Virus record (IMG/VR): IMGVR_UViG_3300010885_023630 | Span: 1-64,000 of that record | Source of the DNA: a virus | Strand: one strand, 5' to 3' | DNA length: 64,000 nucleotides | Part shown: in pieces, positions 1-64,000 of the stretch | How positions within the stretch are numbered: position 1 is the first letter of the stretch | Layout: every line of letters starts with the position of its first letter | Program-made: the position numbers and the translations under genes | Notes under the pieces: generated by a model | Told to the model about the DNA's origin: nothing | Database searches by the model: none | What the model saw: the letters and a program-made list of their open reading frames with translations, nothing else

Positions 1-516
1 ACCGTCTGAAGTGAGGCCGGTAAAAGGTCCATTGGTGTCAATATCTTTAACCCAAGTGCTACTGAAAGCAGGGTTACAGTAACTACACCCAAAATTGCAT
101 GTGCGATCAAAAGCAATTTCAAGTGTTCGTAAATCCACATCACTGCTGGCCGGCTCAACATAAGCTGTCTCCAATTCTTTGTCTGTATATATAACTGTTT
201 TATAAACGCGATCACTAATATTATCACGCCCTATATCTTCTATCTTCCAACAGTATTCACACCCTGCTGGACGTTCTCCTCTTTGCATCATACTACGTTC
301 TGCTTTTTTCTGCGCGGTATTATGTAACGCTTTTGGATTTGCTTGTACTGCTTCAACGCTAACTTTGTGCGGCAATGGGTGGTGACAACTTGTAGTCATT
401 CCACTACCCAACCATATTGTAGCATTGTACCATTTGGCTCCGCAGAAGCTTTCAGACTTAATGTCAATGACTCTGCGTTTGTATTCTAAATCTGTTTCGT
501 TGTTTTGTCTAGGCAT
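1..516 (-). CDS. Radical SAM protein with N-terminal Cys (twitch-like) region, 3' part cut by window edge
   Basis: Partial gene: 172 codons read in frame from an ATG at 516 down to base 1, so the C-terminal part is missing. It carries the radical SAM cluster motif CxxxCxxC (in the segment TCNFGCSYC, about residue 150), which binds the [4Fe-4S] cluster that cleaves S-adenosylmethionine. Upstream are Cys residues in the pattern FCGAKW, SCHHP and a C-x2-C-W pair followed by an acidic stretch and SDR, the same arrangement as in the next two radical SAM genes; this matches the phage family of radical SAM proteins with an N-terminal twitch-type domain. The start lies one base after the stop of the upstream radical SAM gene (518), so the two are probably translationally coupled. 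Substrate unknown; the context with glycosyltransferase-like genes suggests peptide or sugar modification (inference). Confidence 0.8.
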   Translation of the reverse strand, partial: MPRQNNETDLEYKRRVIDIKSESFCGAKWYNATIWLGSGMTTSCHHPLPHKVSVEAVQANPKALHNTAQKKAERSMMQRGERPAGCEYCWKIEDIGRDNISDRVYKTVIYTDKELETAYVEPASSDVDLRTLEIAFDRTCNFGCSYCNPAFSSTWVKDIDTNGPFTGLTSDG

Positions 517-517
517 A

Positions 518-1726
518 TTACCATTCTTTATTTTCTATTAATATTTCACCAATTACTTCAAAAGTATCAGTAAAACTTTCGTTTCTGTATGCGTCTTTTT
601 CTCTTGTCCAAAACTTAAATTCTTCCCAGGGTGTTAATGTACTGTCTTTGCGATAGGTCTTAGGTTCAGTATACATTAAATTAATGATAGCATCAAATTT
701 TGAATTGTCAAAACTGCGTAAGTGCTTTTCTACAGTAGGTTTAATACTGTTGGGTAAAACATTTACACAATAGTACTGCGGCCATTGTACTAAAATAATA
801 AATGGCTCAACTCCATACGCTGTAAAATATTCAAACACATCATGTACATTCCATACGTTTAATGCGCTGACTGTAACAACAGGGACAACATTGATATTAT
901 TGCCGGGGTTCTTTAGTTTAAAGAACTCGTTAATGTTGTTCTGTGCGTCTAACCATTTACCAGGGTGGCGCATATATGTAAACTTGTTGTCTACTCCGTC
1001 TATGCTAACATTAATAATTACATTTTTAAAATTAGTTAAGATACGGCGCCATGTTTCCGACAATTCATGTGTGGCATTTGTACTTACGCTTAGGTCAATG
1101 TTCTTACTAAGTCCTGCGTCTACTAGACGTAACAGATACTTAGGAACTTGATCATCAAGGAATGGCTCTCCGCCATATAACTCAATGCGTTCTAAGTTTG
1201 TACTAAATTCAAACAGTTCATCTAACTGTACATCTGTAAAATGTTTTTTAAACTTCTCAATGGTATACGCTGTACGTGACAAGTTGTTTTTCTTTTCATA
1301 ATACTCGCCTTCAATATGATACAAATAACTATCTTTACTTTGACAAGTACGGCAACGTAAATTACAAATGTTACTTACTTTAATATTTAGATGTCTAGGA
1401 CCACTCATGTAATAATCCGGCTCAGCGTAGTCTAATCCAATGGGTACATCTTTGATCAAGTATTGCCGTTCGCTAGTAAAGCCAAGTTCTTCTTCGCTCC
1501 AGCACCGACGGCACATATCCAATTTCTCACCGTTGAGGCTACGCTGTCTAGCATCTGCTAATGTTGGATCTTGCCAAGTTAATTTAAATGTTTGATCTCC
1601 AAAATTAAACGCACCACCACCAAGGGCAGTACAAGGACTATACGATCCTGCTGGATCAATTGTAGCATCAAGGAAAAAAGCCGGACAAGTGTTTTTGTTA
1701 ATTTTGGGCATGATATCTACATTCAT
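518..1726 (-). CDS. Radical SAM protein with N-terminal Cys (twitch-like) region
   Basis: 402 residues from the ATG at 1726, chosen because AAGAG lies 7 bases upstream and because a longer reading would overlap the preceding gene far more. The radical SAM motif CNLRCRTC is at about residues 121-128, followed by a GGEPF element (SAM-binding GGE). N-terminal cysteines at about residues 14, 32, 72 and 75 (CRRCW followed by SEEELG) form the putative auxiliary-cluster region shared with its two neighbours. Expected chemistry is 5'-deoxyadenosyl-radical modification of a peptide or sugar in the cytoplasm; the substrate cannot be told. It overlaps the upstream radical SAM gene by 29 bases and sits in the minus-strand accessory operon that starts near 6205. 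Confidence 0.82.
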   Translation of the reverse strand: MNVDIMPKINKNTCPAFFLDATIDPAGSYSPCTALGGGAFNFGDQTFKLTWQDPTLADARQRSLNGEKLDMCRRCWSEEELGFTSERQYLIKDVPIGLDYAEPDYYMSGPRHLNIKVSNICNLRCRTCQSKDSYLYHIEGEYYEKKNNLSRTAYTIEKFKKHFTDVQLDELFEFSTNLERIELYGGEPFLDDQVPKYLLRLVDAGLSKNIDLSVSTNATHELSETWRRILTNFKNVIINVSIDGVDNKFTYMRHPGKWLDAQNNINEFFKLKNPGNNINVVPVVTVSALNVWNVHDVFEYFTAYGVEPFIILVQWPQYYCVNVLPNSIKPTVEKHLRSFDNSKFDAIINLMYTEPKTYRKDSTLTPWEEFKFWTREKDAYRNESFTDTFEVIGEILIENKEW

Positions 1727-3083
1727 TCCAGAACTCTTGCATTTCCGGAAAAGTTTCTTGAAAATTAGTGTGGCGACGTTTATCGTGTTCGTTAAAGAAT
1801 CGATAAAAGTCAGCACGTTGTAGTTTAACATAATCTGGGTCTAAGTTACGACCTTCTTTCATCCAATCTATATCTCGACGCATACGTTGTACTTCGTAGT
1901 CTTTAAAACCTTGAAATGGCTTGTCAGGGCTTTCTAGATTAAGCTCCATCCAGTCTGCTACACGTTCTAATACGCCAACATACACCGGAGGAAGTATTTG
2001 TAGGCTTTGCCATTTAGGTTGACGTAGCAATGGTGTATCAAACCAAACACGTTGGTATGTTGTGCTGTGCTGTCGGCGTAGATCTAGTATCCATTGCAAT
2101 TGTCGTTGAATACCTAGTACGCTTAAATTATTCATTGTAATAATAAATGTAAGACTATTACGATATGGAATTTCTGTTAAGAACCTGTTTACATATTCGT
2201 GTAGTCGATTCATGTCAAGGCCATTACGTATGTATTCAGCGTGTTTAATGTTACCAGAGTCTAAACTAACATATTGCATAAAATGTTCAATTTGTGTATT
2301 ACACAAATCTGACACGTACTTGATGTATTTGTTAAACAAAGCAGATTCTACGCTAAAGTTACTTGTAACATCTAAATGTAATTCAGGATTGGGTAATGCC
2401 AGCACATAGTCAAATACTCGATATGTATTTCTGTCCATCAGCGGCTCACCGCCGGTCATGCGGAAATGTTTTAGTTTTGGATATAAGGTAGGAAACCATT
2501 CCCAAAATGCGTCGACATACGGATTATCGTGGGAGTGAGGTATAGGCCTATTGCGACCAGTAAAATGGCTGGGATCGTTATGTACAGTACTGGTTGGGTA
2601 ACCGCCCCATTTATCCACCTCCTGCTGCCAGCTACTACTAAACTGAGGACTACAATAACTGCACTTGAGATTACATGCGTGATTAAAGTTAACTTCGACG
2701 TACGACGGAACAACGTCGTCTTCATTTCCGGTACTGGATCGTATAGTTTCATAACTGTCTGCCGCCCACGGCTCTCCTGATCTGTAATGTCTATCGCTTA
2801 GGTTGCCTAAGTCTTCTTGTGTCCAACAATAACTACATTCCTGTGGACGCTCATTCCGTAACATAATAACACGTTGAGCTTTTTTATGCTCTGTGTTATG
2901 TAATGCTCCGGGATTATCCTTTAATACACCAGCATCAATTTGGTGTAGCGGTGGATGGTAACAGCTATTATTTAACCCTGTGGGTAAATGTAAGCTGACC
3001 TGTTTCCATTTAGCTAAACATAATCCATGTCCCAGTTTTTCTTTCATCTGCTCTGCGGCAGACATAAAATCTGATTTACTCAC
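1698..3083 (-). CDS. Radical SAM protein with N-terminal Cys (twitch-like) region
   Basis: 461 residues if started at the GTG at 3083, which overlaps the stop of the upstream glycosyltransferase-like gene by 8 bases and has AAGGA about 10 bases upstream; an ATG at 3065 is the alternative. The N-terminus then lines up with the first gene of the window (CLAKW versus CGAKW, then SCYHP). The radical SAM motif CNLKCSYC is at about residues 137-144 and is followed by a TGGEPL element. The N-terminal C-x2-C-W pair (CSYCW, about residues 83-87) precedes an EDLG and SDR stretch conserved among the minus-strand paralogues. Cytoplasmic radical enzyme, substrate unknown; its placement among glycosyltransferase-like genes points to modification of a virion or host surface component (inference). 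Confidence 0.82.
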   Translation of the reverse strand: MSKSDFMSAAEQMKEKLGHGLCLAKWKQVSLHLPTGLNNSCYHPPLHQIDAGVLKDNPGALHNTEHKKAQRVIMLRNERPQECSYCWTQEDLGNLSDRHYRSGEPWAADSYETIRSSTGNEDDVVPSYVEVNFNHACNLKCSYCSPQFSSSWQQEVDKWGGYPTSTVHNDPSHFTGRNRPIPHSHDNPYVDAFWEWFPTLYPKLKHFRMTGGEPLMDRNTYRVFDYVLALPNPELHLDVTSNFSVESALFNKYIKYVSDLCNTQIEHFMQYVSLDSGNIKHAEYIRNGLDMNRLHEYVNRFLTEIPYRNSLTFIITMNNLSVLGIQRQLQWILDLRRQHSTTYQRVWFDTPLLRQPKWQSLQILPPVYVGVLERVADWMELNLESPDKPFQGFKDYEVQRMRRDIDWMKEGRNLDPDYVKLQRADFYRFFNEHDKRRHTNFQETFPEMQEFWNECRYHAQN

Positions 3084-3978
3084 GTACCATTGGTCCTTGA
3101 TTTTTAAATTGTGATTTATAATGATGTTTAAAGAACTTGCTTTCCGCAGTATCAATGGCCAGCATAGGCAATCCCAGGCGAGTACTTAATTCATCTTCAA
3201 ATAAATGTACAAAATCAATTGGATCAAATTTATGTACAATCGTTTCCCAATAGTCTGCCAACTTGCCAAAGTCTTGTACTTCTGTATAATCCCAATCACT
3301 AAGCATTGTATTATAAGTACCCTGTCTTGCGCCGGCTATTGCCCAAATACCATTTTCATTGTCGGCTCCAACATTGTGCCAAATAGTCAAGTTGTCGTAG
3401 TTGCGACTTACTACACATTGATTGAATTCTTCTAGTGTGGGTTTTGCTCCACGATCTAAACACATTTTAACACCTTCACGAAAACCTGCTCGCCATGCTT
3501 GAAATGGAGTAGCATCAGGATATGTTGTACTGTAGCAGTCGTTCATGGACCAGTAATTGGGATAGAAACAAAATTCTACATTGTTTGCAACTGTGCCATC
3601 TGTAGCTTCGTGTGTACGCATATCATTGACAAATTCTTTTGTCCAGCAACTCATCCCACCATTGCCGTATAATAGGCCATTAATACTGTTGCGAGCTTTC
3701 CAACGAAATACACAATCGCGATTAGTGTCATTGAGTTCTAATTGAAGATTAAAGAACTCTGGATCAGGAATGTTATCACCATCGATTAATACAAAACGAT
3801 CAGTGTCGCTTGCGGCGGCGGCCGCTTTATGTGCAGCATCACTGCCCTTAACTCCGTCGACACGTTTGGCCCATGGGACCATGTTTGAGATTTTAATCCA
3901 AAATTCTTCTTTCTTAGGTTCGTCGTAGGTTAAGAATATACAATCTAAATCTGCTACATCAATAATGTCTGTGGTCAT
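3076..3978 (-). CDS. Glycosyltransferase-like protein (GT-A type)
   Basis: About 300 residues from the ATG at 3978; an ATG at 4005 is also possible but overlaps the upstream gene more. The segment RFVLIDGDNIPD resembles the DxD nucleotide-sugar/metal-binding motif of GT-A glycosyltransferases, preceded by alternating hydrophobic strands (CIFLTYDEP, then the aspartate-containing strand). A GNGGMSCWTKEF segment could form the acceptor-side loop. Expected role: sugar transfer from a nucleotide donor, perhaps to a virion protein or a host surface glycan; donor and acceptor are not evident. It lies in the overlapping minus-strand accessory operon between a small unknown gene and a radical SAM gene. 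The fold call rests on motif resemblance only. Confidence 0.6.
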   Translation of the reverse strand: MTTDIIDVADLDCIFLTYDEPKKEEFWIKISNMVPWAKRVDGVKGSDAAHKAAAAASDTDRFVLIDGDNIPDPEFFNLQLELNDTNRDCVFRWKARNSINGLLYGNGGMSCWTKEFVNDMRTHEATDGTVANNVEFCFYPNYWSMNDCYSTTYPDATPFQAWRAGFREGVKMCLDRGAKPTLEEFNQCVVSRNYDNLTIWHNVGADNENGIWAIAGARQGTYNTMLSDWDYTEVQDFGKLADYWETIVHKFDPIDFVHLFEDELSTRLGLPMLAIDTAESKFFKHHYKSQFKNQGPMVRE

Positions 3979-4306
3979 AGTATTCAATTTCTTTATATGT
4001 TTCATCTACTTCTAATAATAAGTTAGCATGATTTTTTACTACAGGGAATCCCACTGTAGATTGAGTTAATTTTACGTGGTATACACTATCCTGTGTAATT
4101 AAAATTAGTTTGCCATTGGCTATGCGATATCGAAAATAATTATCATACGTGTTTCTATCCACAACTATGTATTGTGTAGATTCTGGATGTTGGATCATAG
4201 TACATTGTACTATATTTCCATCATTGTTGTAGTGTAATCTATATTCCAGAACTATTGGTTCAAACGATTTAACGTCTGCCCAATAATCAATTTCTTCTTG
4301 ACTCAT
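3959..4306 (-). CDS. Small protein of unknown function
   Basis: 115 residues, not assigned to a function. It looks globular and beta-rich (EYRLHYNNDG, QYIVVDRNTYDNY, GKLILITQDSVYHVKL), with no signal peptide or membrane segment. It resembles a type of small protein that commonly travels with accessory and glycosyltransferase genes in aquatic phages (recollection, unverified). It overlaps both neighbours by about 20 bases, so it is embedded in the same translationally coupled operon and is likely to be expressed with them. Confidence 0.7.
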   Translation of the reverse strand: MSQEEIDYWADVKSFEPIVLEYRLHYNNDGNIVQCTMIQHPESTQYIVVDRNTYDNYFRYRIANGKLILITQDSVYHVKLTQSTVGFPVVKNHANLLLEVDETYKEIEYYDHRHY

Positions 4307-5120
4307 AATATTCTATTAGTTCTTTTGTGGCATAGTTTTTATCGTAGTAGTGCACAGGTTGGTACTGGTTTATGTTATTGATGCGTATAATATCTCCATC
4401 ACGTTCGTTTATTACAGTATCTACCCAACTACGATTGTCATTCCATCCATTGAATCCCGACTTCATGTGTACAAAATTTAAAAAGTCCATACTGGGCAAT
4501 GTGACGTTTTCCTCACCTACCATTAGTGTAGCAATAGCATACACCACATCAGTTGTGGGTTCTTCGTCCACTTGCTTTAACATACTACTTACATTATCCC
4601 AATTATCAAATATGGTTCTTGCGGCACGAAAGAAATCTGTGGCCGCCTGACTAAATCTAAAATACATCAACCCGTTATAGACATCAGGAAGGTTATTGTC
4701 GTCAAACAATTTTCTGTACTTTCTAACAGTACCATGTAGACTTAGATAATTCAATGCTCCTGTACTTAGGCAAATATCTTTGAGTCTAAAAGCAGTCCAC
4801 CAATGATCAATACTACGTGTGAACAATAAATCGCTTTCTAATTTAATTGTTTCTTTAAATGGCGTAAAGTTAAAGGCATGTGTTTCTAAACTAAACGGAT
4901 TTTTGGCATGAGCCACAGGTATAATATAATTAAAAACTTTCTTATGTCGTTCTTCAATGAGCTTGTTGGTTTCTTCATCTACAATGATTGCGTAACTGTT
5001 ACAAGTTTGTGTAGCCTTGACATTTAATGCCTGTAGGTACGCCAACTCTAAATAATTAGTTGTTGAACTGTTAACCGCAACAGTTAGAAAGCCTTGTTGT
5101 TCTTTATGATTCACAAACAA
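4287..5120 (-). CDS. Glycosyltransferase-like protein
   Basis: 277 residues. The N-terminal half reads as a Rossmann/GT-A-like sheet (FLTVAVN, NSYAIIVDEE) followed by TIKLESDLLFTRSIDHWW, where ESDLLF takes the place of the DxD-type strand end found in glycosyltransferases that act with nucleotide sugars. Further on are an N-G-L-M-Y-F-R-F segment and a D-E-E-P-T-T-D-V-VYAIA helix like those near the active site of related phage proteins. The canonical DxD is replaced by E-S-D, so activity is uncertain. It overlaps the upstream glycosyltransferase-like gene by 17 bases, and the two may be distant paralogues. Confidence 0.55.
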   Translation of the reverse strand: MFVNHKEQQGFLTVAVNSSTTNYLELAYLQALNVKATQTCNSYAIIVDEETNKLIEERHKKVFNYIIPVAHAKNPFSLETHAFNFTPFKETIKLESDLLFTRSIDHWWTAFRLKDICLSTGALNYLSLHGTVRKYRKLFDDNNLPDVYNGLMYFRFSQAATDFFRAARTIFDNWDNVSSMLKQVDEEPTTDVVYAIATLMVGEENVTLPSMDFLNFVHMKSGFNGWNDNRSWVDTVINERDGDIIRINNINQYQPVHYYDKNYATKELIEYYESRRN

Positions 5121-5922
5121 CCTCTACTAATTCTTTAAAATTATCACTGAGCAAATAATTTTTATCCATTATATGTATACACTGGTGCGGCACTACTATT
5201 GCCCGACTATCTTGTCGCACTTTTAAAAAATGTTCTGTGTACTCTATATTTGAAATTGGATCAGTTATAGTAAACAAATTCCAAGGTATGCCTTGTTCTT
5301 CGTTTAATGTGTATCCACTTAGGATGCTATTGGCTATGGCAAAGGCATAATCGTTTCTATAATTGCCTTCTCGTATGTTATACAAGGACCTATAGTATCC
5401 GTAGTTCCTTTGTATACGCCCAATTAAATTAAAAAATAATTCAGCACGTTCTGTTTTACGAAATAATACCACAGTGGCCCAAACATAAGGTAAACTAGTT
5501 TCGCCCATGGATTCGTAACTAGGGCCATCTGGTGTTGTATTATGATGTATTAACTTATAGTCAAAGTCTGTTTTAAATAGTTGTAATAAGCTATCATCTA
5601 ACACTACGTAATCTGTATCCAACAATATTGTTTCCTCATACGGACTTAGTTTGTATGCCAAGTATCTGCCAAAGTTACGCCAATTGATTTCTTCTAAACT
5701 ATTATCTAACCTAATAGTACCGCTTTGGTTATCAACTCTAATAATATGATCGTAATTGAATGTAGGTTGGCTATCGGGGTCTGTAATTAATGTAACAGGC
5801 AATCCTAATTTGTGTTTTATTAATTGGCTTGTGCGATCCGCTATACCAACATAATCAAATTTGGTATTAAAAGCAAATACTACAACACCCTTAGACTTTT
5901 CGGATTTTTTTGAGTTCGCCAT
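5104..5922 (-). CDS. Glycosyltransferase-like protein (GT-A, DTD motif)
   Basis: 272 residues. ETILLDTDYVVLDDSL (about residue 98 on) has the DxD motif (DTD) at the end of a hydrophobic strand, typical of GT-A glycosyltransferases of the GT8-like type; the N-terminal strand GVVVFAFNTKFDY and the LPVTLITDPD strand complete the nucleotide-binding half. A YVWATVVLF segment followed by a long helix fits the same fold. Probable reaction: transfer of a hexose-type sugar from a nucleotide donor to an unknown acceptor. It overlaps the 104-residue gene by 32 bases and the next glycosyltransferase-like gene by 17, an arrangement consistent with coordinate expression from the promoter at 6231-6259. Confidence 0.65.
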   Translation of the reverse strand: MANSKKSEKSKGVVVFAFNTKFDYVGIADRTSQLIKHKLGLPVTLITDPDSQPTFNYDHIIRVDNQSGTIRLDNSLEEINWRNFGRYLAYKLSPYEETILLDTDYVVLDDSLLQLFKTDFDYKLIHHNTTPDGPSYESMGETSLPYVWATVVLFRKTERAELFFNLIGRIQRNYGYYRSLYNIREGNYRNDYAFAIANSILSGYTLNEEQGIPWNLFTITDPISNIEYTEHFLKVRQDSRAIVVPHQCIHIMDKNYLLSDNFKELVEVVCES

Positions 5923-6205
5923 GTTGTTGATGCCATCTGTTCATCACTTGTTGATAATGCTGTTGTGCCATTATTAAAAAAACTTGTTTGTCAACTGCAA
6001 TTGGATTTTGATAAACATCTTCCAAGTACAATTCATCAATGGGCCAGCTTTGTACAAATGCCAATAGTTCGGGCGTAACTTTAAACAGCCCGCCGCTGTG
6101 AGCAAAATGTAAATCGGTTTGAATCTTTTCTCGTAGAATACGCTTATTGACTTGATAGTCCGTAGCTAAACGTACTGCCTCAGCAAGTTTGTTAATTTCA
6201 GTCAT
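5891..6205 (-). CDS. Conserved small phage protein, function unknown
   Basis: 104 residues, first gene of the minus-strand accessory operon. The C-terminal half (EDVYQNPIAVDKQ, then QQHYQQVMNRWHQQ) forms an amphipathic helix rich in Gln and aromatic residues, and the whole protein looks helical. No catalytic motif, signal peptide or membrane segment is seen. The ATG at 6205 lies about 19 bases downstream of the predicted start point of the sigma70-type promoter and has no clear Shine-Dalgarno sequence. By position between fibre genes and modification enzymes it might be a chaperone or adaptor, but nothing in the sequence proves that. Confidence 0.7.
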   Translation of the reverse strand: MTEINKLAEAVRLATDYQVNKRILREKIQTDLHFAHSGGLFKVTPELLAFVQSWPIDELYLEDVYQNPIAVDKQVFLIMAQQHYQQVMNRWHQQHGELKKIRKV

Positions 6206-6217
6206 AGTAAAAAGAAA

Positions 6218-6248
6218 GGTGTAGACAGCAATTATACTAGTCTACACC
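6218..6248 (-). terminator. Hairpin with T-rich tract, possible terminator or attenuator
   Basis: GGTGTAGA (6218-6225) pairs with TCTACACC (6241-6248) around a 15-base loop. On the minus strand it is followed by TTTCTTTTT, giving an imperfect terminator for the tail transcript arriving from 6272. The -10 box of the accessory-operon promoter lies in its loop, so the hairpin could stop read-through from the structural operon without blocking new transcripts. The tract is interrupted by a C and the stem is only 8 bp. Confidence 0.5.
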
Positions 6249-6259
6249 CGGTATGTCAA
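6231..6259 (-). promoter_or_regulatory. Consensus sigma70 promoter of the accessory operon
   Basis: On the minus strand TTGACA (6259-6254), a 17-base spacer and TATAAT (6236-6231) match the bacterial housekeeping consensus at all twelve positions. The predicted start point is near 6224, 19 bases before the ATG at 6205. Structural genes nearby use TAAATA-type late promoters instead, so this operon is probably read by unmodified host RNA polymerase, that is, early. Confidence 0.88.
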
Positions 6260-6271
6260 CCTAATAAAGTA

Positions 6272-7240
6272 TTAGGAGATAGTCGGTGTGCCCCAAGTTG
6301 CACTAATGTTTGTGGTTTCCGGATAAACAACATCAATTCTGTGGTTGAATGTAAAGTTAATGGTTTCGTTGAAGTATTGATTTCCGCCATAACTACCATA
6401 GTTACCAGCTGGTGTATTATTTGTACGGATTGCTGAGTACCAAGTAAAATCAAAATAGATGATACTACCAACATCGCCGTTTGCGCCCACGTTACCGTTG
6501 GTACGCAATGCTACTGTCAGGTAGTCACCAGTATAACCTGATGTTGTACTGGTAATAGAACTAACAGTCTGTGCTGATGTGGATCCATTCCAGTAGCCCA
6601 AGTTTGTTGTATTTGTATTGACTGTGCCACCGGAGCCTTGACGACCACTATTGCTACGTGCTCTAAACCAGCTGCCGCCCCAGTTTGTACCAGTTAGCGT
6701 ACATAGGTCTCCCGTACGACTTGTACCATCGTTGTTTGGAACGCTAATAACAACAAAGTTCAACTGTCCACCGGCGTTAAAAAAGTAACGTGCAGCATCA
6801 CCACTAGTAAATGCCACTGTGCGAGTCATTGTAAATGTTTTTGCCGCGTTGTCGTTGGTGTTACCTTGTGTAAAGTTAGGGCTAAATGTAGCACCAGTTG
6901 TTGTTGAGCCTTGTGTGCCGTTAAACAACAAACGGTTTGTATATGCTGTACCGATAGCGGTTGATAACGAGCTTAAATAGTTAATTTGTGCCCCAGGCAA
7001 TACTGGATTAAGACCAGCTGTTACACCGCTTTGGTGTACATTTACGCTGTTTAATGTATTAATCATTTGTGCCCACTGTGCGGCAGTTACCATACCGGCT
7101 TGGCTAACAGTTGGAATTGCAGTCTGGCCATATCCGCTATCGCCGGATCCAGTGCTCCAAACCTTGTTCAATTGATTTGTACCGTTTAAAAAGTTATTGT
7201 AATCTGCAGCATCAATTATGCCACCTGATGAGTACGCCAT
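6272..7240 (-). CDS. Virion structural/fibre protein
   Basis: 322 residues, low in Cys and rich in Gly, Ser, Thr and Asn as in phage fibre and decoration proteins. The N-terminus (about residues 1-100, with IIDAADYNNFLNG and an AAQWAQMINTLN segment) looks like a helical trimerisation or attachment part; the rest is a beta-rich domain ending in INFTFNHRIDV and a TWGTPTIS tail. Similar proteins occur in tail-fibre regions of aquatic T4-like phages (recollection, unverified). It is the last gene of the minus-strand tail block, 14 bases downstream of a fibre gene and followed by a terminator-like hairpin. Likely part of the adsorption apparatus; no receptor can be inferred. Confidence 0.6.
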   Translation of the reverse strand: MAYSSGGIIDAADYNNFLNGTNQLNKVWSTGSGDSGYGQTAIPTVSQAGMVTAAQWAQMINTLNSVNVHQSGVTAGLNPVLPGAQINYLSSLSTAIGTAYTNRLLFNGTQGSTTTGATFSPNFTQGNTNDNAAKTFTMTRTVAFTSGDAARYFFNAGGQLNFVVISVPNNDGTSRTGDLCTLTGTNWGGSWFRARSNSGRQGSGGTVNTNTTNLGYWNGSTSAQTVSSITSTTSGYTGDYLTVALRTNGNVGANGDVGSIIYFDFTWYSAIRTNNTPAGNYGSYGGNQYFNETINFTFNHRIDVVYPETTNISATWGTPTIS

Positions 7241-7254
7241 GTTTTATGTTCCTA

Positions 7255-8982
7255 TTATGAATTTATCTTAACGATAGCTTCAATTAATTGTTCGCCTTCG
7301 TCTGTCTTGTTTACTAATGAACGTCCAATTACGTTCCACGGTGTGATTTCTGAGTGGTTGCCTGATCTGGCCAAGCCATTTCCGGCGCTTACTAATCGAT
7401 CACCTTTAGTAATTAACCCAACTGCTCTTACTGGCACACGACCGCTCATTGCGATTGGTGGATGTGTTTCGTTATTTCCGGCTGATGAGTTCATTAAGTA
7501 GGCTGCATTAGTACTTATGACGCCAAAAACTTTTTCGCTTAATTCAGCTACCACTTTGGTAATTTCGTTAACGCCGCCCATTTCTACTACTGTACCTGCT
7601 GGGTACTCAGCATCTGCGTGGAAGCGTTCTGCTAAGTCAGCGTATTGTGCGTGTACCGCTGTACCATAAATGTTGTTAAACCACTGTGTAGTGCTACCAA
7701 TATTTGCTGTTAAGTTAGCACTTGGCAAAATACTTGTTGTAACTGTTAGGTTACCTGTAGTAATATTACCACTTGGAATAACAATACTGTTGAATGTGCC
7801 TATTGTGCCACGAACATTACCTGCTGTTAAGCTACCTAGCTGGGCAGTATTACCATAAATTGTACCCCAATATGCGCCAGGTTGTCCTAAATTAATAACA
7901 GCGTTTGCCGCTGGAACTGCTACGTTACTAACTGTAACAGTTGTAAAGCCTCCTGTGGCTGGTATTGCGTTACCAACTGGTGTATTATTCAACGAACTAA
8001 ATGTAATTGTACCACCAATGGTAGCAATTTCAGCTCCGTTGTACGTTGCAAATCCTGATAAAGCAGTAATACCGTTGGTATTTAAATTTACAATGTTACC
8101 AATCGATGTAATATTTGGCTGAGCCGCAGTTAATATTGTTCCTGTGTAGCCCGATGTTGCTAAGAATCCAGCTCCTGTTACGCTACCAGCATTGATAATA
8201 GTAGCACTAACGTTACCAATTAAGTTACCATTAAATCCTGAACTAGCGTTGTATGATGTACCAGTGAATACTGTACCAGTTACAGCCGAACTAGTCAGAC
8301 TAGCTACAGCGATACCACCGGAACTGTCTCTTTGTACTAGTGTGTTTGGACTAGCGGCAGTATCTTGTGAACTCAATGCCAACGACGGGCTTGCTGTTGT
8401 GCTAAAGTTTAATCCGGCTTTAATAACAGAGAAACCAGCTAAAGCTGACGCAAAAATCTCTTTGGAAAAGATTGCGTAGATGATACCGTTGATAATAAAC
8501 TGGATAACAATGTGATTACCACCCGACGTATCTGTCATAATTGCCGGAACAGATCCAGTATTACCTGTAGCTGGGGTAGCCTGTGGGCCAATTGTAACCC
8601 AACTTGTACCAGAGTATACTTTTAATTGGCTATTTGTTGTATCAAACCATAAGTCGCCACCAAGTGTACTTAAATCGCCAGGTGGGCTTGAATACGGACT
8701 GGATGTAGCACCAGTTGAAATTTTCCAGCTGGAGCCAGAATATACTTTTAAAATGTTATTTGTTGTGTCCCACCATAGCTGACCTTTTAATGGGTTAGCT
8801 GGGCTAGTATTGTTAGCAAAATTCTCTAACAAATATATGAAGTTTTCGTTTAAGAAAGTACCATAATTAGCATAGTTTTTACCAATTAACGTTAGACTAG
8901 TATGTGTGTTATCATAGTTACCGTCAGACAGTCCCCCTACAATTAAGGGTTGTCCGTTAGTTAGGTTAAGATTATACGCCAT
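7255..8982 (-). CDS. Tail fibre protein, shared N-terminal domain, autoprocessing-like C-terminus
   Basis: 575 residues. The first about 130 residues share a pattern with the proteins at 9024 and 14828: G-x-N-Y-x-x-Y/G, then NENFxxLLENFA, then two copies of a segment with a LWWDT or LWFDT core followed by LKVYSG and W. The middle is Gly/Ser/Thr/Asn-rich repeat sequence (GNLTV, ITSIGNI, SLTAGNV), typical of trimeric beta-structured fibres. The C-terminus (about residues 445-575: AQYADLAERFHADAEY, VFGVIST, then MSGRVPVRAVG) resembles C-terminal domains of phage fibres related to the Peptidase_G2/self-processing type. A T4-type late promoter (TATAAATA) lies 26 bases upstream and AAAGGA precedes the ATG. 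Role: host recognition. Confidence 0.75.
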   Translation of the reverse strand: MAYNLNLTNGQPLIVGGLSDGNYDNTHTSLTLIGKNYANYGTFLNENFIYLLENFANNTSPANPLKGQLWWDTTNNILKVYSGSSWKISTGATSSPYSSPPGDLSTLGGDLWFDTTNSQLKVYSGTSWVTIGPQATPATGNTGSVPAIMTDTSGGNHIVIQFIINGIIYAIFSKEIFASALAGFSVIKAGLNFSTTASPSLALSSQDTAASPNTLVQRDSSGGIAVASLTSSAVTGTVFTGTSYNASSGFNGNLIGNVSATIINAGSVTGAGFLATSGYTGTILTAAQPNITSIGNIVNLNTNGITALSGFATYNGAEIATIGGTITFSSLNNTPVGNAIPATGGFTTVTVSNVAVPAANAVINLGQPGAYWGTIYGNTAQLGSLTAGNVRGTIGTFNSIVIPSGNITTGNLTVTTSILPSANLTANIGSTTQWFNNIYGTAVHAQYADLAERFHADAEYPAGTVVEMGGVNEITKVVAELSEKVFGVISTNAAYLMNSSAGNNETHPPIAMSGRVPVRAVGLITKGDRLVSAGNGLARSGNHSEITPWNVIGRSLVNKTDEGEQLIEAIVKINS

Positions 8983-9007
8983 TTAGATATCCTTTGAGCT
9001 CTTTGTG

Positions 9008-9015
9008 TATTTATA
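9008..9015 (-). promoter_or_regulatory. Late promoter TATAAATA
   Basis: On the minus strand the octamer is exactly TATAAATA followed by C, identical to the T4 late promoter -10 element read by gp55-associated RNA polymerase. It lies 26 bases upstream of the fibre ATG at 8982 with a Shine-Dalgarno AAAGGA between them. Confidence 0.82.
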
Positions 9016-9023
9016 CGTGTTCT

Positions 9024-11039
9024 TTAGTACATTTTCTGAATATAACAAAGGGCATAGTACGGCGGACGATTTTCGTGTGGTTGCCCGCCACCTGTTGTTC
9101 CTGTTGTATCAGATATATTCATACTGTGAATGTGATTGCTTGCGGCTACTACACTGGTAGATACGCCGATTCCGGTTGTTGACGCATTAATAGTTGCTCC
9201 GCCCCAGCCAGTTGCTACAGTATACGGTCCTGTGTATGCCGCGCCGGCTGTAGTAATAACAGAGCCATTTGTTCCGTGTGAGTGTCCCGAATCAGCCACA
9301 GTTGATGTTGCTGAGTGAGTGTGTGTTCCACCAGGATTAGTATTAGCAACAATGGTTATTGGATGGATATGCGGAGGAAGTTGCGTTGTACTTAAAGTTA
9401 CATTGTTGTTTCCGCCTGTTGCTCCAACGGTGTAACTTGATCCTGCGCCAACAATAAATTTATCAGTTAAATTTGGGGTTCCGTTACTGCCATCACATAA
9501 TTGCCAGCCTGTAGGAATAGTATTAGTGGTATTATTCCACATCCAAATAACACCTGCCGGTACTACGCTTTGTACAAAAGCTGTAGTGGCTACGTTGGCA
9601 GTATTGTCGTTGTATGGTTGTGTTGTTGCAACTGTTTGTGTTAACGATACTCTACTGATATTTCCGCCTGTGATAACAGCGGTAGTAATATTAGCAGTAG
9701 TAATATTGGCAACTGTGGCTGCGATTGTTGGAGTAGTAATTTGTGTTGCTGTAATAGATACGCCAGACAGTTGACCAGCTGTTATAACAGCATTGGCTGA
9801 GCTAAAATTATTAATAACTCCCAATGTAGCGTATACATTCGAAAGGTTTGTTAGGTAGCCACCGGCTATTGCTACATTACCTGAGCTAAAATTTGTAGCA
9901 ACTTCTGTTGTAACTGTTGAGTTAGTGATATTACTATTACCAGCTGTGATATTTGCTACACGACTAATATAACCGCCTGAAATAACCGCGTTACCTGTAT
10001 TTAAATTGCCAAGTTGAACCGAATCGGCAGTTAGTCGGGATACATTTAATGTACCACCTGACACTAAAATGTTACTAGAGCTGATGTTATTAAAGTAGGC
10101 TTCTTGAGCATAAACACCAGAAACAGATTTAATAAAGCCGCCTGTAATTGCCACGTTACCTGTTTGTAAATTGGTAGTGGTTAAATTAGTAATTGCAGCA
10201 TTAATGCTTGTTAAATTACCGTTGACATTACCAGTTACGCTACCGACGAATGATGCGTCAGTGCCGGTAGTACCACTATCTAATATTTTAATTCCATTAG
10301 CATATATGTCTCCATAATATGCTGTATCATTTAGTCCAGTGCCAACTTGTAGTACTCGGGTTACGCCGTCTTTGGTATAAACATCACCTAATAAACTTCC
10401 TGCTACATTACCCAATAGGTTAGAATTTAACCTTGTGCCATTGTTAGCAATATTACTGTTTAATGTTAAACCCGGATAAATGGTACTGAATCCGTCCATT
10501 GCCGGACTTGGTAAGAAAGGACCGTCGGCACTAAAAGTACCGTAGGTTACATTGCCAAATTGTATTTTAAATATTCTATGTGTTAAACTTGAGGTAGAGC
10601 CGTCACCCACAGTAGTCGGAAGTAATCCGCTAACACCTTGCTCGCGTGTGTACTGTGGTCCAATAAATTCCCATTTGCTGTTATTATATAGATAAATTTG
10701 GTTGGTACTGGTATTAAACCACATGTCGCCGTCTTTTGCAGCAATAGGCTGTGTACCGGAATTTGTTACCCCTGACACAGGCACATATCCTGCGTCCGAT
10801 GTAAACACTTTTAAAATCTTATTAAACTTGTCAAACCACAACTGACCTTCGGTGTTTGTGCCAACTGGTGCTGTGTTGGCTGCAAAGTTTTCTAATAGAT
10901 ATAATAAATTCTCATTAAGATAACGTCCGTATCCAACGTAGTTAGGCCCAGGCAACTTCAAACTGGTTGAGGTATCTAAAAAACCATCACTGATTGTGGT
11001 TTGTACTGTTCCGTCACTTTTGTATATTGTATACGACAT
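9024..11039 (-). CDS. Tail fibre protein with tail-collar C-terminal domain
   Basis: 671 residues. Residues 1 to about 135 are the shared fibre N-terminal domain (YLNENLLYLLENFA, QLWFDKFNKILKVF, MWFNTSTNQIYLY). Residues about 200-490 are repetitive beta-rich sequence with recurring NxTTxN and ISGGxI units. From about residue 498 a phage tail-collar domain follows (VIWMWNNTT, IPTGWQLCDG, DKFIVGAG), then His-rich elements (PPHIHP, THTHS, GHSHG, NHIHS) like the metal-binding histidines of T4 gp12-type short tail fibres, and a C-terminal ENRPPYYALCYIQK as in collar proteins. Probable role: receptor-binding or short-tail-fibre-like protein. Positionally it occupies the T4 gp9-gp12 zone. Confidence 0.85.
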   Translation of the reverse strand: MSYTIYKSDGTVQTTISDGFLDTSTSLKLPGPNYVGYGRYLNENLLYLLENFAANTAPVGTNTEGQLWFDKFNKILKVFTSDAGYVPVSGVTNSGTQPIAAKDGDMWFNTSTNQIYLYNNSKWEFIGPQYTREQGVSGLLPTTVGDGSTSSLTHRIFKIQFGNVTYGTFSADGPFLPSPAMDGFSTIYPGLTLNSNIANNGTRLNSNLLGNVAGSLLGDVYTKDGVTRVLQVGTGLNDTAYYGDIYANGIKILDSGTTGTDASFVGSVTGNVNGNLTSINAAITNLTTTNLQTGNVAITGGFIKSVSGVYAQEAYFNNISSSNILVSGGTLNVSRLTADSVQLGNLNTGNAVISGGYISRVANITAGNSNITNSTVTTEVATNFSSGNVAIAGGYLTNLSNVYATLGVINNFSSANAVITAGQLSGVSITATQITTPTIAATVANITTANITTAVITGGNISRVSLTQTVATTQPYNDNTANVATTAFVQSVVPAGVIWMWNNTTNTIPTGWQLCDGSNGTPNLTDKFIVGAGSSYTVGATGGNNNVTLSTTQLPPHIHPITIVANTNPGGTHTHSATSTVADSGHSHGTNGSVITTAGAAYTGPYTVATGWGGATINASTTGIGVSTSVVAASNHIHSMNISDTTGTTGGGQPHENRPPYYALCYIQKMY

Positions 11040-11083
11040 ATTTTTATTCTCTTTATACTATACTTATCTAAAACTACCAATAA

Positions 11084-11287
11084 TTACTGTGCGCTGGTCC
11101 ATGCGGCATAACATTCCCCTAGCACTGAGCACTCGTGCCCGCCGTGTAGAATGTAATTAATTAAGGGAATATTAGGAAGTATTTTGCTAAAAATGTCAAT
11201 ATTTTCTGTCAAAATAGCAAACAGAGCCTCTTGCTCTTCTTTGGTTAATGCGTTAACTGTATTAGTTAATTGATCTGCTGTATACAT
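11084..11287 (-). CDS. Small partner of the Gly-rich protein, copy 2
   Basis: 67 residues from the ATG at 11287; a TTG 18 bases further upstream would add six residues, but the ATG has a Shine-Dalgarno-like AAGGAAAG upstream. It is mostly helical: TKEEQEALFAILTENIDIFSK, then PNIPLINYILHGG. The protein at 12159 has the same plan (TEEQQARLFTIVHNNAELFNK, PNMPLIQLILTGG), so the two are paralogues. Each directly follows, with a short overlap, a protein ending in the same Gly-rich/KIICTKL domain, so they probably act with it, as a chaperone, subunit or inhibitor (inference). No known family recognised. Confidence 0.7.
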   Translation of the reverse strand: MYTADQLTNTVNALTKEEQEALFAILTENIDIFSKILPNIPLINYILHGGHECSVLGECYAAWTSAQ

Positions 11288-12146
11288 GTTCTTTCTTTCC
11301 TTCAAATAATCTTCCCAGCTCTGCTACTATTTTAAACATAATAAAAATAGCAATTAGACCCAGGCCTTTAATAAATCCAGCTGGCTTTTTACTTGGGCCA
11401 AATATTCTTTGCCAGACGCCCACTGCTTTACAAATAGGAATGCCTGCGGTTGTAATCCAACGCCCAGTTAAACTACCGGTACTGTGTTTGCCCATCTTAA
11501 ATGCCATTTCTTCTGCCCAGGGCGTAGCAATATCAACTGCCCAACCAATGGACCAACGTTTTGCAGCTACACTAAATTCTTCGTCCGACATCCATGGCAT
11601 CATTTTTGGGCCACTGCCACTCATCCAATCCACTACTATTTCAGCCCACGCACGGTAACCGTTATAGATGTCTGGGCGAATCTTAACTAATTCCGCACCA
11701 AATGCTTGGTCTGCTAGATATATTTCTTCGCTCATTAGCCCTAGTTCGTATAACTTGGTACAGATAATCTTACCTCCACCTCCACCGCCTGCGGACCCGG
11801 TAGGGCCACTGGTAGGAATTACTGCCGGCACTGGTTGCCCAACTGACGCTGGCATTTGACTTGGCAGATCTACTTCATCCCCCCATACAAATGCTATTAT
11901 CCCGTCGCCGCCGGCTCCACCTGCCCAGTTTAAAGGATCTGTACGGTCTGGGCTACTTGCGCCACCGCCACCGGAAGCAACACCACCGGGGGTACCTGTA
12001 GGAGCTCCGGCGCTACTTGTTCCGCCTAGCCCAAATGGACTGTTGCCACCAGCGCCACCGTAGTTAGTAGAGCCGTCATTGTTACCGTCACTGCCTGCGG
12101 CTCCTGCTTCTCCGTTCGGGGTTCCACCTGCTCCACCACCTGCCAT
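11262..12146 (-). CDS. Gly-rich virion protein with KIICTKL C-terminal domain, copy 2
   Basis: 294 residues. Residues 1 to about 130 are almost entirely Gly/Ala/Ser/Pro low-complexity sequence, as in tips of phage adhesins. From GGGGGGKIICTKLYELGLM (about residue 122) to the end is a domain of about 165 residues nearly identical to the C-terminus of the 822-residue protein next door: ADQAFG, DIYNGYRAWAEIVVDWMSG, IATPWAEEMAFKMG, then a hydrophobic segment GFIKGLGLIAIFIMFKIVAE that could span or insert into a membrane. It lacks the lectin-like domains of its neighbour, so it is a shortened copy. It overlaps the following small gene by 26 bases. Confidence 0.75.
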   Translation of the reverse strand: MAGGGAGGTPNGEAGAAGSDGNNDGSTNYGGAGGNSPFGLGGTSSAGAPTGTPGGVASGGGGASSPDRTDPLNWAGGAGGDGIIAFVWGDEVDLPSQMPASVGQPVPAVIPTSGPTGSAGGGGGGKIICTKLYELGLMSEEIYLADQAFGAELVKIRPDIYNGYRAWAEIVVDWMSGSGPKMMPWMSDEEFSVAAKRWSIGWAVDIATPWAEEMAFKMGKHSTGSLTGRWITTAGIPICKAVGVWQRIFGPSKKPAGFIKGLGLIAIFIMFKIVAELGRLFEGKKEHVYSRSIN

Positions 12147-12158
12147 GTTTCTCTCCTG

Positions 12159-12368
12159 TTACTCGTTGGGTTTAACTGAATTGTAAATATCCACAATAGG
12201 ATGAACTACATCAGTTGAACCGCCAGTTAAAATAAGTTGTATTAAGGGCATGTTTGGCATTACCTTATTAAACAATTCAGCATTGTTATGTACTATTGTA
12301 AATAGCCTTGCCTGTTGTTCTTCGGTTAGCCCGTCGATTGCCCTATTTAATGTGCTTATGCTGTGCAT
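12159..12368 (-). CDS. Small partner of the Gly-rich protein, copy 1
   Basis: 69 residues with a clear Shine-Dalgarno sequence (AAGGA) before the ATG at 12368. Predicted helical, with the core TEEQQARLFTIVHNNAELFNK and then PNMPLIQLILTGG, shared with the protein at 11084. It overlaps the end of the 822-residue gene by 13 bases and ends 13 bases before the start of the second Gly-rich gene. Function unknown; always paired with a KIICTKL-domain protein in this window. Confidence 0.72.
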   Translation of the reverse strand: MHSISTLNRAIDGLTEEQQARLFTIVHNNAELFNKVMPNMPLIQLILTGGSTDVVHPIVDIYNSVKPNE

Positions 12369-14824
12369 TTTGTTTCCTTTTTGCCTTCAATTAATCTTCC
12401 AAGTTCAGCAACACCTTTGAACATAATAAAAATACCAATTAAAGATAGCCCTTTAATAAATCCAGCTGGCTTTTTACTTGGGCCAAATATTCTTTGCCAG
12501 ACGCCCACTGCTTTACAAATAGGAATGCCTGCGGCAGTGATCATACAACCAGTTAAACTACCCTCAGACTTTTTGCCCATTTTAAAAGCCATTTCTTCTG
12601 CCCACGGAGTAGCAATATCTTGGGCCCAGCTTATTGACCACTTCTTAGCGGCAACGCTAAATTCTTCGTCCGACATCCATGGCATCATTTTTGGGCCACT
12701 GCCACTCATCCAGTCCACTACTATTTCAGCCCAAGCTCTATATCCGTTATAGATGTCTGGGCGTATTTGAACAAGCTGTGCCCCAAATGCTTGGTCTGCT
12801 AGATATATTTCTTTGCTCATTAGCCCTAGTTCGTATAACTTGGTACAGATAATCTTACCTCCACCTCCGCCTCCACTATCGCTACTAGCTCCGCCAGCGC
12901 CACCATCGCCACCAGTGGCTATTAATGCGCCTTTAATTCCACTTAGTGATGTTGTTCCACCGCCGGCCCCAGCTGGAGCATTGGTAGTTCTTCCCACATA
13001 AGGTGCGCCATCGCCACCTTTACCAACTTGTATTGTTAAAACTTCAAGAGGCACAACCGGGAACGATTGGTTCAATTGATAACCACCGCCACCTCCTCCT
13101 CCGCCTGCAGAGCCCACACCAACTTCTTCACCGCCACCACCGCCACCACCGGCTCCGCCAATATCAACGGTTAAATTATAAATTCCCGGGGGTACAGTAA
13201 ACGTAAATGAGCCAGACTGGTCTGCCAGATAAAAACCTGAGCTTGGGAAGAATTTTTCCCACTTGCCGTTTTGATGGTAAAAGCCTTTGAGCAAAGGTGA
13301 ATAAGTACCACCGTGGTTTGTTACTGCCTTATGACTAATACTACTATCTTCTCTAAATTTATATTTGCTATATATAGACAATAATAAAACTGTTTCTGTT
13401 CCGGTTAATGCGGATATGTTTGTGTCAGCAGATTGGACAGTTGATAAAACATAACGAGGTAATGTAAATGGCCCAGTATATACAGCTTTTCGTACAATTC
13501 GTAGACTTGTCATATACATTTGTGTAAATTTAGTTTTTGTTCTATCAGTGCCAATATACATTACAGTATCTGTGGTAGGAGCAAAGCCATATGCTGTATT
13601 GGACGCAGTTGATGAATCCAATGCTCCATTTACATACCAATAAAGTGTACCACCCTGACGAACTAAAGCTACATGTTTCCATGTATTCATATTAAATGTA
13701 GTCTGCGTAGTTAATTGTGCTACCGCATGAGTTCCAGATCGACCTTCAAACATGAGTTTAGCAGTAGCAAGACTCCATTTAATTCTCCATCCGCCGGCTA
13801 ATGCTTGCCCGTCAGTAAAATCAATTACACCCGCGTCTGCTTGAAATCCCAGTGGGTTAAAATAAAACTCTATAGTAAAATCATCTGGATTAAGTCCAGT
13901 TGCAAAATCAGCACTATACGGTGTAGTTAAATATGCCGTGGCTCCGTTAAAGGACATACTGGCATTGCCCACTGGCATTGTATCTGTTGTTGTTGGTTTA
14001 TTATTATAGGTAAAATTAACAGAGCCAAACGCTGTTTCGTGTGTGGTTATTGGTACTTTAAATGCGCTTGAATCTGTAAGCCAAGTATCTGCTGTATGCG
14101 AGTTTAACAATAATCTTGTCTTGGATCCATCTAAAGCAATAACGTTGTAGGCGTTTGGTTGTACTGTTTTTAATGGCATTGCTGGAACAGTAAAAGGTCC
14201 AGTGTATACCGGAGTACCGACTGTAACTCGATAGTTACAAACGTTTCCTAAAAACTGAGAACCATTAAGGTTCGCTTGACTTTGACCAATACGTATTATG
14301 GAGTCGCCAGAAATATCTTTTGAATTTTGTAATGTGGCTGTTTCAGCAATGCCGTTAATGTACATTGTAATAATGCCATTGTAGCGTACTACTGCCAGGT
14401 GTGTCCATGTTTCGTACTGTATGTTTGAGTAGCTGTTAAATACGCCACCGTTACCAGTAACAACTGATACTTTTTGTAAAGCACTAGATCTGTTTAAGGC
14501 AATTTCAAAAAAATCTTCTGACTGTATATAGGAATCTAAGTTAGAAAAAAGTGTTTGACCAACGTTAGTAGTTTGTTTTAGCCAGTACCAAGTTTCAATA
14601 CAGAAATCATCTGTGCCAAGCATTATAGAACCATGCGGTGCTGTTAAGTACCCGCCGCTGAATTCGATGCTTCCGTTGGTGCTGATTGTAGGCACGTGTC
14701 CATCATATGAAACACTACCGCCGGAATTAATGTAAGGGGAATTAACTGGGTGCCAGCCGGTTCCCTTAGGTCCCGGGCCAAAGTCCGGGCGTTTGATCCA
14801 TATTGCTCTATCTACTGTTGACAT
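12356..14824 (-). CDS. Adhesin with two LamG-like lectin domains, Gly-rich linker and KIICTKL domain
   Basis: 822 residues. Two concanavalin/LamG-type jelly-roll domains are seen: residues about 50-225 (SIEFSGGYLTAPHGS, FCIETWYWLK, WTHLAVVRYNG, MYINGIAET) and about 290-460 (SMSFNGATAYLTTPYS, FTIEFYFNP, WKHVALVRQGG, WYVNGALDSS). Such domains bind glycans. A Gly-rich stretch (about 545-655) leads to a C-terminal domain of about 165 residues nearly identical to that of the 294-residue protein, including the terminal hydrophobic helix. Role: probably a host-surface-binding tail component. It sits among the fibre genes, 4 bases downstream of the fibre at 14828. Confidence 0.8.
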   Translation of the reverse strand: MSTVDRAIWIKRPDFGPGPKGTGWHPVNSPYINSGGSVSYDGHVPTISTNGSIEFSGGYLTAPHGSIMLGTDDFCIETWYWLKQTTNVGQTLFSNLDSYIQSEDFFEIALNRSSALQKVSVVTGNGGVFNSYSNIQYETWTHLAVVRYNGIITMYINGIAETATLQNSKDISGDSIIRIGQSQANLNGSQFLGNVCNYRVTVGTPVYTGPFTVPAMPLKTVQPNAYNVIALDGSKTRLLLNSHTADTWLTDSSAFKVPITTHETAFGSVNFTYNNKPTTTDTMPVGNASMSFNGATAYLTTPYSADFATGLNPDDFTIEFYFNPLGFQADAGVIDFTDGQALAGGWRIKWSLATAKLMFEGRSGTHAVAQLTTQTTFNMNTWKHVALVRQGGTLYWYVNGALDSSTASNTAYGFAPTTDTVMYIGTDRTKTKFTQMYMTSLRIVRKAVYTGPFTLPRYVLSTVQSADTNISALTGTETVLLLSIYSKYKFREDSSISHKAVTNHGGTYSPLLKGFYHQNGKWEKFFPSSGFYLADQSGSFTFTVPPGIYNLTVDIGGAGGGGGGGEEVGVGSAGGGGGGGGYQLNQSFPVVPLEVLTIQVGKGGDGAPYVGRTTNAPAGAGGGTTSLSGIKGALIATGGDGGAGGASSDSGGGGGGKIICTKLYELGLMSKEIYLADQAFGAQLVQIRPDIYNGYRAWAEIVVDWMSGSGPKMMPWMSDEEFSVAAKKWSISWAQDIATPWAEEMAFKMGKKSEGSLTGCMITAAGIPICKAVGVWQRIFGPSKKPAGFIKGLSLIGIFIMFKGVAELGRLIEGKKETKCTA

Positions 14825-14827
14825 CTA

Positions 14828-16717
14828 TTAACCTATCACAAACCAGAAGTCGCCATCGTCTCCTCCGGTCGGTTGGCTAGTAGATACCACGTACTTACTG
14901 CCCATCCAAGTTGCCCGAGAGCTTGTTATCTCCGATTGTACATACTGTGTGGTTGCTATTTTTTGACTATTATCGGCACTAGCCGGAGTTGGCGCAGTCG
15001 GAACCCCAGTGAATACCGGAGTATCTTTTGGGGCCAACGGTGCTACTGCTACAGCTAACGCATTTTCTAATACACTTTTTATATTAGTTATTTTAGCATT
15101 ATAATCTGTGTATAATAAATTAGCAGTTGTGTCAACATACATGGTTGTTGATATTGTGCCGCTATAATCGCCAATGCCTCTGTAGGCAATGTCTGGGCCG
15201 AGATATGCTATTTTTTCAATCCAGACAGCAGGTTGTATCAGTTGTCCATTTATTTCAATCAAACTGGACTGGAATGGTTGTATGCCTGTTGTTATACTAC
15301 CACTGGTTATTGTAACATTAACAACGTTACCTCTTACATTTGCATCATGTACTTGTAAATTTGCCAAGGTAACTAATGTATGAGAATCAAGTTGGCTAAT
15401 GATGTCGCCGTATTTAACGCCAATGTTATCGCTTAAAGATATTTGGTACGGATTTAATCCGGGCCCAAGACTTCTAAAATACGTTAAAAGTTTTTCTACA
15501 GGAGGTACAACTGGATTTCCAGTGAACGTTGGGCTGTTGATATTTGCCTTGGTAGCTGTTATGTTGCTTAGTGTTCCAATGTTGCCTGTAAGAACACCTA
15601 AGTTAGAATTAATTATACCAACGTTTGATAAAAACGCTGTATTAAGATTATTTACAGTACTATTAATTCCATTGACAGCTTGGTTTAAGTTTGCGTTGGT
15701 TGCGTTAACTACCACAACAATGTTTGATTGATAATCAATTAAAACTTGATCAACGTCTGCTTTAATTTGCCCTTCAAGTTCTTGTATATAATCTACAGTA
15801 GCATTAACTGTTTGATCTACATAGCCTTTATTAGCAATATCTGCGTCGGCTACAGGACTGTGAGCGACTCTAGCAATTCCGGTTGCGCCATTGATGTTTA
15901 ATGCTCGCTGATTGCCTACATATAGATCAATATTACCACCGCGAGTATTCTTTACAAGTAAATTATTATTGTTAACAAAAACGTTTGCGGTATTATTACC
16001 GATTACAATGTTTCCGTTAAAGAAATTATTCTGGTTAAATTGATTATCTATATCAAGTCTTGAGAAGACGTTGGCATATAAACTACCAACACGAATACTG
16101 TTATTTGCTGTACCATTTAAGATTGATACATTAGATAAATTTATTCCCCGACGTAAAATAACTTCAAATCCCGGAATAGGGCTCTGCGGGATAAATTCAT
16201 TGCCGCAAGTAATAGATACTAAAGCATTACTAACGTAGTTATTAATAACAGTTTGAACGTTGCCAAAGTTGTCGGTAATTGATTCTACTATGGCACCTGT
16301 TTTGCCCTGTGTTGTTGAATATGCTGGCCCAATTAATAACCATTCAGTACCCGACCATACACTCAATTGATTATTGTTGGTATTCCACCATTGGTCGCCA
16401 ATTCTTGTGGTTGTTGGCGCTGTACTCGAAACAGCACGTTGACTTACTGCTACAAACGATGAACCATTGAAAACTTTTAATAACTGGTTACCGGTGTCCC
16501 ACCATAGTGTTCCAATAATTGGATTAAATCCAACACTTTGCCCTGGCGGTATTGGTGCTGCAAAATTTTCCAATAAACGTACAAAGTTTTCATTTTGTAT
16601 TTCGCCGTAGCTGGTAAAGTTACGCCCGATTAAGGTAAGACCTGTATCGGTGTTTGTTGTTCCGTCTAGTAGTGTTGCTAGAACGTTGCCATCAGTTTTA
16701 TTAACAATGTAACTCAT
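14828..16717 (-). CDS. Tail fibre protein, shared N-terminal domain
   Basis: 629 residues. The N-terminus (about 1-135) has the shared fibre pattern: GRNFTSYGEIQNENFVRLLENFA, GTLWWDTGNQLLKVF, QWWNTNNNQLSVWSG. The middle contains heptad-like segments (about 300-400; DYIQELEGQIKADVDQVL, then repeated NLNxAVNxINSTVNNLNTA) suggesting a trimeric coiled coil. Near the C-terminus is KIATTQYVQSEI, an element common in fibres, and it ends GGDDGDFWFVIG. Role: virion fibre, possibly proximal. Ribosome site AGGATAA lies before the ATG at 16717. It has a C-terminus different from the other two fibres, fitting modular exchange of tips. Confidence 0.75.
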   Translation of the reverse strand: MSYIVNKTDGNVLATLLDGTTNTDTGLTLIGRNFTSYGEIQNENFVRLLENFAAPIPPGQSVGFNPIIGTLWWDTGNQLLKVFNGSSFVAVSQRAVSSTAPTTTRIGDQWWNTNNNQLSVWSGTEWLLIGPAYSTTQGKTGAIVESITDNFGNVQTVINNYVSNALVSITCGNEFIPQSPIPGFEVILRRGINLSNVSILNGTANNSIRVGSLYANVFSRLDIDNQFNQNNFFNGNIVIGNNTANVFVNNNNLLVKNTRGGNIDLYVGNQRALNINGATGIARVAHSPVADADIANKGYVDQTVNATVDYIQELEGQIKADVDQVLIDYQSNIVVVVNATNANLNQAVNGINSTVNNLNTAFLSNVGIINSNLGVLTGNIGTLSNITATKANINSPTFTGNPVVPPVEKLLTYFRSLGPGLNPYQISLSDNIGVKYGDIISQLDSHTLVTLANLQVHDANVRGNVVNVTITSGSITTGIQPFQSSLIEINGQLIQPAVWIEKIAYLGPDIAYRGIGDYSGTISTTMYVDTTANLLYTDYNAKITNIKSVLENALAVAVAPLAPKDTPVFTGVPTAPTPASADNSQKIATTQYVQSEITSSRATWMGSKYVVSTSQPTGGDDGDFWFVIG

Positions 16718-16723
16718 AATTTA

Positions 16724-17422
16724 TTATCCTGTTGATGTCAAGTTAGTTAATGTTTGAATACGTACAGTATAATCAATTTGAATTAGTCGATTTAATGCTT
16801 TTTGTACTGGGTGAAAAACCACGTGTGTTAGTAGTAATCCAGTTGACAATAGTCCGCTTGTACCGTCGCTACTGCGACCTCGCAAGCCTAGTTCATCAAA
16901 AACATATTCACCGTTTAAGTCTTGACTATTATCAAATAATTGTTGTCCGTTTGGTTCGCCGTAGTCTAGTAGACAACTTACCAAAATGTCAGTATAGACT
17001 TTACCCGGAACGTGGCTAATTGTCATACTATTGTTTAAAGGGTCTGTGTTTAATGCCGAAGTGTTATCAACAATTTTACTGTAAGTTGGATTATATAAAT
17101 TACTATTTTGTCCTACAGTATTTGTAGGCAAATATGTAATAATACCGGTGGTATCTACGCTTGTGCCACCGTTACCAAAATTCATTTCATAGATAAAGTT
17201 TTGACTTTTGTTGCCAATACTGTTGGCCAAAGCCACGGAAAAGTTTTCATAGTGGATAGCGTTGGATTTGTTGATATAAACTTCACCAGATTCTGGATCA
17301 AAGATCTTGATATGGCCGCGGATATAAATTCCACTGGATTCGTCTGGTTGTTTTTCTGTATTTTCCACTGCTTTTTCCTCTAAATTGTTGTCTTCTGACA
17401 TCGATGTATCAGTATTTATCAT
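16724..17422 (-). CDS. Baseplate/tail structural protein in the gp8 position
   Basis: 232 residues. The start at 17422 overlaps the stop of the giant gene (ATGA) and has GAGGG at good spacing; an internal ATG at 17401 lies just after a TAAATA site and could serve a late transcript. After an acidic N-terminus (about 30 residues) comes a beta-rich globular part (GIYIRGHIKIFDPESGEVY, NFIYEMNFGNGG, RLIQIDYTVRIQTL). In T4 the gene order is 6-7-8-9, so position suggests a wedge component analogous to gp8, but I do not recognise gp8 in the sequence itself. Confidence 0.6.
   Translation of the reverse strand: MINTDTSMSEDNNLEEKAVENTEKQPDESSGIYIRGHIKIFDPESGEVYINKSNAIHYENFSVALANSIGNKSQNFIYEMNFGNGGTSVDTTGIITYLPTNTVGQNSNLYNPTYSKIVDNTSALNTDPLNNSMTISHVPGKVYTDILVSCLLDYGEPNGQQLFDNSQDLNGEYVFDELGLRGRSSDGTSGLLSTGLLLTHVVFHPVQKALNRLIQIDYTVRIQTLTNLTSTG
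17413..17420 (-). promoter_or_regulatory. Late promoter-like GATAAATA
   Basis: Minus-strand GATAAATA followed by C, inside the first codons of the gp8-position gene as annotated. It would place a start point just before the internal ATG at 17401. Confidence 0.45.
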
Positions 17423-20400
17423 GGCGTATACCCTCTACTTGCTAATAGGAATCTTGCTTGATCGGTGGTGCTATTAATTAAGCCGTAGCCGTTGCTTGGA
17501 CGACCATACGCTGAGCTATACCAAACTTTTGTTTTTTCCAGTATCGATTTAGCAGGAATTTGTTTTGTCCCGGCCCCAGTTAAGAACTGTGAATTTGCGT
17601 ATTCTGGGATTCCGCGGAAGTTTCCGAGTATAAAGGCGTTTAATACATAACTCTGGGAATTGATGCCCTGAATAAAAAGTGTTCCTGTTGTGTTATCAAA
17701 TCCTTCAACGTCAAATCCGTTTGGTCCATCAAACACTTCTGGTAAACTAGCCACGGATCCTGTTAATAGTATAACTGCCAATGACTTAGAATTTACAACA
17801 GATTCTAGGACACGCATAGTTAATGTAACAGTAGTACCGGTAGTATCATATTGTGTAACAATGTCTCCAATGTTTGCTGTAATTCCTTTGGTCAACTGTA
17901 GTCCGTAACTAACACTATTAGTTATTGTAAAATTAGTATCGTGTACTAATTCTTCTGTATTAATGCCCGTGCCCGGTACTTGTTGCTGTACGCTTGAATC
18001 AACAACACGAGTACCAGACAAATATACGTCCGATGCTATTGCTGTTCCGTCAACACCGCGACGCAATTGACCAAGACTGTTTCTGTTAATAGTAGTTACA
18101 TTGGCAACAATATTAGCAAAATAACGACTGAATACGTTACCTGTTGTCAAGTAAACATTGCTGTTATAAGATAACAATGTTTGTGTTGGGTATACTACGT
18201 TAGCCACCCACGGTGTAGGCATTTCTAACGCATAGTTTCTGTAATAAACAATTTTTTCACCATTAATAAACACTACACCGGGAATACCAAGTGTTCTATT
18301 TGGCAATGGTAATACAGTGGCATCAGCAACTTGAATATTAGAATCTGTTAAACGTAATGGTGATGTTAATACTGTTGTATTTGCACTAGTGACACGATAA
18401 AACGTTTTGTCCTGATTCATATTATCAAACACTCTAAATGCCAAATTGTTTGTATCAAATACTGTCATATTCAAGGTATCGTACATACGTCCAGGAATTA
18501 ATTCTTCCGGAGCATAAGTCACAACATTGTCAAAATACTCGCCGCCAAGTACACCAATGTCACTTGGGTCAACACCAAAGTCGGTGCTGTAATTACTTGT
18601 AACAATGGCGTCAAACGTACCAGTTACAAAACTATTACCTTCTAATAGATGCGGTCTTTCAATTCCTCTTTGTGTTGCTGCCAAGTTTACATTACCGCTA
18701 TATGATGCGATACGATCGTTAGCATTACTAAATTCTTTTGTTGATATCGAATGTACGTTAGACACCGGCAATGCTAGATTAGCAGGAATAGTATAGTTAC
18801 TGGTAATTTGAAGCATACTAGTATCGTTTAACACAATAACAGAGTTAAGCGGTAATATATCGCCCACGTTAACTGATGTAATATTACTCCAAAATACAAA
18901 TGTGTTTGAAGTAGTGTACGTAGTACGGTCAAATTTCATATTAGTTTTAATACTTCTAACTAAATTATGACCTTTGTTGTTGTTGTCAAATACGTTCTTT
19001 AGTAACGCCCTGCCAATAGCACCTGTGCCCATACCTCTAAACTCTATTGTTGGGGGTACTGTGTATCCCAAGCCCGGGTTTGTAATTATTACTCGGCTTA
19101 CTCCGCCCTTGCCATCAACTATAGCATATCCTGCGGCACCTGTGCCATCGCCGCCGCGTATGATAACATCAGGCGCAGTTTTAAATCCTGTGCCGGGGTT
19201 TTCAACTTCGACGTCAACAACAGAATATTTGTAGTTTGCGTACCATTGGCTATTGACTCCTGATTGCCATTTAGCAATATCGTACGGTTGTGTTCCTGTT
19301 GGGCTACGGTAAACATTTAAATTACCTTCCCAGTATGGCGGAATATCAAAGTCTGTGATGTCGCTGTCGTACGTGTCGTTGCCAATGTAGTTAACAACAT
19401 ACTCACGAAGTGTAGTGCGATATGGCTTAACTTCATTGATATAATCTAAATAATAATTTTGGTTGTCCGCAACATAACTTGAAAATTGTTCAAGTTTTCT
19501 AATGTATTGTTTAGCACTTAAGAAACTTGTTTTAAACGCCCACTCAATGTTTTGTTGTTCGGTTAAAGCGTACTTGATCATTGAGAAGAATACACGATTA
19601 TAATCATTGGCCAAATCATCTATTAATACTTCATTTTGTATAGCAGTTAATATTTGACGCAATTCTGTAGCAGGAATTGGTGTAGTGTTGATCTGTATAG
19701 TTCCATTCTCTATACCAACTAAGTTTAATTCTAAATTGTCATCAATATAATAGACCTCAAAGCCCCTGTTGCCAGCGTTTAATACTTTGATGTGTGTTCT
19801 GGGTACTAATTTTTGTTTTCCTAGCTCTAGTGTATTGTTTACAATTACGTCAGGAACGTTTGTAGAATTATAACTAGAATCATACCAATCGGTGTAACTC
19901 CAATATAAACTAGTCTTAAACGACTGTGCTCTAACAAGAGTAAATACGCCTACACTATTGTTTATGTTGGTCAATTGATAAATTGCCCATTTATTATTTT
20001 GTGTAATATCGTCGGTTACAAGAACATTAGTAGACCCAACTGTTAACATTGTTGGGTCAAGATAATATAACTCATCAACTGTTGATACTGAAAGATCATA
20101 CGCACCAGAATTTGCAGCTGGGATCGATTCGTTACTTTTTAATGTAGTTAATACCTTACGTGCTACAATTGGGTATGCCAATAGTATTGGATTGATAATG
20201 CTTAGGTAATTGTCCAACGCCTGCTGAGCGTAAACAAACATAGTTTGTCTTGGGCTCCCTTTAATAAGACCAGCTATACCGTATTTTTGGCTAACTGGTA
20301 AATTAACGTCCGGTACTTGATTCCCAGCGCGGTCAACTCCCGACAGGCTATCAATGAATTTATTAAGAATAGCGGCAGGTATTCCGCTGTCTGGGTTGCC

Positions 20401-23400
20401 CTCTTGTACTAGAGCATATTCACTATGTACCTCTCCGGCATCAACGGTGCGACTACCAATGTGCAATACTGTATTAGTTCCCGATAAAAGAGAACCAACA
20501 TTCTGTAATGTTATTGTAGTCGATGACAATATAGTAGCATAAGGAATACCCTGACTTTGCGGACTACTAATAATATTAGTAATACTGATTACGCTATTTT
20601 CTTTTCCGTCTGCAACTATATCAAGGCCTTTGACCCAGTAATAATACTTAACTTTAACATTTCCAATAGTATCTACATAACCATATGTAGAATATGCGCT
20701 GTCGTCTTCGTGTAATGGTGTTCCGCGATTTCCAGAATCTTTATATTTGCTTGGTAATACTGTACTTTCTGTCCACTGGTATACATCAATACTTGACCCC
20801 GGGAATTGTTCTCCCCAGTGATTTAATCTATAAATTAAACTGTCTTGTTCGTAGTCAATATAACGAACTGTATCTAAGTTCCACCATATTTGACCAACTT
20901 GTCTAGGACCCCAGGCCATTTCAGCATGTAATTGTACCGTTCCGTTACTGTATAATGCTGGATCTTTAGTAGTTTTAAAATCAATATCCTTGTCGGCGGT
21001 ATTTAATATTTTGCCTTTATTAGGATCAACAAAATCTAGAGCCGCTAATATGTTATTAGTATTTTTATTATACATAAACGTACGACTAACATTGTTAATA
21101 TCAACTTTCAGCAACTGGCTTCTTGTTAATGTCCATACTGTTGACCCACGAGGATTTTTAAATATGTGCGCCGACTTTCCGCCAGGCGAACCTAACACAA
21201 TCACGTTACGAGTAACGTCTATAGACGAACCAAATCTATCCCATGAATGTACTTGTGTTTCCAAGTCCTGTACGTAGGTGTAAATTCCTGCTGTATTGCT
21301 TACTTGATCAATCTGTGGTTCAAATATGTACGCGGCCCCAGCATTGATAATCTTATCAACAAATAATGTTAATCCACTGTCGATAACTGTTTCTGTGCCA
21401 AATTGGTCAAACGTAGTTGGTTCTTTGCTTGGAGCGCCTTCTGCCCCAATAGCCAATACTTTAGCATCGGCAGACACACTAATTGTTGAACCAAATGCGC
21501 CGCCTTGACGATCAGGGTGAATCAATGCTTCATTAAATGCGTAATATCCATTTGTTAATGTGTAGCGTTCTACTAGACCGTTTTGTGCTCCGCTGGCTAT
21601 TGACCCCGGAATACCAATGAACAAGTTTCCGCCAGTGCCGTCAATGTCCAAGTCAGCACCAAAATGGGAGTATTTGTTTTTTTGCTGGCTGTATAGTACA
21701 TTACCTTGTGTAATTACATTGGCATTGGCCGATCTCGTGTATACATAAGCAAGACCGTTCTGTGTCACTGTGTCATCGGCTTCGGGAGCAGATATGAAAA
21801 CAGTTGTACCATTGGCGTTAGTTTTAACTACATTACCAAACGACGTTGTGCCAACATTGCTACAGGTTTGTACATAAACATTATTTTTAAATTGATACGT
21901 AGTTACTCGATTATTGCCGCCGACATATAACCAATTGGTATCTGCGCTTAAGGCAATGCTTGTTACACGGCTAAATGTATTTGTTTGTAACTGTGTAATT
22001 GCGCCATTAACGTGTCGGTAAACATGAATATGATTTTCCGATCCAACAACAAGAACGTTGCCCTTTGATTCAATTACTGATCCAAATTTTGGTTTTGCGT
22101 TGGGGTCGGTAATTGTAACATTGGCCTGATAATTTCCGCCAACGTTAGCAAATATTTGTACTTGTGCGGCACCCGGATTACCAACATAAATGTATTGGCT
22201 ATTGCTACTGATGCGTGTGCTTGTGCCAAATTTACTATTGGCTGTTATTGTGTTTGCTGTAATTTTTACTGCGGCATTGCTCAACCAGGGCTTACGGAAC
22301 GTGTATACTCCCCAACCGTTGGGGGTGGCGTTATTTACCCACACTCGATCCCCGTCAATCCAGTCTGTTTGCGGAGTAATTGAATCAATTTCTGATAGGC
22401 TATCAATGACCATTGGTCCAAGACTATACACTATGCCCTGAGATTTAATCGGGCTTGCTCCAATTAAATAACGTAACTTAGTAAACTCACCAGTAATTCT
22501 AATTGTTACCTGTGTAGAATTTACCACGCGAATAACTTTATATAATCCGTTATAGTCATTAAATGGCGATTGAAACTGCCCAAGTATAAATAAATCTCCC
22601 TCGTTGAACGGATGACGATAATCAAATGTTATTGTAGCAAGGTCGTCTAAAGAATAAGATAACGTTGTTGCTGTTAATCCAGTCTCATTGACACGGAATA
22701 CATTCCAGTGGTTGTTGCCATCTTTTGTTGTCCAAATTCTGTGACCTCTACCAACATTAAGAATTGTTTCTGGTGTAGTAGTGGTAATATCAAATATTTG
22801 TGTTTCTACATCGTCGACGTTTACATAACCAGCATTGGGTAAATCGCCGGGGTAATCGCTGTCTGTTCTATTTTGATACAAACTTGTTATAGTAAAGTCA
22901 TTGGCGTTATAGATGTTTCCACCGGACACACCAACAATAACATTGGAATTATTATATGTTTCAGTTAAATTTAATGTTAACGGGGTATTAATAAATTCAC
23001 TTTGATTTAAAATAAATTCAACAAATTGATTGTTGCTTAAATCTCCGTAACGCCCGACCTGGAACGCCCACTCCTCGTATGTGTCAATGTTACCTTGTAC
23101 GTTATCAAACGATCCTTTAGTTAATGCGTTAATAGCATTGATTGTACCTTTTTGTTTAATGTAACCTTGATAGAATTTTGTTTGGTTTGGGATCGTAATT
23201 CCCAAATTGCTTAGATACGGGCGTTGGCGGAAGCCTATTAGTCCCGAGCTGAATAACTGTAAATCTTCTTCGGCAGGAGGACTATCTACGTCGTAGAATT
23301 GTAAGAATTTTTGTGCGTTGTGTCCAAGACTCGGTAATAGTCCTTGTTTTATATTTTCTGCTGGTATCAGCGTCCATTTACCAAGATCAAAAGTAGTTGC

Positions 23401-26400
23401 TGCCGGAATGTCTGCTTTGGCAGCATAATATGAACTATTAAAAGTAACAAGGTCACCGGTTAAATAATCTTTGTCTACAGACCAATCGTTAATGTCTGGA
23501 TCACTGTAAATATAACCTGTGGCAGAGAACGATCCGTTCCAACTACCGGTTCGTGAGCCGTTTAATTTTAAACGATATTGTCTATTTCCTAAATGCGGAA
23601 GATATATAATATCGTTAAAATCTGTAACATTATCAAATACCAATACATGCTCTGTCTGAACCAAATTTAGCCTAGCAAAACAAATCATTGATCCGTTAAC
23701 TGTTGTAATTTTTGTATTGTTAACGTCCTCGGCTGTTTCTCGTAGAATATTAAATTCGTTGGACTTGATTGGAAGATAATTTTGATTTAATATTTTACTT
23801 CCATTTACAGTATTTTCAATTTCGCCAACTGTTGTAAGTATGCTTTTTATTGTCAACTGTGTAGATGTTGGATTTAAAATAATAAGAGCACCCTCTACCC
23901 AGCCTTGTTGACTCCAGTATAGAAACTCCTTGGCACTCAATGACCAATCGCGAATTTCTCCTAGGTCCGAATCAATTTGTTCAAAATAAAATCCAAGATT
24001 TTTTAAATAACGTTCATATCCAATCAAGAAACTCACAGTCTGTTGTATACTTGTAAATTCAGTTCCGTACGGAATTGTTACATAAGAACCGTTTGCGACT
24101 GATTTGTTATATAATTTTGCTACTTTATCATTTACTTTAATTGTTCTAAAATCGTTATTAGCCAAGTCCGGTAATACTGTAAAGAAGGGATTTGCCGTAT
24201 CGTAGCCCGACACAGTATAACCGTTTGCTGTTCTTTCAACTATTACTGCGCTATATCCAACAGAAGTAGTAGGAACAGATTTATTCAAATATATTTTATA
24301 ATTCTCGTCTGGAATTACAACGCTACTACTATTACTGTTTGGGCTGGTTTGTTCTGCTGTTACTGATATTAAGTTTTTGTCAGCAAAACCGCCCACCTTA
24401 TAAGTTAAGTTTACGTCGAGTCCTTTTATAAAATTGTTAAATGTTTCAACCGGGTCAATGCCATAACTTTTAACATTGTCTGCTATCCAATTTAAATAAC
24501 CACTAGAACGGCGCACGGCTCCAGACGTGGTATCTCCGTTGACTATTAGTAATGCCGGAGAAATTTTATTATTGTCAACATCACTAAATTGTCCCGTTGT
24601 GGGATTAACAAAAAATCTACTAGGATCAATTTGTGTAGCAAAGTATTCAGCAGGTTTTGCTGTTGCTAAAGCTAATTGTGCTACAAAAGGAAAATCACTG
24701 CTTCGGCGCCAGGCTGTTTCAACAGGACCGTGCTGACCAAACTGAAAATTGCTTGATGCTGTGGCCCCAATTGACGATCCTGTTAACGGAATTTGTGTCG
24801 GGTTTAATAAATTACCGGCGTTATCAACAGGTATAAAATTAGTCAGCCCCGGACGAGCAAAACGTTTGTCTATGTAAGGATCGCCAGAGTTCCATACATA
24901 TCCAGTTTCTAAATCTTGCCACAGCGTTCCGTTGCCGCTTGTATACGGGGCTGGGCCATAACGGTCCTTCCACCAAGTTGGCATACTACCAAACCCTATC
25001 ATTTCCCAAGGAGTTAAATTAGGTGTAACTGTATCAAACCAATGGTTATAAATTGATCTCCAGGACCCAGTTAAACCAGAGTTAGTAATAATATCCCGAA
25101 CACTACCGTAATTCCATGTCCACGGATTGTTGGCATCAAACCAATTATTTGATGTGTAGTCGAGATTATTTTGGCCAATCCATTGTAAAAAATGTCTAGA
25201 CAATAAATGTATATACGCATTATACGAATAATCGGTGGTTCTGAATTTACCAGGTACAAGATCATAAAAGTCAATCACGTTATTATTGTTATTAACTTTA
25301 ATGTTGTTATAAATTCGTTTTTCTAGCTCAAGTAAATATTGATCTCTAAAATCCCCAAACGACGGAGTTAAACTACCATCGTGTCCGCGAATCATGTTAG
25401 TGGGCGTTTGATATGTATCGTCACGATATACTGTAGGTGTATACTTAGGAAATAATCCTAATTTAGTAGGTGTCTCTGGAATATAATTGCCATCTGTACT
25501 TGCGTAATCTTTAATAACAAGTTTGTCGCCGTAGTTAAATGGTTGACTGAAAATTACAGTAGGACTCAATTGACTAAATGTGTAATCAACGTCGGCAATT
25601 AACTGTTCTCCGTTGCGGTAGATTAAAACGGCCCTATTGCTTAACTGAGTATTATTAAAAATACCATTGATTTCATAATTGGTTTTTCGTTCGTCTAAGA
25701 CCGTATAGTTAATAGTCGAATAATTTCCGCTATATGGTACCATATCCGAATAGTACCAAGGAAAGCTACTATTTTTAACAGCATTAATGTTTTGTAAGAT
25801 TTTATCAACGCCGCTAATAGGATCGTTGTAATCAAGATCAGTTAGCGTATGACATAAAGATAAAAACTTATTTTTAAATCTTGCGTACTCTCTACGTGCT
25901 AGATTAATACCATCAGAAAAATTTAAAGTAGGATGATTTAAAAACGCCATGCCGTAGATAACCGGGGCACCATGTTGTACAAGAGTGCCGCCTTGTGCTT
26001 TTAAATAACTATCTTGTAGAGGTTTATTTCCACTGGTGTTTTCAATTAACTTATAATAATGGTTTCGTATCTGGCCAAGTGAAATAGATGTAATTTTTTC
26101 ATTTAATGGATTTAAATCTAAATTGGTAGGTATCTGGTAGTAACCGTTGCCACTGGGCGAAGGAGTATTACTATAAACTAATACGTCAATTTTATCTCCA
26201 ACTGTTGGCAATGTATTGAGACGTACAATATGGCGGCCAGCGCCATATTCCATTAATTTATACTCGGTAGTTGCTAATAATTTATTATTTAAATAGACCT
26301 TGATATAAGGAATTGTTGTCTGGCCGGTTGGCAATACATCAACCTGTACAAACGCATATTCTTTATCAACTTCATCTTTAATAATTAAACCGTTATATAG

Positions 26401-28839
26401 TTTTGTGAATACTTGATACTGTTGTGTTTTTTCTTTTCCAACAACCCAGTTATTAACTAGTGTTCCGTTCTTAGACAAATAACCACTGTTACAATTTATT
26501 GTTTCTTGTGTTAGATAATTTGTATAGGTAAATGAGTCGGTGTCGTAATAATTATCAAATACAATATCACCAATGCTGTTAAAGTTTTGATATTTTAATC
26601 TTAGATTAGTTAAAATACTATCATGTTTACCGGTACCCTCGGCATAACCAAAAAATCTTGTACCGGCAAATGTACTATTGGGATATACCGTTGTATCAGA
26701 AAAACTATATCCACTGGCATCTAATAGATCAAATAGCGGTGGTTGATTAACTGTTGTTTTGACCTGTGCTTGAATCCAATTGGTGCCATTATAATAAAAA
26801 GGTATACCTTTGTTATTGCCCTGGGTGGCCAATACATTTAAACCAGGTGTTGCTTTGATTCCAGTATCTATTAGTGTGATGAAATTACTGTTGTTAATTC
26901 TTTCAACAACAACTTTCCAAATTTTATCTCGTATATTAGTATCAAAGTCATTGGCAAAAATAACCAATTGCCCTTGGTTAGCTCCACTTAATGTTACGCC
27001 ATTGACTGTTACTATGCCTTTTCCTTCGACGTCAACAAAGGCATCTCGTTGCGCTAAAAAGTCAACTATATCAACTATAATTAACTCTTGCTCTCCATAA
27101 TTAAAAAGTTTTAAATCAGGCTCAAACTCAACGATAGGACGTCGGGCAGGTAGATTAGGACCGTAATCAATTTCTTTTTGTTTATACTTTGCTGTTGCTT
27201 CAATGGCACCTTTATGGAACCAACGATTGTATCTGCTCCATGTATTGCGATCTTTGCTACTGCGATTTATAGTAATATAGTCGGGAGTTGTATTAATATA
27301 CGCACCAATTGGTTCAGTAATAACCAATTGATCAACTGGAGTCAGCGTAATACTGGTTCCAACCCCATCAACATAATATTCTCTATCGGCATAATCCCCG
27401 GGACTCACAAAGGAATCAAATTTAACTTTTAATCCGTTTGTAAATAAAATCCCATTGGGACTTTTATAACCGACGCTACCAATAATGTCTCTGTCAATGT
27501 TTATTGGTGTAGATTTATTATCAACAATTTTAATAACGCCGTTGAACCCGCCGTCGGTACCGTCTTGGTAGTACAGGTAATCTAGGTTAGATGTAATTTG
27601 CGGAACTTTTGCGTAACTATGATTGTTGTTTAACCAAAAATAATTACTTGCTCGTGTGCGGCCAGAACGAATGAATATTTTTTCTAATTTCTTAACTTCT
27701 GCCACAGGTCGAATCTGTATAATAAAATCGTTAATAACGGGCACTGGTACCAGTACAATTTCCCAGATGTTTGTTCTATTAATTAAAGGAGTACGAGGGT
27801 TGGCTTCAACTGGTATAATACTACCCGGAACAATTTCAGTTGTATTGGCCAGTAGGTAACTTTCCCAACCCGACGGTAGTGCCGGAGTAGTCCAAAAGCT
27901 ACTGTCATGGTCGTTGTTTATAAATGCAAATGTTTTGCCAATTAACGAAGAATTAACACCATCTAACCCGCTTGGAAATTCTGTCAAGAAGTCACTTAAA
28001 AATCTATTTTGTATATCTGTATACTTAAATGTAACTGCCAAGTCAACAGTTGCGGGTGTTTTTCCGTCTGTTTTTTTGGCTATATTCATTTGTAAGAAAA
28101 AATTCTGTGCGCTTTCTAGCGGCACATTAAATCTTACTATTCCTGTTTCTGCTCCATTATTTTGTACGCCAAAAACTTCTCGTGTAGTAACTGTTGGTAT
28201 TTCTGTTTCTACGCCGCTGGCACCGGGCTCTGTTTGAATCCAAAATTTGCTACCAGGTTGTCCTAATTTAAACTCGTATGTTCCGCCACGGGCCACAGTC
28301 AACTGAGGATTGGCGTGTGAACCCATGTCACTAAATGTATATCCACCCTCGTCTTTGTTTTTGGTCACTTCCCAAGTTGCTTGGTAAGGTGTTTGGTCAG
28401 CGTATACATTTACTGATTCGGGGCCGTTGGGTAACCAGTAGTAGTTGTAGTAATTTACAAATTTGTCGTAATTGAAACGGCCATCGTAATTGTAATATTC
28501 AGCACCAAACATACGCTGGTGATTACTGTTTGCAAATCCAGAGTTGTTAGTTATTCCTTGTAATAAATCAATGTAACTAGAAGTAAAATCAACTTGACTA
28601 TTTTTATCTTTAGAAACAACGCTTGGCTCAAGTTGATAGCGTACACGATTTAATCCCAACTCAGGAATATAATTGTCACCTAACTTATATGTTGGCGCAA
28701 AGGTACGACCAATGTAGCCGTCAATGATTACATTCTTGGCATCAGCAGTTAATTGGTCTAAGGTAGCACTAAAGAATTTTTTATTAGCGTCTGAGCGAAA
28801 TATCTCAGGTAAAAAATTGTTTGTATTGTTTACGGCCAT
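17419..28839 (-). CDS. Giant baseplate/tail protein (gp7 position) with FG-GAP-like beta-propeller
   Basis: 3806 residues, one uninterrupted 11.4 kb frame. By gene order (25, 6, this, gp8-position, fibres) it fills the place of T4 wedge gp7, which has only about 1030 residues. The N-terminus (NFLPEIFRSDANKKFFSATLDQL) matches the start of very large structural proteins I associate with aquatic T4-like phages. Residues about 2195-2560 contain at least five repeats of an integrin FG-GAP type (FGTSTRISSNSQYIYVGNPG, FGSVIES, FGADLDIDGTGGNLFIGIPG, FGSTISVSADAKVLAIGA, FGSSIDVTRNVIVLGSPG), which should close a beta-propeller. Near residues 3200-3285 are GxGYxxPPxIxxRGxGxGA repeats often seen in virion proteins. 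The gene starts 9 bases after gp6 with GGATA upstream. Likely forms the outer baseplate wedge and may bind surfaces. Confidence 0.75.
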   Translation of the reverse strand: MAVNNTNNFLPEIFRSDANKKFFSATLDQLTADAKNVIIDGYIGRTFAPTYKLGDNYIPELGLNRVRYQLEPSVVSKDKNSQVDFTSSYIDLLQGITNNSGFANSNHQRMFGAEYYNYDGRFNYDKFVNYYNYYWLPNGPESVNVYADQTPYQATWEVTKNKDEGGYTFSDMGSHANPQLTVARGGTYEFKLGQPGSKFWIQTEPGASGVETEIPTVTTREVFGVQNNGAETGIVRFNVPLESAQNFFLQMNIAKKTDGKTPATVDLAVTFKYTDIQNRFLSDFLTEFPSGLDGVNSSLIGKTFAFINNDHDSSFWTTPALPSGWESYLLANTTEIVPGSIIPVEANPRTPLINRTNIWEIVLVPVPVINDFIIQIRPVAEVKKLEKIFIRSGRTRASNYFWLNNNHSYAKVPQITSNLDYLYYQDGTDGGFNGVIKIVDNKSTPINIDRDIIGSVGYKSPNGILFTNGLKVKFDSFVSPGDYADREYYVDGVGTSITLTPVDQLVITEPIGAYINTTPDYITINRSSKDRNTWSRYNRWFHKGAIEATAKYKQKEIDYGPNLPARRPIVEFEPDLKLFNYGEQELIIVDIVDFLAQRDAFVDVEGKGIVTVNGVTLSGANQGQLVIFANDFDTNIRDKIWKVVVERINNSNFITLIDTGIKATPGLNVLATQGNNKGIPFYYNGTNWIQAQVKTTVNQPPLFDLLDASGYSFSDTTVYPNSTFAGTRFFGYAEGTGKHDSILTNLRLKYQNFNSIGDIVFDNYYDTDSFTYTNYLTQETINCNSGYLSKNGTLVNNWVVGKEKTQQYQVFTKLYNGLIIKDEVDKEYAFVQVDVLPTGQTTIPYIKVYLNNKLLATTEYKLMEYGAGRHIVRLNTLPTVGDKIDVLVYSNTPSPSGNGYYQIPTNLDLNPLNEKITSISLGQIRNHYYKLIENTSGNKPLQDSYLKAQGGTLVQHGAPVIYGMAFLNHPTLNFSDGINLARREYARFKNKFLSLCHTLTDLDYNDPISGVDKILQNINAVKNSSFPWYYSDMVPYSGNYSTINYTVLDERKTNYEINGIFNNTQLSNRAVLIYRNGEQLIADVDYTFSQLSPTVIFSQPFNYGDKLVIKDYASTDGNYIPETPTKLGLFPKYTPTVYRDDTYQTPTNMIRGHDGSLTPSFGDFRDQYLLELEKRIYNNIKVNNNNNVIDFYDLVPGKFRTTDYSYNAYIHLLSRHFLQWIGQNNLDYTSNNWFDANNPWTWNYGSVRDIITNSGLTGSWRSIYNHWFDTVTPNLTPWEMIGFGSMPTWWKDRYGPAPYTSGNGTLWQDLETGYVWNSGDPYIDKRFARPGLTNFIPVDNAGNLLNPTQIPLTGSSIGATASSNFQFGQHGPVETAWRRSSDFPFVAQLALATAKPAEYFATQIDPSRFFVNPTTGQFSDVDNNKISPALLIVNGDTTSGAVRRSSGYLNWIADNVKSYGIDPVETFNNFIKGLDVNLTYKVGGFADKNLISVTAEQTSPNSNSSSVVIPDENYKIYLNKSVPTTSVGYSAVIVERTANGYTVSGYDTANPFFTVLPDLANNDFRTIKVNDKVAKLYNKSVANGSYVTIPYGTEFTSIQQTVSFLIGYERYLKNLGFYFEQIDSDLGEIRDWSLSAKEFLYWSQQGWVEGALIILNPTSTQLTIKSILTTVGEIENTVNGSKILNQNYLPIKSNEFNILRETAEDVNNTKITTVNGSMICFARLNLVQTEHVLVFDNVTDFNDIIYLPHLGNRQYRLKLNGSRTGSWNGSFSATGYIYSDPDINDWSVDKDYLTGDLVTFNSSYYAAKADIPAATTFDLGKWTLIPAENIKQGLLPSLGHNAQKFLQFYDVDSPPAEEDLQLFSSGLIGFRQRPYLSNLGITIPNQTKFYQGYIKQKGTINAINALTKGSFDNVQGNIDTYEEWAFQVGRYGDLSNNQFVEFILNQSEFINTPLTLNLTETYNNSNVIVGVSGGNIYNANDFTITSLYQNRTDSDYPGDLPNAGYVNVDDVETQIFDITTTTPETILNVGRGHRIWTTKDGNNHWNVFRVNETGLTATTLSYSLDDLATITFDYRHPFNEGDLFILGQFQSPFNDYNGLYKVIRVVNSTQVTIRITGEFTKLRYLIGASPIKSQGIVYSLGPMVIDSLSEIDSITPQTDWIDGDRVWVNNATPNGWGVYTFRKPWLSNAAVKITANTITANSKFGTSTRISSNSQYIYVGNPGAAQVQIFANVGGNYQANVTITDPNAKPKFGSVIESKGNVLVVGSENHIHVYRHVNGAITQLQTNTFSRVTSIALSADTNWLYVGGNNRVTTYQFKNNVYVQTCSNVGTTSFGNVVKTNANGTTVFISAPEADDTVTQNGLAYVYTRSANANVITQGNVLYSQQKNKYSHFGADLDIDGTGGNLFIGIPGSIASGAQNGLVERYTLTNGYYAFNEALIHPDRQGGAFGSTISVSADAKVLAIGAEGAPSKEPTTFDQFGTETVIDSGLTLFVDKIINAGAAYIFEPQIDQVSNTAGIYTYVQDLETQVHSWDRFGSSIDVTRNVIVLGSPGGKSAHIFKNPRGSTVWTLTRSQLLKVDINNVSRTFMYNKNTNNILAALDFVDPNKGKILNTADKDIDFKTTKDPALYSNGTVQLHAEMAWGPRQVGQIWWNLDTVRYIDYEQDSLIYRLNHWGEQFPGSSIDVYQWTESTVLPSKYKDSGNRGTPLHEDDSAYSTYGYVDTIGNVKVKYYYWVKGLDIVADGKENSVISITNIISSPQSQGIPYATILSSTTITLQNVGSLLSGTNTVLHIGSRTVDAGEVHSEYALVQEGNPDSGIPAAILNKFIDSLSGVDRAGNQVPDVNLPVSQKYGIAGLIKGSPRQTMFVYAQQALDNYLSIINPILLAYPIVARKVLTTLKSNESIPAANSGAYDLSVSTVDELYYLDPTMLTVGSTNVLVTDDITQNNKWAIYQLTNINNSVGVFTLVRAQSFKTSLYWSYTDWYDSSYNSTNVPDVIVNNTLELGKQKLVPRTHIKVLNAGNRGFEVYYIDDNLELNLVGIENGTIQINTTPIPATELRQILTAIQNEVLIDDLANDYNRVFFSMIKYALTEQQNIEWAFKTSFLSAKQYIRKLEQFSSYVADNQNYYLDYINEVKPYRTTLREYVVNYIGNDTYDSDITDFDIPPYWEGNLNVYRSPTGTQPYDIAKWQSGVNSQWYANYKYSVVDVEVENPGTGFKTAPDVIIRGGDGTGAAGYAIVDGKGGVSRVIITNPGLGYTVPPTIEFRGMGTGAIGRALLKNVFDNNNKGHNLVRSIKTNMKFDRTTYTTSNTFVFWSNITSVNVGDILPLNSVIVLNDTSMLQITSNYTIPANLALPVSNVHSISTKEFSNANDRIASYSGNVNLAATQRGIERPHLLEGNSFVTGTFDAIVTSNYSTDFGVDPSDIGVLGGEYFDNVVTYAPEELIPGRMYDTLNMTVFDTNNLAFRVFDNMNQDKTFYRVTSANTTVLTSPLRLTDSNIQVADATVLPLPNRTLGIPGVVFINGEKIVYYRNYALEMPTPWVANVVYPTQTLLSYNSNVYLTTGNVFSRYFANIVANVTTINRNSLGQLRRGVDGTAIASDVYLSGTRVVDSSVQQQVPGTGINTEELVHDTNFTITNSVSYGLQLTKGITANIGDIVTQYDTTGTTVTLTMRVLESVVNSKSLAVILLTGSVASLPEVFDGPNGFDVEGFDNTTGTLFIQGINSQSYVLNAFILGNFRGIPEYANSQFLTGAGTKQIPAKSILEKTKVWYSSAYGRPSNGYGLINSTTDQARFLLASRGYTP

Positions 28840-28847
28840 TAGTTATC

Positions 28848-31800
28848 CTATCGCTGAGTTATTAATGGTGCGCCAAGATTAAGTTGCGACGCGGTAATTG
28901 CGCTAACAACTGTGATATCGTCAACTGTGGCTGCGGATGTAATAATTTCCCAGGGTTCAGAATTAATCTGGAAATAGTTACCAAATGGTGTGTTAGGGTT
29001 TTTAGGAACAATTAGAACACTAGCAACATTTGGTACCAACTGATTATGTAAGTATGCGGCTAATTCGCTAAAGTAAAAAGTGTCTCCAAAATTCCAGTTT
29101 GCTAGATCAAAGTATTTGTTAATGGCCACAATACATTGACTTTTAATTTCGTTAGATGTCATGCTAATCGCCGGGTTCATAACTACTTGAAATGTTGCTT
29201 GTAATTCCGGAACGGCCTTTTTGCCAAACAACGGTTTAAATCTTGCTGGACTGTATACTAGCGTATCGCTAATTGCTTTATAATCATTTAATGCGCTATA
29301 GGCAATTTCTAAACTACTGCTTGTAGGTGGCACAGGTGGTGTGTTTAAAGCACCGGTTAAGTCCTTTAGATAGTTAATGTAATTTGTAGCATAATCGCTA
29401 GTTAAAATATACACGTCAAGGATATTTACAGGAGTAGGATCAATTCTGTTACGTCCTGGAGCATTGTGTTGATACTGGAAATACAAATTATTTCTTGAGT
29501 GTGTGTTAGAAATTTTAGTGTACAGGTCAGGATCATCTGGTACACCTTCCATCTGTGTGGTAGGAAATGTAATTAGCACCCGAGAATCATCTACATATCC
29601 ATCGTTGTCTGTTTTAACATTGTAAATTCTCCAAACAATGTCACTACCTAACGAATAGGTAGAATCGCAATGCGTATTAATTTTTAATACTTTAATAACA
29701 TCGCCAATATTTTTTCCTGTCTTGGAATTAAACGCCTTAGAGTGTGGATCAAAATAAAATTTAGTATTAGCGGCACTGGCAAAAACATACTCTAATGTTT
29801 TATTACTAATAGTATATTGCCCTTGATCATAAGAGAATTTTAATAGCCAACTTGTATCTACACCAATTACCGATGGAGGGACATTTGCCCAGGTCATATT
29901 GACTTGATCGTAGGTCAGTCCAAATGTAACTTTGGCACGAATTTGATTAATAATTGTAGTAATTAACGTGTTAGTTAAGTTATTTTTATAAGGCGGAATT
30001 ATTGTTGCTTTTCCGCCAAGTAATGTTGCTCCATCTGGGACAACAGAACCAAAATTAACCAAACTTGGAGTAGTGATATCATTGTTTGAAACAGTACTAG
30101 TCACCGAAGCATATACATTACCACTTGTTGTGGTAAATCTTAAACTTGCTCCGGCCGAAACATATTTCAAGTTGCCCGATACCCCTTCGCCCACTTGCTG
30201 TTTTAGATTAGCAACAGTTAACCATCCTGAGCTAGAATTAGTTGATGTTTCGTATTGATCAAACGTAACATTTGCTGTTATTCCAAAACGGTTGTAATTG
30301 GCATAGTAATAATTACGCATTTCAACGCTATCAATCATTGGAATAATATCATTGTAGACTGCGGTATAAATGTCGTTGGGGTTTGAAAAATCAAATGTTG
30401 TTGATTTAATAATTGTGTTAGAGAATATTTCTCCGTCTTCGCCGAGAATATTTGTGGTGCTATAAGTACCTGTTGGATCTAATGTGTCAAGATACATACT
30501 AACGCCAGAACTTGAACGATTAGTAGTTTTAATCTTTTGAATACTATTAAAAGTGGTCTGCGGAAATATATTATAATCCTCAGCAGTAATCATACGATTT
30601 TGTGTATAGTACTGTTGAGGAGCATTAGTTTTAATATCTGCTAATGTCTGTGTTGCGCTGGCGTTGGTAATGCTATACTTCAAGCTGGCCGTAACAGTTA
30701 ATGTTTCGGCTGTATTTTTTGCACTGATGTACGGTAACGCAATAGTAACGCTGGCCATATCGTCGGGGCTAATAGAATAGCTTGTTCCGTTACTGGTACG
30801 GAAATAAAATACAAAAGATCCCTGCGGAATATTTGCAAAGGCTCCGTCGCCAAATACCAAGTTGACTTTGTCAGACACTTGTGAATTGATTTGGTATAAA
30901 TTTTTATCGCTTGACTGATTGTAAATTACGTTAATGCCCGACACCGCAGGAACTTTATGCCATGCGGTAGATGGTGCTCCGCCTACATCTAAACTGTATA
31001 GCCACTGGTCGTCGTTGGTAATATTGGGTGTATTAACAAAGACTGAATTGTTTGGTGTGGCATTTAAGATATCAAATTGTGTAGCAACTAAACTTCCTTG
31101 TTTAATATATGTAAAGAATCCGGTATTGTTACTTCCGTTACCGTTATTGTCATTTCTATACAATAGATTAAACTTACCAGGGACCGTTGGATCGTCTTGA
31201 TAAATGTATGTTTTACCGACTGTGGTTGCGCTAACTGCTTCAAAAGGAATTAAAGTACCTTGTACATTAACGTTGAATCCGGCAACTGGCAATGAATTTG
31301 TGTTTAATGCTACAGAATATTCATCTGTTTGTATGCTGTTTATTTTAGCTGAGTTTTTAGGTTTACCAATGGTTTGATTGGCCACTAAACTAGCATTGAT
31401 AATTGTAGTAAATTGTTCTAACCAGTTTTCGTTAGTTAGATCGTTCCAATGAATAACATTATTTGATAAATTAATACCCGAACTGTCTGTTAAGATTTCG
31501 CTAGTTTTAACACTATCAATCTTTAGTAAGCCACTTGCGGCGGTAGTGCGCTGTGGATTGTAACTCAGCATACGTGCTAGTTTAAGAATACTGTCACGGC
31601 GCTGTGCGGTATCGATAAAGTTTTCTCGAGCATTTAAGTCGGCACGGAATGCTAGACTTTGTCCCAAAAAGGCAATCATGTCAATTAAAGCAATATACTC
31701 ACTGCTTTCTAAATAGTCATTGAATGTTTCTGGATGATTTGTTTTTAGATAGCTGAGCATTGAACTACGAAGTGTTTCAAAGTCGTAGCTTGTAAAGTCA

Positions 31801-31877
31801 GCGTTCGTAAAAGATTGGTATATCTTGGTCCAGTCTTGTTGAACTAGTAGATTGCTTTGACGAGTAGTTTGTGCCAT
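28848..31877 (-). CDS. 6: Baseplate wedge protein gp6
   Basis: 1009 residues against about 660 in T4. The N-terminal segment is diagnostic of gp6/gpJ-type baseplate proteins: SYDFETLRSSMLSYLKTNHPETFNDYLESSEYIALIDMIAFLGQSLAFRADLNARENFIDTA is seen around residues 30-95 (motifs: DFETLR, EYIALIDMIAF, DLNARENF). The gpJ-like central region includes AEDYNIFP (about residue 430). Gp6 makes the ring of the baseplate wedges together with gp25 and gp53, and transmits the signal for sheath contraction. Upstream is a TAAATA late promoter at 31898-31905; downstream the giant protein follows in 8 bases. Confidence 0.9.
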   Translation of the reverse strand: MAQTTRQSNLLVQQDWTKIYQSFTNADFTSYDFETLRSSMLSYLKTNHPETFNDYLESSEYIALIDMIAFLGQSLAFRADLNARENFIDTAQRRDSILKLARMLSYNPQRTTAASGLLKIDSVKTSEILTDSSGINLSNNVIHWNDLTNENWLEQFTTIINASLVANQTIGKPKNSAKINSIQTDEYSVALNTNSLPVAGFNVNVQGTLIPFEAVSATTVGKTYIYQDDPTVPGKFNLLYRNDNNGNGSNNTGFFTYIKQGSLVATQFDILNATPNNSVFVNTPNITNDDQWLYSLDVGGAPSTAWHKVPAVSGINVIYNQSSDKNLYQINSQVSDKVNLVFGDGAFANIPQGSFVFYFRTSNGTSYSISPDDMASVTIALPYISAKNTAETLTVTASLKYSITNASATQTLADIKTNAPQQYYTQNRMITAEDYNIFPQTTFNSIQKIKTTNRSSSGVSMYLDTLDPTGTYSTTNILGEDGEIFSNTIIKSTTFDFSNPNDIYTAVYNDIIPMIDSVEMRNYYYANYNRFGITANVTFDQYETSTNSSSGWLTVANLKQQVGEGVSGNLKYVSAGASLRFTTTSGNVYASVTSTVSNNDITTPSLVNFGSVVPDGATLLGGKATIIPPYKNNLTNTLITTIINQIRAKVTFGLTYDQVNMTWANVPPSVIGVDTSWLLKFSYDQGQYTISNKTLEYVFASAANTKFYFDPHSKAFNSKTGKNIGDVIKVLKINTHCDSTYSLGSDIVWRIYNVKTDNDGYVDDSRVLITFPTTQMEGVPDDPDLYTKISNTHSRNNLYFQYQHNAPGRNRIDPTPVNILDVYILTSDYATNYINYLKDLTGALNTPPVPPTSSSLEIAYSALNDYKAISDTLVYSPARFKPLFGKKAVPELQATFQVVMNPAISMTSNEIKSQCIVAINKYFDLANWNFGDTFYFSELAAYLHNQLVPNVASVLIVPKNPNTPFGNYFQINSEPWEIITSAATVDDITVVSAITASQLNLGAPLITQR

Positions 31878-31887
31878 ATGATTTACC

Positions 31888-31917
31888 TATTATTAAGTAT
31901 TTATTTAGATAATAATA
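31888..31917. repeat. Perfect 8-bp inverted repeat around the gp6 late promoter
   Basis: TATTATTA at 31888-31895 and TAATAATA at 31910-31917 flank a 14-base loop that contains the minus-strand late promoter AATAAATA. It could form a weak hairpin or be a protein-binding site. Low GC makes chance occurrence possible. Confidence 0.45.
31898..31905 (-). promoter_or_regulatory. Late promoter-like AATAAATA upstream of gp6
   Basis: Minus-strand AATAAATA followed by C, 21 bases upstream of the gp6 ATG at 31877, with a weak ribosome site (ATAGG) in between. Confidence 0.65.
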
Positions 31918-31924
31918 TGGCTAC

Positions 31925-32299
31925 TTAATTGGTGGTCAACGTTCGTGCGTTTTGATCAAAGTTCAAAGCAATAGTATCAACTTGATTGGTGTGTACATAG
32001 GACAATGTAATCTGTACTAAAATTCCGTTTGTTTGTTGTTTAACTACCACTTGTCCGGCAGTTAATCTAGGATCGTAACCGATGATTCTATTAATATCTT
32101 CTTGTATTGTTTGACGTATGTTGTCAGTTAATGGCTCAAACAGTAAACTCCAGATAATTGTTCCAAAGTTTGGCTGCATCAGCTTTTCGCCTTTGCGTAT
32201 ATTAAAATAGTTAATTAAGTCTTGTTTAGCCAATTCAAAATCATTCAGAGTAAAATTCTTAGGTTTTGATATTGTACTAAATCCACGATATGTTATCAT
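31925..32299 (-). CDS. 25: Baseplate wedge protein gp25
   Basis: 124 residues (T4 gp25: 132). It matches the gpW/gp25 lysozyme-like family that forms the core of the wedge and starts sheath assembly: NDFELAKQDLINYFNIRKGEKLMQPNFGTIIWSLLFEPL (motifs GEKLMQPNFGT and LFEPLTDN, about residues 35-58), then a beta region ending in DTIALNFDQ. Despite the family name it has no enzymatic role. It is followed by gp6 as in other T4-like phages. A TAAATA site lies only 6 bases upstream of the ATG and no Shine-Dalgarno sequence is seen. Confidence 0.92.
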   Translation of the reverse strand: MITYRGFSTISKPKNFTLNDFELAKQDLINYFNIRKGEKLMQPNFGTIIWSLLFEPLTDNIRQTIQEDINRIIGYDPRLTAGQVVVKQQTNGILVQITLSYVHTNQVDTIALNFDQNARTLTTN

Positions 32300-32304
32300 A
32301 ATAG

Positions 32305-32312
32305 TATTTATT
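32305..32312 (-). promoter_or_regulatory. Late promoter-like AATAAATA next to the gp25 start
   Basis: Minus-strand AATAAATACT ends 6 bases from the gp25 ATG (32299). If used, the transcript would begin at or next to the start codon. Confidence 0.5.
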
Positions 32313-32964
32313 GACTTAAAACCGCCACTGCGTAGCGGCCACTGTTATACTGATTAGCCGCATTTCCTACAGCAAAATTGCGCCAGGCCCAGGCACCTGT
32401 GCCCATTCTATTGTCAGCAGTTGGAGTATTGCCAGCTCCTAATGCCCACCCCACATACAACATTCCAGCTACTATGTCATTTGTATCTGCGTCTGTGATT
32501 GCTTGATTTTTAGTCATGTCTTGATACAAGTCGTACAAACGTTGGTATGCCAGATGTTCTTGTGAACTTTGCGAAATTAAAAAATTGCTGGCATTATGTA
32601 TATTGTACAAAAACCCTGATTTTAATTTTGACGCAAAGGCTGTACCGGTCCAACAACTTACGTAATTAACACAGGAATTACCAAAATGACTGTTTGACCC
32701 CGGTTGTAAGAAACCGTATTCTTCTAGTGTAACACTATCAAATTGATAGCGGCCTAATTCGTTGTTTGGCCCAACTTTTTTATAATCCCACTCACTTAAA
32801 TCGTAAGCTATTTGTGCTTGGAGATTTTTTATTTCTGTGACAGTTAATCTATTAAAATTTGATGTTGAGGGAACCGATAAAGGGGCATCAGGTAGCCCTA
32901 GCCAGCTCACTGGCAAGGGATTAGTTACCGGTGTGCCTGTTGTAGTTCTAAATCCTGCGTCCAT
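32308..32964 (-). CDS. Baseplate-associated lysozyme-like protein
   Basis: 218 residues. The segment NNELGRYQFDSVTLEEYGFL (about residues 66-85) resembles the catalytic neighbourhood of transglycosylase/lysozyme-like domains, where a Glu is followed by GRYQF. Two Cys (NSCVNYVSCW) could form a disulfide, and late in the protein is DIVAGMLYVGWALGAGNTP. An N-terminal TTGTPVTNPLPVSWLGLPDAPLS stretch could anchor it to the spike. It lies 1 base from the gp5-like spike gene, which itself lacks an evident lysozyme domain, so cell-wall cleavage by the tail tip may have been moved to this separate protein (inference). No signal peptide. Confidence 0.55.
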   Translation of the reverse strand: MDAGFRTTTGTPVTNPLPVSWLGLPDAPLSVPSTSNFNRLTVTEIKNLQAQIAYDLSEWDYKKVGPNNELGRYQFDSVTLEEYGFLQPGSNSHFGNSCVNYVSCWTGTAFASKLKSGFLYNIHNASNFLISQSSQEHLAYQRLYDLYQDMTKNQAITDADTNDIVAGMLYVGWALGAGNTPTADNRMGTGAWAWRNFAVGNAANQYNSGRYAVAVLSQ

Positions 32965-32965
32965 C

Positions 32966-34414
32966 TTAGAATCCTAACATATTTGCTGACGGGGGTATCT
33001 GATGATTTGGTCGTTTTCCGTCAGCTGTAGTCCAGGGTTCGTGCGCCGGAGCCACTGTACAAATTGATTCAAGAGCACCTTCTTGAACAACCCAGTTTTT
33101 TCCCGACAATCCTGTGTCCATTAAACTATTTTTCTTTGCTGGCGCCACCGGTAATATAGGCACAGCAATTCCGCAGTTTAACATAACTGTTGCGCCGTTG
33201 ACTCGTGCAATGCCCATGCTTCCAACGCTACATACTGCTCCGCCAAATATACTGGCCATTGTTACACTACCAAGACTCAGTGGGCCGTCGGAGTGGGCAG
33301 TTAACCCCATTAAAGATTTTAAAGATATAGCACCATCCGATGAGATTATAATTCCATTGGCGCCGGCTTTTTGTCCGCCACTGGCATTCATTTTAATAGC
33401 AGGCGCCTGCATACTAATAAGCGCATCACTGTGAAAATTCATAGGGCCTTTTGTTCTGACATTAAATCCAGCTTGAGCAAAAATATTCATTTGCCCGTTG
33501 TTACTAAACTCTATCCAATGTGCTCCGCTGGCGCTGGCAATATATAAGACATTTTCTGTGTCATTCATTAATATTTGATGCCCGTTGGTAGTACGCAATC
33601 TAATCAATTGGTCGGTGCCTTCGGGATCTTGACCGCCCGTGGCTGCACCATCGTCCATGACAAACTGATGCCCACCTTTTCTAAAAGCCACTACATCGCC
33701 GGAATCGGGACTGCCATTTGGTTTACGTCCCGGTGTACTAATTCCGTATACGTTACTAGGAACTTCTCGCATACTACTCGAACTAATTGCTCCGCGTATT
33801 GGATCTCTATCCAATCCTTGAGCAATTAAAACAGAAGCTTGATATAAATGAGCATTTCTAGGTGTTGTTGTTAATCCGTCGGAGTCAAACGCAGTTTTGG
33901 CTTTTGTACTATATTCTCCCACTGGCAATATAGAATTTGAAAATGTTTCTGCTGATAGTTGTTTAGGGACTGTTGTTTTATCTTTGCCACCAATGTTACG
34001 ACCGTTAGCAGGAACCATATGGTGACTCGGACTATCGTATATACAAGCAAACCAGAAACCTCTATCTCTGTCTCCGTTGACAAACACGCATAATACTTGA
34101 CTACCAACGTCAGGCGGTACCATCCACATGCCGTAACTTTGTCCTGCTGTTACTTCATTGTCTGGCAACTCTTGTGTGTCTGTTCCAAATGTTTTTCCGT
34201 AAAAAGGACTTGCGTAACTGACTGTTAAATACCGTTCTTCATTGTTAGGAGTAGATCCAAATTCTGGAATATAAACTTTAAGTTGTCCCATCCTGGTGCC
34301 CTTGACATGGGAAATTACCGTGCCAATATAAGGACCGGGGTCTTTTTGTATACCTTCTCGTTCGCCAGAATCAGTACTATCTCTACCGGCGCCTGATTTT
34401 ACATTATCTTCCAT
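32966..34414 (-). CDS. 5: Baseplate hub spike protein gp5-like
   Basis: 482 residues. The N-terminal part (about residues 27-130) is the gp5/VgrG OB-fold: GPYIGTVISHVKGTRMGQLKVYIPEFG, then VGSQVLCVFVNGDRDRGFWFACIYD. The C-terminal part (about 270-400) has repeats typical of the triple-stranded beta-helix spike (IRLRTTNGHQILMNDTENVLYI, GQMNIFAQAGFNVRTKGPMNF, ISMQAPAIKMNASGG, AISLKSLMGLTAHSDG). The lysozyme domain that sits between these parts in T4 gp5 is not visible. The protein forms the membrane-puncturing needle below the tail tube. It overlaps no neighbour but is packed between the hub gene (3 bases) and the lysozyme-like gene (1 base). Confidence 0.82.
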   Translation of the reverse strand: MEDNVKSGAGRDSTDSGEREGIQKDPGPYIGTVISHVKGTRMGQLKVYIPEFGSTPNNEERYLTVSYASPFYGKTFGTDTQELPDNEVTAGQSYGMWMVPPDVGSQVLCVFVNGDRDRGFWFACIYDSPSHHMVPANGRNIGGKDKTTVPKQLSAETFSNSILPVGEYSTKAKTAFDSDGLTTTPRNAHLYQASVLIAQGLDRDPIRGAISSSSMREVPSNVYGISTPGRKPNGSPDSGDVVAFRKGGHQFVMDDGAATGGQDPEGTDQLIRLRTTNGHQILMNDTENVLYIASASGAHWIEFSNNGQMNIFAQAGFNVRTKGPMNFHSDALISMQAPAIKMNASGGQKAGANGIIISSDGAISLKSLMGLTAHSDGPLSLGSVTMASIFGGAVCSVGSMGIARVNGATVMLNCGIAVPILPVAPAKKNSLMDTGLSGKNWVVQEGALESICTVAPAHEPWTTADGKRPNHQIPPSANMLGF

Positions 34415-34417
34415 TGA

Positions 34418-36541
34418 TTACTCTCTTGCATTGTTGACAATTAACGTTTGTGTTCCGCCCAATGTAACAACTCCGTTTTTAGTTGCTGTAGCACTTTGAT
34501 TTAATTTATTTAAATCAATTGACTGTTGTACCTGACTACGCAGGCCCGTTTTGGCTTTTTGATACTTGGCAATATAGTCTTGGTTTATATACCTAGTCAT
34601 ATTTAACTTTTGCGTAAACTGACCTTTTTCAAATGTACTGTCAACACTGACTATTTTGTACTGTCCAGAAAATACACTTGAGGACTGCGATATACTTGGA
34701 TCAGGAAACCCAAGTCCTTTATTTTGCCCTTCGTATTCTGTATCCATATCAAGTATGGTGTTTATGTTAAACAGTACCGGGATTTCTCCAGTATCCATAC
34801 GCATGTGGCCATATTTTGCCATAAACTGTGTTTGTGATTCCCATTTATTATAGCGTGTTGATTCTGTTGGGCTTGGTATATATAACCAATCGTCTTGTTT
34901 TAGTAAAGTAGGGTCTCCAACTATGGTTATATCAACACCAACCATATCACCATTGTTGCGGCTATATAATCCTCTGAGAACATCTATACCATCTTGTGCC
35001 GGTGGATTATTTAAGATACCAAAACCTCTTGTTGCTGAGGCAGATGCTGTGGTTGGTAAAATCTTCATTGGGGAAACTGTGGGCACAGCCCCAAGTTGTG
35101 TGTACAATCGAGAAAATAAATTAGGATTTAAAAAGATAGTACCTTGTTGATTTAAAATATTCCATTTTAGCGAATCCGGTGTTGCCGCTTGTGCCACAAC
35201 CACATCTTTAAAAGCATTAACCGGTGTAAAATAAGAATGTTTAAAATCCAATTTCATATTAATAATGTCAATATTTTGACCAGTATAGTAATAATCATAT
35301 TGCTTACAGTTGTAAGGTATACTATCCGAAAATAAAGGTAATTTTGGATGATTGCTGGTCCAGGTAGAGTATTGATGTATCTTATATTTTACTTTTCTAG
35401 CGTAGCACCCACGTTTAGGATCAAATGCCTGTGTGCCTACTTGTATGCCACCATTTTTATCTATTCCCTGGTACGTAACTGCCGCCACAGTTCTGAATGC
35501 GTTAAAGATGCCTTCTTGATTTCCGCTGGCGTCTGGGCTTTGTAGTTTTAACTGAGTTTGAATAATATACTCTGATGCGGCCAATATACGATTAATAATA
35601 TCAACAATGGGCGTATCTTTTTTTATATTAAATCTTCGTTTGTTGATATTCAATCCTGTTGTTTCAGCGGCGCCTTCCATTGTGGCAGCGTCTAATAGAG
35701 AACTATCATTTTTAAATGTAATTTTACTTTTTGCTATTGCCGGATTAATATCAAATTCGTACTGATCAGCAAGTCCGTAACCTTTACCAACTTGCTGTTT
35801 ATAGTAGTTGTTTAGTCTGGCTGTAAATGAATTAGGTTTATCTTTATTAAAAAAATCATCAACGGTTTCTGCTTCAATGCCGTCTATGTTTGTTTGAACT
35901 TTTCCGTGTTCGTTTCCCCAGGCCTTGGCGCCCCAATTGGTAAAATCAAATACATACTCTGTTCCCTTAGAAGAACTATGAGTGATAGCACTATTATTAA
36001 TTCTAATAGGAAAACGTTTTCTGTATAAATTTGTCAAGCTGTCTGGTATAGGATTACCAGCATCGTCCCATCCTTTGAAATTTAATTCTAGTAGCCACGG
36101 TCTGTCTACCCAGCTTTCAAATTGTTTTGACTGGACATTAAAACTTGCAGCAACCATAGCATCAATTAAACTAATGCCATAAGGTTCAACTATAGTAATT
36201 TTTCCTTCTATTTGATTAGAATGTCTATTTCTTTCGTTAAGTGCTAGTGTAGTAAGAAATTGTACTTTTTCAATATTAAAATTTAATCCAAACGTGCTCG
36301 GTAGCCGGCGGGTTGGATAAAGCCCAGCATCTTCGGCAATTACATAACTACTTGTACTTAATTCATATGCCAATGCTTGGTCAACATCCGGGGAAGTCAT
36401 TAAATTGTTGTAATCGTCTATGTCCAGCCACCACAATGTGAATGTGTAGGTAGAGCTTGCCCAATCGTGTAGCGGGTTTAATACTATATTACAAGGTGAT
36501 GGAGCACGAATATCAACCTGAGGTAAAACTGGGTTTGCCAT
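34418..36541 (-). CDS. Baseplate hub protein (gp27-like candidate)
   Basis: 707 residues. It starts ANPVLPQVDIRAPSPCNIVLNPLHDWASSTYTFTLWW and contains an ENV-like beta-rich hub region; the late part (DGIDVLRGLYSRNNGDMVGVDITIVGDPTLLKQDDWLYI, then YKIVSVDSTFEKGQFTQKLNMTRYIN) reads like the domain that in gp27/gpD hub proteins carries the spike and links it to the tail tube. It is nearly twice T4 gp27 (391 residues). The position next to gp5 and gp53 supports a hub role. The central part (residues about 230-480) I cannot assign. Start: ATG directly after the gp53 stop. Confidence 0.6.
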   Translation of the reverse strand: MANPVLPQVDIRAPSPCNIVLNPLHDWASSTYTFTLWWLDIDDYNNLMTSPDVDQALAYELSTSSYVIAEDAGLYPTRRLPSTFGLNFNIEKVQFLTTLALNERNRHSNQIEGKITIVEPYGISLIDAMVAASFNVQSKQFESWVDRPWLLELNFKGWDDAGNPIPDSLTNLYRKRFPIRINNSAITHSSSKGTEYVFDFTNWGAKAWGNEHGKVQTNIDGIEAETVDDFFNKDKPNSFTARLNNYYKQQVGKGYGLADQYEFDINPAIAKSKITFKNDSSLLDAATMEGAAETTGLNINKRRFNIKKDTPIVDIINRILAASEYIIQTQLKLQSPDASGNQEGIFNAFRTVAAVTYQGIDKNGGIQVGTQAFDPKRGCYARKVKYKIHQYSTWTSNHPKLPLFSDSIPYNCKQYDYYYTGQNIDIINMKLDFKHSYFTPVNAFKDVVVAQAATPDSLKWNILNQQGTIFLNPNLFSRLYTQLGAVPTVSPMKILPTTASASATRGFGILNNPPAQDGIDVLRGLYSRNNGDMVGVDITIVGDPTLLKQDDWLYIPSPTESTRYNKWESQTQFMAKYGHMRMDTGEIPVLFNINTILDMDTEYEGQNKGLGFPDPSISQSSSVFSGQYKIVSVDSTFEKGQFTQKLNMTRYINQDYIAKYQKAKTGLRSQVQQSIDLNKLNQSATATKNGVVTLGGTQTLIVNNARE

Positions 36542-36542
36542 A

Positions 36543-36842
36543 TTAAACTCCTAGGTTTTGTTTGACCACCGCTATAGTAGGAACATATATAATTGTTCCG
36601 GTAGTGAAGTTCATGAGTGGGTCTAATAGAATATCTGGATTGCGTACAGCAAATACCCACCATAGGTTACTGTCTTTATAAATGTCGTGCGCTAATAGAT
36701 CTGGCCGTAAATTGTATTGCGAGTCGATTTGATACACAGCGTCACTGACATCGGGTTCGATAGTTTTTCCGGGCCAAACATCTAAGAATTGCCCCCATAG
36801 TTGAGTGCCATAGTATGGACTTGCTTTGCTATAGGTAGACAT
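36543..36842 (-). CDS. 53: Baseplate wedge protein gp53
   Basis: 99 residues, shorter than T4 gp53 (196) but carrying the family core: YNLRPDLLAHDIYKDSNLWWVFAVRNPDILLDPLMNF (motifs RPDLLAHD, NLWWVFAVRNPD) and a LysM-like end GTIIYVP. Gp53 links neighbouring wedges in the baseplate inner ring. The start overlaps the stop of the upstream tube-cap gene by one base and it is followed without gap by the hub gene. Confidence 0.88.
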   Translation of the reverse strand: MSTYSKASPYYGTQLWGQFLDVWPGKTIEPDVSDAVYQIDSQYNLRPDLLAHDIYKDSNLWWVFAVRNPDILLDPLMNFTTGTIIYVPTIAVVKQNLGV

Positions 36843-37873
36843 TATAGGAATCCGCCCACTGGAGGGCTAGTTACGTTTTTAGCTTTCTGACTCACACCAA
36901 ATGCAGTTACTGGATTTCCACCGGCTACTCCTCTGCCACCGCCCTGAGCATTGACCAATGCCCCGCGAGCAAAATCTTCAAGACTATAGCCGCCACTCTG
37001 TGCCATGCGACTGTAGACCGGCTGTAATGATAAAGTTATTTTACTGGTAGTAGGCATTCGTGTGCTGTTCAACGCTAAACTTTGTGTCTGGTATCTAGGA
37101 TTGTAAGCTGTCTGTGTAACTTGAACTTCGGGAATATCCATGTAGTCAACGTCCGATGGCATAGTGTGAGCGAAACTTGTTACCACACAAGGAACGTTGG
37201 GCAAATAATATTGTCCATATCCGTTTAAGAACACCAATGGCGGAGGGTTACCTGCTTTGGGATCCATACCAAAAAACATTTTTGTTAATGCTCTAAAAAA
37301 GTAAATTGTGGCCATTAAGTATTGACCTTCGTCGACACTTTGTACAGTAAACTCAGTGTTGATAGTAATTGCTTCTACTTCTGAATTTTCATAAAAATAA
37401 CTAGTGTAGTTATTATGTGTAAGTTTTTGTGGGGTGTAATTTGCCTTGTGTGTTACTGTAATTTCAGGCGTGTAAGGAAATACCACGCCAATCCTGTTGG
37501 CAAATTGGGCACCAGCTGCACGTCCAATGGCGTTGGCAATGGCATTTGCCGCCCCAGAACTGGCCGGTTCTTTCCATAATGGTTGCATTACTAGATTTGA
37601 TTTGTCAGCATAAAAATAATCGGCGCCCCTGGGCAAACTAACACGCACCCGCCAGTCTGTACTAGCATCAGGGAAAATATACTGCGGCGTAGCCTGTGAT
37701 TGCGTTGTGCTGTACCTAAACATACCAGCTACGTTTAGTGGCTCGTGTCCCAAGGCTCCGCTTTGCCCAAGGCCACCCAAGGCGCTGGAAGTAACAGCGT
37801 TAATTATCGTGTCGCCGATGTTTTGTCCTTGTATAGAAGCGCCCGGTAGCACGGAGTTTGGTAATACTGGCAT
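36842..37873 (-). CDS. Baseplate-tail tube cap/initiator protein (gp48/gp54-like)
   Basis: 343 residues from the ATG at 37873 (GGAAAC 4 bases upstream, a late promoter GGTAAATA further upstream); a TTG four codons earlier is unlikely. The core resembles tail-tube-type proteins: WRVRVSLPRGADYFY, VVFPYTPEITVTHKANYTPQKLTHNNYTSYFYENSEVEAITINTEF, FFRALTKMFFG, KITLSLQPVYSRM. Such proteins (gp48, gp54) sit on the hub and start tail-tube polymerisation. Which of the two this represents cannot be decided; only one is present in this window. First gene of the minus-strand tail block, divergent from gp55. Confidence 0.7.
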   Translation of the reverse strand: MPVLPNSVLPGASIQGQNIGDTIINAVTSSALGGLGQSGALGHEPLNVAGMFRYSTTQSQATPQYIFPDASTDWRVRVSLPRGADYFYADKSNLVMQPLWKEPASSGAANAIANAIGRAAGAQFANRIGVVFPYTPEITVTHKANYTPQKLTHNNYTSYFYENSEVEAITINTEFTVQSVDEGQYLMATIYFFRALTKMFFGMDPKAGNPPPLVFLNGYGQYYLPNVPCVVTSFAHTMPSDVDYMDIPEVQVTQTAYNPRYQTQSLALNSTRMPTTSKITLSLQPVYSRMAQSGGYSLEDFARGALVNAQGGGRGVAGGNPVTAFGVSQKAKNVTSPPVGGFL

Positions 37874-37896
37874 AATTGTTTCCAATGGTTATATTG

Positions 37897-37904
37897 TATT
37901 TACC
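37897..37904 (-). promoter_or_regulatory. Late promoter-like GGTAAATA of the tail block
   Basis: Minus-strand GGTAAATA followed by C, 24 bases upstream of the tube-cap ATG at 37873. Same octamer as the sites at 50302, 52909 and 62016. Confidence 0.72.
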
Positions 37905-37948
37905 GAAGCCATAAACGGCTAAGATAATGTTTTAGTTTTTTAAAGAGG

Positions 37949-37978
37949 TTGACCTTTTGATGATAATTATGTTAGTAT
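37949..37978 (+). promoter_or_regulatory. Sigma70-like promoter of gp55
   Basis: TTGACC at 37949-37954 and TAGTAT at 37973-37978 with an 18-base spacer. The predicted start near 37985 gives a short leader with AAAGGA before the GTG at 38003. Confidence 0.55.
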
Positions 37979-38002
37979 GTGCTAACTTTAAAGGATTCGA
38001 AG

Positions 38003-38887
38003 GTGCGCCATAATTATCTTAATAACAAAGACATTTTAAAAGAAATTCACAAGAGCAAAACAACCTACTGCTCATATATTAACAAAGTAGAAGATGCCGA
38101 TTATGACATTATTTTACCAGATGTTGATAAAATAAACAAAAAAAACATACTACAAGCCCGTAAAAATAGAGCAGAACGTCTTGCTAAACTAGCACACGAA
38201 GAAGCCACTAAAGACGGTGTTAAACGTAAACTCGACGAATTTGAAATTAAACTCAAAGACGTTGCTCAAACAGATGTGGTATTTCGCATCATGACATGGG
38301 ACCATATTCCAATTGATGATGTTAAAAGCCGAAAAGCCGCAGTTAAAGCAATGGAAGAAGAAGGCGGGCCAGTTCGTTCAGAATACGACGACGATGAGCT
38401 AGACCTAATCGGCAATACCAAATATGTCAAAGTAAATTTCCCGCCGTTTCAGCACTATCGTGTTGACACAGAAGGCGCACCTGTACTAGTGGGCAAAAGC
38501 CAATGGAAGGGTGATTTAACAACAGGTTCCTATAGCAGGGATCACGGAAACATGACGCCAAAATTGGCTCATATGTTTATTAAACTGTGTGAGCGTTATG
38601 CCACTCGCAGTAACTGGAGAGGATACACCTACAATGAAGAAATGCGCGGACAAGCCCTGTTACAACTCAGCCAAATTGGACTACAATTTGACGAATCAAA
38701 ATCGCAGAACCCTTTTGCGTATTATACTGCCGCTATCACTAATAGCTTTACTCGTGTCCTAAACATTGAAAAACGTAATCAGAACCTACGTGACGATATT
38801 TTAGAAATGAACAACCTAACCCCAAGTTACACACGTCAGGGAATGAAAATTAGTTCAGGTGGCGATGGTGGTGGCTACGACGATTGA
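38003..38887 (+). CDS. 55: RNA polymerase sigma factor for late transcription, gp55
   Basis: 294 residues from the GTG at 38003, preceded by AAAGGA; an upstream GTG at 37979 would lie at or before the predicted transcript start. The N-terminus RHNYLNNKDILKEI lines up with T4 gp55 (KYNYVNNKELLQ), and the C-terminal half has the sigma region 2-like helices: FIKLCERYATRSNWRGYTYNEEMRGQALLQL, then NPFAYYTAAITNSFTRVLNIEKRNQN. An insertion of about 90 residues (about 30-160) compared with T4 (185 residues) is acidic and lysine-rich. Gp55 replaces host sigma and directs polymerase to TATAAATA-type late promoters, which are abundant in this window. Confidence 0.9.
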   Translation: MRHNYLNNKDILKEIHKSKTTYCSYINKVEDADYDIILPDVDKINKKNILQARKNRAERLAKLAHEEATKDGVKRKLDEFEIKLKDVAQTDVVFRIMTWDHIPIDDVKSRKAAVKAMEEEGGPVRSEYDDDELDLIGNTKYVKVNFPPFQHYRVDTEGAPVLVGKSQWKGDLTTGSYSRDHGNMTPKLAHMFIKLCERYATRSNWRGYTYNEEMRGQALLQLSQIGLQFDESKSQNPFAYYTAAITNSFTRVLNIEKRNQNLRDDILEMNNLTPSYTRQGMKISSGGDGGGYDD

Positions 38888-38897
38888 TAAAATTAGT

Positions 38898-38912
38898 GTT
38901 GACTAAGTCAAC
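38898..38912. promoter_or_regulatory. Perfect palindrome over the -35 box of the gp47 promoter (candidate operator)
   Basis: GTTGACT-A-AGTCAAC: two 7-base arms around one base, containing the -35 hexamer TTGACT (38899-38904). Such an arrangement would let a dimeric regulator block polymerase. No regulator gene is evident in the window. Confidence 0.55.
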
Positions 38913-38927
38913 AAAGTAGTCTATACT
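38899..38927 (+). promoter_or_regulatory. 47: Sigma70-type promoter of gp47
   Basis: TTGACT (38899-38904), 17-base spacer, TATACT (38922-38927): one mismatch in each box from consensus. The -10 box ends 6 bases before the gp47 ATG at 38934, so transcription should start on or next to the start codon. Confidence 0.75.
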
Positions 38928-38933
38928 GTTTAA

Positions 38934-39953
38934 ATGACAAATCTATTCAAAAAAGCCGCTATCTTTACGGATATTCACTTTGGACTCAAATCAAACAGCA
39001 CACTACATAACGAAGATTGTTTAAATTTTGTTAAGTGGGCAACTGCTAAAGCCAAGGAGGAAGGTTGCGAAACTTGCCTCTTTCTTGGAGATTGGCACAA
39101 CAATAGAGCCAGCATCAACATTCTTACACTAGGCTACAGCCTACGTGCGCTGGAGCATATGAATGACAACTTTGACAATGTGTACTTTATTCCTGGTAAC
39201 CATGATCTTTATTATAGGGATAAGAGAGATGTCCAAAGTGTTGAATGGGCAAAACATTTACCTAACATCCATATTGTTAATGATTGGTTTGACAGTGGTA
39301 ACGTTACTATTGCCCCTTGGCTTGTGGCCGACGATCACAAGCGTCTTAAACGACTCAAAGGTAAATATATGTTTGGGCACTTCGAATTGCCTGGCTACTT
39401 AATGAATGCCATGGTTGCCATGCCCGATCACGGTGAAGTAGATCCTAAAAACGATTTAGCAGGTTTTGAGCACGTATTCTCAGGGCATTTCCACAAGCGT
39501 CAAACTAAAGGCAATATCACTTATGTAGGTAATTGCTTCCCGCACAACTATGCGGACGCCGGCGATGATGACCGTGGACTAATGATATTGGAGTGGGACA
39601 AAGAACCCGAGTATCATGCGTGGCCCGATCAACCTATATATCGTGTGTTCCAACTAAGCGATGTACTTAAACATACCGAAGTAATGCTTAAACCAAACAT
39701 GCACGTTCGTGTTAACTTAGACATTGATATCAGTTACGAAGAAGCCACCTTTATCAAAGAAACATTTATTGATACTTATAAGTTACGTGAAATTACCTTA
39801 ATACCGGCCAAGACAACAGATCTAACTGACTACGAAATTCAAGGTAACATAGAATTTGAAAGTGTCGACCAAATTGTGTTTAGTCAATTAAGCACAATCG
39901 ATAGTAATCAATACAACCCAAACCTACTGTTGGATATCTATAGAAATTTATAA
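38934..39953 (+). CDS. 47: Recombination endonuclease subunit gp47 (SbcD/Mre11-like)
   Basis: 339 residues, the same length as T4 gp47. Calcineurin-type phosphoesterase motifs appear in order: FTDIHFG (DxH), FLGDWHNNR (GD), FIPGNHDL (GNHD), MFGHFE and FSGHFHKR (GHxH), coordinating two metal ions. With gp46 it forms the nuclease-ATPase that resects DNA ends for recombination-dependent replication. No Shine-Dalgarno sequence precedes the ATG, and the -10 box is only 6 bases away, suggesting a leaderless message. In T4 gp47 and gp46 are near neighbours; here three genes of metabolic type separate them. Confidence 0.95.
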   Translation: MTNLFKKAAIFTDIHFGLKSNSTLHNEDCLNFVKWATAKAKEEGCETCLFLGDWHNNRASINILTLGYSLRALEHMNDNFDNVYFIPGNHDLYYRDKRDVQSVEWAKHLPNIHIVNDWFDSGNVTIAPWLVADDHKRLKRLKGKYMFGHFELPGYLMNAMVAMPDHGEVDPKNDLAGFEHVFSGHFHKRQTKGNITYVGNCFPHNYADAGDDDRGLMILEWDKEPEYHAWPDQPIYRVFQLSDVLKHTEVMLKPNMHVRVNLDIDISYEEATFIKETFIDTYKLREITLIPAKTTDLTDYEIQGNIEFESVDQIVFSQLSTIDSNQYNPNLLLDIYRNL

Positions 39954-41462
39954 ATGAATACCATTACCCGAGACTGTATTAACAGAGATATAAAGTTATT
40001 CCAGTTTAAAGAAGCCGAATTAGATCGTACATACAATTACGAAGAATTCTGTTGGCTCATTGACCGCTGGAAAATACTGCTAGTTGACAAATATAAAGCC
40101 GAGCGTGGGCAAACTTGTTTAATTGATTATACGTTTATTAGCCCCATGTACTTTGCCGCTATCTTTGCTGCAAGCGAACTAGGATTAATCTTAATTGTTG
40201 ATTTGCCGCATTGTTATAATGATCAAGATGTGTTAAGTTACAAAGTAAACATGCATGGTAAAATTGATTATATTATTACTCACGAAGTAAAATACAATCC
40301 TGATCATGTGTTTTATTTTGAATATGATCTTAAGCGTAATGCCCATATAGGGAAGAATGTAATATTTCAGCGGGAGTTACACGAGCACGTTTCCAGTAAT
40401 CCCGATTTAATCAACACCGTCAGCAAACTTATATGGTGTAGGCCCGAAGATACATTAGTCTATGCCTGTAGCAGTGGCACAACCGGTTTGCCTAAACGCA
40501 TACAAGATAATCACGAAAAAATCTATTTGATGGCAAAGCGTCTTGAAACAAACATGGGCTTTGAATCAACGGACAAGATTTTACATACTCGCAACATACA
40601 CCACGGAGCAAGTATGGTTTATCATTTCTTGCCTAGCTTTATGTGCGGTGGATCGCAATACACTCCAGGATTCACAGTAGACGATTTATCTGAAGCGGGA
40701 ATTAAACGAATAATTAAATTTGTTAAAGACTATCAAATTGATCATGTGTTTTTATATCGTCCAGAGTTTTTATATAACTTTTTAAACTACTGCGAAGCAT
40801 TGCCGTTTCCTTTTAAAATACAGACCTTATTCCAATTTGGAGAAGATGTATTAAAAATGGCACACGAAAAAAATGCTCGTTGGATTAGCGTTAGCTTTGG
40901 CGATACACACATTGGGCTAGGTTTGTTTACTAAAATTGTCGACACACGCCAATTGCCCAAGGATTACGTTCCTAATAACTTTGGACCAGCTAGAGATGAT
41001 TTTTACGAATACGAATTACGCGATCATAAACTCTATGTCAGAATACCTAGCATAGGTCAAGATTGGAAAACCAGTAACGATAAGTTTGATCTAGTCAATG
41101 GAGAATACATTTTCGAAGGACGTGCGGACCAATATCGTATTGGCGAGGAGTGGATAGACTTTGATGCGATGGATCGGGCAGTTAAAGAGATTTTTAAGGG
41201 AGCGGCTAGTTTTAGTCTGGACTTTGAAATGCAAAAGCTGTATTTGGCTGTATGGAAAGATAACCCTACAGCAGAAAAAGAGTTTGACGAATACTTAAAA
41301 ACAAACTACGAAGCCGTACGTGTTGCGTATGTACTAAGAGATCAAAACGTTAAAGAGTTTTTTAACGGAAGAAAAATTGATTTATCAAAAATTAGAGACT
41401 ACGGCCGAGCAGGACTAGGCATTCGATTAGAAGACACATTTTTAAAAGGAAATTTAAGGTGA
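39954..41462 (+). CDS. ANL-family adenylate-forming enzyme (acid ligase), copy 1
   Basis: 502 residues, starting at the base after the gp47 stop. The phosphate loop ACSSGTTGLPK (about residues 170-181) is the hallmark of ATP-dependent carboxylate adenylation (acyl-CoA synthetases, NRPS A domains, luciferases). Other family elements: HHGAS (about 215), SFGDT (about 315), WKTSNDKF where others have TGD, GRADQYRIGEEWI (A8 hinge, about 389) and a C-terminal RKIDLSKIR that may hold the catalytic Lys. Reaction: acid + ATP to acyl-adenylate, then transfer to CoA or another acceptor. The acid is unknown. The Asp of the TGD motif is replaced by Asn. A paralogue lies beyond the TctC gene at 42393. Confidence 0.82.
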   Translation: MNTITRDCINRDIKLFQFKEAELDRTYNYEEFCWLIDRWKILLVDKYKAERGQTCLIDYTFISPMYFAAIFAASELGLILIVDLPHCYNDQDVLSYKVNMHGKIDYIITHEVKYNPDHVFYFEYDLKRNAHIGKNVIFQRELHEHVSSNPDLINTVSKLIWCRPEDTLVYACSSGTTGLPKRIQDNHEKIYLMAKRLETNMGFESTDKILHTRNIHHGASMVYHFLPSFMCGGSQYTPGFTVDDLSEAGIKRIIKFVKDYQIDHVFLYRPEFLYNFLNYCEALPFPFKIQTLFQFGEDVLKMAHEKNARWISVSFGDTHIGLGLFTKIVDTRQLPKDYVPNNFGPARDDFYEYELRDHKLYVRIPSIGQDWKTSNDKFDLVNGEYIFEGRADQYRIGEEWIDFDAMDRAVKEIFKGAASFSLDFEMQKLYLAVWKDNPTAEKEFDEYLKTNYEAVRVAYVLRDQNVKEFFNGRKIDLSKIRDYGRAGLGIRLEDTFLKGNLR

Positions 41463-42403
41463 AAAAAGTATTAACTATATTATTAATGAGCCTGGCTACA
41501 CTAGCTGGCGCACAGACAACATTCCCTAACAAGCCAGTTAGATTTATTTTGTCGTTACCGGCCGGTTCCGGCCCCGACGTTGTGTCCAGAAAAGTAGCAG
41601 AGGTCTTATCGGAAAAATGGGGGAAGCCTGTTATTGTTGAAAACAAGCCTGGAGGCGGAGGTAGCATTGCTATCAATTATCTTGACAATGAACCCGGCGA
41701 CGGATATAATATTGGATTTTTTGACGCAGGTGCTATTGTGTCGTATCCTGTGTTGTATAACAAGCCAGAATTAATTGCCACCATTGAACCAATTCGTCCG
41801 TTATTTACAGCACACATGGCATTGATTACTTCCACAGACATTAAGAACTTTAACGAACTTAAACAATTAATGGCCAGTAATACTAATTACGGATCATGGG
41901 CAGTCGGGTCATCTGGGCACTTATCTGGTGCCGAGTTTGGCGCTCAAATTCGCACAGGTATGGATCATGTTGCTTATAAAGAGTACCCAGCGTGGTATAT
42001 TGATATTTCTAATAAGCAAATTGCGTACGGGTTTGGTAGTATCGGGTCGTCACGTGCTATGCGTGAGGCAGGACGTATTCACTACTTAGGTATTTCAGCT
42101 AGTAAGCGTGATCCAAACTGGCCCAACGTGCCCACTATTAAAGAACTAACAGGTGTAGAATTAAAGACTCCCCCAAGTTGGTTAGCATTTTATATTCGCA
42201 AGTCCGTGGACAAAAACATTAAAGTACAAATAGAAAAAGACATGCGAGAAGCCGCGCAAGATCCTCGCGTTAAAGAAGCTATTGCTAAATTAGATTATGT
42301 TGATTACGGTTCTATGTCGTTGCCAGAGTTTAATCGGTTGGTAGCACAAGATATTGTTAATTATGGAAATGTTGCTAGAAAGTTTAACATTAATGTACAA
42401 TAA
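41459..42403 (+). CDS. TctC/Bug family periplasmic solute-binding protein
   Basis: 314 residues, GTG start at 41459 overlapping the previous stop (GTGA) with AAAAGGA upstream. The N-terminus is a typical Sec signal peptide (MKKVLTILLMSLATLAGA, cleavage likely before QTT). The mature protein matches tripartite tricarboxylate transporter receptors: FPNKPVRFILSLPAGSGPDVVSR, EKWGKPVIVENKPGGGGSIA, then a NVPTIKEL-type segment (WPNVPTIKELTG) and APSW-like PPSWLAFY. Such proteins bind organic acids in the periplasm and hand them to TctAB; no membrane subunits are encoded here, so it would have to use host TctAB. The family is strongly expanded in Betaproteobacteria. It is flanked by ANL ligases, suggesting uptake plus activation of one acid (inference). 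Confidence 0.9.
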   Translation: MKKVLTILLMSLATLAGAQTTFPNKPVRFILSLPAGSGPDVVSRKVAEVLSEKWGKPVIVENKPGGGGSIAINYLDNEPGDGYNIGFFDAGAIVSYPVLYNKPELIATIEPIRPLFTAHMALITSTDIKNFNELKQLMASNTNYGSWAVGSSGHLSGAEFGAQIRTGMDHVAYKEYPAWYIDISNKQIAYGFGSIGSSRAMREAGRIHYLGISASKRDPNWPNVPTIKELTGVELKTPPSWLAFYIRKSVDKNIKVQIEKDMREAAQDPRVKEAIAKLDYVDYGSMSLPEFNRLVAQDIVNYGNVARKFNINVQ

Positions 42404-43865
42404 TAAAATCGTAACAAGACATTGCGTCAATCCAGACATAATCATACATCGTCATAATATCGACGGTACTCCTACACGCTCATGGAATTACCAAGAGTTT
42501 AGTGATATGGTTAATTTCTGGAAAGTAATGCTAGTAGAAAAATATGATCCTAAGCCCGGGCAAAAGGCGTTTGTGTATGGTACTCCAGGTATACACTATT
42601 ATACAGCACTATTTGCCGCAATAGAACTAGGACTTGTTATGATTATCGACTGGCCGCATTGTCGTAGCGAGGAAGACTTTAAGAGTTATAAAGTTAATAT
42701 GTTCGGTAAGTTGGATTTTGTTATTACTGAGCGTATAGATTTTTTACGACCCGAGAGTCCAGAGTATCAGCCATGGGAACATGCTCGCAATACACAATTA
42801 TCGAATACTCAAGTATATTTTGATGAGTTAGACACGTATACTATACAAGATAATTCCAGGTACGAAGAAATTTCTAATCGTATTGTTCCTAAACCCGACG
42901 ATATAATGCTTGAGTATTGTAGTAGCGGCACAACCGGTACTCCTAAAAAATTATACGAAACTCATAAAAAGATATATCGTATGGCTGAACGTTTAGGGAA
43001 ATACTTTGGATACAAGGCTGACGATAAATGCTTACACACTAACAACATACACCACGGTGCTAGTTTGTGTTACTACTGGTTACCTACATTTATGATTTGC
43101 CGCGAGCATTATAGTCAGGATCCTAGAGTATTGCTTTCATTGGACTGGATTAGAAAAGAAAAAATTAATCAAATGTTTTTATATCATCCGTCAATGTTGC
43201 TATCTTGGTTAGTAGGAACTAAACCAGTTGATCATGAAGTTAATATTGTTACACTATATCAGATTACCAAAGAAGTTGCTGGCTTAATGAAAGAAAAAAA
43301 TATTACTAGTGTACAAACTAGCTTTGGTGACACTAGTATTGGGTTAGGATTCTTTATTAAGAAAGTTACACAGGAAACTGATTTAGCATCGTATAATGTT
43401 ACTAATATGGGCCCACAGCTAGATGATAATTTTTTCCTACTAGAAGTCAGAGACGGTCTGTTGTATATTTCGTGTCCCGAAATGGGCGAAGGTTGGCGCA
43501 CTAGCGACGATGTGTTTGATTTAATCGATGGTGACTTTTATTTTAAAGGTCGCGCAAATTTATACAGAATCAATGACGAATGGATTTCATTGAATCAACT
43601 AATAGATAAAGTAAATCAGTTATTTGGGGAAAACAAAGCGGCAGTTGTAGTTGATGCTGACGCACAAAAATTATATTTAGGTGTGTGGGAAGAAAATCCC
43701 GAAGCCGAACAAAAGTTTAACGAGTACTTAGAATCGACGTGGCAATTACTTAGACTGTCTTATGTATTACGCGGTTACACCTACGATGACTTTTACAATA
43801 GTCGAAAAATTGATAACTCCAAAATTCGAGATTATTGTCGTACTCGATTAGGTTTATCTTCTTAA
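42393..43865 (+). CDS. ANL-family adenylate-forming enzyme (acid ligase), copy 2
   Basis: 490 residues from the ATG at 42393, overlapping the TctC stop by 11 bases; the in-frame upstream ATGs fall deep inside TctC. Clear paralogue of the enzyme at 39954: EYCSSGTTGTPK (about residues 173-184), NNIHHGAS, TSFGDTSIGLGFF, WRTSDDVFDLIDG (the TGD equivalent with Asp kept), GRANLYRINDEWI (A8, with Asp of GRxD changed to Asn) and SRKIDNSKIRDY near the end. Expected to adenylate a carboxylic acid; substrate unknown. It is followed by gp46 after 22 bases. Confidence 0.82.
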   Translation: MYNNKIVTRHCVNPDIIIHRHNIDGTPTRSWNYQEFSDMVNFWKVMLVEKYDPKPGQKAFVYGTPGIHYYTALFAAIELGLVMIIDWPHCRSEEDFKSYKVNMFGKLDFVITERIDFLRPESPEYQPWEHARNTQLSNTQVYFDELDTYTIQDNSRYEEISNRIVPKPDDIMLEYCSSGTTGTPKKLYETHKKIYRMAERLGKYFGYKADDKCLHTNNIHHGASLCYYWLPTFMICREHYSQDPRVLLSLDWIRKEKINQMFLYHPSMLLSWLVGTKPVDHEVNIVTLYQITKEVAGLMKEKNITSVQTSFGDTSIGLGFFIKKVTQETDLASYNVTNMGPQLDDNFFLLEVRDGLLYISCPEMGEGWRTSDDVFDLIDGDFYFKGRANLYRINDEWISLNQLIDKVNQLFGENKAAVVVDADAQKLYLGVWEENPEAEQKFNEYLESTWQLLRLSYVLRGYTYDDFYNSRKIDNSKIRDYCRTRLGLSS

Positions 43866-43875
43866 CTTATTATGT

Positions 43876-43881
43876 TATACT
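43876..43881 (+). promoter_or_regulatory. 46: -10 element (TATACT) just upstream of gp46
   Basis: TATACT ends 6 bases before the gp46 ATG at 43888, the same spacing as at gp47. A -35 box is poor (TTTATC at 17-base spacing). No Shine-Dalgarno sequence is present. Confidence 0.45.
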
Positions 43882-43887
43882 AACTCA

Positions 43888-45657
43888 ATGTTTAAAATAA
43901 AAACTCTAACGGTTAAAAACTTTATGAGTGTAGGCAATACTACACAAGCGGTTGATTTTGATCGACGTGACTTAACACTGGTTTTGGGCGAAAATTTAGA
44001 CTTAGGAGGAGACGACTCCGGCGCACGAAACGGTACAGGTAAAACAACTATTATCAACGCATTGAGCTATGCCCTGTACGGTAACGCCCTTACTAATATT
44101 AAAAAAGACAATTTGATCAATAAGACCAATACCAAAGGCATGATGGTTACTATTGATTTTGAAAAAGAAGGAGAATTATATCGTATTGAGCGTGGGCGTA
44201 AACCTAACATAATGAAATTTTGGGTCGGTGATAACGAAAAAGAAATCACTGATGACGCACAAGGTGACAGCAGAGAAACACAAGCAGACATTGAACGTAT
44301 GCTAGGCATGAGCCACGACATGTTCAAACATATTGTAGCTCTTAACACCTACACTGAACCTTTTCTTGCCCTTAAAGCAAACGATCAGCGTACCATCATT
44401 GAACAATTATTGGGCATTACACTACTAAGCGAAAAAGCCGATCGTCTTAAAGAACAAAACAAAGCAACTAAAGATGCTATTACACAAGAAGAGTTTCGTA
44501 TTAAAGCTGTTGGTGATGCCAACAAGCGTATTGAAGAACAAATCGAAGCACTTAAACGTAGACAAACAATGTGGATCAATAAACATGCTGAAGATACAGG
44601 GAAATTACAAACCGCTCTCAGTGAGCTACTCAAAATTGATATTGATGCGGAAATTGCGGCACACAAGGCTCTTGCTGAATATAAGTCAAAGAAGAAAGAT
44701 ATCACTGATTTATCATCCTATATTTCACGATGCGAACAGGACGAAGTACGTGAAAATCGGCTTATTGAAAAGCTCAGGAAAGACATTGCGGCACTCAAAG
44801 ACCATAAGTGTCACTCCTGCGGGCAAGATCTCCACGACGAAAAACACGAGTCTAATTTAACCAGCAAGAAAAAAGAGCTACAAGAAGCTGCATTACAAGC
44901 ACTATCTACAAACACGCAGTGGATGGAACTCACAGATGCGCTTAAAGAGCTAGGCGAGCTAGGCGTTAAACCAGAAACGTTTTACGACAAAGAAGAAGAT
45001 GCTATCCATCATCGTAGTACGTTAGCTAACTTACAGCAACAAATTGAAACCAAGTCCACAGAACAAGATCCGTACCAAGAACAAATTCAAGAAATGTCAG
45101 AACAGGCACTAGAGGAAATTAGCTTTGACCTTATTAATGAACTTACAAATGTCAAGGATCATCAAGAGTTCTTGTTAAAACTATTAACAAACAAGGATAG
45201 TTTTATCCGCAAACGAATTATTGATCAGAATTTAAGTTATTTAAATGCCCGCTTGGGACAATACCTGGACCGTATTGGCTTACCACACACAGTTAAGTTT
45301 AACAACGACTTGACTGTAGCCATTACAGAATTAGGTAGAGATCTAGACTTCGACAACTTGAGTCGTGGAGAACGTAACCGCTTGATTTTATCCTTGAGTT
45401 GGGCGTTCCGCGATGTTTGGGAAAGCCTATATCAACCCATTAACTTGTTGTTCATTGACGAGTTAGTAGACAGCGGTATGGATAGTTCCGGAGTTGAAAA
45501 CTCTTTAGCTATCCTAAAAAAGATGAGTCGTGAAGCTAACAAGTCAATTTGGTTAGTGTCACACAAGGATGAGCTAGCGGGTCGTGTCAACAATACACTA
45601 CACGTAGTTAAAGAAAATGGATTTACAAGTTACAACACCGACGTCGACATTGCTTAA
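43888..45657 (+). CDS. 46: Recombination endonuclease subunit gp46 (SbcC/Rad50-like ATPase)
   Basis: 589 residues (T4: 560). Walker A GARNGTGKT at residues 45-53; a central coiled coil (about 170-430) interrupted by the zinc hook CHSC (about residue 309); ABC signature LSRGERNR (about 491) and Walker B LLFIDELVDSGMD (about 520), followed by the switch His in VSHKDEL. Forms a complex with gp47 to resect DNA ends for recombination and late replication. Start ATG at 43888 lacks a ribosome site and is 6 bases from a TATACT box. Its 3' end overlaps the next radical SAM gene by 41 bases. Confidence 0.95.
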   Translation: MFKIKTLTVKNFMSVGNTTQAVDFDRRDLTLVLGENLDLGGDDSGARNGTGKTTIINALSYALYGNALTNIKKDNLINKTNTKGMMVTIDFEKEGELYRIERGRKPNIMKFWVGDNEKEITDDAQGDSRETQADIERMLGMSHDMFKHIVALNTYTEPFLALKANDQRTIIEQLLGITLLSEKADRLKEQNKATKDAITQEEFRIKAVGDANKRIEEQIEALKRRQTMWINKHAEDTGKLQTALSELLKIDIDAEIAAHKALAEYKSKKKDITDLSSYISRCEQDEVRENRLIEKLRKDIAALKDHKCHSCGQDLHDEKHESNLTSKKKELQEAALQALSTNTQWMELTDALKELGELGVKPETFYDKEEDAIHHRSTLANLQQQIETKSTEQDPYQEQIQEMSEQALEEISFDLINELTNVKDHQEFLLKLLTNKDSFIRKRIIDQNLSYLNARLGQYLDRIGLPHTVKFNNDLTVAITELGRDLDFDNLSRGERNRLILSLSWAFRDVWESLYQPINLLFIDELVDSGMDSSGVENSLAILKKMSREANKSIWLVSHKDELAGRVNNTLHVVKENGFTSYNTDVDIA

Positions 45658-46609
45658 TTATCGACGCATTCATATTGAGTTGAGCAGTAAGTGTACATTA
45701 AAGTGTCCGCGCTGTCCGCGAACGGAGTTACAGCCCGAACAACTTAACAGAGAAATTAGTTTGTTTGAGTTTCAACGTGCGTTTAGTTCTGACATACTTA
45801 AAGACATACAGGAAATAACATTCTGTGGTGATGTAGGAGATCCTATATATGCTCGAGACTTTTTACGTATTGTAGAATATATCAAGAAGTCGCGTTTTAA
45901 TATCAGTTTGATTATTGTTACTAACGGTAGTTACAAATCTGAGCTGTGGTGGCAAGAGTTGGGTATGTACCTGCGTTACAATGATAAAGTTACGTTTAGT
46001 GTGGATGGGTGGGATCAAGTCAGCAACGAACAATATCGTGTCAATTCGGACTTTGATAGTATAGTTGCTGGCGCTCGTGCGTTGAGAAAAGTAACTCGAG
46101 CGCAGATGAATTGGTCTGCTATCTATTTTAAATTTAACGAAAGTAAAATGCACTGGATACAGGACCTCGCACGTGATTTGGGGTTCGATACCTTTGAGTC
46201 TGTGCTAAGTTCAAAAGTTGATGGTAGATATTTAATCAACGGAGTAGATCCACTAAAGCCATCCAATGGCTACGTTGCTGGTACTAGCCGGTACGAAGTT
46301 AAAACAGAAAAACTTAATGGCAAGGTACCTATTGTATTTTACGACAAGGTAGATCGTCATCCCTGGGCCAAATGTATGAACTGGGAAAAGGAAATGTTTA
46401 TTAATGTAGACGGATTGGTATTTCCTTGTCCCTGGTTTAATAGTGGCTACTTAGAAAACGATTTTGTAGATAAGCATAGAGATAAAATTAATATTAAAAC
46501 TAGAACACTAAAAGAAATCTTAGCAGATCCTCTGTGGGAAGAACTACACACACGATTTGCTGTGGGCCCATTAGAGATTTGTCGATTAAAATGCGAGAGC
46601 TGTCAATGA
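45617..46609 (+). CDS. Radical SAM/SPASM-type protein
   Basis: 330 residues from an ATG inside the end of gp46; a TTG at 45650 is an alternative start. The radical SAM motif CTLKCPRC is at residues 26-33, after HIELSSK. A C-terminal SPASM-like set of cysteines is visible: KCMNW, VFPCPWF and the final CRLKCESC, expected to bind auxiliary [4Fe-4S] clusters. SPASM enzymes usually modify peptides or proteins. It differs from the other four radical SAM proteins here, which carry their extra cysteines at the N-terminus. The stop overlaps the next radical SAM gene (ATGA), so the pair is coupled. Confidence 0.85.
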   Translation: MDLQVTTPTSTLLNYRRIHIELSSKCTLKCPRCPRTELQPEQLNREISLFEFQRAFSSDILKDIQEITFCGDVGDPIYARDFLRIVEYIKKSRFNISLIIVTNGSYKSELWWQELGMYLRYNDKVTFSVDGWDQVSNEQYRVNSDFDSIVAGARALRKVTRAQMNWSAIYFKFNESKMHWIQDLARDLGFDTFESVLSSKVDGRYLINGVDPLKPSNGYVAGTSRYEVKTEKLNGKVPIVFYDKVDRHPWAKCMNWEKEMFINVDGLVFPCPWFNSGYLENDFVDKHRDKINIKTRTLKEILADPLWEELHTRFAVGPLEICRLKCESCQ

Positions 46610-47865
46610 GTAATGTATTTTGTAATATTCCTTGGGTAGAAGTCCATATCAATGCAGATGGGACTTACCATACCTGCGGCGCACAAACCAATCGTATCAG
46701 TGGCACAGAAGAAGCTAAACTGTACAATGTACACAACATGACTATTCCTGCGTGGATCAACAGCGAGCATCAGCGCAGGGCTAGGATTAATAAACTTAAT
46801 AACATACCTGAGTCTGCTTGTGCTATGTGTTATCACGAAGAAAGTTTAGGTAGTAGTAGTAAGCGAGTTAAAGAAAATTTAAAAAGCGGCATTACTGAAA
46901 ACAATTTTGAACTTACATTTATACACAGTAAAGACTATCCCTTGTTTGATTATTCGGCACGTAACAAAGGCTTAACTGATTTTGATCGTCCTACCAGCTA
47001 TCATTTAAGTTTAGGTAACGAATGTAATTTGGCCTGTAAAATGTGTGGGCCTACTGCTAGTAGTCGACTGGCTGTACAAATGATCAAAGAAGGTACATAT
47101 TCTGGCCCGGCACGTATGAACTGGACCGAAGACGAAACAGCGTGGAATCACGTAGTAGACTACATTTGCACTACCGAAAACCTAAAGTTTGTACACCTAA
47201 TAGGCGGGGAACCATTGATGAATCCTCGCTTCGAACAGTTGATAGATAGGCTTTTAGCAGCCAAAAAGACAGATATTTACTTAGGGTTTACTACCAACGG
47301 CACTATGTTTAACCACAATTTAATGACTAAATTATCGGCATTTAGGCACGTAGATGTAGGAGTTAGCATAGAGTGTTGGGGCGAATTAAACGACCTAGTA
47401 AGGCAAGGTTCTACTACACAAACCGTGCTAGATAACATAGATCAGTACTTGAAATACCGTCGACAGGCACACATTTACGTTACGCTACGGGCAGTACCTA
47501 GCGCACTTACAGTACACACGCTAGACGAATTGTATAAGTGGTGTATTACTCGCGAGCTAGATGTGGTAACTAATATATTGGTAGAACCCGAATATCAACA
47601 GATATCGCAACTACCAAAAGAAATTAAAGAACGGTTAATAGCACGTTATGAGCTATGGCAACATAGCGAGCCAGCACCTGCTGACAGTAATCCTAGAGAC
47701 CCAACTTGGTTTAAACAACATATCGATAACGAAATTATGGCAATCATCATGGCACTCAAACAAGAACCCGAACACAATTTAACTGATGAACTTTACGATA
47801 AACTTGAACTTTGGGGTTGGTTTGACCACCCAGAGGTGAAAAAATATTTCTTCATATGCGATTAA
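46606..47865 (+). CDS. Radical SAM protein with N-terminal Cys (twitch-like) region
   Basis: 419 residues from the ATG at 46606, which overlaps the preceding stop as ATGA. N-terminal cysteines C6 and C24 (FCNIPW, YHTCGAQTN) and C72/C75 (CAMCYHEESLG) match the arrangement in the minus-strand proteins at 518 and 1698, with the SAM motif CNLACKMC at residues 140-147 and IGGEPL about 65 residues later. So it belongs to the same family although it lies 45 kb away on the other strand. Substrate unknown; the adjacent SPASM enzyme may act on the same target. Confidence 0.85.
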   Translation: MSNVFCNIPWVEVHINADGTYHTCGAQTNRISGTEEAKLYNVHNMTIPAWINSEHQRRARINKLNNIPESACAMCYHEESLGSSSKRVKENLKSGITENNFELTFIHSKDYPLFDYSARNKGLTDFDRPTSYHLSLGNECNLACKMCGPTASSRLAVQMIKEGTYSGPARMNWTEDETAWNHVVDYICTTENLKFVHLIGGEPLMNPRFEQLIDRLLAAKKTDIYLGFTTNGTMFNHNLMTKLSAFRHVDVGVSIECWGELNDLVRQGSTTQTVLDNIDQYLKYRRQAHIYVTLRAVPSALTVHTLDELYKWCITRELDVVTNILVEPEYQQISQLPKEIKERLIARYELWQHSEPAPADSNPRDPTWFKQHIDNEIMAIIMALKQEPEHNLTDELYDKLELWGWFDHPEVKKYFFICD

Positions 47866-47879
47866 GATAACTAGTATGC

Positions 47880-48308
47880 ATGACTTGGCTTTACGAAACT
47901 TCCACTATAGAAACCTTACCAGAGGACTGTATCGGATTTGTTTATTTGATTACAAATAACATTTCTGGCAGGAAGTATATTGGAAAAAAATTAGCCAAGT
48001 TTAGTAAAACAACATACAAAGTAGTTAAATTAAAAAACGGCAAGAAGAAGCGTAAAAAAATCAAAGGCAAAATTGACTCTGATTGGCAAACCTATTACGG
48101 CTCAAATATTGAACTCAATCGAGACGTAACAGCATTAGGCGAGGAAAACTTTACAAGAGAAATATTATTCTACTGTAAAAGCAAAGCAGAATGTAGTTAC
48201 ATTGAAGCAAGAGAACAATTTTCACACAAAGTGTTAGAATCTGACGACTATTATAACGGACATATACAAGTCCGTGTACATGGCTCTCATATTAAAAACA
48301 AACTCTGA
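47880..48308 (+). CDS. GIY-YIG nuclease-domain protein
   Basis: 142 residues. GFVYLITNNISGRKYIGKK (about residues 14-32) holds the two signature elements (here VYL and YIG), SDWQTYYGSN follows after a very basic stretch (KLKNGKKKRKKIKGK) that may contact nucleic acid, and a conserved Glu lies in YIEAREQF. The family includes homing endonucleases and repair-type nucleases. It is free-standing, not inside an intron, and ends just before the large gene-free structured region, so it could be a mobile endonuclease or act on that RNA or DNA (inference). Confidence 0.8.
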   Translation: MTWLYETSTIETLPEDCIGFVYLITNNISGRKYIGKKLAKFSKTTYKVVKLKNGKKKRKKIKGKIDSDWQTYYGSNIELNRDVTALGEENFTREILFYCKSKAECSYIEAREQFSHKVLESDDYYNGHIQVRVHGSHIKNKL

Positions 48309-48321
48309 CATAAAGTCATTT

Positions 48322-48836
48322 CCCATTATACAGTAGTAGGCTAGCGCAGGCTAAACTTCATGCGCCTATGACAACAGGACCTCGGGTCGCTGGGACGGAA
48401 ATCTCTTTGCTGTAAAAGAGTGCTTAACCACTATCCTTAACAGGACGAGGATCGCTAATTGCCGCGGTTTGGTTATTTGAAGAAATGAATAAGGCTGAAA
48501 AGACGCTCAAGCGATTGAGCACGGTTAATGCGTATGTTAGCGTATATGTATTAATCCGCCGTTGTAAAGACACAACTCGAGGTACCGGACAACCGCCTCT
48601 GTAATGTTGTAACGCTAAGTGACTGTGCTACTCGGATAATGCTACAGAACAATCTTTGCCCTTGAGCGGGCAAAGTGTGACCAATTAATCTGGATAATAC
48701 TAAAAAACAACAATATTAAATCAAAGAAAAAATGTTGTGAGCGTAAGCGAAACAACAGACTTACGTAGTAAGTCTTAAATGAATCATACAATCACAGAGA
48801 TACTTAATATGTTCCTTGCGAACATATGATTCATTT
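48322..48836 (+). ncRNA. Candidate large structured non-coding RNA
   Basis: The 546 bases 48309-48854 hold no credible gene but many stem-loops. Seen directly: GCGCA/TGCGC (48344-48348 with 48361-48365), CTCTTT/AAAGAG (48403-48408 with 48415-48420), GCTCAA-GCGA-TTGAGC (48505-48520, a GNRA tetraloop), GTTGT/ACAAC near 48561-48576, an 8-bp stem CTTTGCCC/GGGCAAAG (48654-48675), a GC-GTAA-GC loop inside GTTGT/ACAAC (48734-48756), AGACTTAC/GTAAGTCT (48757-48775) and a closing stem AATGAATCAT/ATGATTCATT (48778-48787 with 48826-48835). Long-range pairs TTAGCGT/ACGCTAA (48537-48543 with 48612-48618) and GCGGTT/AACCGC (48464 with 48591) are possible. GNRA loops read correctly only on the plus strand. 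It matches the scale of large phage-associated RNAs such as GOLLD, ROOL or T-large, but I cannot assign a class. Confidence 0.7.
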
Positions 48837-48854
48837 TCTTAGATAAACACTAGA

Positions 48855-49088
48855 TTATTTGTTTTTCCAGATGCCATATAGAACCCAAATTGCTACGAGT
48901 CCTACTAGTCCTTGACTACCAATTGCGGCAATGATTGAAGTAACATTTGCTGTTACGGATACTGCCGGGAAGAATGGTATTGCCATACCCTTGAATAAAA
49001 TTTCTAATACAATAGCTAGGGCTATAATGCTTACACCCACATCTGCTAATGTGTTAGACCATTTCTTAATTTGAGTTAAGATTTCCAT
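48855..49088 (-). CDS. Small two-helix membrane protein, possible holin
   Basis: 77 residues with a strong ribosome site (AAAGGAG) before the ATG at 49088. Two hydrophobic segments (about residues 16-38, VGVSIIALAIVLEILFKGMAI, and 49-72, IIAAIGSQGLVGLVAIWVLYGI) are joined by a Pro/Val/Thr-rich loop, with a basic tail WKNK. The size and two-helix plan resemble phage holins, but no lysin gene adjoins it, so the role is open. Its 3' end abuts the structured RNA region, and the two read towards each other. Confidence 0.65.
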   Translation of the reverse strand: MEILTQIKKWSNTLADVGVSIIALAIVLEILFKGMAIPFFPAVSVTANVTSIIAAIGSQGLVGLVAIWVLYGIWKNK

Positions 49089-49201
49089 TTTACGTCTCCT
49101 TTTAAAAACCAGTATTGCTACCGGTAAGTTATTTAGGTACCGGTTTGCAAAAATAGTAAGCTATTATTATACTTTTAACTAAGATGATACTTATTGTACC
49201 T

Positions 49202-49429
49202 CTAGAAAAATGGTAAACCTGACTCTTTAGTGGTTTCCATATTCTTTTTAATGATGTCTTTGATAAGGTCTCGTTCTTGATCGGACAACATTAACGCATC
49301 GTCATAGCTTAACCCGCCACGCATGTGCCAGCTAAAACTTAATGCTTCGTGTCTTATGGCTTTTGACTCTGAATCAAATTTATTTAGATACTCAACCACA
49401 CCCTCGCGGTCAAGAGTCAAAAGCCTCAT
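49202..49429 (-). CDS. Small baseplate-hub assembly protein candidate (gp51 position)
   Basis: 75 residues, start overlapping the gp26 stop as ATGA. Helical, with a recognisable core SFSWHMRGGLSYDDALMLSDQERDLIKDIIKKN and an end KESGLPFF that recurs in small proteins encoded after gp26 in T4-like phages. In T4 gp26 is followed by gp51, a hub assembly catalyst; by position this is its counterpart, though it is much shorter than T4 gp51 (249). Function inferred from position only. Confidence 0.6.
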   Translation of the reverse strand: MRLLTLDREGVVEYLNKFDSESKAIRHEALSFSWHMRGGLSYDDALMLSDQERDLIKDIIKKNMETTKESGLPFF

Positions 49430-50265
49430 GCGAAAAAACTTGCGTAATTAAAATCCAACGGAACATCGTATGCGTGTTCACATTTAGTACACTTTGCGTT
49501 AACAGGTTTAACACTAGCAGATTGGTTAATTACAGTTAAACGCTTTTGTATTTCTTTCATTACCTTGTAGTCAGACATATCAAAGTATTCTTTGATAAAC
49601 GCAGGGTCCGTAACAACTACACCTTCTTCTGTTGTGATTGAGCGTGTGCTACTGGCGCAAATTTCAATGTTTAAATCCACTAACTTTTTTAAGTATGCGT
49701 CGGATTTTGATTTCTTTTCTTCGTCTGGGATAGCGTCGTCGGTAACTGTGCGTAATATTTGCTGTTCTGTAAAAGCAATTTGATTTACGCGATTAACTTC
49801 AAAATATGGTTGTGGGCGTAGTACAATTTTTAAACCGTCGAACTCAACTGGGGTTTCATAATCGGGCATGGCAATTTGATCTACTAGACTGCTTAATGCT
49901 ACACCAAACCTGTTGTCTTCTTCACAAGCAGGACAAACACTATCAAATTCCATTTCAGCGCCGTAACTGGCGATGCGTATGTTTAGCAAAATAACGTCTA
50001 CGTCGATACTAGGCATTGACCACGCATCTTTAATGTTTGGGCAACAGCTTTGTATAACATCGACTACACCTTGTCCGTTCATTAGTGCGTCTGGTGTACG
50101 AATAGTAATTTCGTCACGAGCTGTCATTGGATACACAGGAATTTCCCCAGTAACTGGTAAGTCTAAACTACCCTCGGGCCAGAATCTGCCGTTTGATGGT
50201 AGTTTAATATAAGTTGCTGGCTGTCTAAAGTGTTTGAACAGCGGATTATTTGGTTTTTGTTCCAT
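49426..50265 (-). CDS. 26: Baseplate hub assembly protein gp26
   Basis: 279 residues (T4: 208). It matches the T4 baseplate family: KLPSNGRFWPEGSLDLPVTGEIPVYPMTARDEITIRTPDALMNG (motifs LPSNGRFW and MTARDE, about residues 20-65), a CPAC pair at about residue 113, QPYFEVNR in the middle and a second pair CTKC about 20 residues from the C-terminus; the four Cys could bind zinc. Needed for assembling the central hub of the baseplate. It is transcribed divergently from the tape measure gene, with a TAAATA-type promoter (50302-50309) on the minus strand. Confidence 0.85.
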   Translation of the reverse strand: MEQKPNNPLFKHFRQPATYIKLPSNGRFWPEGSLDLPVTGEIPVYPMTARDEITIRTPDALMNGQGVVDVIQSCCPNIKDAWSMPSIDVDVILLNIRIASYGAEMEFDSVCPACEEDNRFGVALSSLVDQIAMPDYETPVEFDGLKIVLRPQPYFEVNRVNQIAFTEQQILRTVTDDAIPDEEKKSKSDAYLKKLVDLNIEICASSTRSITTEEGVVVTDPAFIKEYFDMSDYKVMKEIQKRLTVINQSASVKPVNAKCTKCEHAYDVPLDFNYASFFA

Positions 50266-50275
50266 TTTTTTATCC

Positions 50276-50283
50276 CATAAATA
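50276..50283 (+). promoter_or_regulatory. Late promoter-like CATAAATA of the tape measure gene
   Basis: CATAAATA on the plus strand, 38 bases before the ATG at 50321. It faces the minus-strand site at 50302-50309; the two transcripts would overlap by a few bases. Confidence 0.65.
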
Positions 50284-50301
50284 TAATTGAAGGTTACTGT
50301 A

Positions 50302-50309
50302 TATTTACC
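50302..50309 (-). promoter_or_regulatory. 26: Late promoter-like GGTAAATA of gp26
   Basis: Minus-strand GGTAAATA, 37 bases before the gp26 ATG at 50265. Same octamer as at 37897, 52909 and 62016. Confidence 0.68.
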
Positions 50310-50320
50310 GGTAAAAAACC

Positions 50321-52903
50321 ATGTCAGAAAATAACGAAGATCCACAAGACGCCGCTAGACGCAACGAAAATCTCAGAGACTATAACAAGCTCATGGGCGA
50401 TTTTATACGCGACCTAGAGGATCGCATGACGCTTGAGGAAAAACAAGCACGTCAACTTAAAAGTACACAAGAACGTTTTAAGGATTTAGATGCAGCCTTA
50501 AAGACAGGCCAACGTAAAACTATTGACCTTACAAAAGATTTTAGAAGTCTACAAGCGGCCATTAACCAGCTGGAAGACGGAGCTGAAAAACAAGCATTAC
50601 AACAAAAACTTGATGTAGATGCCGCCAAAGCTCGTAGAGCAGTAGTAACTAAAGCCGCTATAGATACAGCAGAAGCTGGAGCTAAAGCATTATACGGCGG
50701 AGCAGTTAATACAGCCAAGGCAGTATCACAAGCATACATGAGTAATGCTAGTGCGTTTACTACTGCTGGAGCAGTTATTAACGCAGGACTAGAAGCCAGT
50801 GCTCAAGCAGTTGGTGGTGCCACTGCTGCAATTGGTACCATGGCTGTTGGACTTGGCGCATTAGCTGGACCTGGTGGAGCAATTGCCGGAGCATTGGTTG
50901 CTGGTATATCTTCACTATTTGGATCAATTTATAAACAAAGTATTGACTTGGCAAAACAGGCCACTAGCTTGGCTGTGGCTGAAATGGAAAACACCATCAA
51001 GTCCTACACCACAGCCAGCAAGGCTGGAGCATTATTTGCCGACGGACTAACCGGATTGCGTAGAGCCGCCAAAGCCGCAGGATTAGATCAACAACAGTAT
51101 GCCAATGTGTTGGCACAAACAACTCCAATGTTGGCACAGTTTGGCGGAAGTGTTACACAGGGTGTAGCAAGATTTACTTCTATCAGCGGCATAATGAATA
51201 AACAGTTTGCCCCAGGGCTGTTAAAACTTGGATACAGCATAGATGAAATTGCTGCCGGTACTGCTGACTATTTGGGATTCTTGGGTCGTTACGATTTGGC
51301 CAAAGGAAAAACAGACGCTCAGTTAGCCACAGAGAGCGACAAGTATCTGACCAACTTAAAAGCTATTAGTGCGTACACAGGCGAGCAGGCAGGGCAGGCT
51401 AAAAAACGTGCCGAGGCAGAACTTGATCAGATGGCAGTGCAGGCCCGGTTACAAGACATAGCAAGAGCGTCCGGACAGAGTCTGTCAGAAGTCAACATAA
51501 AATACGAAAACTTATTAAAAACATTTGGTCCCGGTAGTGAAAAAATTGCCAGCCAGATGCTAACTCTAGGAACAACTACAGGTGATTTGGCTATAGTTAC
51601 AGCACAAGTTCCAGCATATATGGAGCTGATGCAAAAATCTCAAGAGTTACTGTCTAATAAAAATATTGATCAAAGTGCAGTAATAACAGAAATAACAAAA
51701 TTACAAAAACAATATGCTCCATTAATACAAGAACAAACAATAGCAACTGGTAGAAGCATTGGTATTGCCAATCAAGCAAACGCATCATACGGTGAAGTTA
51801 ATCGAACCATTGGCGGAATAAACAGAGATTCTAATAAATGGGGCAAAGCCACAGCTACCGCAATTGAGGATGCTAAGAAAACTAAAACTACTCAAGATAC
51901 GCTAACAAAGGAGTATGTTGAGGCTACCATTGAATTTCAAAAGATGCGTCTTGAAATTCAAGCTAAGTTAACCCCGGCTATTACAGGATTTGCAAAAGTA
52001 ACAAAAGATGTTATTATAGAATTAGAAAAAATAATAGCAAAAATGCCAGGCATGGCTGAAATGATGCTTCCGGAACCAGGTGCAGCAGTTGTGTCTGGTG
52101 ACGCAGTTATAGAAAAATACGACAAAGATAAAAATGCCCCGGGTAGACCCAAAGACTGGGATAAGATGAGCTCGGAAGATAAACGGCATATTGGGGAAGC
52201 TCACGCTGGCGTCGAAACACAGCAGAATGGTTTAGCACAAAAAAATCTACGACAAAAAGCTAGAGCTACTGCCAACCTGGCAAAAAGGGATAACACCGAT
52301 AAAGAAGGATTTATTTCTAAATTGCCGGGGCTGAACTACCCTGAAGATAAAGTTGGAAAAGGTATACAAGCATCACTGTATGATCTTTTATTAACACCTC
52401 CTTTATTTGGCAGACAACTTACTAGTTTATATCGAGCCGGGGATACTGGAGCACACGGACAAGGTAAAGGCGCAGATGTTTCTATTATGGGTCTTGACGG
52501 TCAACCTATGTCAGCAAAAGCTATTTCGGACTTGGTAATGCAAATTAAATCAGCAGGTGCTGTTAAAGTATTTGCGGAATCCAAACCAAATGATCAAGAA
52601 TGGTTGGATTCAATTTCCGCTGTCCCCGGGGGATTGGGAGCGTCTGGTATATTAGCTAACCCAGGCGCAACCGGTCGTCATATTCACTTAGAAGCCAAGA
52701 AATTTGGTGGACAAATGGGAGCCAATGACACTACCATTGTTGGCGAATCTGGTCCGGAGATTATTTCGGGTGCGGGTGTAGCAACATCTACAGCAAGTAC
52801 AAGTGCGGTGTTTGCTGAACTTAATCGAAATATGAAAGAATTGGTTGAGGTATCTAAAGATAATCGAGATTATTCGAAAAAGATCTTACAAGCTACCGCA
52901 TAA
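50321..52903 (+). CDS. Tail tape measure protein with C-terminal M15-like peptidase domain
   Basis: 860 residues (T4 gp29: 590). An N-terminal coiled coil (about 1-105) is followed by long Ala/Gly-rich hydrophobic segments (about 110-215; AIGTMAVGLGALAGPGGAIAGALVAGISSLFG) and helical repeats to about 590, as expected of a tape measure that fills the tube. From about residue 680, SLYRAGDTGAHGQGKGADVS has the HxxGxxxD pattern and GRHIHLE (about 786) the paired histidines of zinc M15/hedgehog-type peptidases that cut peptidoglycan stem peptides. So the protein probably also opens the cell wall during DNA entry. Near the end are GESGPEI and a coiled coil. Position next to gp26 agrees with T4 order. 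Confidence 0.8.
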   Translation: MSENNEDPQDAARRNENLRDYNKLMGDFIRDLEDRMTLEEKQARQLKSTQERFKDLDAALKTGQRKTIDLTKDFRSLQAAINQLEDGAEKQALQQKLDVDAAKARRAVVTKAAIDTAEAGAKALYGGAVNTAKAVSQAYMSNASAFTTAGAVINAGLEASAQAVGGATAAIGTMAVGLGALAGPGGAIAGALVAGISSLFGSIYKQSIDLAKQATSLAVAEMENTIKSYTTASKAGALFADGLTGLRRAAKAAGLDQQQYANVLAQTTPMLAQFGGSVTQGVARFTSISGIMNKQFAPGLLKLGYSIDEIAAGTADYLGFLGRYDLAKGKTDAQLATESDKYLTNLKAISAYTGEQAGQAKKRAEAELDQMAVQARLQDIARASGQSLSEVNIKYENLLKTFGPGSEKIASQMLTLGTTTGDLAIVTAQVPAYMELMQKSQELLSNKNIDQSAVITEITKLQKQYAPLIQEQTIATGRSIGIANQANASYGEVNRTIGGINRDSNKWGKATATAIEDAKKTKTTQDTLTKEYVEATIEFQKMRLEIQAKLTPAITGFAKVTKDVIIELEKIIAKMPGMAEMMLPEPGAAVVSGDAVIEKYDKDKNAPGRPKDWDKMSSEDKRHIGEAHAGVETQQNGLAQKNLRQKARATANLAKRDNTDKEGFISKLPGLNYPEDKVGKGIQASLYDLLLTPPLFGRQLTSLYRAGDTGAHGQGKGADVSIMGLDGQPMSAKAISDLVMQIKSAGAVKVFAESKPNDQEWLDSISAVPGGLGASGILANPGATGRHIHLEAKKFGGQMGANDTTIVGESGPEIISGAGVATSTASTSAVFAELNRNMKELVEVSKDNRDYSKKILQATA

Positions 52904-52908
52904 CATAC

Positions 52909-52916
52909 GGTAAATA
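52909..52916 (+). promoter_or_regulatory. 20: Late promoter-like GGTAAATA of the portal gene
   Basis: GGTAAATATA on the plus strand, 21 bases before the portal ATG at 52937. Confidence 0.65.
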
Positions 52917-52936
52917 TAGCATAACAGAGAACATCT

Positions 52937-54634
52937 ATGGCCGGTTGGAAAAAATACTTTAAAACTAGTAACTTACCTAGCAACATTAGTCCCCTAGGCG
53001 GCGGTCGTGCGCCTGATCCTGGATATCGCAATTATCAGAGTCAGTTGCCTGAAGTTTATACAGGGCAACCAAATCGTGTTGAGCGTTACAATCAATATGA
53101 ACAAATGGACATGGATTCAGAAGTAAATGCCGCATTAGATATTTTGGCAGAATTCTGTACTCAAAAGAATGTTGAAAATCACACAGCGTTTACTGTTAAG
53201 TTTAAAGACACACCAAGCGACAACGAAGTTAAGATTATTAAAGAACAGCTACAACAATGGGTAGCACTCAACGAATTTAACAAACGTATCTTTAAAATTG
53301 TACGTAATGTATTCAAATATGGTGATCAGGTGTTTATCCGTGACCCAGAAAACTTTAAACTATACTGGACAGAAATGTCTAAGGTTACCAAAGTTATTGT
53401 TAACGAAGGCGAAGGTAAAAAGCCCGAACAGTATTTGATCAAAGATTTAAACCCTAACTTTCAAAACTTAACAGTTACAGCAGTGGCTACAACAGACACT
53501 TATACGAATCACCCACAGGTTGGTGGTCCAAGTGGTAGCTATACACAACCACAAAGCCCGTTTGGTGGTGGTAGCCGTTTTAGCCATGCCAAGAACGAAG
53601 CGGCTATCAATGCCGAACACGTAATTCATGTATCGTTAACTGAAGGCCTAGATGTATATTGGCCATTTGGTAACTCAGTATTAGAAAACATCTTTAAAGT
53701 ATTCAAACAAAAAGAGCTGTTGGAAGATAGTATCATTATATATCGTGTACAACGTGCTCCGGAACGTCGTATCTTTAAGATTGATGTGGGCAACATGCCA
53801 AGTCATATGGCCATGGCATTTGTTGAACGCATTAAAAATGAAATTCACCAACGCCGTATTCCTACACAAACAGGTAACGGACAAGGCAATATGATGGATG
53901 CTACATACAATCCGTTAAGTACAAACGAAGATTACTTCTTCCCAACTACAGCAGACGGACGTGGAAGTAGCGTTGATGTGTTACCGGGTGGCGCTAACCT
54001 GGGTGAAATTACAGACTTGCGCTTCTTTACCAACAAGTTGTTCCGTGGTTTGCGTATTCCAAGTAGCTATTTGCCTACCACAGCAGAAGATGGCACAGCT
54101 GCCTATACAGACGGTCGTGTTGGTACAGCACTGATACAAGAATGGCGCTTTAATCAATATTGCCAACGTTTACAAAGTTTAATTGCTGACAAGTTAGACG
54201 CAGAGTTTAAATTGTTTATGCGTTGGAGAGGTTTCAACATTGATAGTAGTTTGTTTGAATTGTCATTCAATGAGCCACAAAACTTTGCCCAATATCGTCA
54301 AGCAGACATTGATGCCGCACGTATTGGTACATTTACACAGCTAGAACCATATGCGTTTTTAAGCAAACGTTTCTTAATGAAACGTTATTTGGGAATGACC
54401 GAGCAAGAAATTAGTGAAAATGAAACAATGTGGGCCGAAGAGCGTGGCGATAATGAATTATCACAACCCGGTGCTGCAAACCCACGTAGCGTGGGCATTA
54501 GCCCAGGCGGCATTGATGCTGACTTAGAAGGACTGGCTCCAGATGTAGGCGCTGAAGACGGTGGTGTAGGTGGTGCTCCGGAATCTGTTGCTCCGGGAGC
54601 CGCAGGTGCAGTTGGCGCAACGCCAGCACTTTAA
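52937..54634 (+). CDS. 20: Portal vertex protein gp20
   Basis: 565 residues (T4: 524). Family elements: LPEVYTGQPNRVERYNQYEQMDMDSEVNAALDILAEFCTQ (motif YEQMDMDSEVNAALD, about residues 52-70), NVFKYGDQVFIRDP, IIYRVQRAPERRIFKIDVGNMP (RAPERR), DYFFPTTADGRGSSVDVLPGG, RFFTNKLFRGLRIPSSYLP, and a C-terminal low-complexity Gly/Pro/Ala tail. It forms the dodecameric ring at the capsid vertex through which DNA is packed and to which the neck attaches. First gene of the head operon (20, prohead core, 21, 22, 23). Confidence 0.96.
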   Translation: MAGWKKYFKTSNLPSNISPLGGGRAPDPGYRNYQSQLPEVYTGQPNRVERYNQYEQMDMDSEVNAALDILAEFCTQKNVENHTAFTVKFKDTPSDNEVKIIKEQLQQWVALNEFNKRIFKIVRNVFKYGDQVFIRDPENFKLYWTEMSKVTKVIVNEGEGKKPEQYLIKDLNPNFQNLTVTAVATTDTYTNHPQVGGPSGSYTQPQSPFGGGSRFSHAKNEAAINAEHVIHVSLTEGLDVYWPFGNSVLENIFKVFKQKELLEDSIIIYRVQRAPERRIFKIDVGNMPSHMAMAFVERIKNEIHQRRIPTQTGNGQGNMMDATYNPLSTNEDYFFPTTADGRGSSVDVLPGGANLGEITDLRFFTNKLFRGLRIPSSYLPTTAEDGTAAYTDGRVGTALIQEWRFNQYCQRLQSLIADKLDAEFKLFMRWRGFNIDSSLFELSFNEPQNFAQYRQADIDAARIGTFTQLEPYAFLSKRFLMKRYLGMTEQEISENETMWAEERGDNELSQPGAANPRSVGISPGGIDADLEGLAPDVGAEDGGVGGAPESVAPGAAGAVGATPAL

Positions 54635-54657
54635 TTTAAAAAAGGTTAAATAGTACT

Positions 54658-54879
54658 ATGTTTATAGCAGAATTATTTAACCCAGCACCAAAAGGTTATC
54701 AGGATGAAAAAGCGGACCAAAGTACGCTTCGGATGTCTGACAGCCGTAAGACACGTTTGACTTTAGCACATTTAAATCAGCTTAGACAATCACATGATGT
54801 TCGTAAACTAGAACACGAAAAGAAATTAGAAGCAGTAGCAAAACAATACGCACCGGCCCCAGAAGCTGGTCCAATGTAA
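54658..54879 (+). CDS. Small prohead core protein candidate (gp67 position)
   Basis: 73 residues, charged and helical (LAHLNQLRQSHDVRKLEHEKKLEAVAKQYAP), starting MFIAELF. In T4 small prohead core proteins gp67 and gp68 lie between the portal and protease genes; this protein has the right place and size (gp67 is about 80 residues). An FIAELF start recurs in such proteins in aquatic T4-like phages (recollection, unverified). Function inferred from position. Confidence 0.65.
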   Translation: MFIAELFNPAPKGYQDEKADQSTLRMSDSRKTRLTLAHLNQLRQSHDVRKLEHEKKLEAVAKQYAPAPEAGPM

Positions 54880-54954
54880 AAACTAGTAAATCGCTAGTTA
54901 TTCCTTTAAAATCCTTCAAAATATACCCATTTAACCTTTATATACGTAGTTTTG

Positions 54955-54962
54955 TGTAAATA
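54955..54962 (+). promoter_or_regulatory. Late promoter-like TGTAAATA
   Basis: Plus-strand TGTAAATA, 31 bases before the ATG at 54994, with AAGGAG in between. Confidence 0.5.
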
Positions 54963-54993
54963 ACATTACAAAGCCACTTTATAAGGAGTTCAT

Positions 54994-56022
54994 ATGAACA
55001 AGTTTGAGAAATTAATTGAATACATCATTAATGATGAAGATCAAAAAGCTCGTGAATTATTTCACGATATCGTAGTAGAAAAATCCCGCGACATTTATGA
55101 ATCTATCATGGACGAAGAGTCTATGGAAGAAACAGTACAAGGTCACGACAATGTTGAAAGCATGGTTGACGAAGTTCAAGCCGATGAAGAAGCAATGGGC
55201 GAAGAAGAAGATCAGCCAGAAGACGAATTTACTCTTGATGGCGATGACGATCAAGACGGCAACCCCGACGGTGCGTTCCCAGCAGATACAGGTACAGAAG
55301 ATGGCCCAGAACATGCTGAAATCGAAGACCAAGTAATGAATATTGATGCTAAGTTAGACGAGCTATTAGCTAAGTTTGACGAAATCATGGGCGAGCCAGC
55401 TGAAGAACCAGCACAAGAACCAGCACAAGAACCAGCACAAGATCCAGCAATGATGGAAGGCGAACAACCAGACTGGTTAAAAGCCAACAAAGGTAAAAAA
55501 GGTTCATCGGCTGAAGATGACAAAGAAGATGACGAAGAAGATGACAAGCCTAAAAAGACTGAAGAATCTCGTACTAACAGATCTACTTCTGAATTAATGC
55601 GCGAATATGTTGACCGCATTGGTGATATCTACGGTGGAGCAGGTGATGCTAATGAAGGCGACGCAGTTGGCGCAGCCGGTAAAAAGACTTCTGTAAACAC
55701 AAAGTACACAGGTAAGCAAGATGGTCCAGACTTTGGTGGTAACCCAGTTAAAACTGGTGGCCAAACAGCTAACCAAGATGGTACAAGTCCAACAAAAGCA
55801 AGTAACGAATACAACAAAGGCCAAGGCGAAATCAAATCTGGTAACGTAAATGTTCCAGGTGGTAAAGCTGGTACACCTAAGTCAACTGGTGACAGTTACG
55901 AAAAAGGTGGCGATAGCCAAGGTAACCCAACTGGTAAAATGACCGGTACAGGTGCTAAGAGCGAAAAGCAAGGCGAAAAAAATACTAAGAGTACGCTAGT
56001 ACCGAACTCTGGTAAGAAGTAA
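54994..56022 (+). CDS. Acidic prohead core/internal protein candidate (gp68 position)
   Basis: 342 residues. N-terminal helix FEKLIEYIINDEDQKARELFHDIVVEKSRDIYESIMDEE (about residues 4-42) resembles prohead core proteins; then a very acidic stretch (about 43-120), a Pro/Glu repeat in which EPAQ occurs three times, encoded by three perfect 12-base copies at 55405-55440, an Asp/Glu/Lys block, and a Gly/Asn/Lys-rich, apparently disordered C-terminal half ending NSGKK. Acidic, disordered scaffold components are typical substrates of the prohead protease encoded next. AAGGAG precedes the ATG. Confidence 0.65.
   Translation: MNKFEKLIEYIINDEDQKARELFHDIVVEKSRDIYESIMDEESMEETVQGHDNVESMVDEVQADEEAMGEEEDQPEDEFTLDGDDDQDGNPDGAFPADTGTEDGPEHAEIEDQVMNIDAKLDELLAKFDEIMGEPAEEPAQEPAQEPAQDPAMMEGEQPDWLKANKGKKGSSAEDDKEDDEEDDKPKKTEESRTNRSTSELMREYVDRIGDIYGGAGDANEGDAVGAAGKKTSVNTKYTGKQDGPDFGGNPVKTGGQTANQDGTSPTKASNEYNKGQGEIKSGNVNVPGGKAGTPKSTGDSYEKGGDSQGNPTGKMTGTGAKSEKQGEKNTKSTLVPNSGKK
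55405..55440 (+). repeat. Three tandem copies of GAACCAGCACAA
   Basis: Perfect 12-base direct repeats at 55405-55416, 55417-55428 and 55429-55440, coding for EPAQ in the acidic prohead protein. A site prone to length change by slippage. Confidence 0.9.
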
Positions 56023-56040
56023 TAAGATAGGGAACATAAA

Positions 56041-56679
56041 ATGGCTTTGTACCTAGCTGAGAACCTAACATTTGACCGTGCGAACATCAAGGTTATTACC
56101 GAAGATAACGCAGCCGGAAATGGTAAGGATCTCTATATGGAAGGGATATTCATAGAGGGAGGCGTTAAAAACGCTAACCAACGTGTTTATCCCGTTCACG
56201 AAATTGAAAAGGCTGTTTCCTCTATCAACGAACAACTATCAGAGGGCTATAGCGTCTTAGGCGAAATAGATCACCCAGATGATTTAAAAATCAACTTAGA
56301 CCGTGTAAGTCACATGATTACTAAAATGTGGATGGACGGTCCTTGTGGTTACGGAAAATTAAAAGTATTACCTACCCCAATGGGCGAACTAGCAAAAGCT
56401 ATGATTACATCCGGCGTCAAGCTAGGTGTTAGCTCACGTGGATCAGGTGAAGTAAACGAAAGTAGTGGACATGTTAGTGGTTTTGAAATCATTACCGTGG
56501 ACATTGTGGCCCAACCCAGTGCCCCTCATGCTTATCCTAAAGCCATCTATGAAGGCTTGATGAATATGCGTGGTGGTGCTAAGGTATTTGAAACGGCAAG
56601 TGAAGCCGCTCAAGATCAAAAAGTACAGAAGTACCTGAAACAAGGCATTACAGCCTTAATCAAAGAATTAAAACTATAG
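56041..56679 (+). CDS. 21: Prohead core protease gp21
   Basis: 212 residues, as in T4 gp21. Serine protease of the prohead protease family: catalytic His in GEIDHPDD (H78), catalytic Ser in KLGVSSRGSGE (S131 or S132), then FEIITVDIVAQPSAP, the conserved strand with Asp near the active site. It cleaves scaffold and capsid precursors during head maturation. It lies between the prohead core genes and scaffold gp22, 18 bases after the former, with AGGGAAC as ribosome site. Confidence 0.95.
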   Translation: MALYLAENLTFDRANIKVITEDNAAGNGKDLYMEGIFIEGGVKNANQRVYPVHEIEKAVSSINEQLSEGYSVLGEIDHPDDLKINLDRVSHMITKMWMDGPCGYGKLKVLPTPMGELAKAMITSGVKLGVSSRGSGEVNESSGHVSGFEIITVDIVAQPSAPHAYPKAIYEGLMNMRGGAKVFETASEAAQDQKVQKYLKQGITALIKELKL

Positions 56680-56691
56680 GAGAAATATCCA

Positions 56692-57807
56692 ATGTTAGAT
56701 GCTATCAAACCATTGTTGGATAACGGAATTATTAACGAGGAAACTCGTACTGCTATTTCCGAAGCTTGGGAAGCTCGTCTTTCTGAAGCCAAGGAACAAG
56801 TACGTGCTGAACTACGTGAAGAATTTGCACAACGTTATTCACATGACAAACAAGTTATGGTTGAAGCTCTGGACAAAATGGTAACTGAGTCTCTCACTGT
56901 TGAACTACAAGAGTTCGCAGACGAAAAACAACAATTAGCTGAAGACCGTGTTAAGTTTAAAACACACATGGTTGAAAGCGCAGGCAAGTTCAACAATTTC
57001 ATGGTAACAAAATTATCAGAAGAAATTAAAGAACTACGTGCTGATCGTAAGACGTACGAGAATGCTATTAGCAAACTTGAACAGTTTACAATCCGCGCCT
57101 TAGCAGAAGAAATTAAAGAATTTGAAACCGACAAACGTGCTGTAGTGGAAACTAAAGTTCGTTTAGTTGCTGAAGGTAAAGCTAAACTAGCCGAACTACA
57201 AGCCAAATTTGTTAAACAGTCTGCTGAAGCTGTTAAAGAGGCCGTAACCAGTTCGTTAGAGTCAGAACTGACTCAACTAAAAGAAGATATCCAAATTGCT
57301 CGCGAGAACATGTTTGGTCGTCGTCTATTTGAAGCATTTGCTACCGAATTCGCTGGTACTCATTTAAATGAGAACAAGCAGATTCGCGAGTTACAAGCTA
57401 CTGTAGCTAAAGTAACTGATAAATTGTCTGAAGCAGTATCAGCAATTGAAGACAAGCAAGCTCTAGTTGAGACAAAAGAAAAAGAAATACGTATTATAAA
57501 GGAATCCGCAGAACGCAAAGATAAACTTAGCGAAATGTTAAAACCTTTGAATAAAGAGAAGTCAGCAATCATGCGTGACCTACTCGAATCAGTGCAGACA
57601 GATAAGTTACAATCTGCATATGAGAAGTATCTACCAGCCGTGTTGAACAATTCTTCTGTTGTTACAGTAGCTCCAAAAGCTACAGTATTAACAGAAAGTC
57701 GTACAACAGTAACTGGTGATAAAACTGCTAAAACTGCCGTTGAAGTTGCACAGACAGAAGAAGGTTCTAATGTCTATGAAATCAAACGTTTAGCAGGGCT
57801 TAAGTGA
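56692..57807 (+). CDS. 22: Prohead scaffold protein gp22
   Basis: 371 residues (T4: 269), almost entirely charged alpha-helix with heptads over about residues 25-290 (repeated EIKEL, EEIKEFETDKRAVVETK). It starts MLDAIKPLLDNGIINEETRTAISEAWE, a pattern typical of gp22 in related phages. It forms the internal core on which gp23 assembles and is then degraded by gp21. AGGAGAAAT precedes the ATG. Gene order 21-22-23 is exactly that of T4. Confidence 0.9.
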   Translation: MLDAIKPLLDNGIINEETRTAISEAWEARLSEAKEQVRAELREEFAQRYSHDKQVMVEALDKMVTESLTVELQEFADEKQQLAEDRVKFKTHMVESAGKFNNFMVTKLSEEIKELRADRKTYENAISKLEQFTIRALAEEIKEFETDKRAVVETKVRLVAEGKAKLAELQAKFVKQSAEAVKEAVTSSLESELTQLKEDIQIARENMFGRRLFEAFATEFAGTHLNENKQIRELQATVAKVTDKLSEAVSAIEDKQALVETKEKEIRIIKESAERKDKLSEMLKPLNKEKSAIMRDLLESVQTDKLQSAYEKYLPAVLNNSSVVTVAPKATVLTESRTTVTGDKTAKTAVEVAQTEEGSNVYEIKRLAGLK

Positions 57808-57831
57808 CTTAACCCTTAAAGGAAAAAGAAA

Positions 57832-59010
57832 ATGACACAAGCATTATTAGAAAGCCGTTGGGGCGAAACCAAAGACGCTCTGCTAGAAGGCTTACAAGGT
57901 TCGAAGAGAACTACAATGGGTGTAATCTTAGAAAACACTCGTAAAATGTTAGCTGAAAACGCAACAACAGGTTCAACACAAGCAGGTAACGTAGCAACAC
58001 TTAACCGTGTTATTCTACCAGTTATCCGTCGTGTTATGCCTACAGTTATCGCTAACGAAATCGTTGGTGTACAACCAATGACTGGCCCAGTTGCTCAAAT
58101 CCACACATTACGTGTACGTTATGCTGATTCTGTTACAGATTCAAGCTCATACTCTACAAGTACTGCCGCTGGTGATGAAGCACTAAGCCCGTTCAAGATT
58201 GCTGTTGCTTACTCAGGTAGCAACGCAACTGGTCAAGCTACTAGCACAGCCGCATTAGAAGGCGTAGCTGGTAACAAGATCAACGTTCAAATCTTGAAAC
58301 AAGTTGTTGAAGCTAAGACACGTAAGTTGTCAGCTCGTTGGACATTTGAAGCCGCTCAAGACGCACAGTCTATGCACGGTTTAGATGTTGAAGCTGAAAT
58401 TATGGCTGCTTTAGCACAAGAAATCACAGTTGAAATCGACCAAGAAATCCTAGGCTCTTTACGTGCCTTGGCTGCAACAGACTACACATTTGACCAGTCT
58501 GCTGTTTCTGGTACAGCTACATTCGTTGGTGATGAGCATGCCGCATTGGCAGTTCTAGTCAACCGTACTGCTAACTTGATCGCTCAGCGCACACGTCGTG
58601 GTGCTGGTAACTGGGCAGTTGTTAGTCCAGCTGCATTAACAGTACTACAAAGTGCTACAACTTCAGCATTTGCTCGTACAACAGAAGGTACTTTCGAAGC
58701 TCCTACAAACACTAAGTTTGTTGGTACATTGAACGGTGCTATGAAGATTTATGTTGACGGTTATGCTAACGACAGCCAAGCTGTTCTAGTTGGATACAAA
58801 GGTTCTAGCGAGGCAGATGCTGCAGCGTTCTATTGCCCATACATTCCATTGATGAGCTCTGGTGTTGTATTAGATCCACAAACATTTGAACCAGTCGTAT
58901 CATTTATGACACGTTATGGATATGTTGAGTTAACAAACACAGCATCATCTTTAGGTAACGCTGGTGACTATGTTGGTGAAATCGCAGTAGCTAACTTATC
59001 TTTCCAATAA
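57832..59010 (+). CDS. 23: Major capsid protein gp23
   Basis: 392 residues, shorter than T4 gp23 (521). HK97-type T4-like capsid protein: NRVILPVIRRVMPTVIANEIVGVQPMTGPVAQIHTLRVRY (motifs NRVILPVIRRVMP and GVQPMTGP, about residues 63-95), KTRKLSARWTFEAAQD, NLIAQRTRRGAGNW and the C-terminal YGYVELTNTASSLGNAGDYVGEIAVANL. An N-terminal stretch up to about residue 50 could be the piece removed by gp21. Ribosome site AAAGGA. A strong terminator follows at 59068-59091, closing the head operon. Confidence 0.96.
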   Translation: MTQALLESRWGETKDALLEGLQGSKRTTMGVILENTRKMLAENATTGSTQAGNVATLNRVILPVIRRVMPTVIANEIVGVQPMTGPVAQIHTLRVRYADSVTDSSSYSTSTAAGDEALSPFKIAVAYSGSNATGQATSTAALEGVAGNKINVQILKQVVEAKTRKLSARWTFEAAQDAQSMHGLDVEAEIMAALAQEITVEIDQEILGSLRALAATDYTFDQSAVSGTATFVGDEHAALAVLVNRTANLIAQRTRRGAGNWAVVSPAALTVLQSATTSAFARTTEGTFEAPTNTKFVGTLNGAMKIYVDGYANDSQAVLVGYKGSSEADAAAFYCPYIPLMSSGVVLDPQTFEPVVSFMTRYGYVELTNTASSLGNAGDYVGEIAVANLSFQ

Positions 59011-59067
59011 TCAAGACTGAACTTGATTTAACGAAAGTTAAAACACAACCCAGGGATGGGAAGGCAG

Positions 59068-59091
59068 AAAAGGACCGAAGGGTCCTTTTTT
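59068..59091 (+). terminator. Intrinsic terminator after gp23
   Basis: GGACC-GAAG-GGTCC with flanking A4 and T6 runs; 59072-59085 stem-loop followed by TTTTTT. Confidence 0.9.
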
Positions 59092-59101
59092 GTTGGCCGC
59101 A

Positions 59102-59109
59102 AATAAATA
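59102..59109 (+). promoter_or_regulatory. Late promoter-like AATAAATA
   Basis: Plus-strand AATAAATA followed by C, between the gp23 terminator and the small gene at 59132 (23 bases before its ATG). Confidence 0.65.
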
Positions 59110-59131
59110 CATAATAACAAGGAACCATAAT

Positions 59132-59422
59132 ATGGCCGCACCAGCACAAACAGCACAAAAAACAAAAGTATCAAGTACACCAACTACAGTCAAAGCCGGG
59201 CCAATGACAAAAGTAGCTAACCCTACACCAGCAACCAAAATTGGAACAGCAGTGACAACAGGCGGAGCCGCAGGACATGCCGGTGTTGGCGCAGTGGCCG
59301 GAAGAGCAGATTATACTGCTAGTAATTCTATAACTACACTACAAACAGCCAAACCTGCCAAAGTAACAACAACATCGCCCACAGTAGCAAAAACTACCAA
59401 CAGAGACAAAAGCTATCTATAA
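59132..59422 (+). CDS. Small Ala/Thr/Pro-rich protein, probably virion-associated
   Basis: 96 residues from the ATG at 59132 (AAGGAA upstream); longer readings start before the late promoter. The composition is Ala, Thr, Pro, Lys and Gly-rich with hardly any aromatic residues (MAAPAQTAQKTKV, KIGTAVTTGGAAGHAGVGAVAG), suggesting an extended or disordered protein. It forms its own late unit, with a TAAATA promoter and an intrinsic terminator on each side, next to gp23, so a highly expressed head decoration or internal protein is plausible. No family recognised. Confidence 0.65.
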   Translation: MAAPAQTAQKTKVSSTPTTVKAGPMTKVANPTPATKIGTAVTTGGAAGHAGVGAVAGRADYTASNSITTLQTAKPAKVTTTSPTVAKTTNRDKSYL

Positions 59423-59438
59423 TATATTTTTACGAAAT

Positions 59439-59463
59439 AAAAAGGCTCTTTGGAGCCTTTTTT
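59439..59463 (+). terminator. Intrinsic terminator
   Basis: GGCTC-TTTG-GAGCC (59444-59457) with A5 before and T6 after. Confidence 0.9.
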
Positions 59464-59480
59464 GTTGACTAAGTAAATGT

Positions 59481-60176
59481 ATGAAAACTCTAATAGTAGG
59501 GTTTGGTGATAGTTGGACTTTTGGATCTGAATTAGATCGCCCACAAGAACAAAGTTGGGTAGCACAACTAGCTTCCAAACTTGATTGTGAACACGTTAAT
59601 CAAAGTTGCCCAGCAAGTAGCATTGGGCATTTAACCGTACAACTATTTGATTTTATTAAAAAAGACTATACAGATTATAAAAAAATCTTTATGGTTGGAC
59701 TATCTGGATCAACACGATACTTAACCTACAATAATTCTCGTAACGAGTTTGCTAACATAACACCCGACACAGTTTATAGCACTAGCGATATATACCCAAA
59801 CGGACAACCTCCGCAAACATTAGATCATATGCGTGAGCTATTAAAACAAACGTATATGTATGTTGAGCATACAGAGTACAATAAATTTTTAGCAACGCAA
59901 ACAATATTCTTATTTCAACAATATTGTTATCAACACAATATTGATGTAGTCTTTTTTAGTTACTTTGATAAAATTAATTTTGATAAAGAATTAGTTAATA
60001 CAGATATAATATATCCTACCAGCATAACACAAGCATTAACTGGCAGTGAGTATTCGCAAGAAACAATGACACATGAGTATTTTTTGGGCAAATTGTTTCA
60101 TCCAAACATCGCAGGTCATGCTAAAATAGCAGAACTATTAAAAGATTATTATGACAGCAATTATCCAGGGAATTGA
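59481..60176 (+). CDS. SGNH/GDSL-type hydrolase, copy 1
   Basis: 231 residues. IVGFGDSWTFGSEL (residues 4-17) is the GDSx block I with the nucleophilic Ser; GLSGST follows about residue 74, and FHPNIAGHAKIAELL near the C-terminus supplies the catalytic His of block V (HPNxxGH). Such enzymes hydrolyse esters, often O-acetyl or acyl groups on glycans. No signal peptide, so it acts in the cytoplasm or on the virion. It starts a three-gene cassette (hydrolase, GT-like protein, hydrolase) between capsid and fibre genes and overlaps the next gene by 26 bases. Confidence 0.82.
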   Translation: MKTLIVGFGDSWTFGSELDRPQEQSWVAQLASKLDCEHVNQSCPASSIGHLTVQLFDFIKKDYTDYKKIFMVGLSGSTRYLTYNNSRNEFANITPDTVYSTSDIYPNGQPPQTLDHMRELLKQTYMYVEHTEYNKFLATQTIFLFQQYCYQHNIDVVFFSYFDKINFDKELVNTDIIYPTSITQALTGSEYSQETMTHEYFLGKLFHPNIAGHAKIAELLKDYYDSNYPGN

Positions 60177-61125
60177 AGGCGACGACCTTTCTTTTCACAT
60201 TCGATTATTAGGCAACGACATTAATCGTCTACCCAACGATGTTTGGTTTTACCCATTAAATGATCATTACAATATACACAGCGCATCTTGGCACGATGCC
60301 CAGGTAGAACAGATTAATCGTGCTCGTACTGTGGTATTTTATGATTTGGTTAATACTGGCGACTACGAACACAGCAGGTTTGTGAAATTTGTTGAAGAAT
60401 TTGAACACCCTAACAAGTATTATCTAACAGTAAACCAAAGTAACATAGAAATACCTGACGTTAAAATAATACAGTGGGACTTTATGTGGAATAGAATAAA
60501 AGCATATTATACAGCATCTATACCCGAAGAATTACACTTACATCATTACAGTTACGGTAACTATAAGTTATTTGATTTAGACTTTAATAGTCTTAGAAAT
60601 AAAAAGTTTTTGTCAATGACAGGTAGAGAATATGGATATCGCACACACCTATACAACTTTGTAAAAGATTACGATGGTTATATATCTAATAGAAGTTTAG
60701 GGATTACATTAGAGAACACAGAAGTCATGGGTGCGTTTAATCCTGTACCTAATAATTTTTATCTAGACAGTTATTTTAGTTTTTATGTTGAAAGTAATTG
60801 TCAACAACAAAATTTAATACACATAACAGAAAAAACATTTGAGCCTTTGATTAAAGGACATTTTATATTGCCTGTGAGTAACCCTGGTACTATAAGACGC
60901 TTACGTGATTTAGGGTTTGCGTTTCCTAAATTTATTGATTATAGTTTTGATGAAGAACTAGATACAGTTCAACGTTTTGAGTTAATTAAGTTAGAATTTA
61001 AACGCCTATTAGATCTAGATTGGCACACGCTATATAAAGACAACCAAGACATATTAATACATAATCAACGCTGTATATTTTCTATACCATACGATCGCAG
61101 ACTACTGGAAATTTTTAATGTATAA
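60151..61125 (+). CDS. Glycosyltransferase-like protein (exostosin/GT10-like end)
   Basis: 324 residues. The C-terminal third has HITEKTFEPLIKGHFILPVSNPGTIRRLRDLGF and then FIDYSFDEEL, a pattern like the donor-binding domain of exostosin and fucosyltransferase-type GT-B enzymes (EKxxxxLxxGxxPxxxG). The N-terminal two thirds are alpha/beta without a recognised motif (KKFLSMTGREYGYRTHLYNFV in the middle). A sugar-transfer role is suggested but not proven. It overlaps the flanking SGNH hydrolase genes (26 and 8 bases), so the three proteins are probably made together and act on the same glycan. Confidence 0.55.
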   Translation: MTAIIQGIEGDDLSFHIRLLGNDINRLPNDVWFYPLNDHYNIHSASWHDAQVEQINRARTVVFYDLVNTGDYEHSRFVKFVEEFEHPNKYYLTVNQSNIEIPDVKIIQWDFMWNRIKAYYTASIPEELHLHHYSYGNYKLFDLDFNSLRNKKFLSMTGREYGYRTHLYNFVKDYDGYISNRSLGITLENTEVMGAFNPVPNNFYLDSYFSFYVESNCQQQNLIHITEKTFEPLIKGHFILPVSNPGTIRRLRDLGFAFPKFIDYSFDEELDTVQRFELIKLEFKRLLDLDWHTLYKDNQDILIHNQRCIFSIPYDRRLLEIFNV

Positions 61126-62020
61126 ATTTTATAACAATTTGTCTTTTGAACAAGCAATAGACCATAAACAACAAAACTGGAACATTGATGATCCATACAG
61201 CTACAGATGCTGGTACGAAGAAGATGTAACAGAAAAAGAAATATTAGTAATTACTGTTGGTGATAGTTGGACCTGGGGAGACCATTTGGGTGTAATAGAC
61301 TGGGACAAAGCCAGCAATGACCCTTGTAGAATGGAAGAAATAGCAGGGCGAGTATTAAGTAATCGTATGAGAGCCGACTGGGTTAATATTGCTCGCCCTG
61401 GTTGTAGTAACTATTGGATGATAGAACAATTAATAAACATAGAAGATCACTTACATCGTGTGCGTAACAAATACAAACAAATTTATGTAGTTGTAACATT
61501 AACAGAAGACTTGCGAGAATCAACTTACGCCAGGCGTATTAATGTTGATAAACCTTATCAAGAGTTTTGGGATAACAGCAATAGTATTAAAGAATTTTTA
61601 GTAAAAGTTGAAGGTTACTTGTTTTATAACTTAGAAGAATTCTTTAAACGTGTGCCGTTTGTTAACGCAAAAGTTAGTCGAGCATTTACTGATGTTTGGC
61701 TAGAAAATACCAGCCCGTTGTTATTAGAAAAAACCTGGTGTGATGTAATACAAGATAATATACAGTTTGACCGCTATTGGAAACCAGTTCCGTTTGTGGG
61801 ACAAATGGCTATAGATCCATTGAATGAAAAGTTTATGTCGCAGTTGTCGGGGCAACGTGAATTAAGATATAAGGAAGAATTCTTAGATATAATGGATCGG
61901 GTAGGTCGTAGATGGAACTTTTTAGGAGCCAGTGACTACAACTTAAAAGGCAGTACGTATCACCCAAATGCCGCAGGGCACCGACTTTGGGGAGATTATC
62001 TTTATGTACATATTAGGTAA
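61118..62020 (+). CDS. SGNH/GDSL-type hydrolase, copy 2
   Basis: 300 residues. Block I is VITVGDSWTWGDHLG (about residues 45-59), NIARPGCSNYWM may be block II, and the end YHPNAAGHRLWGDYLYVHIR carries the catalytic His. It is longer than the SGNH protein at 59481 by an N-terminal extension (about 40 residues) and an insertion of about 60 residues before the last block. Likely an esterase or acyl-transfer enzyme on glycans. The stop codon TAA is part of a TAAATA late promoter serving the next gene. Confidence 0.82.
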   Translation: MYKFYNNLSFEQAIDHKQQNWNIDDPYSYRCWYEEDVTEKEILVITVGDSWTWGDHLGVIDWDKASNDPCRMEEIAGRVLSNRMRADWVNIARPGCSNYWMIEQLINIEDHLHRVRNKYKQIYVVVTLTEDLRESTYARRINVDKPYQEFWDNSNSIKEFLVKVEGYLFYNLEEFFKRVPFVNAKVSRAFTDVWLENTSPLLLEKTWCDVIQDNIQFDRYWKPVPFVGQMAIDPLNEKFMSQLSGQRELRYKEEFLDIMDRVGRRWNFLGASDYNLKGSTYHPNAAGHRLWGDYLYVHIR

Positions 62021-62023
62021 ATA
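62016..62023 (+). promoter_or_regulatory. Late promoter-like GGTAAATA overlapping the stop of the SGNH gene
   Basis: GGTAAATAC on the plus strand; its TAA is the stop codon at 62018-62020. It gives a leader of about 75 bases before the ATG at 62106. Confidence 0.65.
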
Positions 62024-62105
62024 CTTTGTTCACTCAAAATGAGTAACTCTTGTCGGTACCAAACCGCGGGTAGCCTAGAACGCTAAAATTAAAGGAGAAA
62101 TTAAA

Positions 62106-62546
62106 ATGGCAAAATTAAAAATCGCATCTAAAGAATCAAACGGCACATTACATGATCAAGACTCACCGGGCGTGGGTGGCGGTACAGGTGGTGCTAGTCA
62201 AGCAATTACAACCACTGGTGTAAAAACAATCAAGGTTGCATATAACACCGCGGCAAATACTCAAATTGCCAATGGTTATATCACAGCACAAAAAGGTGCT
62301 CACAAGTTCCGCGTAGTTGATCAATCGGTAGCTAACGCTACCACAGTTACATTGGTAAACACAGCAGTAGCCAATTTAAGAACAGCCAATCAAGGCACCA
62401 TTACCGGTTACAACACAAGTAATGTAGCATTTAACGCAACTCGTATTACTAACAAATTTGTTTACGATTTTGCTGGTAACAAAATGCGTTATGTATTAAG
62501 CCCATTGGTAGCCGGTAACGGTTTCGCTAACGTAGCTTCATACTAA
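62106..62546 (+). CDS. Small virion protein candidate
   Basis: 146 residues with a strong ribosome site (AAAGGAGAAAT). Basic start AKLKIASKESNGTLHDQDSPG, a Gly-rich hinge, then a beta-rich domain (KFRVVDQSVANATTVTLVNTAV, FVYDFAGNKMRYVLSP). Its own late promoter (62016) and a strong terminator (62569) mark it as a separate, highly expressed late unit, like the 96-residue gene after gp23. Probably a decoration or tail structural protein; no known family seen. Confidence 0.65.
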   Translation: MAKLKIASKESNGTLHDQDSPGVGGGTGGASQAITTTGVKTIKVAYNTAANTQIANGYITAQKGAHKFRVVDQSVANATTVTLVNTAVANLRTANQGTITGYNTSNVAFNATRITNKFVYDFAGNKMRYVLSPLVAGNGFANVASY

Positions 62547-62568
62547 TCTAATTTAGATTTGGATAATT

Positions 62569-62590
62569 AAACCCGCTTCGGCGGGTTTTT
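62569..62590 (+). terminator. Intrinsic terminator with TTCG loop
   Basis: AAACCCGC-TTCG-GCGGGTTT followed by TT; a very stable UUCG tetraloop hairpin. Confidence 0.94.
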
Positions 62591-62618
62591 CATTGATTTA
62601 AGCATAAGATTCAAACAG

Positions 62619-62626
62619 CATAAATA
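62619..62626 (+). promoter_or_regulatory. Late promoter-like CATAAATA
   Basis: CATAAATA followed by C on the plus strand, 22 bases before the ATG at 62648; the first element after the terminator. Confidence 0.7.
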
Positions 62627-62647
62627 CTACATAAACAGGATACTTAA

Positions 62648-63184
62648 ATGAGTACGACTAAGAGAATTTCCGGCGATTATAACTTACAAACGCTAAATCC
62701 AACTGATAAGATCAACATCACTAGTAGTGCTGTTACAATCAACGGCAATTTGTTTGTTACTGGTAATAGCCAAAGCGTAGTAACTACAAATAGTGCCATT
62801 AGTGATCACGTCATTGTGTTAAATCACGGGTTAAGCAACGATGCGGATCCAAATCCGCTAGGCGCCGCGATTGAAGTAGATCGTGGAACTCGAGCTAACG
62901 TACAAATTCGTTGGAACGAAGGGTTGACTCGTTGGGAGTTATCTAACGATGGATCAAGCTATAGTAAAATTATTACTAGCGGCTCGATGGAAAATGCCAA
63001 CGTAAATATCACTGGGTATACAATTTATGACGCAACTGCCAATGTGGCGTTGTACGCAAATACAGTAGCCGGCGGAGGGTCTGGATTATTTGTTAACACA
63101 GGTACAACTCAACCAAACGTTGCTACCAAACAAGAATTAATTACCAAGAGCCGAGCTCTTGCTTTCAGCCTTATTTTAGGATAG
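62648..63184 (+). CDS. Virion structural protein (fibre/collar-type)
   Basis: 178 residues. The pattern GDYNLQTLNPTDKINITSSAVTINGNLFVTGNSQ, then HVIVLNHG, DRGTRANVQIRWNEGLTRWELSNDG, is typical of small structural proteins in the fibre regions of aquatic T4-like phages. The C-terminal third (GGSGLFVNTGTTQPNVATKQELITKSRAL) may be an oligomerisation part. It begins a run of four closely spaced genes (gaps of 10, 2 and 8 bases) reading into a large fibre gene at the window edge. Role: virion surface or tail fibre component. Confidence 0.65.
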   Translation: MSTTKRISGDYNLQTLNPTDKINITSSAVTINGNLFVTGNSQSVVTTNSAISDHVIVLNHGLSNDADPNPLGAAIEVDRGTRANVQIRWNEGLTRWELSNDGSSYSKIITSGSMENANVNITGYTIYDATANVALYANTVAGGGSGLFVNTGTTQPNVATKQELITKSRALAFSLILG

Positions 63185-63194
63185 GATTATTTAA

Positions 63195-63509
63195 ATGGCA
63201 TTCACTAATACATCAGTAACTACAACAGCTGGTTCAATCTATACCGCATCTAGCGCAAGCGGAAGTATTATTACAACAATTCATTTGTGTAACTATACCA
63301 ACACACCTGTAACAGCAAATATCTACGCTGTACAGAACGGTGGAACACCAAATAACAGTTCTATCATTTATTCAAATGTCAGTATAACCGCATACAATAC
63401 ATTGATCATTAATACAGAAAAATTTATTTTAGAGGCAGGCGATAAGATTTATGCTAACGTAAGCGCAAACGCTAGTGTAACAGCAACAGTGAGCGCATAC
63501 GGAATTTAA
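63195..63509 (+). CDS. Small beta-rich virion protein
   Basis: 104 residues, Thr/Ser/Asn/Ala-rich and wholly beta-stranded in appearance (SIYTASSASGSIITTIHLCNYTNTPVTANIYAVQ, TLIINTEKFILEAGDKIYANVS). Similar short proteins are found beside fibre genes in aquatic myoviruses (recollection, unverified). Likely a single jelly-roll or Ig-like domain on the virion. No catalytic motif. Confidence 0.62.
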   Translation: MAFTNTSVTTTAGSIYTASSASGSIITTIHLCNYTNTPVTANIYAVQNGGTPNNSSIIYSNVSITAYNTLIINTEKFILEAGDKIYANVSANASVTATVSAYGI

Positions 63510-63511
63510 CG

Positions 63512-63937
63512 ATGGCACGATTTCTTAAGAACCCAGACCTAGCACCGGGTACCTTGGCGGCCAAACTTCCTATTGCTGGCAATGCCCTAGGCGATGCGCC
63601 AATTACTGGTCTAATCAGATTTAACCAGGACAATAATAGAATTGAATTTTATTACAACAATCAATGGAATCAAGTTGCCAAGATTGGCACAGTACAATTG
63701 GTTGTAGACGACCTAGTAGGTGATGGTACGCAACAAGTATTCCATATGGCACAGGCAGAATCGGATCCTAAAGCTATAGCAGTATTCATTGGTGGCGTTT
63801 ACCAACAACCTAATACCAATTATACGGTCAATGGAACTGAGTACATTACTTTTACTAGCCCGCCACCAGTACCATCTGGTATTAGTCCAAACAGAATTAC
63901 TATAATTCATAATATTAATAGTACCAACGCTACCTAG
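63512..63937 (+). CDS. Small virion protein, fibre-associated
   Basis: 141 residues. The N-terminus RFLKNPDLAPGTLAAKLP is followed by GLIRFNQDNNRIEFYYNNQWNQV, a strand pair recurring in phage fibre proteins (GxIRFNxxxNxxEFYxxxxW), then a beta domain (VFHMAQAESDPKAIAVFIGGVYQQPNTNYTV) resembling repeats that precede fibre tips. Likely part of the distal fibre or a head fibre. It starts 2 bases after the previous stop. Confidence 0.65.
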   Translation: MARFLKNPDLAPGTLAAKLPIAGNALGDAPITGLIRFNQDNNRIEFYYNNQWNQVAKIGTVQLVVDDLVGDGTQQVFHMAQAESDPKAIAVFIGGVYQQPNTNYTVNGTEYITFTSPPPVPSGISPNRITIIHNINSTNAT

Positions 63938-63945
63938 GAGCTCGA

Positions 63946-64000
63946 ATGGCAATCGGACGCATTACCGGACCAATGCTATACGGCAACCTGGAACGTCAGG
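63946..64000 (+). CDS. Start of a fibre/structural gene, cut by window edge
   Basis: ATG at 63946 with TAGGAG upstream; the visible codons read MAIGRITGPMLYGNLERQ. An MAIGRITGP start is a pattern I associate with long fibre-like virion proteins of aquatic T4-like phages. Only 18 codons are inside the window. Confidence 0.6.
   Translation, partial: MAIGRITGPMLYGNLERQ

What the first reader, a model, noticed from the sequence alone, without database searches (positions are those of the whole stretch)
11084..14824. Duplicated two-gene module: Gly-rich/KIICTKL protein plus small helical partner
The last about 165 codons of the 822- and 294-residue genes are nearly identical at DNA level (for example 11332-11420 versus 12446-12535), and each is followed, with overlap, by a paralogous protein of 67-69 residues. 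The shared domain ends in a hydrophobic helix, unusual for an adhesin. The recurrent pairing suggests a functional two-component unit (tip plus chaperone, or effector plus partner).
Basis: partly seen in the sequence, partly recalled or inferred. Interest (0 to 1): 0.76.

Follow-up and report, generated by a model that had tools for sequence, protein, structure and literature searches.

The report
Paired tail-protein cassette splitting an adhesin
A freshwater phage carries two copies of an undescribed helical domain, each at the end of a tail protein and each followed by its own small partner gene; related phages show that this two-gene cassette recurs on many kinds of tail protein and is repeatedly found inserted in a glycine-rich adhesin domain, which is thereby encoded as two separate chains.

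Summary
The shared C-terminal domain ("K", about 165 codons) is 86% identical between copies at DNA level: patchy, with one 85-nt identical run, and under protein-level constraint. Each copy overlaps a helical ORF of 67 or 69 residues. K matches no Pfam, PHROG, NCBIfam or PDB entry; AlphaFold gives a confident six-helix fold (pLDDT 92) without a PDB match. Among 86 non-redundant K domains in environmental phages, 66 are followed at once by a partner of one of a few small families, on Gly-rich, Cys/Asn-rich, gp5-hub and other proteins. K domains ending giant DUF4815 proteins lack it. Relatives show the same split at three different positions. In marine phages a partner itself carries a second K and is followed by another partner. 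Best reading: K is a portable docking module of virion proteins with a dedicated partner. Binding is inferred; a fused AlphaFold model (pTM 0.67) did not show it. Chaperone and effector/immunity readings remain open.

The parts
12356..14824 (-). Gene 1, 822 aa: two LamG/ConA-like domains, first half (A) of a Gly-rich domain, then K2
14165..14620 (-). first LamG-like domain (residues 69-220 of gene 1)
   Evidence: PHROG matches phrog_13163 and phrog_1469 at residues 69-220; Pfam Laminin_G_3 with 2 stretches
13484..13945 (-). second LamG-like domain (residues 294-447)
   Evidence: PF13385 2.7e-31
12857..13216 (-). A half of the Gly-rich domain (Gly_rich_2 profile 3-111 of 226)
   Evidence: phrog_863 match ends at profile position 519
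12359..12856 (-). K2 domain (KIICTKL..., C-terminal hydrophobic helix)
12159..12368 (-). partner s2, 69 aa, overlaps the K2 gene by 13 nt
   Evidence: partner family a
12153..12157 (-). AGGAG, ribosome-binding-site-like sequence in front of the ATG of gene 2, so the second half has its own start
   Evidence: upstream cgagtaacaggagagaaac-ATG
11262..12146 (-). Gene 2, 294 aa: second half (B) of the Gly-rich domain, linker, K1
11883..12140 (-). B half of the Gly-rich domain (weak match to Gly_rich_2 profile 134-225, E 0.56; relatives match phrog_863 from 518/523)
11265..11771 (-). K1 domain; AlphaFold: six helices, pLDDT 91.6, pTM 0.83
11084..11287 (-). partner s1, 67 aa, overlaps the K1 gene by 26 nt
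14828..16717 (-). flanking tail-fibre gene (629 aa), syntenic in related phages
9024..11039 (-). flanking tail-fibre gene (671 aa), syntenic in related phages

Best explanation
K is a portable all-helical C-terminal module of exposed phage virion proteins, and the small gene behind it encodes a dedicated partner that most likely binds K. The pair travels as a cassette, coupled by overlapping or abutting stop and start codons. K is joined through a Gly or Pro linker to fibres, to gp5-like baseplate hubs and to other tail proteins, and can be exchanged there. In the window and its relatives the cassette sits in a loop of a Gly-rich adhesin-like domain. The gene is thereby split: the first half carries K at its end, the second half starts anew with its own ATG, and the two chains must associate to rebuild the domain. 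K would thus act as a socket at the tail tip. The partner would fill it, perhaps also covering K's hydrophobic last helix before assembly, and in some phages extend the chain because the partner carries a further K. SHOWN by sequence: the families, the pairing, the spread over different carriers, the split of the Gly-rich domain at three positions, the exchange of K types in one syntenic slot, and the partner-K fusions. INFERRED: binding of K and partner, reassembly of the two half-domains, presence in the virion, and the function at the tip.
For: Pairing: partner family directly behind K in 66 of 86 non-redundant K, enrichment 58% against 11%, junctions mostly -8..+3 nt. Partner types a, b1 and b2 are one family (hhalign 91-99%) although their carriers differ: Gly-rich, Cys/Asn-rich. 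Type d52 (a to d52: HMM E 0.0013-0.0026, hhalign 65%) follows K on gp5-OB baseplate hub proteins. Converse: 14 of 14 b1 partners are behind K. Split domain: window A matches Gly_rich_2 3-111 and B 134-225; A ends at 519 and B of relatives starts at 518/523 of the uninterrupted profile phrog_863. Against an intact single-chain domain (L048), L001 A/B align to 3-76/62-214 and L040 A/B to 1-155/144-193, z 3 to 15 against shuffles, so the split sites differ. Exchange: the window K is 76-81% identical to K of non-syntenic phages but 39-42% to K in the same slot of syntenic L090. Chain: in L100-L114 the partner (type c) is fused to a second K' (99.9% related to K) that is followed by a 59-aa ORF. 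Cultured phages have the pair: SynMITS9220M01 genes 028/029 and HMO-2011 gp49 plus an unannotated 65-aa ORF.
Against: No direct evidence of binding: the fused model gave pTM 0.67, with only two partner sequences in the alignment. K occurs without a partner on DUF4815 giants, on two split-domain proteins (L040 first K, L043 second K) and in bacteria. Partner type c also follows other Cys-led C-terminal domains: L145 directly, L144 after a P450 gene, so it is not strictly K-specific. Partners are unrelated between types a and c. Nothing shows that K or its partner is in the virion. The window B half alone matches Gly_rich_2 only weakly (E 0.56).
Confidence: 0.5

Rival explanations
1. Fibre plus assembly chaperone: the small protein is a dedicated chaperone that keeps the hydrophobic K helix soluble and helps trimer assembly, and is not part of the mature virion (as Tfa/gp38-type or Pam3 gp25-type chaperones follow their fibre genes).
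For: Position directly behind the fibre gene and translational overlap. The last helix of K is hydrophobic in 52 of 60 K (19-residue mean of at least 1.6). Pam3 gp25 is a known fibre chaperone for a fibre with a glycine-rich domain (PMC9608196).
Against: A partner that itself carries a K domain and is followed by another partner is odd for a chaperone. K varies little (mean 70% identity) while partners vary much (34%). K with hydrophobic helices also occurs without a partner.
Confidence: 0.25
2. Effector plus protective partner: K is a membrane-active or toxic C-terminal domain carried to the host by fibre or spike, and the small protein neutralises it in the producing cell.
For: Variable carriers with a conserved C-terminal domain behind a Gly/Pro linker and a small gene at once behind it. 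K at the end of gp5-like puncturing hub proteins. A Hint domain directly before K in L072, and before K in L045. Hydrophobic last helix.
Against: The conserved residues are mostly small or aromatic, with no evident catalytic cluster. In toxin-immunity pairs the toxin usually diversifies, whereas here K is the conserved member. Many K lack a partner. K of HMO-2011 and of L054 lack the hydrophobic last helix.
Confidence: 0.15
3. Inherited gene order only: the small genes are conserved neighbours without physical link to K, and the split Gly-rich genes are decay products of larger adhesins.
For: Related phages share gene order around the fibres, and phage genes are often tightly packed (11% background).
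Against: The pair recurs on unrelated carriers and in other genomic places. K type and partner type cluster together on the K tree (16 changes against 35 in shuffles). The second halves keep open frames, and in the window a ribosome-binding-site-like AGGAG; the split recurs at three sites.
Confidence: 0.1

Closest known systems
T2/S16/PP01 gp38 tail-tip adhesin (polyglycine-II sandwich with loops that bind the receptor; PMC12892980)
   Same: Gly-rich scaffold in a tail-fibre region, with other sequence inserted between Gly-rich stretches
   Different: gp38 is one chain with short variable loops; here a whole conserved helical domain plus a second gene sits in the loop and breaks the chain. PGII structure was not tested.
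Myocyanophage Pam3 fibre gp24 and chaperone gp25 (PMC9608196)
   Same: fibre with a glycine-rich domain and a dedicated partner protein
   Different: gp25 has a beta-sandwich plus helical domain and binds the TNF-like and Gly-rich parts; the partners here are 50-150 aa and mostly helical by prediction; homology was not tested
CFI-box-CTERM domain (NCBIfam NF041770)
   Same: the partner of locus L058 passes its cut-off (44.9 bits, cut-off 40) and groups with partner family c; both K and CFI-box begin with a conserved Cys motif
   Different: K itself does not match it, and K shows no detectable relation to partner family c
Polymorphic toxin / immunity gene pairs
   Same: exchangeable carrier, conserved C-terminal domain, small gene directly behind; a Hint domain before K in two loci
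   Different: the C-terminal domain is the conserved member and the partner the variable one; no toxicity known

Membership tests
Gly_rich_2 (PF21722) domain protein | profile match over the family's cut-off | tested here: met
   A half 34.9 bits in hmmscan (39.7 in the genome search), cut-off 24.3, but only profile 3-111; B half weak (E 0.56) at 134-225
gp38-type PGII tail-tip adhesin | polyglycine-II sandwich that binds the receptor through its loops | not testable with these tools
   no model of the split domain could be made; known PGII members described in PMC12892980
CFI-box-CTERM (NF041770) | K passes the curated score | tested here: not met
   no match for either window K protein up to E 5
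CFI-box-CTERM (NF041770) | partner family c passes the curated score | tested here: inconclusive
   the L058 member passes at 44.9 bits; it groups with type c by blastp and HMM; other members were not scanned with NCBIfam
Polymorphic toxin with immunity gene | toxic C-terminal domain neutralised by the next gene's product | not testable with these tools
   needs expression; only the architecture is similar
Tail fibre plus assembly chaperone | partner binds the fibre and is needed for its folding | tested here: inconclusive
   fused K-partner model pTM 0.67, partner alignment two rows deep
Split or whole intein | Hint/intein domain at the split | tested here: not met
   no Hint or intein match in the window proteins; the second half starts with its own ATG
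Self-splicing intron | intron RNA family at the split | tested here: not met
   no Rfam match at E up to 1 in 9000-17000

The most novel reading that the evidence does not exclude
K and its partners form a family of plug-and-socket connectors with which phages build tail tips from several chains. The two-gene cassette inserts into loops of Gly-rich adhesins, whose fold is then rebuilt from two polypeptides, and chains of K and partner can be extended (A-K : c-K' : s).
Probability: 0.35. Interest if true: 0.8.

Novelty: new variant of a known kind. Interest (0 to 1): 0.6.

Why it matters
K is a widespread, unannotated domain of phage structural proteins in freshwater and marine phages, and HMO-2011 and SynMITS9220M01 give cultured phages in which to study it. 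If the docking reading is right, it shows a modular way of building and exchanging tail tips and of splitting an adhesin fold over two genes, which would matter for predicting host range and for annotating tail proteins.

Tried and rejected
Pfam, PHROG, NCBIfam and PDB sequence searches for K: nothing significant. Foldseek/PDB: no match at E <= 0.001, and the VIA-align second look gave best Z 4.6, in the range of chance for helical bundles. BFVD: only other phage K proteins. Intein or self-splicing intron joining the two Gly-rich halves: no support. K as a CFI-box domain, a lead from memory: not met. Relation of K to partner family c or a by profile alignment: none. A fused K-partner model of L002/L005/L043 by a frame-shift word: the structure tool does not accept that word, so the natural stop read-through fusion of L027 was used instead and was inconclusive. 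Unfused partner rows were misaligned by MAFFT and left out. Search for relatives of the isolated B half: none, low complexity. An uninterrupted relative at the window's own split site was not found among the fetched loci; phrog_863 and intact domains of other carriers served instead.

Full report
OBSERVATION. On the minus strand between two tail-fibre genes lie an 822-aa gene (12356-14824), a 69-aa gene (12159-12368), a 294-aa gene (11262-12146) and a 67-aa gene (11084-11287). The two large genes end in the same ~165-residue domain, called K here after its start KIICTKL. Over 480 nt the copies are 85.8% identical, in patches (60-nt blocks 73-98%, longest identical run 85 nt, permutation p = 0.0002), with 36 synonymous and 15 non-synonymous codon differences. 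This fits protein-level constraint plus possible gene conversion. K1 and K2 are sisters on the K tree, yet the two partners are only 34% identical, no more than partners of unrelated phages. So the K copies are homogenised or recently duplicated, while the partners are not recent copies of each other. The record holding the window is a 126,980-base virus record with exactly these two K copies.

THE DOMAIN. K has no significant match in Pfam, PHROGs, NCBIfam or PDB sequences. AlphaFold with 60 aligned K gives a confident six-helix fold (pLDDT 91.6, pTM 0.83). No PDB fold matches, and only phage proteins match in BFVD, among them what is probably the SynMITS9220M01 protein (same length, 616 aa) and a DUF4815 protein. 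The last helix is hydrophobic in 52 of 60 K, but K of HMO-2011 and of a Sneathiella genome lack it, so it is an addition to a five-helix core. Cys4 and the ADQ-FG, YNGYRAWA-IVVDWM and PWAE motifs are nearly invariant.

THE PARTNER. K was found in 48 viral contigs by direct search and in 186 stretches by profile, in two cultured phages and rarely in bacterial genomes. Of 86 non-redundant complete K, 66 are followed at once by a member of a few small families. The partner models were partly built from the same loci, but the loci fetched (L094 onward) were new to them and matched model c at 1e-18 to 1e-42. Partner types a, b1 and b2 are one family; d52 is probably related; c is unrelated, and its L058 member passes the CFI-box-CTERM cut-off. 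As a control, 34 of 311 other large genes in the same loci are followed by a small gene in this way, against 49 of 85 K genes. All 14 relatives of partner b1 found on their own lie behind K; of 11 relatives of partner c, most lie behind K, one follows another Cys-led domain (L145), one lies behind a P450 gene (L144) and one is truncated. K domains ending giant DUF4815 or Hint-bearing proteins have no partner.

THE CARRIERS. K ends Gly-rich tail proteins, Cys/Asn-rich proteins, gp5-OB baseplate hub proteins (L064, L065), DUF4815 giants, a protein between the head-tail adaptor and coat genes of HMO-2011, and a bacterial protein whose start looks like a signal peptide (by eye, L053). K type and partner type are clustered on the K tree (16 changes, shuffled mean 35). 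The window K is closer to K in phages with other surroundings (76-81%) than to K in the syntenic slot of L090 (39-42%), so K is exchanged at this place.

THE SPLIT DOMAIN. The 822-aa protein carries the first half of Gly_rich_2 (profile 3-111) directly before K2. The 294-aa protein begins with the end of that domain (134-225, weak) and has a ribosome-binding-site-like AGGAG before its own ATG. In the uninterrupted PHROG profile phrog_863 the window A half ends at 519, and the B halves of L043 and L004 begin at 518 and 523. In L090, L040, L043, L004 and L048 the gene behind the cassette is likewise the missing half. In L001, L003, L013 and L024 the split lies elsewhere in the domain, and in the first cassette of L040 and L043 at a third place. 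The halves align to complementary parts of an intact single-chain domain with z-scores of 3 to 15 against shuffles. No intein or known intron lies at the split.

CHAINS. In marine phages L100-L114 an intact Gly-rich protein ending in K is followed by a partner of type c that is fused to a second, shorter K' (profile match to K 99.9%), followed in turn by a 59-aa ORF. This nested order, like B-K-s in the window, suggests that partners are structural members which can themselves carry a socket. It is the main reason for preferring docking over a plain chaperone.

LIMITS. Binding is not shown. A fusion by natural stop read-through of L027 gave pTM 0.67 against 0.83 for K alone, with a partner alignment two rows deep and a different partner subtype. 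Membership in the virion, reassembly of the two half-domains and the function at the tip are inferences. Loci counts are not independent, since contigs share ancestry.

VERDICT. A real, recurrent two-gene unit with an undescribed domain. Its most unusual feature, the division of a Gly-rich domain over two genes by an inserted cassette, was not in the original finding. It works like a tail-protein module with a cognate partner, and it is not shown to be a member of any known family.

Noticed in passing
L006, L007, L010, L011, L021, L026, L028, L031, L033-L035, L037-L039, L047, L052, L057, L070, L071 downstream of K (e.g. L052:2311-4868); L062 has the last gene only: The Cys/Asn-rich K proteins and their partners are followed by an operon of two to four Fe(II)/2-oxoglutarate oxygenase-like genes, in most loci including an Asp/Asn beta-hydroxylase (PF13759, PF05118). 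This suggests hydroxylation of the NCxNC-rich tail protein, as of EGF-like domains elsewhere; not tested.
   Followed up: partly
L045:3795-5027 and L144:1795-2997: Cytochrome P450 genes (PF00067, 8.5e-18 and 5.9e-32) lie directly behind a K protein (L045) and behind a tail protein with a CFI-box-like C-terminal end (L144).
   Followed up: partly
L045:2269-3792 and L072:2-4525: A Hint domain (PF05203 3.5e-10 and 3.7e-9) lies before K, in L072 immediately before it, which could release K by self-cleavage.
   Followed up: no
L002:2564-4477: A different non-Gly-rich segment (PA14-like by eye) is inserted in line in the Gly-rich domain, at about the place where L001 carries the K cassette: the loops seem to be general insertion points.
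   Followed up: no
L056:5354-5548 (Puniceispirillum phage HMO-2011): A 65-aa ORF overlapping gp49 by 1 nt is not annotated in the record but matches the partner type of L027.
   Followed up: partly
G000:C1:120763-121086 (+), in the window's record but outside the window: The window's own phage record encodes an Asp/Asn beta-hydroxylase relative (PF05118 37 bits), not next to the K genes.
   Followed up: partly
L004:4939-5685 and L145:2500-2994: Another Cys-led C-terminal domain (CCVxSxALA... with a hydrophobic end) occupies the place of K behind a Gly-rich half (L004) or before a type c partner (L145); no family matched.
   Followed up: no
window 4287-5922 (-): Two overlapping genes near the fibre genes look like glycosyltransferases by eye, but gave no Pfam match.
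   Followed up: partly

What the first reader, a model, noticed from the sequence alone, without database searches (positions are those of the whole stretch)
39954..43865. ANL ligase - TctC binding protein - ANL ligase cassette inserted between gp47 and gp46
gp46 and gp47 form one complex and are near neighbours in T4. Here 3.9 kb of metabolic-type genes separate them, all overlapping or abutting. A periplasmic organic-acid binding protein between two acid-activating enzymes suggests a phage-driven route: capture an organic acid, import it through host TctAB, activate it as acyl-AMP or acyl-CoA. I know of no described phage system of this kind.
Basis: partly seen in the sequence, partly recalled or inferred. 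Interest (0 to 1): 0.88.

Follow-up and report, generated by a model that had tools for sequence, protein, structure and literature searches.

The report
Phage cassette for organic-acid capture
A large bacterial virus carries, wedged between two DNA-recombination genes, a protein of the kind bacteria export to catch organic acids, flanked by two acid-activating enzymes; related viruses carry variants, three of them with a salicylate-oxidising enzyme, which suggests that these viruses feed acids, probably aromatic ones, into their hosts' metabolism.

Summary
gp47, ANL1, TctC, ANL2 and gp46 lie head to tail at 38934-45657, overlapping or abutting. It is not an assembly accident: TctC, an ANL-type ligase, or both occur in 11 further distinguishable viral contigs, 10 of them in the same gp47/gp46 slot, which is empty in the cultured relative PA5oct. 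TctC always touches an enzyme gene. Gene order differs (ANL-TctC, TctC-ANL, ANL-TctC-ANL), and one phage carries the pair beside a ribonucleotide reductase gene. Phages with 95% identical gp47 carry different versions, so the slot exchanges cassettes. TctC and ANL are under purifying selection. All 11 phage TctCs look exported and form one clade. The ligases keep the A3, A7, A8 and A10 residues but lack the usual A5 glutamate. In three relatives TctC is followed by dioxygenase subunits closest to salicylate 5-hydroxylase NagGH; Burkholderiales operons pair TctC with NagGH or with an AMP ligase. Best reading: an exchangeable acid capture-and-conversion module that borrows the host TctAB permease, probably for aromatic acids. 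Import, ligand and enzymatic activity are inferred, not shown. No TctA, acyl carrier protein or dioxygenase reductase was found in the phage records searched, which may be fragments.

The parts
38934..39953 (+). gp47 (SbcD-like nuclease subunit), left border of the slot
   Evidence: PHROG phrog_100 E 1e-60; 62-73% identical in relatives
39954..41462 (+). ANL1, AMP-forming ligase homologue, 502 aa
   Evidence: Pfam AMP-binding E 7e-11; motifs; fold search hits EntE, ACSM2A, MenE (medium-confidence model)
41459..42403 (+). TctC/Bug-type solute-binding protein with signal-peptide-like N-terminus, GTG start, 314 aa
   Evidence: Pfam TctC E 4e-30; relatives Bug27, BugD, terephthalate-binding protein; N-terminus
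42393..43865 (+). ANL2, second AMP-forming ligase homologue, 490 aa from ATG 42393
   Evidence: Pfam AMP-binding E 5e-15; 39% identical to ANL1; start read
43888..45657 (+). gp46 (SbcC-like ATPase subunit), right border of the slot
   Evidence: PHROG phrog_77 E 7e-102; 52% to PA5oct

Best explanation
The cassette is an auxiliary metabolic module that phages related to the jumbo phage PA5oct exchange in a variable slot between gp47 and gp46. TctC is exported to the periplasm, binds an organic acid (probably an aromatic carboxylate) and hands it to the host's own TctAB-type permease. In the cytoplasm the phage ANL enzymes adenylate the acid (to acyl-AMP or acyl-CoA), or in relatives a NagGH-like dioxygenase hydroxylates it, so that it enters host carbon and energy pathways during infection. 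Shown: gene content, co-occurrence, rearranged orders, cassette exchange, purifying selection, export-type N-termini, retention of most catalytic residues. Inferred: use of host TctAB, ligand class, enzyme activity, benefit to the phage.
For: 12 distinguishable phages with TctC in 11 and ANL in 10; TctC always adjacent to ANL and/or dioxygenase genes. Order flips, re-pairing and one relocation. dN/dS 0.04 for TctC and 0.12 for ANL between L001 and L004. Signal-peptide-like N-termini in all 11 TctCs. TctC-alpha-beta dioxygenase order in L051, L053, L056, closest to NagG and NagH. Bacterial clusters with TctC plus nagGH or plus AMP-binding enzyme, and TctC in gallate/protocatechuate clusters. 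Precedent: TphC is encoded with catabolic genes, apart from its permease TpiBA (PMC8556258).
Against: No ligand or activity data. The A5 Glu usual in AMP-forming ligases is missing in all nine aligned phage ANLs. No TctA, acyl carrier protein or PF00175 reductase in the searched phage records, so every downstream and membrane step must come from an unidentified host. The window phage itself has no dioxygenase, so 'aromatic' is by analogy. A review notes that no evidence yet shows one TctAB serving many TctCs (PMC5812351). Most characterised TTT ligands carry two carboxyl or similar groups (same review).
Confidence: 0.55

Rival explanations
1. Activation for conjugation: the ANL enzymes make acyl-adenylates used to decorate a phage or host glycan, protein or nucleic acid; TctC secures the acid, and SGNH-fold proteins may act as acyltransferase or esterase.
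For: An SGNH-like gene precedes ANL in L001, L004 and L006; SGNH-like genes lie next to the capsid genes of the window; no catabolic pathway genes were found in the window phage.
Against: SGNH is absent from the slot in the window, L042, L045, L054 and L056; no acyl carrier protein found; the dioxygenase variants fit catabolism better.
Confidence: 0.15
2. TctC and ANL are repurposed and no longer act in acid uptake and activation; for example TctC is a periplasmic decoy or superinfection-exclusion factor and ANL a nucleotide-binding regulator.
For: Loss of the A5 Glu in the ANLs; long stem of the phage TctC clade; no permease in the phage records. The same record also holds a DctP-type binding protein without an evident signal peptide.
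Against: A3, A7 Asp, A8 Arg and A10 Lys stay invariant or nearly so; TctC keeps family loops; dioxygenase variants keep the metal-site regions aligned to NagG.
Confidence: 0.17
3. Aromatic-acid detoxification or signal quenching: the module removes salicylate- or anthranilate-like compounds that harm or signal to the infected cell, rather than feeding metabolism.
For: NagGH-like subunits in three relatives, whose NCBIfam best match is anthranilate dioxygenase AndAc/AndAd below cut-off.
Against: A high-affinity-type import protein is an odd choice for detoxification; no signal-related genes seen beside the cassette.
Confidence: 0.1
4. Assembly chimera or host contamination.
For: None found; read mapping could not be run.
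Against: Homologous cassettes in the same slot in contigs from many separate IMG/VR records; phage-specific TctC clade; phage-like GC.
Confidence: 0.01

Closest known systems
Bacterial TctC-plus-catabolic-enzyme operons: tphC-tphA2-tphA3 of Comamonas (PMC8556258); nagGH ... TctC of Acidovorax sp. DW039; AMP-binding protein ... TctC of Variovorax paradoxus VAI-C
   Same: An orphan TctC encoded next to the first enzyme acting on the acid, without its permease; TctC-alpha-beta order in L051, L053 and L056 equals tphC-A2-A3.
   Different: Here on phages, inside the gp47/gp46 slot, without regulator, reductase or later pathway genes; phage ANL is far from the bacterial ligases (no hit in plasmids).
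Phage-encoded PstS and other auxiliary metabolic genes (reviewed in PMC6359870)
   Same: A phage-borne periplasmic binding protein that would borrow the host's membrane permease.
   Different: Organic acid rather than phosphate (inferred), and physically paired with an activating or oxidising enzyme.
tctA domain hit on a putative SUP05 viral contig (PMC4164917)
   Same: Another component of the same transporter family reported on a putative viral contig.
   Different: Permease domain only, role unknown; no TctC, ligase or dioxygenase cassette described.
Salicylate 5-hydroxylase NagGH (PDB 7c8z)
   Same: Closest solved relative of the dioxygenase subunits in L051, L053 and L056.
   Different: Not present in the window phage; substrate of the phage enzymes untested.

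Membership tests
[quoted passage not shown]
   PF03401 E 4e-30, 106 bits against cut-off 27; Bug27 E 1e-27
[quoted passage not shown]
   K-rich start, hydrophobic stretch and A-x-A-like end in all 11 phage TctCs; by eye and hydropathy only, no dedicated predictor
[quoted passage not shown]
   Family loops kept; structure model too poor
[quoted passage not shown]
   No TctA in the phage records; many bacterial TctCs are orphans (PMC5812351); host unknown
ANL superfamily (AMP-forming ligases), by homology | Family match and fold | tested here: met
   PF00501 above cut-off for both window copies; Foldseek 1e-15 to EntE, ACSM2A, MenE with a medium-confidence model
ANL superfamily, canonical catalytic ligase | A3 GTTG loop, A7 Asp, A8 Arg, A10 Lys | tested here: met
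   GTTG, D376, R390 and K474 invariant in nine phage ANLs
ANL superfamily, canonical catalytic ligase | A5 Glu (motif YGxTE) | tested here: not met
   [FY]G[DE][TS][HST] in all nine. Hence filed as an ANL homologue, not as a proven ligase
Any named acyl-CoA or aryl-AMP ligase subfamily | Curated NCBIfam score | tested here: not met
   Best scores 27-34 bits against cut-offs of 317 or more
NagGH-type salicylate 5-hydroxylase oxygenase (relatives L051, L053, L056 only) | Alpha and beta subunits with Rieske CxH...CxxH and catalytic domain | tested here: met
   PF00355, PF00848 and PF00866 above cut-off; 7c8z A and B best in PDB
NagGH-type salicylate 5-hydroxylase oxygenase (relatives L051, L053, L056 only) | Activity on salicylate with ferredoxin and reductase partners | not testable with these tools
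   No PF00175 reductase in the records; NCBIfam equivalog cut-offs not reached

The most novel reading that the evidence does not exclude
A lineage of jumbo phages carries interchangeable first-step catabolic modules (binding protein plus ligase and/or salicylate-type dioxygenase) that redirect aromatic acids from the surroundings into infected cells, probably Burkholderiales, swapped as cassettes in one genomic slot.
Probability: 0.4. Interest if true: 0.85.

Novelty: new variant of a known kind. Interest (0 to 1): 0.74.

Why it matters
Known phage metabolic genes mostly concern photosynthesis, phosphate, nucleotides and sulfur (from general knowledge). A phage-borne periplasmic organic-acid binding protein coupled to activating or ring-hydroxylating enzymes would mean that phages widen their host's diet during infection, possibly to aromatic acids, and would tie infection to the turnover of dissolved organic carbon. 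It also offers a test of whether an orphan TctC can use a permease encoded in another genome, a mechanism for which a review saw no evidence yet (PMC5812351).

Tried and rejected
Assembly chimera: rejected, independent contigs share the cassette. Recent host acquisition of TctC: rejected, one phage clade on a long stem; by contrast the dioxygenase of relatives is 60% identical to bacterial proteins. Recent tandem duplication of the ligase: not supported, ANL1 and ANL2 are 39% identical and each about 48% to L003. Phage-encoded permease: TctA not found. Acyl-carrier partner: not found. Two genome-contig scans for bacterial relatives found nothing, probably because the peptide patterns are phage-specific. 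The TctC model was too poor to use (pLDDT 51) and the ANL1 model only medium (66), so no substrate claim rests on models. DNA search against annotated phages: nothing. By protein: for TctC one unverified gut contig at 24%; for ANL1 nothing; for the dioxygenase one unannotated gut contig and records filed as Acinetobacter phage MD-2021a that look bacterial. Species-genome searches by taxon were not possible from a virus record. Literature: no TctC-ligase or TctC-dioxygenase phage cassette found in the open-licence library.

Full report
WHAT IS THERE. The window is part of a 127-kb virus record of a T4-like phage whose gp46 is closest, among cultured phages, to jumbo phages of the PA5oct group (52%). 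In the run gp55-gp47-X-gp46, X is ANL1 (39954-41462), TctC (41459-42403) and ANL2 (42393-43865), all on the + strand. gp47 abuts ANL1; ANL1 and TctC overlap by 4 bases, TctC and ANL2 by 11; 22 bases separate ANL2 from gp46. The slot is empty in PA5oct and holds one or two small ORFs in Atu_ph07 and Phosso.

A FAMILY OF CASSETTES, NOT AN ACCIDENT. Searches of IMG/VR with the ligases and with TctC and gene maps give, with the window, 12 distinguishable phages. Between gp47 and gp46 they carry: window ANL-TctC-ANL; L001/L017, L004/L005/L007 and L006 SGNH-ANL-TctC (contig L017 begins inside the ANL); L042/L043, L045 and L054/L055 TctC-ANL; L056 ANL-TctC-dioxygenase alpha-beta; L051 TctC-alpha-beta; L053 three unknown ORFs, then TctC-alpha-beta; L003 an unknown ORF and ANL (the contig starts there, so TctC may be cut off). 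L018 carries ANL-TctC beside a ribonucleotide reductase small-subunit gene, away from gp46/47. TctC is in 11 of 12 and always touches an enzyme gene. L051 and L053 have gp46 95% identical and may be close kin, so the count of independent events is lower than 12.

THE SLOT SWAPS CASSETTES AND THE PARTNERS RE-PAIR. L006 and L054 have gp47 95% identical yet carry different versions in opposite order. L006 and L042: gp47 86%, TctC 45%, ANL 35%. TctC of L018 is 83% identical to that of L001 while their ANLs are 42%. In L056 the ANL groups with those of L042, L045 and L054, but the TctC with those of L051 and L053. Staying adjacent through re-ordering, re-pairing and relocation argues for joint function. 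Between L001 and L004, dN/dS is 0.023/0.647 for TctC and 0.069/0.563 for ANL. Phage TctC forms one clade (100/100) on a long stem apart from the sampled Burkholderiales relatives (few bacterial sequences, midpoint root).

THE PARTS. TctC: full Pfam match, relatives Bug27, BugD and terephthalate-binding protein, signal-peptide-like N-termini in all 11 copies, family loops kept. The position aligned with TphC pocket residue P86 (residue numbers from PMC8556258; alignment mine) is Asp in the eight TctCs that accompany ANL alone and His or Ser in the three that precede a dioxygenase; the latter are one clade, so this is suggestive only. ANL: homologues of AMP-forming ligases with GTTG, A7 Asp, A8 Arg and A10 Lys invariant in nine sequences but no A5 Glu; the motif is [FY]G[DE][TS]x. 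Motif names and the role of the A5 Glu are from general knowledge of the superfamily. No ligase subfamily model is approached. Whether the ANLs adenylate is likely but open.

THE AROMATIC CLUE. In L051, L053 and L056 the genes after TctC are alpha and beta subunits of a ring-hydroxylating dioxygenase (L053 alpha 99% identical to L051) whose best solved relatives are NagG and NagH of salicylate 5-hydroxylase, and which are about 60% identical to proteins on Burkholderiales and other plasmids. The order TctC-alpha-beta equals tphC-tphA2-tphA3 of Comamonas, where the binding protein is encoded apart from its permease TpiBA (PMC8556258). On Burkholderiales plasmids, dioxygenase alpha and beta, a cupin protein, a fumarylacetoacetate-hydrolase-family protein and TctC lie in a row, and an AMP-binding protein, thioesterase, monooxygenase and TctC share another cluster. 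Two of the plasmid TctCs closest to the window's lie in gallate and protocatechuate clusters. These lines favour an aromatic acid, at least in the dioxygenase-bearing relatives. For the window phage, which has no dioxygenase, it is an inference.

HOW IT WOULD WORK. Inferred chain: phage TctC is exported, binds the acid and docks to host TctAB; the acid enters; ANL activates it, or NagGH-like subunits hydroxylate it with host electron carriers, for host pathways. Not found in the searched phage records: TctA, acyl carrier protein, PF00175 reductase. All records may be fragments, so absence is weak. Hosts are unknown; Burkholderiales is suggested only by the affinities of TctC and the dioxygenase.

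WHAT IS KNOWN. No comparable phage cassette was found in the annotated phage collection or in the open-licence literature searched. The nearest notes are phage PstS (PMC6359870) and a tctA domain on a putative SUP05 viral contig (PMC4164917). The kind (auxiliary metabolic gene, phage-borne binding protein) is known. The coupling of a carboxylate-type binding protein to an activating or ring-hydroxylating enzyme in a swappable slot appears new.

Noticed in passing
L022:3003-3977 (same virus record, 122502-123476): A DctP-type (TRAP family) solute-binding protein, PF03480 E 1e-31, inside a tRNA cluster, with no evident signal peptide and a tRNA gene just upstream. It is a second orphan organic-acid binding protein in the same record; not found in the ten related records searched.
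   Followed up: partly
45617-47865: Two radical-SAM/SPASM proteins directly after gp46; the second exceeds the NCBIfam cut-off for twitch-domain radical SAM proteins. Relatives have one, two or none at this place, so the variable region continues past gp46.
   Followed up: partly
59481-62020: Two SGNH/GDSL-like proteins and an unassigned protein between them, just after the gene for a capsid-like protein.
   Followed up: no
L001:4150-6231, L004:12477-14558, L054:10466-12547, L056:10750-12825: gp46 in these relatives is 691-693 aa against 587-589 in the window and others: an insertion of about 100 residues in the coiled-coil region.
   Followed up: no
L008:3259-4596 (+) and L008:9593-11011 (-); also L010, L011: Another phage group carries two very divergent ANL homologues per contig, one near a carbamoyltransferase gene and a SegE-like gene; no TctC seen in the stretches read.
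   Followed up: partly

What the first reader, a model, noticed from the sequence alone, without database searches (positions are those of the whole stretch)
48309..48854. Gene-free 546-base block that looks like a large structured RNA
Dense stem-loops, two GNRA-type tetraloops readable only on the plus strand (GCGA at 48511, GTAA at 48742), possible long-range pairings (48537 with 48612; 48464 with 48591) and a closing 10-bp stem at the 3' end. In a phage that otherwise leaves almost no spacer, 546 bases without a gene needs a reason. Large phage-associated RNAs (GOLLD, ROOL, T-large) have this scale, and this could be one of them or a new class.
Basis: partly seen in the sequence, partly recalled or inferred. 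Interest (0 to 1): 0.9.

Follow-up and report, generated by a model that had tools for sequence, protein, structure and literature searches.

The report
Large phage RNA with twin motifs
A gene-free stretch of this freshwater phage encodes a roughly 445-base folded RNA, of which only the first third was known, and it carries two copies of a fast-changing seven-letter word that always match each other across more than a hundred related phages, which suggests that it recognises a partner molecule nobody has identified yet.

Summary
In detail: 48309-48854 is the largest internal gene-free gap of the window (546 nt; the next internal gap is 114). Its plus strand encodes a real structured RNA. The first 140 nt match Rfam RF01718 (Polynucleobacter-1, 102.5 bits), a little-studied candidate RNA. 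Homology and covarying structure run on to about 48776, so the RNA is about 445 nt and Rfam holds only its 5' third. Across 54 aligned relatives a 102-pair model, including four pseudoknots, is 94% paired (33-43% when slid by 1-3 columns), and 73 pairs show changes on both sides. The RNA sits between a SegE-type GIY-YIG gene and baseplate/portal genes of T4-like phages. A core model also finds it in phages with no RF01718 match. New: two unpaired repeats flanking one hairpin carry the same heptamer (GGAUAAU here). It differs between phages (about 15 versions) and switches often, yet the two copies were identical in all 78 scored RNAs and in six more read by eye. No internal, phage-genome or flanking-protein partner was found. 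Best reading: a trans-acting RNA presenting two identical recognition elements to an external partner. Partner and role are unproven.

The parts
48331..48776 (+). full conserved structured RNA, about 445 nt
   Evidence: conservation profile, blastn and alignment of 54-63 non-redundant homologues; pair counts
48339..48478 (+). Rfam RF01718 Polynucleobacter-1 match, the 5' third only
   Evidence: cmscan 102.5 bits, E 4.6e-21
48331..48412 (+). pseudoknot helix h0: 48331-48334 with the loop of hairpin 48403-48420 (48409-48412)
   Evidence: AU/GC covariation 29/19
48339..48365 (+). 5' H-type pseudoknot: 48339-48342 x 48349-48352 and 48344-48348 x 48361-48365
48425..48475 (+). stem 48425-48430 x 48470-48475 enclosing hairpins 48435-48444 and 48450-48469; covarying non-standard triple 48434/48446/48467
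48505..48520 (+). hairpin with GYGA (GNRA) loop in 36 of 54 relatives
48523..48556 (+). long hairpin whose loop (48538-48542) pairs with 48613-48617 (pseudoknot)
   Evidence: 14 plus 5 pairs, strong covariation
48561..48610 (+). most conserved core: pseudoknot 48561-48565 x 48589-48593 with 48572-48576 x 48606-48610 and 48579-48583 x 48595-48599
   Evidence: core model R1
48619..48642 (+). repeat unit 1, unpaired: GUGAC...A-CUC-GGAUAAU-G; heptamer 48634-48640
   Evidence: non-Watson-Crick identity covariation with unit 2
48654..48675 (+). hairpin CUUUGCCC/GGGCAAAG between the two repeat units
48677..48700 (+). repeat unit 2, unpaired: GUGAC...A-UCU-GGAUAAU-A; heptamer 48692-48698
48735..48775 (+). 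two 3'-terminal hairpins (48735-48755 and 48757-48775)
   Evidence: high covariation
   Evidence: sequence; outside the conserved part
47880..48308 (+). SegE-type GIY-YIG protein gene, the usual upstream neighbour
   Evidence: Pfam PF19835 E 5.7e-32; synteny
49202..49429 (-). convergent 75-aa gene, usual downstream boundary
49426..50265 (-). T4-type baseplate protein
   Evidence: Pfam PF12322; synteny

Best explanation
The block encodes a non-coding RNA of about 445 nt made by a large clade of T4-like phages. A pseudoknotted scaffold holds two single-stranded repeat units around one hairpin (GUGAC, about 7 nt, A, CUC or UCU, a heptamer, a purine). Both units present the same heptamer, so both contact the same third partner, most likely a nucleic acid of the host or of a competing element; the RNA acts in trans as a two-armed guide, antisense or decoy RNA. 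Shown: homology, structure, fixed locus, identity of the two heptamers, rapid switching, absence of an internal or evident phage-encoded partner. Inferred: transcription, trans action, nature of the partner, biological effect.
For: RF01718 match. Homology across the whole block in 116 loci, 63 non-redundant. 102 pairs: 94.1% paired against 33-43% when slid, 883 two-sided changes against 247 shuffled. Tree-aware covariation test: 27 column pairs at E below 0.05, among them the identical, non-complementary column pairs of the two repeats. The heptamers are identical in 78 of 78 RNAs with 12 versions (shuffle mean 12.7, maximum 26), and again with changed spellings (AGACGAA, AGATCAA, ACATGAA) in divergent RNAs read by eye. 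The heptamer changes about 30 times on a tree of the RNA built without the repeats (shuffled labels: minimum 31) and 46-50 times on trees of the flanking proteins. The four positions where the repeats always or nearly always differ (C/U, U/C, C/U, G/A) are all transitions, as expected if both pair with one partner through G-U wobble (inference). The same units occur in subfamilies B and C, whose 5' halves differ.
Against: No partner has been identified. The 10-nt complement occurs in the phage's own 127-kb record only on the RNA itself, and no recurrent phage target was found in 14 phage contigs. A protein partner encoded elsewhere would also explain identical repeats. There are no expression data, and the promoter-like site at 48305-48334 is no better than chance.
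Confidence: 0.57

Rival explanations
1. The two repeats are binding sites of a phage-encoded RNA-binding protein (dimer) whose specificity drifts between phages; the RNA is a ribonucleoprotein scaffold or a sponge for that protein.
For: Two identical spaced single-stranded motifs; the upstream GUGAC box also changes together in some divergent members.
Against: Residues of SegE, the 75-aa protein and the baseplate protein do not covary with the heptamer beyond the tree-based null; 46-50 switches on their trees seem fast for a protein specificity.
Confidence: 0.22
2. Cis-acting 3' UTR element of the SegE transcript that regulates or processes it; the Rfam authors marked the 5' part 'probably cis-regulatory'.
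For: SegE is directly upstream in most phages, and in 29 of 59 its stop codon lies at or within the 5' element of the RNA; Weinberg 2010 table (PMC2864571).
Against: The RNA persists where SegE is 800-1000 nt away (L082, L103, L175). A 445-nt pseudoknotted RNA with twin hypervariable heptamers is far more than a 3' UTR switch needs.
Confidence: 0.1
3. An RNA-only multimer (GOLLD/ROOL-like cage) with the repeats as inter-subunit contacts.
For: Large, ornate, phage-borne, several pseudoknots; GOLLD, ROOL and OLE form homo-oligomers (PMC12286853).
Against: No Rfam match to those families; a contact sequence would need a covarying complement inside the same RNA, and none was found.
Confidence: 0.08
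4. Mobile or catalytic RNA (intron, homing-associated ribozyme) linked to the GIY-YIG gene.
For: Neighbouring GIY-YIG nuclease.
Against: No intron or ribozyme Rfam match; it lies between genes, not inside one, at a fixed locus in the clade.
Confidence: 0.03

Closest known systems
Rfam RF01718, Polynucleobacter-1 RNA (Weinberg et al. 2010, PMC2864571)
   Same: 5' 140 nt match the whole 141-position model at 102.5 bits, with its helices
   Different: the RNA continues about 300 nt further, with the best-conserved core, pseudoknots and twin repeats that the model lacks; located in T4-like phages; subfamilies B and C have no RF01718 match
GOLLD / ROOL / OLE large ornate RNAs
   Same: scale, pseudoknots and, for GOLLD/ROOL, phage association
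   Different: no sequence or covariance-model match; twin hypervariable heptamers are not among the features I know of for them (own knowledge)
CsrB/RsmZ-type protein sponges and TwoAYGGAY RNA
   Same: repeated short single-stranded motifs, GGA in many copies
   Different: 27 of 78 have A instead of G at the first heptamer position and others have GCA, GAA or ACA, so the GGA core is not required
C4 and other phage antisense RNAs
   Same: possible trans base-pairing by short guides in a phage
   Different: no target found in the phage genome; much larger scaffold

Membership tests
RF01718 Polynucleobacter-1 | covariance-model score above the gathering threshold of 37 bits over the full model | tested here: met
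   102.5 bits, model 1-141
RF01718 Polynucleobacter-1 | RNA confined to about 141 nt, as the model has it | tested here: not met
   homology and covariation extend to about 48776
RF01718 Polynucleobacter-1 | occurrence in bacterial (Burkholderiales) genomes | tested here: inconclusive
   0 of 369 genomes sampled from one class matched; no genome in the sample is known to carry it, so not proof of absence
GOLLD / ROOL / OLE / HEARO | match to the family's covariance model | tested here: not met
   RF01718 is the only match at gathering thresholds; a permissive scan of the block lists none of these
GOLLD / ROOL / OLE | homo-oligomeric assembly | not testable with these tools
   needs cryo-EM or native gels
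self-splicing intron | conserved intron core and insertion in a gene | tested here: not met
   no Rfam match; intergenic in the examined phages
tmRNA / tRNA | tRNA-like domain | tested here: not met
   ARAGORN finds none in the window
CsrA/RsmA sponge | repeated GGA in exposed loops | tested here: not met
   GGA not conserved

The most novel reading that the evidence does not exclude
A new kind of phage RNA weapon or identity tag: a large scaffold RNA with two identical, rapidly changing recognition elements that targets host or rival nucleic acid, its specificity switched by changing both copies together.
Probability: 0.3. Interest if true: 0.92.

Novelty: new variant of a known kind. Interest (0 to 1): 0.74.

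Why it matters
It turns an obscure 141-nt Rfam entry, described in 2010 as a probable cis-regulatory RNA of Burkholderiales and fresh water, into a large pseudoknotted phage RNA present in most of the examined members of a T4-like clade. It also exposes a testable code: two heptamers that always match each other but differ between phages. Finding what they bind would show what large phage RNAs do, which is an open question.

Tried and rejected
Antisense target in the phage: searched the own record, 14 phage contigs for complementary and same-sense heptamers, ortholog start regions and intergenic sites; nothing recurrent beyond the RNA itself. A same-sense match shared by one gene family is explained by common codons (GAT GAA and the like). 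Internal third partner: no other column covaries with the repeats. Flanking proteins as cognate partner: no association. CsrA-type sponge: GGA not conserved. CRISPR-like repeats: spacing between the repeats varies too much. Isolate phages with related portal or SegE (Melnitz, Atu_ph07, PA5oct, V45v66, ACP17, phiN3, Phosso): no match to the core model. blastn of the block against isolate phages: none. The 14 pattern hits in bacterial genomes looked like chance and were not pursued. U6 and cow-rumen-2 hits are sub-threshold chance. Weaknesses: covariation and pair counts use MAFFT alignments and a home-made tree-based null, not R-scape; the helices were partly chosen from alignments of the same sequences; some loci overlap the same contigs, so redundancy was reduced at 93%.

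Full report
OBSERVATION. The interval 48309-48854 contains no ORF of 60 aa or more and is the largest internal gap of the window; the next internal gap is 114 nt. Folding of the plus strand gives -144.1 kcal/mol, z -2.95. The record is a 126,980-base virus contig of a T4-like phage: gp20-type portal at 52937-54634 and a T4 baseplate protein at 49426-50265.

WHAT IT IS. cmscan of the whole window against Rfam 15 gives one match above threshold: RF01718, Polynucleobacter-1, at 48339-48478 (+), 102.5 bits. The source paper lists it as probable RNA, probable cis-regulatory, from Burkholderiales and fresh water or estuary (PMC2864571). A full-text search for 'Polynucleobacter-1' in the held library found only that paper; 'RF01718' was found in it and in one Haemophilus genome paper that I did not open. 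Pattern scans of IMG/VR plus portal and SegE look-ups gave 116 loci, 63 non-redundant. Homology does not stop at the Rfam end: it runs to about 48705 in most relatives and to about 48776 with the terminal hairpins. The most conserved 20 nt (about 95% identity, near 48580-48599) lie outside the Rfam model.

STRUCTURE. A tree-aware covariation test on 61 sequences found 27 column pairs at E below 0.05. Helix search and pair counts on a separate MAFFT alignment of 54 sequences (A2) support 102 pairs: 94.1% standard pairs, against 33-43% when partners are slid by 1-3 columns; 883 cells with changes on both sides against 247 plus or minus 14 in shuffles; 73 pairs with two-sided changes. A non-standard covarying triple, 48434 (U/C), 48446 (C/U), 48467 (G/A), hints at tertiary structure. 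True window positions are one higher than those printed in my scripts.

TWIN REPEATS. Two unpaired stretches flank the hairpin 48654-48675: 48619-48642 and 48677-48700. Each has GUGAC, about 7 nt, A, then CUC (first) or UCU (second), then a heptamer, then mostly G (first) or A (second). The heptamers covary by identity, not complementarity: G with G or A with A, U with U or A with A. In 78 non-redundant RNAs the two copies are identical in every one, over 12 versions; shuffling gives 12.7 on average, 26 at most (one apparent exception, L041, was a parsing error). Of 159 loci with SegE and at least 700 nt downstream, 152 fit a pattern that demands identical heptamers. The other seven were read by eye: six again show matching heptamers in both copies, with other spellings or triplets (L173 AGACGAA, L198 and L199 ACATGAA, L209 and L210 AGATCAA, L215 GGATAAT), and L178 is cut by the contig end. 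Excess identity extends to two nt upstream and two downstream of the unit. On a tree of the RNA built without these repeats the heptamer changes about 30 times, just below the minimum of 31 for shuffled labels; on trees of the flanking proteins it changes 46-50 times. So the word is replaced quickly, and both copies are always replaced together. L014 is identical to the window through the 5' scaffold and then carries a different 3' part with another heptamer (alignment), which suggests exchange by recombination (inference).

RANGE. A covariance model of the core (R1) finds the RNA in phages without any RF01718 match, some on contigs of 337-347 kb. These subfamilies B and C differ in the 5' half and have no Rfam match there, but keep the twin units, the hairpin between them and, in most, the 3' hairpins. 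The locus is constant: SegE upstream in nearly all, the convergent 75-aa gene, baseplate and portal genes downstream. In 29 of 59 phages the SegE stop codon lies at or in the 5' element of the RNA. None was found in seven distant isolate phages nor in 369 bacterial genomes sampled from one class; neither result proves absence.

MECHANISM. Identical repeats that change together need a common partner. It is not inside the RNA. It is not an evident phage sequence. It is not a flanking protein. The four positions where the two units differ are transitions, compatible with one partner strand through wobble. I therefore favour a trans-acting, two-armed recognition RNA aimed at a host or rival nucleic acid; a phage protein encoded elsewhere remains the main rival. 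No expression evidence exists here, and the promoter-like site before the RNA is not above chance.

NOVELTY. The 5' third is a known Rfam family, so this is a new variant of a known kind. The full-length fold, phage clade, subfamilies and twin-heptamer code were not described in anything I found, with the limit that only an open-access library was searched.

Noticed in passing
45617-47865: Two adjacent radical SAM/SPASM proteins upstream of the RNA; related radical SAM genes recur in many relatives.
   Followed up: no
41459-43865: A TctC-type solute receptor gene followed by an AMP-binding enzyme gene in a T4-like phage, perhaps host-derived metabolic genes.
   Followed up: no
48855-49088: 77-aa membrane-like protein inserted between the RNA and the 75-aa gene in this phage and a few relatives (L032, L033, L034), no Pfam match.
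   Followed up: partly
L240:16387-L241:2533: Seventeen tRNA genes at the far end of the phage record.
   Followed up: no
L014:4205-4642: RNA identical to the window in the 5' scaffold but with a different heptamer and 3' part, a likely recombinant.
   Followed up: partly
L213:6000-6750: Subfamily B 5' domain (GGAACGGTGCAATACCCGGTC...) is strongly conserved among relatives and has no Rfam match even at E 1.
   Followed up: partly
L097:16652-16732; L109:16442-16515: freshwater-2 RNA (RF02980) in two of the related phage contigs.
   Followed up: no
L016:10645-10837: RT-15 RNA (RF03018) in an unrelated contig hit by the first pattern scan.
   Followed up: no
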